IMG/VR virus record: IMGVR_UViG_3300025108_000420
Coordinates: 1-22,483 of that record
DNA: 22,483 nt
Reading direction: 5' to 3' (one strand)
Source: a virus
The position numbers were made by a program, and so were the translations under genes. Below, piece after piece: positions 1 through 22,483 of this stretch. The notes beneath the pieces were generated by a model. That model saw only the letters and a list, made by a program, of their open reading frames with translations. It had not been told where the DNA came from and searched no databases. Position 1 is the first letter of the stretch. Each line of letters opens with the position of its first letter.

Positions 1-1
1 A

Positions 2-3000
2 GTTGGACGTAACATTGTAGTTAACCCAACTAGTCAAACACCAGATGATGCGGCAGACGTATCAACTGTTGCAGTTCCTCAAATTGCAGGTACAGGTGGT
101 AGTGTTGCAGTTTCAACAGAAATAGGTAACTTACTAGACGATGTAATTTACACAATTGATAACGGATATGACAATGCTCCGGCAATTACATATCCAACAA
201 TTCCAGCAACATCGGATGCACAGTTAGTACAAACTCAAACTACTACTGACTTACTAGGAATACAAACTGGGACTATTGACTTTATTAGTAAGAACTTTGG
301 TTCATTCAAATATAATAGTGCAACTTGTCGCAGAGATTTAACAAATATTATTACAGATGTTGCATATGATGTAGCATTAGGTACAAACTATAACGGTGTG
401 TTTAGTGGTATTGCTTATCAGCGTCCAACTAACTCATATAACTTAACATCACAGCGTATTGAAACAATTGGTGCATTACGTTTTGCAAGAGATGAGCTAA
501 AAGCAGACATTACTGATGCAACAGCAGAAGCAAGAATGGTTGCGGCATTTAATGAAATAGTTGATATTATTGATAACGGACTAGCGGCGGCAGATGCAAA
601 TGTATATCCAACACCAAGTTCATTACCAACAACAAATGCTGATGATGCGTTTGCAGACTTAAATGCAAACATTGCATTTATAAAAGCAGAAATTAATGCT
701 TGGATTGATGATCAAGTTTTATTAAACACAACTACAACACCAGATCCAAACAGTATTTGGTTTAACTTTACATATGATGCAACTAAGTGTGCAAGAGATG
801 TAGGCTATATTATTGAAGCAATGAAGTATGATATACTTTATGGCGGTACAATGGGAGCATCAAGAATTGCTGAATCCTACTTTGGAATTTACGGCGATAC
901 TTATCCTGCAGGCCAAACAGCACAAACTGCGGCGGCATATGATAGACTTGCTACAGTATTAGATCAAATTGCAAGAGAAGCATCAGTAACTAAATCTTCA
1001 GGTAACGCATTGAACCAAACACAATTAGGTTCAGCGGCAACTTCAACTGAAGGTAATGCATTACTTGCAAACATGCAAATTATTGAAGATGTATTAACAG
1101 CAGGAAATGCTAACGGCATGCCAGCAGTAGTATATCCAGACTTAGCATCATTAGGTGTATCAGCTACATTGCAAACTGAAAAAGGCGCAATGGATACTGC
1201 TAGAGCACAAACAATACTAGATGTTATCCAATATATTTCAGATACTTACAATGACTTTAATTACAATCATGCTAAGTGTTCAAGAGATGTTGGATTAATT
1301 ATAACTGCTTTTGTATACGACTATGCATTGAATACTAACTATGCTAGTATGTTTGCGGCGCAGTCATACTTAAGAGCACCAAGTAAAAATGTTGTTAACG
1401 ATCAAAAAACTGCAAGTATTGCGGCATTTGAATTTGCAAGAACTAAAGTATTAGAATCAGTAGTTACAGCAGGTGGCTTTGCTCCAGCAGTACAAGCAGT
1501 AAACAATACTTGGGAATGGATTGATGATACAATCTTTAATGCTACAGCAGAAGGTGGTAAATCTAACAGCGATCAAGAAGTATGGAACGCAGTAAGACAC
1601 TTAGAACTTAATAAAGAATTTATTGTAGAAGAAGTTGTTGCACACGTTGATGATTGGTTCAAGATAGCAGTTTCCAAAACTGATCAAGCATCAAGCGTAT
1701 TAACAGTAGCAGACACAAGTTGGTTAAAAGCAAATCAAAAAGTGCTTGCACAAAACATGGATGACTCTGCAGACGCAGTAACAGACGCAAACCTTGCAGT
1801 AAGTACAACTTACTATGTTAAAGATATTTTAAGCGATACAACACTTACATTATCTGCAACACCAGGTGGTTCAGCTGTTGCATTATACGACACTGATTCA
1901 ATTGTAGTACAATTAGATGAAGGTAAATTACGCAACGATATGTCTGATATAGTTGAAGGCATTGCATTTGATGCAGTTCTTAATACTAACTACAACCAAG
2001 TAGCATTAGGCTTAGATTTTGTAACAGGCGACAATGCATCAATAACTGCACTAGGTAAAACACAAATTGCGGCAGGTATATCATATGCTAAAGGACTAGT
2101 TGCAGGAATAAAAGAGTTTAGAACAAATGCAACTTACTTGTCAAGATCAAATGCAGGATTTGACGAAGTTACTGATATTGTAAACAACGGTGCAGGCAAT
2201 GCAAACGCATTAACTTTCACAGGCACAAACAATGCAGTTGACCAAGTAGCAAACAATGAAGCATTTATAGCAACAGAAGTATTAGAATGGATTAACCAAA
2301 ACTATAATTCAATTTACACAGCAATGGACACTACACAGTTTACAACTGAAATAGGGTACATAGTTGATGCTTTAAGATATGACTTATTAAATGGTGGTAA
2401 CAGTGCAACACATAGACTTGCTACAAGATACTTTACAAGCACAGAGTTTAAAGCTAACCTTGGTAATAATGCTACTGCAAGTGGACTTGCATTTAACTAC
2501 TTACAATCGTTTATTGATAACATTGTATTAGATAATACAGCAGGTTGGTCAAAATTAAGCGGCGGAACACAAGATACATCTGCTTCAGCTGGTACAGCAA
2601 CTCAAGCAACAACAGCACAAGCATTAGTAGGAATAATAGAATCAGTTGCAGGCGGTAACGCGGCAGGTGTTAAAAATTATCCAACAATGACACTAGCAAG
2701 TGCTACATCAGTAAGTAATGTTATAGCACATGCTTCTAAAATTGGAGTTAAAGCAGTACGTAGTGTAAGTAATACTTACAGAGCATCGTTTGAATTAAAA
2801 GCAGATTATGCTTACAATAAAACATTATGTAAACGTGATGTACGTGAATACATTGAAGCAATGAAATGGGATATGACTAACACTCAAGAGTGGGCAAGAA
2901 CATATACTGACAACATTAGCTTTAATAGACCGGGTGCTTATAAATCAAGACTAGCGGCACGTTACTATGTTAATAATGTAATAGGATCACAAGAAGAAGA

Positions 3001-6000
3001 TTTCTACTACTTACGTAACGGTACAGGTTTAAGATTACAAACAATGGAAGGCCTACAAGGCGACCTAAGTCCAGAAAATGCTTACGGAACAAGACGTCCA
3101 ACAGCAGGTGCATATGCATCATTAGATCCAGGCTATGGTCCAGACGATGTAAGAGTTTGGATTAGTGCAAGATCACCGTACATACAAAACTGTACAACAT
3201 TTGGATTTGGTGCAATAGGACAAAAAATTGACGGTGCCCTACACAACGGTGGTAACGACTCAATGGTATCAAATGACTTTACACAAGTTATTAGTGATGG
3301 TATTGGTGCATGGATTACAAACAACGGTAGAGCAGAACTTGTGTCAGTGTTTACATACTATTCACATGTAGGTTATCTTGCAGAGAACGGCGGACGTATA
3401 CGTGCAACAAATGGTAACAACTCTTACGGTGCATTTGGATCAGTAGCAGAAGGTACTGACCCAGAAGAAATAGCAGTAACAGGTATCATTGATAATAAAT
3501 TCCAGTATAACGCTACTGTAGCAACTGTTAATACAGATGCAGATCAGTTACTAGCATTAGAATACTCACATGCTGGTAATGACTATACTGAAGCAAAACT
3601 AGACTTCTTTGGACCAGGTTCAAACGAAGAAACAGTATCAGATGAATTTAGAGACGGTGCAGTTTATCAAGTTGGTATTGGTAATACAGTAAATGTTACA
3701 GACGGTGGTAAAGGTTACTTAGTTGTTACTAATACTGCACAAGCAGGTAGTACTACAAGTCTTACAATATCAGCAACAGACGGTAACATTAGTTCAGCAT
3801 ACATTGGTATGAGAGTACAAATTGTTGGCGGTGCTGGTGCAGGTTTATTTGGTATAATTGACACATACAATGCAGGTTCTAAAGTAGCAACTGTTGAAAG
3901 AGAAAGCGACGGAGTTGCAGGTTGGGATCATGTACTTCCAGGATTTACTTGGGAAGAACCTAACTCAACTTCAACATATTTGATTGAACCAGCAGTTTCG
4001 TTTACTGCTCCAACTAACACTTCAGGTGATAGTACGCTACCAACATCAACAACTTGGTATGCAAACGAGTTTATTGAAACAGCGGCTCAATATACAGGAG
4101 TTGCTTCTGAAACTGAATCAGACGGTAATGGTGCAACATTTGATGTTACACGTAACGGTAGCAAATACTATGTTACAGTTAATGCCGCAGGTACAGGTTA
4201 TGTTAGAAACGCAACTGTAACAATTAAAGGTTCTAACTTAGGTGGCGTAGATATAACACACGATATAACAATAACATTAACATCACTTAATGCTAATGGT
4301 GCAGTTGTAGACTTTGACTTTATTGGTCAAGGACGCAAAGGATTCTTCCTTGGCGCAGGCGCAGGTAGTAACGGTGCAATTAGTTATGATGGTATTACAT
4401 GGCAGTCACAAAATATTACAGCACCAGGTGCAGGTAATTGGTCAGACATTGCTCAAGGTTTACTTGATGATGGATCAACTACATTCCACCCAAGCTCAAT
4501 AATTATTGTTGGTGACGGAACTAACGACATAGCACGTTCCGGAGACGGCGATACTTGGACAGCTGGTACTTTACCAGGTGCAATGAGTAGTGCAGGTGAA
4601 AAGAGTGTTGCATTTGGTAACGTTGACGTTGCAGTTAATAGATACGTTGTTATTTCAGATGATGACAGAGATGTTGCTTATTCAGAAGATGCAGGTCAAA
4701 ACTGGACATTAACATCAAGTGCATTATCAGCAGTAGGCTTTGATAGTATTACATACGGAGCAGGATTATATGTTGCTGTACGTTCAGGAACAACAAGCAT
4801 AAGTTACTCAACAAATGGTGTTGTTTGGACTGATGTTACTGCACCAGGAACAATATCAGGACCAGTAGTTTGGGGTAACGGACGTTTTGTTGTAACAGGC
4901 GGAACAGTTGGTGTAATGTACAGTTTAGATGGTATTACATGGGCAGATCCAGCATACCCAGGCGGTGCAAACGTAAGTACACTTGCTGGAACAGAACGTA
5001 ACTTAGCATATGGACACGGTGTGTTTATTTTAACATCAGATGATACAGACGGAGTTCTTTATTCAGAAGATGCAATAGTTTGGACACTACAATCATTAGG
5101 ATCTGCTGTAACAGGTGGATTTAATGCAGTTGCATTTGGTAACCCTGAGAAGATGGGAGTGTTTAGTATACTTCCTAATGCTACAGGTACAAGTGCAAAA
5201 TACGCTAAGATTGGTGCTAGAACAAAAGCAAGAGCAGGTTTAGCAAATGAACAAATATTTGAGTTTAGAATTTATGAACCAGGTTCAGGCTACACAAGCG
5301 CACCAACTATTACTGTAACAGATCCAAATAACATTGAAGATGTTACACCAGTAGTAAGATTAGGAACAGGAGTACTTGGACAACCAACATTTATTAATAG
5401 AGGTAGTGGCTTTACAACTGCAACTGCATCAATTGATGCATTAAACAGTAACGGTAATGCAGACTTCTTACAAAGTGGATCGTATATTGCTGTAAGAAGA
5501 CTTACTGCAAGACCAGTTAACGGATCTAATGTTGAGTTTGCAGGACTTCCAGGACAATTCTTTAAGTTGGTTAGTACAGTATCGTTTATTGGTAGTAATG
5601 ATGGATCGTATACAACGTTCTTACAAGTTTCACCAGCAATAACTACAGCAAATATTCCATCAGATGGAGATGCTGTAAATATGCGTATCAGATTTAGTCA
5701 AGTACGTCTAACAGGACATGACTTCCTAGATATTGGTACAGGTAACTTTGCAGATACTAACTATCCAGGTGTACCAGTTAACGTACCTAACCAGGATAGA
5801 GAAACACAAGATGCTAATGGTGGTAGAGTGTTCTACACAGCAACTGACCAAGACGGTAACTTTAGAGTTGGTGACTTGTTTAGTGTTGAACAGGCAACTG
5901 GTGTTGCAACATTGAACGCTGAAGCGTTTAACATTGCAGGTCTACAAGAACTATCATTGGGTGAAGTTACACTAGGTGGTAACTCAGCAAGTATTACTGA

Positions 6001-6259
6001 ATTTAGTACAGATCCATTCTTTACTGCAAACAGTGATACGATTGTTCCAACACAGCGAGCGATTAAGGCATACATTGAATCACAAATTGGTGGTGGTGGT
6101 GCTACGCTAGTTGTTAACAGTGTTACAGCAGGTGATATATTCATAGGCGGAACACAAATTACAACAGTGTCAGGTAGCCCAATAACAATTAAAGCGAACA
6201 TTGTGTTCAGTGGTACAGTGCTAGGATATCCTCTAGCATGGAATTATTACCAGAGATAA
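2..6259 (+). CDS. Giant virion structural protein (baseplate/tail-fibre type), 5'-truncated by window edge
   Basis: The frame is open from base 2 to the TAA at 6257-6259, so at least 2085 residues are visible and the start lies outside. Residues about 100-990 hold six diverged repeats centred on a Cys-x-Arg-Asp motif followed by an Ile-rich helix and a Tyr-Asp pair. About 1050-1160 is a Gly/Asn-rich beta-helix-like segment. About 1436-1714 holds six blades with BNR/Asp-box-like motifs (Tyr-Ser-x-Asp-Gly-x-x-Trp type), which suggests a six-bladed propeller. The C-terminal part (from about 1900, with a DQDGNFRVGDLF stretch) resembles, from memory, the conserved end of large structural proteins of T4-like cyanophages. 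Its exact place in the particle is inferred. A GTG at 398 is not the start, because clear coding sequence continues upstream. It leads the plus-strand structural block. Confidence 0.85.
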   Translation, partial: VGRNIVVNPTSQTPDDAADVSTVAVPQIAGTGGSVAVSTEIGNLLDDVIYTIDNGYDNAPAITYPTIPATSDAQLVQTQTTTDLLGIQTGTIDFISKNFGSFKYNSATCRRDLTNIITDVAYDVALGTNYNGVFSGIAYQRPTNSYNLTSQRIETIGALRFARDELKADITDATAEARMVAAFNEIVDIIDNGLAAADANVYPTPSSLPTTNADDAFADLNANIAFIKAEINAWIDDQVLLNTTTTPDPNSIWFNFTYDATKCARDVGYIIEAMKYDILYGGTMGASRIAESYFGIYGDTYPAGQTAQTAAAYDRLATVLDQIAREASVTKSSGNALNQTQLGSAATSTEGNALLANMQIIEDVLTAGNANGMPAVVYPDLASLGVSATLQTEKGAMDTARAQTILDVIQYISDTYNDFNYNHAKCSRDVGLIITAFVYDYALNTNYASMFAAQSYLRAPSKNVVNDQKTASIAAFEFARTKVLESVVTAGGFAPAVQAVNNTWEWIDDTIFNATAEGGKSNSDQEVWNAVRHLELNKEFIVEEVVAHVDDWFKIAVSKTDQASSVLTVADTSWLKANQKVLAQNMDDSADAVTDANLAVSTTYYVKDILSDTTLTLSATPGGSAVALYDTDSIVVQLDEGKLRNDMSDIVEGIAFDAVLNTNYNQVALGLDFVTGDNASITALGKTQIAAGISYAKGLVAGIKEFRTNATYLSRSNAGFDEVTDIVNNGAGNANALTFTGTNNAVDQVANNEAFIATEVLEWINQNYNSIYTAMDTTQFTTEIGYIVDALRYDLLNGGNSATHRLATRYFTSTEFKANLGNNATASGLAFNYLQSFIDNIVLDNTAGWSKLSGGTQDTSASAGTATQATTAQALVGIIESVAGGNAAGVKNYPTMTLASATSVSNVIAHASKIGVKAVRSVSNTYRASFELKADYAYNKTLCKRDVREYIEAMKWDMTNTQEWARTYTDNISFNRPGAYKSRLAARYYVNNVIGSQEEDFYYLRNGTGLRLQTMEGLQGDLSPENAYGTRRPTAGAYASLDPGYGPDDVRVWISARSPYIQNCTTFGFGAIGQKIDGALHNGGNDSMVSNDFTQVISDGIGAWITNNGRAELVSVFTYYSHVGYLAENGGRIRATNGNNSYGAFGSVAEGTDPEEIAVTGIIDNKFQYNATVATVNTDADQLLALEYSHAGNDYTEAKLDFFGPGSNEETVSDEFRDGAVYQVGIGNTVNVTDGGKGYLVVTNTAQAGSTTSLTISATDGNISSAYIGMRVQIVGGAGAGLFGIIDTYNAGSKVATVERESDGVAGWDHVLPGFTWEEPNSTSTYLIEPAVSFTAPTNTSGDSTLPTSTTWYANEFIETAAQYTGVASETESDGNGATFDVTRNGSKYYVTVNAAGTGYVRNATVTIKGSNLGGVDITHDITITLTSLNANGAVVDFDFIGQGRKGFFLGAGAGSNGAISYDGITWQSQNITAPGAGNWSDIAQGLLDDGSTTFHPSSIIIVGDGTNDIARSGDGDTWTAGTLPGAMSSAGEKSVAFGNVDVAVNRYVVISDDDRDVAYSEDAGQNWTLTSSALSAVGFDSITYGAGLYVAVRSGTTSISYSTNGVVWTDVTAPGTISGPVVWGNGRFVVTGGTVGVMYSLDGITWADPAYPGGANVSTLAGTERNLAYGHGVFILTSDDTDGVLYSEDAIVWTLQSLGSAVTGGFNAVAFGNPEKMGVFSILPNATGTSAKYAKIGARTKARAGLANEQIFEFRIYEPGSGYTSAPTITVTDPNNIEDVTPVVRLGTGVLGQPTFINRGSGFTTATASIDALNSNGNADFLQSGSYIAVRRLTARPVNGSNVEFAGLPGQFFKLVSTVSFIGSNDGSYTTFLQVSPAITTANIPSDGDAVNMRIRFSQVRLTGHDFLDIGTGNFADTNYPGVPVNVPNQDRETQDANGGRVFYTATDQDGNFRVGDLFSVEQATGVATLNAEAFNIAGLQELSLGEVTLGGNSASITEFSTDPFFTANSDTIVPTQRAIKAYIESQIGGGGATLVVNSVTAGDIFIGGTQITTVSGSPITIKANIVFSGTVLGYPLAWNYYQR
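305..2980 (+). repeat. Six diverged protein-level repeats in the giant structural protein
   Basis: Six units share a pattern of aromatic-rich lead-in, Cys-x-Arg-Asp-(Val/Leu), an Ile/Ala helix, Tyr-Asp, and often an Asn-Thr-Asn-Tyr or Gly-Gly turn. The codons at the Cys position begin at 326, 788, 1277, 1928, 2339 and 2828. Cys is present in units 1, 2, 3 and 6, and is Leu in unit 4 and Phe in unit 5. Spacing is 462, 489, 651, 411 and 489 nt. The nucleotide sequences have diverged, so these are old internal duplications. Confidence 0.7.
4310..5145 (+). repeat. Six BNR/Asp-box-like blades (beta-propeller domain)
   Basis: Within the giant structural protein, six consecutive units of roughly 45 residues each end in a motif such as SYDGITW, RSGDGDTW, YSEDAGQNW, YSTNGVVW, YSLDGITW or YSEDAIVW. 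Each is preceded by a hydrophobic strand with a Val or Ile run. This is the pattern of Asp-box/BNR or Ycf48-like propellers, found in sialidases and other binding proteins. Six copies fit a closed six-bladed propeller. Sugar binding or a purely structural role is inference. Confidence 0.65.
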
Positions 6260-6267
6260 CAGTAACG

Positions 6268-6275
6268 GATAAATA
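6268..6275 (+). promoter_or_regulatory. Putative T4-type late promoter (GATAAATA)
   Basis: GATAAATA matches the T4 late consensus TATAAATA at seven of eight positions. It lies in the 67-nt gap between the giant structural gene and the next gene, 51 nt before that ATG. It contains one of the three exact ATAAATA occurrences I found on the plus strand; all three are directly upstream of structural genes. Confidence 0.55.
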
Positions 6276-6326
6276 TTAGTAAGATAAAATGTTGAAATAT
6301 CTAGCATATAACAGGAGATTAAGATA

Positions 6327-6653
6327 ATGGCAAACGGAGTACTAGGATCAGCGGATTTAGCCGCGACAACGTATACTAACATATACGATGTACCCGATGG
6401 AAACTTTTCTGTAGTGTCGGTTAGCATTTGTAATAAAAATGCAACATCGATTACAGTAAGGCTTGCATTGGCAAAACCAGGGCAGTCACTACCACAGGCA
6501 GATGACTATATAGAATACGAAACAGAGATATTACCAAATGGTGTACTTGAAAGAACAGGTGTTGTTCTTGAAGCAGACCGTAAAGTATTTGCTCGTTCGT
6601 CAGCAACACAGACAACTGTAGTAGTTTACGGTATAGAAACAGCAACAGTATAA
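6327..6653 (+). CDS. Small virion structural protein (hypothetical)
   Basis: This 108-residue protein starts at an ATG preceded by AGGAG at 6313-6317. It is predicted to be almost all beta-strand: alternating hydrophobic residues, no membrane segment and no signal peptide. The central region (VSVSICNKNATSITVRLALA) reads like a beta-sandwich, followed by a Gln/Asp loop and an ILPNGVLERTG turn. It sits between the giant structural gene and the S74 tail fibre, behind its own late-promoter-like box. Small proteins of this type occur next to tail fibres in T4-like marine phages (from memory). I do not know its exact role; a head or tail decoration or fibre-attachment part is plausible. Confidence 0.75.
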   Translation: MANGVLGSADLAATTYTNIYDVPDGNFSVVSVSICNKNATSITVRLALAKPGQSLPQADDYIEYETEILPNGVLERTGVVLEADRKVFARSSATQTTVVVYGIETATV

Positions 6654-6664
6654 GGAAATAGATT

Positions 6665-7573
6665 ATGGCTAGAAGAATTTCAACAGGAAAACTAGGAAGA
6701 CCAATACTAGGAAACATTAGTGTTGAAGATAGCACTTTTGGTTCAGTGATAGCCAATGCAGATGTTGTTTTAGAACCTAACGGTACAGGTATTGCTCGTT
6801 CTACAAAAGACTTTAGAGTAGATAGTGCAAACTCTTTACGTTTAGGAGACAGTGATAACACTAACTACGTTGCTTTTAAATCTCCAGCGGCAGTAGCTAG
6901 TAATGTTACATGGACGTTGCCAGGCGCAGACGGAACAGCAAACTATCTATTAGCAACAGACGGGTCAGGAACATTAAGTTGGGCTTCACCGTCATTAGCA
7001 CTAGCAAGTGATACAGCAAGTGGTAACATTAATGTTGTACTTACAGCTGATGCAGGATCAAGTTTTTCAAACGCAAAACGTTCATCAAGAATACAGTTTG
7101 CACCCAACTCAGGTAATTTAACAATTACTGGTGAGCTAGGTGGAGCAACTGGTAACTTTAGTGGAACAGTCACAGCAGGCGGATTTGCAACTACAGGTGG
7201 TGCAAGTTTTGGTAGTGATTTAACAATTACAGGAACATTAACAGCAGGTACAGTTGCGTCAACAGGCGACATTACAGCGGCTGGCGATATTACTTCTAAC
7301 TCAGATATTAGATTGAAATCTAATATTATTGGTATCAAAGATGCTTTAGCAAAAGTATTAAAATTAAATGGTAAACAATATACAATGAATGGCAAGGACA
7401 ATCAAATTGGTTTGCTTGCACAAGAAGTTGAAGAAGTATTACCACAAATGGTTCATACAGCAAACGATGATATGGGTACTAAAGCAATTAACTACCAAAA
7501 CATGGTAGCACTACTAGTTGAAGCTGTAAAAGAATTACAGCAGGAAATAAAAGGTTTAAAGGGGACAGCATAA
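6665..7573 (+). CDS. Tail fibre with C-terminal Peptidase_S74 intramolecular chaperone domain
   Basis: 302 residues, ATG start. The Shine-Dalgarno AAGGAA (6652-6657) overlaps the stop codon of the upstream gene. Residues 1-210 are Gly/Thr/Ala-rich beta repeats typical of a trimeric fibre shaft. From Ser213-Asp214 (SDIRLKSNI) to the end is a recognisable Peptidase_S74 domain: conserved SDxRLK, a GLLAQEVEEVLP helix, an INYQNMVALLVEAVKEL helix, and a final coiled coil. In this family the domain guides trimerisation and then cleaves itself off just before the Ser, here predicted between Asn212 and Ser213. The fibre is short for such a protein, so it may be a distal or accessory fibre. It directly precedes three probable adhesin genes, which fits receptor binding. 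Confidence 0.88.
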   Translation: MARRISTGKLGRPILGNISVEDSTFGSVIANADVVLEPNGTGIARSTKDFRVDSANSLRLGDSDNTNYVAFKSPAAVASNVTWTLPGADGTANYLLATDGSGTLSWASPSLALASDTASGNINVVLTADAGSSFSNAKRSSRIQFAPNSGNLTITGELGGATGNFSGTVTAGGFATTGGASFGSDLTITGTLTAGTVASTGDITAAGDITSNSDIRLKSNIIGIKDALAKVLKLNGKQYTMNGKDNQIGLLAQEVEEVLPQMVHTANDDMGTKAINYQNMVALLVEAVKELQQEIKGLKGTA

Positions 7574-8716
7574 ATGGCTTTCTTTGTAGGAGCAACTGAA
7601 GTAGTTCCAGTACCACCCGGAAATGATTCCACTCGCGGAGGAGAATTAATGTCCGATGGCGATGGAACAGCATTCTGGGGATATATGGGTGCGGCAAGCG
7701 GCGATCCGGCAGCAGTTGACACAGGTCAATGGCGATATAGATCTATATATACACATGGATACTTAGCGGCTGGCTACAAAGGTTCCAATCCTTGGAGAAG
7801 TGTTAATAAAACTTGGCACAATACAGATACAACATTATACTGCGGCGAGCAGTTAGCAAGTACACAAGCATATACAAACGGTGTATGGAGTGATCATCAT
7901 GCATATGTAATGACTGGTGGTGGCTTTAGTGGTACTAGTTCAGCAATATCAAGTTATAGTTTAGCAAATGGTTCGATTAGAATGTTTACATCAGATGGAT
8001 TTTCATCTAGTGGTGTTAGCTACGGCTATGTAGGAAATGATCCAAAGAATGAAGGACTAGGTTATGGTACATCAGGATATGGTAACCACGTAGGTGGTAT
8101 GAGAATGCACGTTAACCGTTATGACTTTCCTGCGGCAAATGACATTAAAGGTCAAAGTGGTTGGATTAACGGCGGCGGCAGTGCAGATACATCACGTATG
8201 CACTTTCCAACAGAAGTTATGTACAGTGGATGGAATTCAGGTACAGATGGATACGGCTGTGGCGGGCATGGAGAAAACAGAGGATACTTTGCTTGGACAT
8301 CTACTTATAGATACGTAACATGGGCAAACTCAACATGGTCAGGAACAGGATCATGGGGTGGATATAGTAAAGACAGACATTGTAAAATACAATCAACAAA
8401 ATGGGGACACCATTATATTGGTACAGGTAACAATGTTACAGCTGGTAAAGCAAGATTTAGTGATGCAACAGGTTCAACTGTAGCAAACTTTAACAAAGTA
8501 AGAAGTTACGGAGAAGATAATTCAGAAGACGGTCAAGATCATGGATATATTATGGGACACTTTGACGGTCAACAAAATAACCACACTATTAAACAAACAC
8601 ACTCAAGTGATTCAGAAGTAACTATGGGCGCAGGGTGTATGCCTAAAGGACATTATGGACAAAGTTCCGGAGCATGTTCAACAGGTGCGGCAAGTATTTT
8701 AGGGGGTGTAGGCTAA
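7574..8716 (+). CDS. Tandem paralogue 1, putative tail-fibre/adhesin protein
   Basis: 380 residues. The ATG follows the S74 fibre stop codon with no gap, with AAAGGGG at 7558-7564 as ribosome site. It is the first of three consecutive paralogues. Shared blocks, in order: an N-terminal MAFxxGxxE, an RYRSIYTHGYLA stretch, NPWRSVNKTWHxTD, a FTSDGFSSSG stretch, GNDPKNEG, NHVGGM, RMHFPTEVMY, KWGHHYIGTGNNVT, ARFSDATG, a YGEDN/GQD segment, GQQNNHTIKQ and a C-terminal MPKGHYGQSSGACST. The composition is rich in Gly, Trp, Tyr, His, Ser and Asn, with no signal peptide or membrane helix. I do not recognise a named family; position after a tail fibre and composition suggest a virion surface protein. One of the few GCAGC sites in the window (7709-7713) lies here. 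Confidence 0.8.
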   Translation: MAFFVGATEVVPVPPGNDSTRGGELMSDGDGTAFWGYMGAASGDPAAVDTGQWRYRSIYTHGYLAAGYKGSNPWRSVNKTWHNTDTTLYCGEQLASTQAYTNGVWSDHHAYVMTGGGFSGTSSAISSYSLANGSIRMFTSDGFSSSGVSYGYVGNDPKNEGLGYGTSGYGNHVGGMRMHVNRYDFPAANDIKGQSGWINGGGSADTSRMHFPTEVMYSGWNSGTDGYGCGGHGENRGYFAWTSTYRYVTWANSTWSGTGSWGGYSKDRHCKIQSTKWGHHYIGTGNNVTAGKARFSDATGSTVANFNKVRSYGEDNSEDGQDHGYIMGHFDGQQNNHTIKQTHSSDSEVTMGAGCMPKGHYGQSSGACSTGAASILGGVG

Positions 8717-9870
8717 TGGCATTTAAAATAGGAAATACAGAATTAGAATTTTTACCACAAGGTAGTGATAGTTCACGTGGTGCAAAACTTATTTCAAATG
8801 GATCAGATGGTTCGTTTTGGGGATATATGGGCTATACAGGCGCAGGCTCTGTACAAGGCGGCGGAGCATGGAGATATAGATCTATATACACACATGGTTA
8901 TTTGGCCGCAGGGTACAAAGGTTCTAACCCATGGCGTTCAGTAAACAAAACATGGCATGCTACAGATAGTACTTTGTACTGTGGAGAACAAATTTCAGGA
9001 CCTCAATCATACTGTGACGGTTTTTATTCAGACTATAATGGTTATATTCAAGCAGGTCCTACAGGTAGAGCATTTAACGCTGGTGGCGATTGGATGGCAA
9101 GTTACGGATTAGCAAACGGTACTATACGTATGTTTACAGCAGATGGTTTTTCATCAGCTGGACTGAGTTACGGTTATCAGGGTAACGATCCAAAGAATGA
9201 AGGCTTAACATACGGTAGTGGTGGTTTTACAAATCACGTAGGTGGTATGAGATTAAGTACATCAATAGTTGATGCGGCAGGAACACAAGACATTAAAGGT
9301 CAAGGTGGTTGGATGAATGGTGGTGGTACTAGTACAACACACCGTATGCATTTTCCAACAGAGGTTATGTATACTGGATGGGATAGTGGTAACTCAGGAA
9401 GAGGTACAGCGGCCGCAGGCGAAAGTCGTGGTTATTTCCAATGGTCCGGCACTAACTACAAATATGTAACTTGGAGTAACAGCACTTGGACATCTAACTG
9501 GCCACAAGGCGGCGGCTGGGGTAAAGATAACCACTGTAAAATACAATCAACAAAATGGGGTCATCATTACATCGGTACAGGAAATAATGTTACATCAGGT
9601 AAAGCACGTTTCAGCGATGCTACTGGTGCTACGTTAGCAAACTTTAGTAAAGTTAGATCCTATGGCGAAGACAATCCAATGGACGGACAAGATTGGGGTT
9701 ACATCATGGGACACTATGATGGACAGCAAAACAATCATACTATTAAACAAACACACTCAAGTGATTCAGAAGTAACACTTGGAGCGAATGCAATGCCTAA
9801 AGGACACTATGGACAGAGTTCCGGAGCGTGTTCAACAGCGGCGGCAACGGTTATCGGAGGAGGAATGTAA
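8716..9870 (+). CDS. Tandem paralogue 2, putative tail-fibre/adhesin protein
   Basis: 384 residues from the ATG at 8716, which shares a base with the upstream stop (TAATG) and has AGGGGG at 8701-8706. An in-frame ATG at 8674 is possible, but the 8716 start gives the MAFKIGNTE beginning that matches the other two copies. All conserved blocks of the paralogue family are present in the same order. The variable stretches lie between them, at about residues 100-140 and 235-275, as expected for surface loops. Two exact nucleotide tracts (26 and 38 nt) are shared with copy 1. Function is inferred to be a virion surface or receptor-binding component. Confidence 0.8.
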   Translation: MAFKIGNTELEFLPQGSDSSRGAKLISNGSDGSFWGYMGYTGAGSVQGGGAWRYRSIYTHGYLAAGYKGSNPWRSVNKTWHATDSTLYCGEQISGPQSYCDGFYSDYNGYIQAGPTGRAFNAGGDWMASYGLANGTIRMFTADGFSSAGLSYGYQGNDPKNEGLTYGSGGFTNHVGGMRLSTSIVDAAGTQDIKGQGGWMNGGGTSTTHRMHFPTEVMYTGWDSGNSGRGTAAAGESRGYFQWSGTNYKYVTWSNSTWTSNWPQGGGWGKDNHCKIQSTKWGHHYIGTGNNVTSGKARFSDATGATLANFSKVRSYGEDNPMDGQDWGYIMGHYDGQQNNHTIKQTHSSDSEVTLGANAMPKGHYGQSSGACSTAAATVIGGGM

Positions 9871-11015
9871 TGGCGTTTTTCTTAGGAGCAAATGAAGTAA
9901 AACCGGTACCACCGACTAGTACAGCAGATACAGGTGCAAAACTTATTTCAGACGGTAGCACAGGTGCAGGTTGGGGATATATGGGAGGCGGCTTCACACA
10001 GTTAGATAATAACCAGTGGAGATATAGATCTATATATACACACGGATACTTAGCAGGTGGTTATAAAGGTTCAACTCCGTGGCGCTCAGTAAATAAAATT
10101 TGGCACAATACAGATACTACTGTTTATTGTGGAGAACAACTTTCTAACTTTTGTGCATATACAAATGGCTTTTGGAGCGATTATCATGCATATATTTGTT
10201 CAACTAACGGTTACAATAATGCACACGATCAAATTTGTTCATACAGTTTAACAAACGGATCAATTAGAATGTTTACATCAGATGGTTTTTCATCATCTGG
10301 AATTGGTTATGGTTACGTAGGTAATGATCCTAAAAACCAAGGACTAGGTTATGGTACAGCAGGTTTTGGTAACCACGTAGGTGGTATGAAAATGAATGTA
10401 AACAGAGTTGATGCACTTGCATGTGAAGATATCAAAGGCCAAAGTGGTTGGATATCAGGCGGTGGTGATACAAGTACTAACCGTATGCACTTCCCAACAG
10501 AAGTTATGTATACTGGTTGGGATTCAGGAATGTCCGGGCGTGGAGATGCAGTTAGTGGTGAAAATCGCGGTTACTTTAATGGTAACGGTAACCAGTATAA
10601 GTACGTTACTTGGGCAACAACAACATGGACAAACGGTTGGGACCAGGGTGGCAACTATGGTAAGACAAGTTATCAAACTAAGAACTTAGGTTCTAAATGG
10701 GGACATCTTTACGCATTTACAGGTAACAATGTTACATCAGGTATTGCAAGATTTAGTGACGCAACCGGCGCCACATTAGCAAACTTCAGTAAGGTTAGAT
10801 CTTATGGAGAAGAAAACTCCATGGAAGGTCAGGACTGGGGATACGTAATGGGTCATTACGATGGCCAACAAAACAATCATACAGTAAAACAATCATATAG
10901 CAGTGATAGTCAGACTACAATGGGAGCGGCGGCAATGCCTAAAGGGCATTACGGTCAAAGCTCAGGAGCATGTAGCACTGGAGCTGCCACAGTTATAGCG
11001 GGAGCAGGATTCTAA
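9870..11015 (+). CDS. Tandem paralogue 3, putative tail-fibre/adhesin protein
   Basis: 381 residues from the ATG at 9870, again overlapping the previous stop as TAATG, with a strong GGAGGAGGA (9856-9864) ribosome site. An upstream in-frame ATG at 9828 is rejected because the MAFFLGANE start aligns with copies 1 and 2. It is the most diverged copy: the block before the KWGH motif reads TSYQTKNLGS instead of the KIQSTKW form, and the end of the GQQNNHT block differs. The C-terminal MPKGHYGQSSGACSTGAA is intact. The identical order of conserved blocks shows tandem duplication; keeping three copies suggests distinct binding roles or a heteromeric fibre tip, which is inference. Confidence 0.8.
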   Translation: MAFFLGANEVKPVPPTSTADTGAKLISDGSTGAGWGYMGGGFTQLDNNQWRYRSIYTHGYLAGGYKGSTPWRSVNKIWHNTDTTVYCGEQLSNFCAYTNGFWSDYHAYICSTNGYNNAHDQICSYSLTNGSIRMFTSDGFSSSGIGYGYVGNDPKNQGLGYGTAGFGNHVGGMKMNVNRVDALACEDIKGQSGWISGGGDTSTNRMHFPTEVMYTGWDSGMSGRGDAVSGENRGYFNGNGNQYKYVTWATTTWTNGWDQGGNYGKTSYQTKNLGSKWGHLYAFTGNNVTSGIARFSDATGATLANFSKVRSYGEENSMEGQDWGYVMGHYDGQQNNHTVKQSYSSDSQTTMGAAAMPKGHYGQSSGACSTGAATVIAGAGF

Positions 11016-11016
11016 A

Positions 11017-11844
11017 ATGAAATATATAATTACAAAGACAGAAGCGATGAGACCATATTTTGGTATGTCTGAAAACGATCCAAACATGTACTGCAAAGAC
11101 ATGTACACCTTATTTGATTTAAGTTGTGTAGAAATTGCAGAACCTTTATTTGATACAATATATCCAACTATACCAGCAGGTTACGAAGAAGTATCAGCAA
11201 CTGAAGCTAAGTACGGAACGTTGTTTTTCTCAGAAGTAAGAGATACTGTTAAGATTTGGAATAACGAATATGGATGGGCAGAAACTGCTGATATTCCAGA
11301 AGAGCAAAAAGTTCCTTTTACACTTACTCCCGAGATTAAGGAAATGATACGTACATTTATGTACCGCTTTGCAAAAGAAATTATTGAAACAGAATACAAT
11401 TATAGATTCCGCCACTTGCATAATACTACTGAATTAGAAAAAGCAAGTTGGGAAATACAAAAGCACGAAGCTCGTGAATGGTTAACTTACGCTGACGATC
11501 CTGCACACGTAACACCATTCCTTGATTATCTTGCTGTACAAAGATCAATGGATAAAACTACTCTTGCAAATAAAATTTTAGAAAAGTCTGAACAGTATCA
11601 AGATAACTTATCTACTATGCTAGTTGAATACCAATCACTAATTAAGCAGTTTAAAAACTCAGGAAGTATTTGGGATATAAACATATTATACGAAAAATAC
11701 CTTGGTATTATGATGCCGGCGGCACAAGCTATGTCATTAGGACTTATGGATGTAGGCGGTGTACGTATATTTGAAGACCCAGATACTGGTGAAACAATGG
11801 TAGATCAAAACAATCCTAAATTTGGTAACAAGCTCAATTTCTAA
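11017..11844 (+). CDS. Hypothetical protein, possible fibre-associated or assembly protein
   Basis: 275 residues. The ATG follows one base after the stop of paralogue 3, with AGGA at 11006-11009, so it belongs to the same transcription unit. Residues 1-90 are mixed alpha/beta (DMYTLFDLSCVEIAEPLF, a YGTLFFSEVRDTVKIWNNEY stretch). Residues about 105-215 are strongly helical, with many charged residues and possible coiled coil (EIKEMIRTFMYRFAKEIIE, HNTTELEKASWEIQKHEARE). The C-terminus has a MMPAAQAMSLGLMDVGG segment and an Asp/Asn-rich tail. There is no membrane segment, signal peptide or catalytic motif I recognise. Position right after the fibre cluster makes a fibre chaperone or attachment protein possible, but this is only context. 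Confidence 0.7.
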   Translation: MKYIITKTEAMRPYFGMSENDPNMYCKDMYTLFDLSCVEIAEPLFDTIYPTIPAGYEEVSATEAKYGTLFFSEVRDTVKIWNNEYGWAETADIPEEQKVPFTLTPEIKEMIRTFMYRFAKEIIETEYNYRFRHLHNTTELEKASWEIQKHEAREWLTYADDPAHVTPFLDYLAVQRSMDKTTLANKILEKSEQYQDNLSTMLVEYQSLIKQFKNSGSIWDINILYEKYLGIMMPAAQAMSLGLMDVGGVRIFEDPDTGETMVDQNNPKFGNKLNF

Positions 11845-11850
11845 CTGTTA

Positions 11851-11897
11851 GAAATAGCATCTAAGTAAATAAGTATAGTCAAAAGACTAACTATTTC
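11851..11897 (+). promoter_or_regulatory. Nested inverted repeats with a late-promoter-like box
   Basis: The 66-nt gap between two genes contains outer arms GAAATAG (11851-11857) and CTATTTC (11891-11897), a perfect 7-nt inverted repeat. Inside it is a second hairpin, TAGTC-AAAA-GACTA (11876-11889). Between them, AGTAAATA (11864-11871) matches six of eight bases of the T4 late consensus. The structure ends just before AGGAG (11900-11904), the ribosome site for the gene at 11911. It could be a processing or attenuating structure or simply a late promoter. Stems are AT-rich, so stability is uncertain. Confidence 0.4.
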
Positions 11898-11910
11898 TTA
11901 GGAGAAAAAA

Positions 11911-12783
11911 ATGAGTGAACAAGCAAATAATGCTGAGAAAAATAATGCCAATGCGCATATGGCATTAGAAACTAGAGTAAATCCATACGACGGATTTGAA
12001 GAATTTTTTAAGTTATCAGAACAAGACAGTAAAATACTGGACGGTGCATTAAACTTAAATAGTGGACAATCAGCGTATCAGTCAGAGCATTTTGTTGCTG
12101 ACTCGCAACTTACCCCATATAGAAAATTAAAACAGTGTTTGTTAGAATTAGAAACAAGACACCACTCTTGGCATAATATTAACAACAGTTTAAAACGTAA
12201 ACTAGTTGAAGTTAAAATTGCAAAAAGAGACTATGATGCATGTCAAGATGAATTACAAAAAGAACTAATTGCAGTTGACATTGAAGACATGGAACATGAT
12301 GTTAAAGTATGGAACCGTAAAATTAGACAAGCGGCAGAAGAAGTACAAACATACTTAAACTTAACAAAGAAGATTGCTGGTGATGATAATGAATTATTAG
12401 ACAAAGCAATGTCATACGATCATGAAGAAGAAAGAAAATATTGGGTAACACGTATGGCTAAACAAGCGGCTATGGATATGGTATCCTACGGACGCATTGG
12501 TTCAGGTAATATGGATTCAATTGCTATGATGCCAGAAGAAGATCAAATCGAAGCATTGGCAACAACTATACAGTACAATGAAAGATTACAAAATGGACTT
12601 GCACAAATTGCAGGTGCAGTTAATGAAGGCCTTTTAGAAAATAAAAATGCTATTCCAAACTATGACGTACCAAGTGTAACAGATAAGTTAATGGCAACAC
12701 AAATCTTAAGCGGCAAATCTAAAGACAAGGAATCAAATGTTCAGCATACCCCTGAATCCAAAACTGGACCAGAAACAGTTTGA
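11911..12783 (+). CDS. Hypothetical coiled-coil protein
   Basis: 290 residues, ATG with AGGAG at 11900-11904. After a flexible Asn/Ala-rich start, residues about 70-160 are a long charged helix region with heptad-like spacing (ETRHHSWHNINNSLKRKLVE, DELQKELIAVDIEDMEHDVK), likely coiled coil. A second helical segment at about 170-205 (DHEEERKYWVTRMAKQAAMD) leads to a Met/Gly-rich YGRIGSGNMDSIAMM stretch. The C-terminal 40 residues are hydrophilic and probably disordered. I do not recognise the family, though similar proteins seem to recur in T4-like marine phages. Its last 47 nt overlap the next gene, suggesting translational coupling. A scaffold, chaperone or regulatory role cannot be told apart. 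Confidence 0.72.
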   Translation: MSEQANNAEKNNANAHMALETRVNPYDGFEEFFKLSEQDSKILDGALNLNSGQSAYQSEHFVADSQLTPYRKLKQCLLELETRHHSWHNINNSLKRKLVEVKIAKRDYDACQDELQKELIAVDIEDMEHDVKVWNRKIRQAAEEVQTYLNLTKKIAGDDNELLDKAMSYDHEEERKYWVTRMAKQAAMDMVSYGRIGSGNMDSIAMMPEEDQIEALATTIQYNERLQNGLAQIAGAVNEGLLENKNAIPNYDVPSVTDKLMATQILSGKSKDKESNVQHTPESKTGPETV

Positions 12784-13795
12784 GGAATTCTATCAGTTTC
12801 TGATTGATTATAAAAGTTACATATACGATGTATACATAACTACTCGTATACCTCCTTTTGATCAGGATGCGATGGGAGATATTTTTGTAAATGACCCGAA
12901 TGACTTGATTGAAAACTCACTCATTATTCAAGACAAGTTAGGCATTCCAGTGTCTGCTACATTTAATAATACTCTTGTGCGACCTGATCAAAAGAACTTA
13001 GATTTATGGATTGAAAACTTTAAAAGTCTATATCATCATAAAGGCATTAGGTCTGCTACTATCCCACATACACACTGGGTAATGACAGGGCAAATACAAA
13101 AAGAATTTCCTCAATTAATGATTAAAAATACTATATTACGTGAAGTAAACACTGCGGCTGATGTTGCAAAACAAGCAGAAGCAGGATTTCATTACATTAA
13201 TATTGACAGAGATTTAGTACGTGATAGAGATACTTTAAAGAAAATAAAACAAGTTAAAGAAAAGTATAATGTTAAAATAGCAATACTAGGCAATGAAGGT
13301 TGTGTAGGTAGTTGTCCTGTAATGCCAGAACATTTTGAATTTAATAATTCAAGAACATCAACAGGACCACAATATTTCAATGATGCTATTAGTCGTATAA
13401 GTTGCCCTAAGTGGGATATTACAGAACCAGTAACAGCATTAAAAACAGCAAACATTCCGCCTTGGAGACAAGATTGGTATGAGATGTTATACTATGTTGA
13501 TGTTATTAAGATGCACGGCAGAGAAAGTGTAGCACAGTTATTTTCTACAATGGATATTGTTAAGAAATATGCAAAAGGAGAAGAAATATTATTTTCTGAT
13601 TTTGATGAATATATTTACGATAAAAATTTAGAAGGTAAGCCCATCCAAGCATGGAGAGAATTTATTAAGAATTGTAAGTTTGATTGTTGGGATTGCAATA
13701 AATGCGATAACTTATATGAAGCAAAAAATGGTAAGCCTCAACTAACAATTAAAAATATAATAGTGGAGTCAATATGTGGCGCATACACGGACTAA
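12737..13795 (+). CDS. Peptidase U32-like (UbiU/UbiV/RlhA-type) putative Fe-S protein
   Basis: 352 residues. The ATG at 12737 has AAGGAA at 12727-12732 and overlaps the upstream gene by 47 nt. The layout looks like a TIM barrel: short strands with VSATFNN, a HKGIRSATIPH strand, and a conserved GFHYINIDRDLV. It then has the characteristic ILGNEGCVGSCPVMPEHF segment (Cys189, Cys193, His199), a Cys223 in an SCPKWD motif, a VDVIKMHGRE segment, and a C-terminal cluster CKFDCWDCNKC (Cys313, 317, 320, 323). U32 family members such as UbiU/UbiV, RlhA and TrhP bind Fe-S clusters and hydroxylate ubiquinone or RNA, so the name peptidase may mislead. The assignment rests on motif resemblance. The next gene is a methyltransferase that overlaps it, so the two may act on one substrate. 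Confidence 0.6.
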   Translation: MFSIPLNPKLDQKQFEEFYQFLIDYKSYIYDVYITTRIPPFDQDAMGDIFVNDPNDLIENSLIIQDKLGIPVSATFNNTLVRPDQKNLDLWIENFKSLYHHKGIRSATIPHTHWVMTGQIQKEFPQLMIKNTILREVNTAADVAKQAEAGFHYINIDRDLVRDRDTLKKIKQVKEKYNVKIAILGNEGCVGSCPVMPEHFEFNNSRTSTGPQYFNDAISRISCPKWDITEPVTALKTANIPPWRQDWYEMLYYVDVIKMHGRESVAQLFSTMDIVKKYAKGEEILFSDFDEYIYDKNLEGKPIQAWREFIKNCKFDCWDCNKCDNLYEAKNGKPQLTIKNIIVESICGAYTD

Positions 13796-14364
13796 CAAGT
13801 CACAAAGTACAAATGCTACTAAATCAGTTATGTCGTTGCGGGCAATCTTATTTAGAAGTAGGTTGCTATTTAGGTGCAACAGCGGCAGCCGCACTAGACG
13901 GTAATAAACTAAAAGCATACTTTGTAGATCATTGGGAAGAGCAAGTACAGCCCTTAAGAGATGATCTACCACCATTACCAGAAAATAGTAAAGAAGACTT
14001 TGTTAAAAATATCAAGTACTATAAAGGCGAAAACAAAATTAAAGTATTTGATTCAGATTTGTTTGATGTAGATCTTGACCAAATTGATCCGATTGATATT
14101 TTCTTTTATGACGGTCCTCATGGTCCGCAAATGACATTTAATGCTGTAAAGTACTATGCAACAGTACTAGCTGATCAAGCTATAGTAGTAATAGATGATG
14201 CTAATTTTGAAGGTAGTGTTAGTGGAGCAAAAGCCGCACTTAAAGAGCATGGTTTTAGCATATCATTTGAACGTCTTATACTTGAGGAAGAGCCCGAAAA
14301 CGCCGAAGGTTGGTGGAACGGAGTTTTGATATTAGGTGTCTCTCGTCCTTCACTTTCTAAATAA
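13774..14364 (+). CDS. Class I SAM-dependent methyltransferase (Methyltransf_24-like)
   Basis: 196 residues. The ATG has GGAG at 13765-13768 and overlaps the U32-like gene by 22 nt. Motif I, YLEVGCYLGAT (Glu28, Gly30, Gly34), is the SAM-binding loop. An acidic residue ends strand 2 (FVDHW, Asp52), then come DIFFYDGPHG (Asp113) and VVIDDAN (Asp141, Asp142). These match small class I methyltransferases of the Methyltransf_24 type, which act on sugars, small molecules or peptides. The length is near the core fold alone, with no added substrate domain, so the substrate cannot be read. Its stop codon is embedded in the late-promoter-like ATAAATA at 14361-14367. Confidence 0.75.
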   Translation: MWRIHGLTSHKVQMLLNQLCRCGQSYLEVGCYLGATAAAALDGNKLKAYFVDHWEEQVQPLRDDLPPLPENSKEDFVKNIKYYKGENKIKVFDSDLFDVDLDQIDPIDIFFYDGPHGPQMTFNAVKYYATVLADQAIVVIDDANFEGSVSGAKAALKEHGFSISFERLILEEEPENAEGWWNGVLILGVSRPSLSK

Positions 14365-14367
14365 ATA
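14360..14367 (+). promoter_or_regulatory. Putative T4-type late promoter (AATAAATA)
   Basis: AATAAATA matches seven of eight bases of TATAAATA and overlaps the TAA stop of the methyltransferase gene. It lies 23 nt before the GTG start of the next gene. If the box is centred near -10, transcription would start around 14373, leaving the ribosome site TAGGAG (14379-14384) in a short leader. Confidence 0.6.
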
Positions 14368-14390
14368 CAATATAAGTTTAGGAGATTACA

Positions 14391-15530
14391 GTGGCAGGAT
14401 CAAGTTCAGCACCAATTGTTGATAGATTAAGAATCATACCAAGAGCAGACGACTTTCTTGATAGAAATGTTGGCTCTAGTGGAGAAGTATTCTTTTCAAG
14501 AGACACAAACACATTAAGAGTTTACAGTGGTAAAGACGTATCAGGCTTTGAAATGGCAAGAGCTGATTTAAACAATGTAGACTTAACTTCATTTTTACGA
14601 ACATCTACTTTAGCAACTACAAGCGTATCAGCACTAAGTGATGTAAATTATGTATCTACACCTACAGTAGGACAAATACTATCTTGGGATGATACTTATC
14701 AAGCATTTATTCCAACAGACGCTGACTTGTCAGGTGGTAATTCATCTATTGACGTATCAGAAACTGCTCCAACAACACCGGCATCAGGTAACTTATGGTT
14801 AAACACTGCTACAGGTAAATTATACATTTATATCGATGATGGTACAAGTACACAGTGGATTGAACCAGCAACAACTGGCGGTGGCGGCAGTAGTAATGCT
14901 ACTACACTTGCAGGACAATCAGCAAGTTATTATTTAGACTATAATAACATTACTAACACACCAACTATTCCAACTGATATTAATAGTTTAAGTAATGTAA
15001 CAGCAACAGGTCCGTCAGATGGACAAATACTAAAATGGAGTACATCAAACAGTGCTTGGGAATTAGCAAGTGATCTTGTAGGTGGCGCAGGCGGCGTACA
15101 ACTTTCAGACTTTAGTATTACTGCAAATGCAGTAGGAACAGCCGCACTATCATATGATAATACAACAGGTGTGTTTACATATACACCACCAGATTTAAGT
15201 TCTTATCTAACAAGTTATTCAGAGACATCAGGATTAAATGATGTTGTTTCTAGAGGGTCAACTACAGCACAAGCAGTAACTATTAATAATACATTAACAG
15301 TAGGAAATGTAGTTACAAACGGTTCGGGCACACCGGAAATAGTAAGTACAAGTACAATTACACTAGATGCTCCAGATGGAACTATAGTACAAAGCGGTCC
15401 ATTTAGATTGCCAAGTTTTACTACAGCACAAAAGAATGCTCAGTCATCAGTTAATGGTGATATGGTATACGATAGTACACTTAACAAAGCACAAGTGTAT
15501 GAAAACGGTGCGTGGGCTAACTTAGCATAA
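14391..15530 (+). CDS. Tail-fibre-like virion structural protein
   Basis: 379 residues with a GTG start, supported by TAGGAG at 14379-14384 and the late-promoter-like box just before it. The N-terminal part has SSGEVFFSRDTNTLRVYSG, a module typical of marine T4-like structural proteins. A middle module runs NATTLAGQSASYYLDYNNIT, found repeatedly in phage tail fibres, then VGQILSWDD and DGQILKWSTS turns and a SYDNTTGVFTYTPP repeat. The C-terminus, NGDMVYDSTLNKAQVYENGA, is a common fibre ending. It is Ser/Thr/Gly-rich beta structure without membrane segments. It shares several modules with the protein starting at 17385, so the two probably belong to the same or related fibres. Confidence 0.82.
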   Translation: MAGSSSAPIVDRLRIIPRADDFLDRNVGSSGEVFFSRDTNTLRVYSGKDVSGFEMARADLNNVDLTSFLRTSTLATTSVSALSDVNYVSTPTVGQILSWDDTYQAFIPTDADLSGGNSSIDVSETAPTTPASGNLWLNTATGKLYIYIDDGTSTQWIEPATTGGGGSSNATTLAGQSASYYLDYNNITNTPTIPTDINSLSNVTATGPSDGQILKWSTSNSAWELASDLVGGAGGVQLSDFSITANAVGTAALSYDNTTGVFTYTPPDLSSYLTSYSETSGLNDVVSRGSTTAQAVTINNTLTVGNVVTNGSGTPEIVSTSTITLDAPDGTIVQSGPFRLPSFTTAQKNAQSSVNGDMVYDSTLNKAQVYENGAWANLA

Positions 15531-17359
15531 TGGAAAAAGAATACGCAGTCATAGTTAGACGTGATCAAAATATTAGCGAAGTAGAAGCTGATATTATTGC
15601 TTCTACTGGAAGCGGTCCAATACCTAACAGAAGCGTGGAAGTTGCTAACCCTAGACTAGGGTCAACTCGTATAACACATTTTATGCTTACTGATGAAGAA
15701 GCAGATAATTTATCAACAGATCCAAGAATACTAGCAGTAGAAATACCACCTGATCAAAGAGACGATATTGAAATAGGTCTTAATTCTAGACAAGCAGGTA
15801 ATTACTGGAGAGGAACATTTAACAATGCTAATGATCTTAATTGGGGACTTAGACGTTGTATAGATGCAACAAATCAATACGGTACAAGTACAACAATTTC
15901 AGGAGACTACCTTTATACGTTAACGGGCGCAGGAGTTGATATTGTAATACAAGATAGTGGCATACAACCAGGACACCCTGAATGGGAAGATGAAAACGGA
16001 GTTACTAGACTAGTACAACATGATTGGTACGGAGTAAGTGGAATAGCAGGAACACAAAATGCTAACCATTACAGAGATAGAGATGGACACGGTACACATT
16101 GTGCAGGTATTGCCGCAGGTAAAACATATGGTTGGGCAAAACATGCAACTATATATTCACAAAAATTAGCAGGACTAGAATTGATAGGTGCTACTGACGG
16201 CACTGGTATTCCAGTTGCAGATGCATTTGATAGTATTAGATTATGGCACAATAATAAAGTAAGTGGCAAACCAACTGTGGTAAACATGAGTTGGGGATAT
16301 AGAAGTACTTCAAGTGTTGATCCTTCAAGTGGTACGTATAGAGGAACTCCATGGACATTTTCAACACAAACTGATGCACAATTATTTGCAGACTACGGTA
16401 TAGTTACACCTAACGGAAATGGGGACAGAACATTCCCTGCACAAAATGCTTTTGCTGATGCAGAAGTTGAAGATATGATTGATGCTGGAATTCATGTTGT
16501 TATTGCCGCAGGTAATGATAGTTACAAAGCAGATGTTTCAACAGGTAATGATTGGAATAATTTTGTTTCTGTAAGTGGAGTATCAAGACTATATCATAGA
16601 CCTAGTTCACCTTATTCTGACAGAGCATTTAATGTTGGCAACATTAGTTACGTTACTAATGGCGGCACTGATCAATCAGCAAATTCTAGTAAAAAAGGAC
16701 CTGGTGTAAACATATGGGCACCTGGTACTGAAATAATGAGTTCATCAAGTAATGAAGCTGATTCTGGATATACAACTTATGATTATCCAGGTAATAGTAA
16801 TTACAAAATCATGAAGATAAGCGGCACGTCAATGGCAGCACCTCAAATAGCAGGACTAGCGGCATTACACTTACAAGCAAACTCATTACAAACCCCAGAA
16901 CAATTAGTTACATTAATGACTAGTGTTAGTAAAAGTGTTGTTTATGAAACAGCAAATAATGATACAGATTATGATAATACTAGAAGTATTTTAGGTTCAC
17001 CAAATAGAATGATGTTTAGTAGATACGGCGTAGAACGTCCGTATAGAACAAATGGATCTATGACGTTTACTAATTCACTAGCAGTACTAAATGAAGACGG
17101 ACCTCAATTAGAAACTAATGCTTGGTTAGATGACAATGGTACAAATGTATCAGTATCTAGTATTATTTCAGGAGTTGCTTTACAAGTTAATGCTGTACTT
17201 GCAACCAATCCATCAACACCATTTAATATACAAGGACGTTTAAGCGGTGCTACAACAACTGTATCTGCTATAAGTGCTAATACAGGAACTATATTAGAAA
17301 TAGACGTCAACAATTCATTTGGATTTCAAGTAGGAGAAGGGCTGAACATTATTGCATAA
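15530..17359 (+). CDS. Subtilisin-like serine protease (S8) with probable propeptide
   Basis: 609 residues. The ATG overlaps the previous stop (TAATG) and there is no good ribosome site, so it is probably translated by coupling. The catalytic set is complete: Asp142 (VIQDSGIQPGHP), His187 (RDGHGTHCAGIAAG), the oxyanion Asn329 (VVIAAGNDS) and Ser434 (ISGTSMAAPQIAGLAAL). Residues about 1-75 resemble an I9-type inhibitor propeptide (YAVIVRRD, THFMLTDEEADNLSTDPRIL, AVEIP). Residues about 500-609 are a Thr/Asn-rich beta domain like those of fibre proteins. There is no signal peptide, so it would fold in the host cytoplasm or on the virion. Lying between two fibre-like genes under a late promoter, it is probably virion-associated: processing of tail proteins or attack on host surface protein are both possible. 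Confidence 0.88.
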   Translation: MEKEYAVIVRRDQNISEVEADIIASTGSGPIPNRSVEVANPRLGSTRITHFMLTDEEADNLSTDPRILAVEIPPDQRDDIEIGLNSRQAGNYWRGTFNNANDLNWGLRRCIDATNQYGTSTTISGDYLYTLTGAGVDIVIQDSGIQPGHPEWEDENGVTRLVQHDWYGVSGIAGTQNANHYRDRDGHGTHCAGIAAGKTYGWAKHATIYSQKLAGLELIGATDGTGIPVADAFDSIRLWHNNKVSGKPTVVNMSWGYRSTSSVDPSSGTYRGTPWTFSTQTDAQLFADYGIVTPNGNGDRTFPAQNAFADAEVEDMIDAGIHVVIAAGNDSYKADVSTGNDWNNFVSVSGVSRLYHRPSSPYSDRAFNVGNISYVTNGGTDQSANSSKKGPGVNIWAPGTEIMSSSSNEADSGYTTYDYPGNSNYKIMKISGTSMAAPQIAGLAALHLQANSLQTPEQLVTLMTSVSKSVVYETANNDTDYDNTRSILGSPNRMMFSRYGVERPYRTNGSMTFTNSLAVLNEDGPQLETNAWLDDNGTNVSVSSIISGVALQVNAVLATNPSTPFNIQGRLSGATTTVSAISANTGTILEIDVNNSFGFQVGEGLNIIA

Positions 17360-17362
17360 ATA
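17355..17362 (+). promoter_or_regulatory. Putative T4-type late promoter (CATAAATA)
   Basis: CATAAATA matches seven of eight bases of TATAAATA and contains the TAA stop of the protease gene. It is 22 nt before the ATG at 17385; the ribosome site AAGGA (17373-17377) would fall in the short leader. The geometry matches the box before 14391. Confidence 0.6.
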
Positions 17363-17384
17363 TTGTAACAGCAAGGATTAATAT

Positions 17385-19031
17385 ATGGCTTTAAATTTTC
17401 CAGACGCACCTAATGCAGACGATACTTATACCGAAGGTAGTGTAACCTGGGTATATGACGGCACTGTATGGAACATACAAGCAAGTTCTGCATCATCAGA
17501 TCAAAACTTATTTGATACAATTAATGCAGATACAGGAACAGTAACAGCATCTAATACAACTGATGCATTAACAGTTGCTGGCGGTACAAATGTAACTACT
17601 GCTATTGTTGGAAAGACGCTTACTATTAATTCTAGCGCAGTAGGAGGATCGTCAGATGTTATTAAAACAGTTACTACTGATGACGGATCGTATACAGCAA
17701 GTGGAGAAGATACTTTAAAAATATTAGGTAGAACAAATATTTCTACAGAGCTTACTACAAATACAAATGAATTACATATTGATTTAGACTCACACAGTAT
17801 TGACTTTTTAAGTGATGTTGATACAACAACTTCTGCGCCAGCAGTTGGGCAAGTGTTAAAGTGGGATGGTGTACAATGGGCACCAGGCTTTGACTCTACA
17901 ACAGGCGGCGGTGGTACTGATGCAGATACTTTTGATGGATTTGACAGTACCTACTTTTTAAATTATAATAACTTAACCAATACACCAACTGTTGCTACAC
18001 TATCAGACTTTAGTGTAGGCAATGAAAGAACACCAGACGGTAATGGTGCTATTGAATATGATAATACAACAGGCGTGTTTAGATATACACCACCAACACC
18101 GGGCGGTATTGGTGCATTAAGTGCAGAAGTAAATGATTTATCTGATGCAGTTACTTGGGCAGATGTACCAGATGCAAATATTACACAATCAAGTGTTACA
18201 CAACACCAAGCCGCACTAAGCGTAACAGAATCACAAATTAGCGACTTAGGTAGTTATATTACAGACTACACAGTAGTTGCTAATGACTTAAATGCTATTA
18301 GCGTGGGCGCACTTAGCGATGTTGATCTTACTGGAGTTAGTAACGGAGAAGTGTTAGCATGGAACAATACTAACAGTAGATTTGAACCAGCATCTCCTGC
18401 AGGATCAGGCGGTATTGCACTAACAGATTTAAGTGTAACATCAAATACGCCAAGCGGCACAGGCACACTTACGTATGACAATGCTACTGGAGCATTTAGT
18501 TACACACCACCTGTTACAGGTGCAACTGAAATTGACGATTTAAGTGATGTTAGTATTGCTTGGGTTGGTAACTTACCATTAGATAATAAAGGACAGTTAT
18601 TAAGTTGGACTGGTAGTACATTTATTAACTATACAGGTACTACTATTGATAAGATTACAGAAAACACATTAGTAGAATTTCAAGTTGGTAATGTAGGTAC
18701 ACAGTCTTACAATTTCTTTCCACATTATTCAGGACAAAATCCAACAATATATGTAATGTCAGGCACAACAGTTTCGTTTAAATTAGACGGAGCTCAAGGA
18801 CATCCATTTGCTATTCAAGATCCTACAGGAACTACAATTACAGATGCTACACAAATTTTCCATGTACAAACTAATGGTAATAAAACTACTGGCTCATTAG
18901 CACAAGGTAGATCAGAAGGTGTATTGTATTGGAGAATACCTGAAAGTTATTCAGGTGGTTATAGATATCAGTGTACTGCTCACCCTGCTATGGTTGGATC
19001 AATTCAAATAAAAAGATTTAGTCAAATTTAA
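17385..19031 (+). CDS. Fibre-like structural protein with C-terminal cupredoxin-like domain
   Basis: 548 residues. The N-terminal MALNFPDAPN...WVYDGTVWN is a module common in marine T4-like structural proteins. The middle carries GQVLKWDGVQW, a DADTFDGFDSTYFLNYNNLT module and two G-x-(I/L)-x-YDN(T/A)TGxFxYTPP repeats, all shared with the protein at 14391. Residues about 430-545 look like a cupredoxin fold: IYVMSGTTVSFKL, His473 in GHPFAIQ, then YRYQCTAHPAMVGSIQI with Cys530, His533 and Met536. The Cys-x2-His-x2-Met spacing and downstream His-Pro are those of amicyanin, and with His473 make a full type 1 copper site on paper. Copper binding is inference. The final 14 nt overlap a gene on the other strand. 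Confidence 0.8.
   Translation: MALNFPDAPNADDTYTEGSVTWVYDGTVWNIQASSASSDQNLFDTINADTGTVTASNTTDALTVAGGTNVTTAIVGKTLTINSSAVGGSSDVIKTVTTDDGSYTASGEDTLKILGRTNISTELTTNTNELHIDLDSHSIDFLSDVDTTTSAPAVGQVLKWDGVQWAPGFDSTTGGGGTDADTFDGFDSTYFLNYNNLTNTPTVATLSDFSVGNERTPDGNGAIEYDNTTGVFRYTPPTPGGIGALSAEVNDLSDAVTWADVPDANITQSSVTQHQAALSVTESQISDLGSYITDYTVVANDLNAISVGALSDVDLTGVSNGEVLAWNNTNSRFEPASPAGSGGIALTDLSVTSNTPSGTGTLTYDNATGAFSYTPPVTGATEIDDLSDVSIAWVGNLPLDNKGQLLSWTGSTFINYTGTTIDKITENTLVEFQVGNVGTQSYNFFPHYSGQNPTIYVMSGTTVSFKLDGAQGHPFAIQDPTGTTITDATQIFHVQTNGNKTTGSLAQGRSEGVLYWRIPESYSGGYRYQCTAHPAMVGSIQIKRFSQI
19018..19031. other. Convergent coding overlap of 14 nt
   Basis: The plus-strand fibre gene ends at 19031 and the minus-strand small gene ends at 19018, so their 3' ends overlap with no intergenic space. 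A weak inverted repeat TAGTC (19019-19023) / GACTA (19035-19039) with an 11-nt loop spans the junction. No GC-rich terminator with a T tract is visible on either strand. Confidence 0.75.
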
Positions 19032-19272
19032 GTAGACTATTTAACTCACGTCTTAGATCAACAGTTTCTTTAATAAGCGAATTAATATTGCCTAGTTTAG
19101 CAAAGCCTCTACTAGACGAATGTACTGTATCTATACTTTCTATTTTATCTTTAAGGGTTGCAAGTAACTGTTCGCAATGTAGTTTTCCTTTTGGGTTAGT
19201 TACTTGTGTAATTGCTTGTTCCCAACGTAAAATATCATTTACGTAGTCGTTATGCTGTGCTAGTGTTCGCAA
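19018..19272 (-). CDS. Small helical hypothetical protein (TTG start)
   Basis: 84 residues read from the minus strand. The start is TTG at 19272-19270, supported by AGGAG about six bases upstream; no better start was seen nearby. The first 23 bases overlap the end of the cupin gene, as expected for a coupled operon. The protein is nearly all helix (YVNDILRWEQAITQV, CEQLLATLKDKIESI, SLIKETVDLRRELNSLL), with a central Ser/Gly-rich turn, no membrane segment and no motif I recognise. It ends tail to tail with the cupredoxin-bearing fibre gene, overlapping by 14 nt. Function unknown. Confidence 0.65.
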   Translation of the reverse strand: MRTLAQHNDYVNDILRWEQAITQVTNPKGKLHCEQLLATLKDKIESIDTVHSSSRGFAKLGNINSLIKETVDLRRELNSLLKFD

Positions 19273-19624
19273 GTTCTTCTCCTGTTGGAGTTAAGTTATA
19301 TGTGTCAGCATCATCGTCAATATCGCCGACTTCAGTAAAACTACCACTAGGACTTAAACATTCAATACTTGCAGGCATAAGTGCTGGTACATTAAATACT
19401 TGTCCTTCTTTTAGATTTGATTCAAATAGTTGTCCTGTTGCAGTATCAATATAATTTAGTCTAAAATTACCATCGTTAATAAACCAACTTTTATTTTTAA
19501 CTTTATGAAAGTGCATACTAGTTTTATTAGGTTTGTTAAAGCCTACAATTTTACTATAATATGAATCTGTTTTAGCCCATATTGCTTCGTAACCGTAGGA
19601 CGTTTGTTTTACATTCTCTGTCAT
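19250..19624 (-). CDS. Cupin-fold protein, degenerate metal site
   Basis: 124 residues. The ATG directly follows the Nudix stop codon on the minus strand, with GAGGAA just upstream inside that gene. The fold reads as a single cupin of the sugar-isomerase type: TSMHFHKVKNKSWFINDGNF is motif 1, and LKEGQVFNVPALMPASIECL is motif 2. His38 and His40 of motif 1 are present, but the usual Glu is not seen (Lys/Ser around 45-46), and the motif 2 His is replaced (Ala85/Ser86). A metal site would therefore be incomplete, and a binding or structural role is more likely than catalysis. A conserved-looking DIDDDADTYNL segment closes the fold. Confidence 0.65.
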   Translation of the reverse strand: MTENVKQTSYGYEAIWAKTDSYYSKIVGFNKPNKTSMHFHKVKNKSWFINDGNFRLNYIDTATGQLFESNLKEGQVFNVPALMPASIECLSPSGSFTEVGDIDDDADTYNLTPTGEELANTSTA

Positions 19625-20062
19625 TTATTCCTCTAGTAAATCTATAACTTGAAATACTGTTTCTAATTTAGAAAGGTTAGTTTTATTTTGCAGTGTATTT
19701 CGTAGTCCTTGATGTAATGTCTTTGGCCAACAACCAAAGTCAACCCACGCATATCCGCTGTGTTCATCGTTAAGAATAGGAATAAACTCTCCTTTACAGC
19801 ACACAAGGTATGTATGAAAATTGAACTTTGCATCGTTAGATACAAAAGTTTCTAACGGAATAGTTTTTACAATAGGAGTTGTTTCAGATACTTCCTCAGC
19901 AATTTCTCTCTTTAGAGCTTCAAATGGTGTTTCACCATTTTCGTTACCGCCGCCAACAAGTCCCCAAGTCCCAGCAGTTTTACCACCAGCTCTATGTAAA
20001 AATAAAAAACGTTTAGTGTCAAGAGCATAGAATAGTGCTCCACTACAAATTATCTTGTTCAT
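19625..20062 (-). CDS. Nudix hydrolase
   Basis: 145 residues, ATG start with no clear ribosome site; it lies 8 nt after the gp15-like gene, so translation is probably coupled. The Nudix box is clear: Gly38-x5-Glu44-x7-Arg52-Glu53-Ile-Ala-Glu56-Glu57, with the metal-binding glutamates intact. The usual Gly near the end is Ser59. The strand before it (AGGKTAGTWGLVGGG) is typical of the family, which hydrolyses nucleoside diphosphates linked to another group. T4-like phages carry Nudix genes of several kinds (T4 NudE, for example); the substrate here cannot be read. Its place between a tail-completion gene and a cupin is accessory in character. Confidence 0.85.
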   Translation of the reverse strand: MNKIICSGALFYALDTKRFLFLHRAGGKTAGTWGLVGGGNENGETPFEALKREIAEEVSETTPIVKTIPLETFVSNDAKFNFHTYLVCCKGEFIPILNDEHSGYAWVDFGCWPKTLHQGLRNTLQNKTNLSKLETVFQVIDLLEE

Positions 20063-20070
20063 ACTAGTAA

Positions 20071-21588
20071 TTAGCCGTCTAGGTTAATTGACCAGTCACC
20101 TTTGGCATATTCACCGTCTACACTTAGTAGCCATTGATCGCCGTCCCAGTAGTATTGTACACCTGTATTAAGATTTGTAGTATATAAAGTAGTAATTACT
20201 TCGTCGTTGTATATAAGTTTATCAGCACTTGCATCAAATACTATTTGCCATGCAGTGCCGTCCCATTCAATAATATCATTAGAGTTTGCAACAAAGTCTG
20301 TTCCGTTTGCATTTTTCCAAGCATCAGCACCATCTGTATTTGTTGTACTACCGATGCTACCTAATAATAACAGTCTTAGTCCTGCTACTTTAGCAGTAGT
20401 TGGGTCATAACGTAATGGATCAATAATGTAGTCTATACTTGAATATTGATTTGCATTACGTGCAGGGCCTTGTACAGTACTATTACTAGGTAATGTATCT
20501 CTATCAAAGTCAATTGTAAGTTTAGTTTCGTCTAATGGATTAATAGTAATACGTCCTGCAAGCATTCCGTTTATATCAGGCTTTCTAAAATATGCAATAC
20601 TTAACCCTGCTCTGTAAGATCCTAATAATGCATCAAAATGGTCTCCCCATTTTATATTACTAGGCAATCCGTTTTTAAGAATTTGTGCTTGACCATTTAA
20701 AATTAATACTCTATGTTGTGTGTAATTTTTTACTACTTCTTTAGTATGTCTAGTTTTTTGTTTTCTAGGATTCATTATGCCGTCACCATCACTAGGTGCC
20801 GCACCTGTGTCAACAACATTAGTAGTGTTATCTAATGTATCTTGTACAACAGGTTCAGTCATTCCGCCCATACTAAACAAATTAGTACCTTGTAACATCT
20901 GTTCAAAATCAACATATCCGTCACCGTCAAAGATGCTTGTAACAATATTTGTAACAACGCCTAAACGTTTTACTTTTGCTGGAGGACTAATATAAATTGG
21001 AGTACTAAATGTCATTGATCCAACATCTATTTCGCTATCAACACCTGTTGGTATTGAACGACTACTAAAGTTAACACTATCAAGCATAATAGTTGTTAAA
21101 CTAGTCCAGTCTAAATAGTTGTCAGTTGTTTGTATATCTAAACTTGGATTAAAGAGCATTAATATTTGCTCCATAATTTGTAATTTCATATCTGTGTTTG
21201 TTGACCATAGATCAACATTTACAGTTAGCCTGTATGGTGTTGGCATCAAACGTTCTACAGTATATTGTTTACCTGCTTCATCATTATAGGCGCCCGCACT
21301 ATCTTTTCCACGTTCTCTAATATGTCTTTTGTTTACATAACTGGAATCACTAGTACGATCTCTATCTAGTTCTAGTCCTGTAATGTAAACAGCCATACGT
21401 GGCGCACTAGGTATTTTATTTTCTGAATTATCTCTTAATATTGAGCCTACTTGTCTAGTAAGATCTCCGTACAATACAGGTACTTGCTTTTCAGTGCCAT
21501 CACCTGTTTGATAACTGAAGTTACTAAACAGACGCATCATCTGTACAAGATACTTTCTTATTTGTCCGTCATAAAAATGTTCAGCCAT
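20071..21588 (-). CDS. Tail-completion / sheath-stabiliser protein, gp15-like
   Basis: 505 residues. The ATG shares a base with the upstream stop (TAATG on the minus strand). Residues 1-230 follow the layout of T4 gp15: HFYDGQIRKYLVQMMRLFSN, VPVLYG, a SAPRMAVYITGLELDRDR stretch, MPTPYRLTVNVDLWSTNTD, MEQILMLFNPSLDIQTTDNY and TFSTPIYISPPAKVKRLG. gp15 caps the tail and stabilises the contracted sheath at the neck junction. This protein is much longer than T4 gp15 (about 270 residues). The extra C-terminal half includes an Arg/Lys-rich linker (PRKQKTRHTKEVVKNYTQHR) and two WDGxxW beta hairpins (EWDGTAWQIVFD, YWDGDQWLLSVD). It could instead be a gp15-related paralogue; assignment is by motif memory. 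Confidence 0.6.
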   Translation of the reverse strand: MAEHFYDGQIRKYLVQMMRLFSNFSYQTGDGTEKQVPVLYGDLTRQVGSILRDNSENKIPSAPRMAVYITGLELDRDRTSDSSYVNKRHIRERGKDSAGAYNDEAGKQYTVERLMPTPYRLTVNVDLWSTNTDMKLQIMEQILMLFNPSLDIQTTDNYLDWTSLTTIMLDSVNFSSRSIPTGVDSEIDVGSMTFSTPIYISPPAKVKRLGVVTNIVTSIFDGDGYVDFEQMLQGTNLFSMGGMTEPVVQDTLDNTTNVVDTGAAPSDGDGIMNPRKQKTRHTKEVVKNYTQHRVLILNGQAQILKNGLPSNIKWGDHFDALLGSYRAGLSIAYFRKPDINGMLAGRITINPLDETKLTIDFDRDTLPSNSTVQGPARNANQYSSIDYIIDPLRYDPTTAKVAGLRLLLLGSIGSTTNTDGADAWKNANGTDFVANSNDIIEWDGTAWQIVFDASADKLIYNDEVITTLYTTNLNTGVQYYWDGDQWLLSVDGEYAKGDWSINLDG

Positions 21589-22483
21589 TAGTTATCTGCC
21601 TTAGGTTTTAATACTTGTGAAAGAGCTTGACGTTGTTGCGTTCTTTCATTGTAAAGTGTTATTGTATGCAGTCCTGCATTTTTAATAGCAGTAGCACTTG
21701 GTAAAGTTAATTTTACAAGTTGTGTACTGCCGTCTTGACTTGTATATGGCTTTAGTATTCCAGGATAGTTAGTAGCACTATTCATTGGATAGTCTACAAC
21801 TGCATAACTAACTACATCGATGCCATCTCTAGTGTCACTAGTGTGTTCTATTCTTATATATTTTGCTGACATATCAGCAATGTCTGTTAGCAACTCAGTT
21901 TGTCCAACAGTTAATTGCATAAAGTCTGTTGCTATAGGAGTATCGTATAGATAAGTGTCTACATCATTAATAAACGATCCTCTTAGTGTATCTTTAGTTC
22001 CATTATTCATTGGAGCTCTCTTAACATCATGTACTTTTATCCAACGATTTTTTTCGTATCTAAATAACCTTTGAGGTAAAAAGTCTGTTCGCATAAAATA
22101 GTCACCGTCTACAGAGTTAACTGGAAAACTTATACCGCTACCAAACTGACTTCCGTTAGGTGCAAATTCATCACCTATCAATAGTCCATCATAACCGTGT
22201 CCTCTAGGTGTTGCTTTGTCAGTTATTGTACTGCCGTCATCAGCAACTTGTTCTACTGCGGCTCTACCTGTATCTTCATCTACTGCAAGTGTATATAATG
22301 CTGTATCTGTATCATACCCGCTTTTAGGAGTATTAGTATTTGCTTCTGCAACTACAGCATTGTTAACATTCATTTCTGCTTCGAATGTTGATAATACATC
22401 ACGTAGTGTACCATCTTCTGGATAGTCTTCACTTGCTGGTAAGTCAAGTATATCTTTGTACTCTTGACTGTCTACTATTTGTT
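21588..22483 (-). CDS. Virion structural / neck protein, 5'-truncated by window edge
   Basis: The frame is open to the window edge, with 297 residues visible. An ATG at 22373 is not the start, because the 36 codons before it read as ordinary protein (SQEYKDILDLPASEDYPEDG) with no stop. Visible features: an Asp/Thr-rich segment, a FPVNSVDGDYFMRTDFLPQR module, then FRYEKNRWIKVHD, which recalls structural proteins of T4-like marine phages, and beta-rich segments to the end (LHTITLYNERTQQR). It is translationally joined to the gp15-like gene by TAATG, which suggests neck or tail-connector function (T4 order gp13-gp14-gp15), but I cannot assign it to gp14 with confidence. Confidence 0.7.
   Translation of the reverse strand, partial: QIVDSQEYKDILDLPASEDYPEDGTLRDVLSTFEAEMNVNNAVVAEANTNTPKSGYDTDTALYTLAVDEDTGRAAVEQVADDGSTITDKATPRGHGYDGLLIGDEFAPNGSQFGSGISFPVNSVDGDYFMRTDFLPQRLFRYEKNRWIKVHDVKRAPMNNGTKDTLRGSFINDVDTYLYDTPIATDFMQLTVGQTELLTDIADMSAKYIRIEHTSDTRDGIDVVSYAVVDYPMNSATNYPGILKPYTSQDGSTQLVKLTLPSATAIKNAGLHTITLYNERTQQRQALSQVLKPKADN

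Follow-up and report, generated by a model that had tools for sequence, protein, structure and literature searches.

A predicted cupredoxin domain carrying a type 1 copper ligand set in tail proteins of marine phages

The C-terminal 115 residues (429–543) of a 548-residue tail-fibre-like protein, encoded in a virus record of 22,483 bases (the whole stretch analysed, hereafter the window), are predicted to form a cupredoxin of the plastocyanin/amicyanin kind with a complete type 1 ligand set: His473, Cys530, His533 and Met536. The domain is one copy of a module that marine tailed phages, mostly T4-like cyanophages, have spread over many tail proteins. Predicted fold, homology, alignment of the four ligand columns with those of true plastocyanins, and retention of the ligands across divergent copies all support this assignment. 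The favoured reading, with a probability of roughly 0.6, is a copper-binding type 1 site in a shuffled surface or adhesion module of the tail, although both copper binding and the role of the domain are inferred.

A first-pass annotation had read the last 120 or so residues of this protein as a cupredoxin with these four ligands and the Cys-His-Met spacing of amicyanin, and the reading frame, the four codons and the interpretation are confirmed or supported here. The predicted domain covers the range marked in that annotation without its last residues (Table 1). Its statement that similar motifs recur in other marine phage structural proteins is also borne out. Two points require correction. 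The term "amicyanin-type" is right for the ligand loop only, and the module is not peculiar to fibre ends: of 69 non-redundant copies with the Cys-His-Met/Gln motif, 23 have the Cys within 35 residues of the end of the open frame and 46 are internal.

Table 1. Coordinates of the fibre-like gene, its predicted copper ligands, neighbouring genes in the window, and glutamine-bearing copies in other loci (L numbers denote loci collected in this analysis).
Feature	Position	Strand	Basis
548-aa fibre-like protein carrying the domain	17385–19031	+	Matches PHROG_677, "baseplate wedge tail fiber protein connector", E 1.8e-44, best stretch residues 217–545
N-terminal part, stalk-like by inference	17385–18668	+	Recurring "LSDVD...GQ-LxW" stretches read by eye; residues 271–376 match a tail fibre family, phrog_9729
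Predicted cupredoxin domain, residues 429–543	18669–19013	+	Model, fold matches and profile
His473, first predicted copper ligand	18801–18803	+	Aligned with the plastocyanin His
Cys530, predicted copper ligand	18972–18974	+	Alignment
His533, predicted copper ligand	18981–18983	+	Alignment
Met536, predicted axial ligand	18990–18992	+	Alignment
Subtilase gene directly upstream	15530–17359	+	PF00082, E 7.8e-30; catalytic motifs look intact by eye
Fibre-like protein	6665–7573	+	Peptidase_S74 chaperone domain near its end
Three consecutive paralogues of about 380–398 residues	7574–11015	+	First two 67% identical; all match PHROG_1417 of unknown function; no Pfam hit at E up to 0.01
Two neighbouring genes, a split or unfused pair	12737–14364	+	Match the first and the second part of one PHROG (1458, 519 positions); the second a methyltransferase
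Gene matching a cysteine dioxygenase PHROG, and a NUDIX gene, between tail genes	19250–20062	-	Pfam cupin only below its cut-off for the former
Copy with Cys-x2-His-x2-Gln	L030:2030–2452		Sequence
Copy with Cys-x2-His-x2-Gln	L041:1632–2057		Sequence
Copy with Cys-x2-His-x2-Gln	L020:1063–1506		Sequence
Copy with Cys-x2-His-x2-Gln	L024:815–1294		Sequence

The window matches tail fibre, tail sheath and connector families and has no near match in the phage collection searched. The domain alone (18639–19028) lists a single Pfam family at E up to 10, Copper-bind (PF00127), with 17.3 bits and E 0.0064, below the curated cut-off of 21.2 bits. A single-sequence search of the PDB gives only weak hits, a copper nitrite reductase first (0.05), and no PDB sequence matches the full chain at E up to 1. 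Relatives strengthen the assignment: 22 of 25 aligned relatives match Copper-bind at E up to 1 (best 5.9e-5), and the copy in phage S-CAM4 just passes the cut-off, at 21.4 bits with its neighbours in the frame. A profile built from the 25 relatives finds PDB sequences from E 2e-6, and the 60 of 101 matches inspected are all copper proteins with cupredoxin domains.

AlphaFold2 modeling of a 130-residue query on the 25-row alignment gives a pLDDT of 91.1 and a pTM of 0.84, with strands running from query positions 11–19 to 119–125. His473 lies two residues before a strand (57–60), Cys530 ends a strand (106–112), and His533 and Met536 lie in the loop before the last strand (119–125), which are the positions these ligands typically occupy in cupredoxins. 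Foldseek returns 78 PDB matches at E <= 0.001, and the 50 inspected are all copper proteins with cupredoxin domains: nitrite reductases, amicyanins, plastocyanins, laccases and other multicopper oxidases, pseudoazurins and a purple cupredoxin. The fit in these superpositions is only moderate, with TM-scores of at most 0.52 by model length and 0.62 by target length and an rmsd of 4.5 Å or more. VIA-align gives tighter fits, such as Z 10.9, with 2.4 Å over 108 residues, to a copper nitrite reductase. Among viral models, most named matches are cyanophage tail or structural proteins (connectors, proximal fibres, subtilases); the best match has no name, and giant-virus proteins, one of them called a blue type 1 copper protein, rank lower.

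Interestingly, the module is widespread in marine phages. A tblastn search with the window copy finds 246 of 50,697 phage records at E <= 0.01, of which 245 are named Synechococcus, Cyanophage or Prochlorococcus phage and 1 Marine. A more typical copy, from locus L033, finds 344 records at E <= 0.001, with 339 so named, 4 Marine and 1 Pelagibacter. A gp8 query finds 459 records with cyanophage names, suggesting, without record-by-record matching, that many but not all such records carry the copy found by the L033 query. Viral contigs gave 49 loci, and with the alignment 123, of which 80 were kept. Copies also sit in records of two Autographiviridae, P-GSP1 and P-SCSP2, and a degenerate one in siphovirus P-SS2. 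The 25-copy profile finds one to four copies in each of 18 records chosen because a copy was known, and up to four in a further 17 chosen because a copy or a subtilase was known, 4 of which have none. Copies occur in connectors, fibres, subtilases and giant proteins, and some stand in tandem. One scan of genome contigs gave 4 MAG loci, and the 3 examined, in MAGs named Gammaproteobacteria, Rickettsiales and Euryarchaeota, read as phage contigs by their genes, although that scan looked for one conserved peptide and distant cellular relatives are not excluded. No photosystem gene was found in 11 virus fragments of up to 124 kb, although one was found in Syn9; the fragments are partial and leave the host of the window's phage undecided.

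A subtilase frame lies before, or is fused to, a copy in 72 of the 173 loci with a copy, many of them near-identical. This partnership is not a rule. Of 13 loci fetched through the subtilase, chosen from 48 records and mostly ones in which no copy was yet known, 4 hold a copy in the same or next gene (Sf-CH8, Sf-FS3, S-H9-1 and P-HM2), and 9 hold none within 6 kb of the match.

All four ligands are invariant in the 25 rows of the alignment, but these rows were partly found through the motif. The ligand columns were therefore masked in the model before the loci were searched again. Short matches and copies at least 80% identical to one kept were removed before the ligand counts. Without masking, 48 of 55 non-redundant copies (from 182) are His-Cys-His-Met and 3 are His-Cys-His-Gln. 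With masking, 43 of 48 copies (from 129) are His-Cys-His-Met, 2 are cut before the last ligand, 2 lack the segment of the first His, and 1 has lost three ligands. In isolate phage records alone, the count is 22 of 25 masked (from 45) and 32 of 36 unmasked (from 68). At least one of the cut cases, MED4-213, has its Met beyond the alignment. Masking does not undo the choice of viral-contig loci, which were found through peptides that include the ligand motifs, whereas the isolate-only count rests on loci found by whole-domain or subtilase similarity. In the widest set (190 reduced to 73), 69 of 73 copies hold Cys-x2-His-x2-Met/Gln.

A few copies have lost ligands and persist, so the fold can serve without the site: HSSV in L037, DATM in P-SS2 and NSNY in S-WAM2. 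A copy in L049 and one in L030, with the Met one place nearer, are further exceptions. Of the 73 copies, 66 were scored with both parts of the site, 2 with the first His only, 3 with Cys-His-Met/Gln only and 2 with neither (Fisher P 0.02). However, one of the 3 (L182) has its His and was missed by the cut-off used, the other two (L038 and L049) lack that segment, and the losses are too few to carry weight.

Eleven plastocyanins were taken from the same phage genomes to compare the site with a known one. Profile–profile alignment places the first His, Cys, second His and Met of both groups in the same columns, with two extra residues in the plastocyanin loop (probability 78.7, score 34.4). The reversed alignment scores 11.6 and the best of 50 column-shuffled alignments 16.8. 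Together with the masked counts, these controls reject a chance motif.

Notably, the copy in phage S-SCSM1, which has all four ligands, lies in SSCSM1_231, annotated as "long tail fiber proximal subunit (virion protein)". The virion proteome of that phage was determined by mass spectrometry and comprises 45 proteins (PMC9602691), and the annotation may reflect this analysis. P-SS2 ORF 080, a short, nearly stand-alone cupredoxin-like protein, is listed in a table of the P-SS2 structural proteome study (PMC2784084). Its copy has lost three of four ligands, so it bears on the fold and not on the site, and it is a possible natural metal-free control. A surface location in the window's own phage is inferred from family names and relatives.

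That the copies bind copper is probable but inferred. Against it, tail parts are likely assembled in the cytoplasm, where free copper would be very scarce. The protein has no export signal by eye, so the ion would most likely be taken up from the medium after lysis. Given copper, it is about as likely as not that the bound ion locks the ligand loops of a domain whose main work is to be a surface or adhesion unit, much as other accessory beta-sandwich domains are on phage tails. This role has no direct evidence.

The strongest alternative, though unlikely, is a metal-free cupredoxin fold in which the motif residues are kept for folding or packing. The profile still matches copies without the ligands, and neighbouring motif residues (Tyr110, Pro56, Gly42 and Gly120 of the query) are about as invariant as the ligands, so conservation alone does not single out metal ligands. 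Yet the persistence of ligand-free copies also suggests that the four residues are not needed for the fold, and they are kept in about nine copies of ten. A lone Cys with His, His and Met is what a type 1 site needs and what packing does not, and the replacement of Met by Gln in a few copies matches an axial ligand of stellacyanins.

A more doubtful possibility is a copper Trojan horse, in which bound copper lets the tail dock on a host outer-membrane copper receptor. A parallel proposal exists for iron in tail fibres of phages, marine ones included (PMC11705849), and the records with the domain are nearly all of marine cyanophages by name. However, a cupredoxin probably holds its ion tightly, which suits transfer to a receptor poorly, many copies sit inside long proteins rather than at ends, and no receptor emerged from the analysis. 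Similarly improbable is a redox device that exchanges electrons with a host surface or periplasmic protein and gates attachment or contraction. The site type is the one that serves electron transfer in plastocyanin and amicyanin, and 11 of 20 records searched also carry a gene over the PF00127 cut-off that reads as a true plastocyanin. Against this, the loop around the ligands varies (CTAHPAM, CGNHGSM, CSNHNGM and others), whereas a docking face for one partner would be expected to be kept, and tandem and internal copies have no evident partner. Recent capture of the phage or host plastocyanin gene petE can be largely dismissed, although without a tree: cyanophages carry petE and one stand-alone copy beside a subtilase in S-SCSM2R is annotated PetE, but the loop spacing differs, only one of four tail copies scanned lists the plastocyanin model (18.7 of 87.85 bits), and S-SCSM2R has a separate gene that fits PF00127 at 5.8e-21.

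A speculative and rather unlikely extension, which the data do not exclude, is that many marine phages, T4-like cyanophages above all, carry type 1 copper sites on their tails and that the copper works in infection. It would be bound after lysis, and its redox state or presence would switch the adhesion domains, so that copper supply in the ocean tunes phage attachment.

Metal in phage tails is known for iron. A conserved copper-type site of the electron-transfer kind, as a shuffled module of tail proteins in ocean phages, was not described in the literature found, judged by titles and the start of abstracts and without subscription papers or preprints, although database annotation such as a superfamily label may exist; in PMC3037559, plastocyanin means petE. 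The assignment gives a name and a testable chemistry to a domain now labelled connector, fibre, structural or hypothetical in hundreds of records, and copies with the site lost provide natural controls.

Among known systems, amicyanin (PDB 1aac, 1sf3 and others) shares the cupredoxin fold and the Cys-x2-His-x2-Met loop, but it is a free periplasmic electron carrier of about 105 residues. The phage domain is fused to a fibre, lacks a hydrophobic leader by eye, and scores 15.1 bits against the amicyanin cut-off of 110.2 (TIGR02657), so it resembles an amicyanin in its loop but is not a member. The first cupredoxin domain (24–134) of Hyphomicrobium nitrite reductase (2dv6) superposes at 2.2 Å over 94 residues (Z 10.1) with 21% identity, the highest among the 50 matches and shared with 6tfo; it belongs to a three-domain enzyme, whereas no enzyme domain was found by Pfam in the phage protein. 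Plastocyanin PetE of cyanophages has the aligned ligand columns but is a stand-alone protein of 107–119 aa with a leader and a Cys-x2-His-x4-Met loop, matching PF00127 at E 4e-19 to 2e-21 against 5.6e-5 or weaker for the tail copies. The PHROG_677 connector (gp9-like) of cyanophages includes this domain at its C-terminus (profile positions 301–411 of 412), but PHROGs names it by place in the tail, not as copper-binding or cupredoxin. Finally, the iron-binding HxH motifs of phage tail fibres, such as T4 gp37, also place a metal in a tail fibre protein (PMC11705849), but with a different metal, motif and fold, and those sites appear to be made between chains of a trimer.
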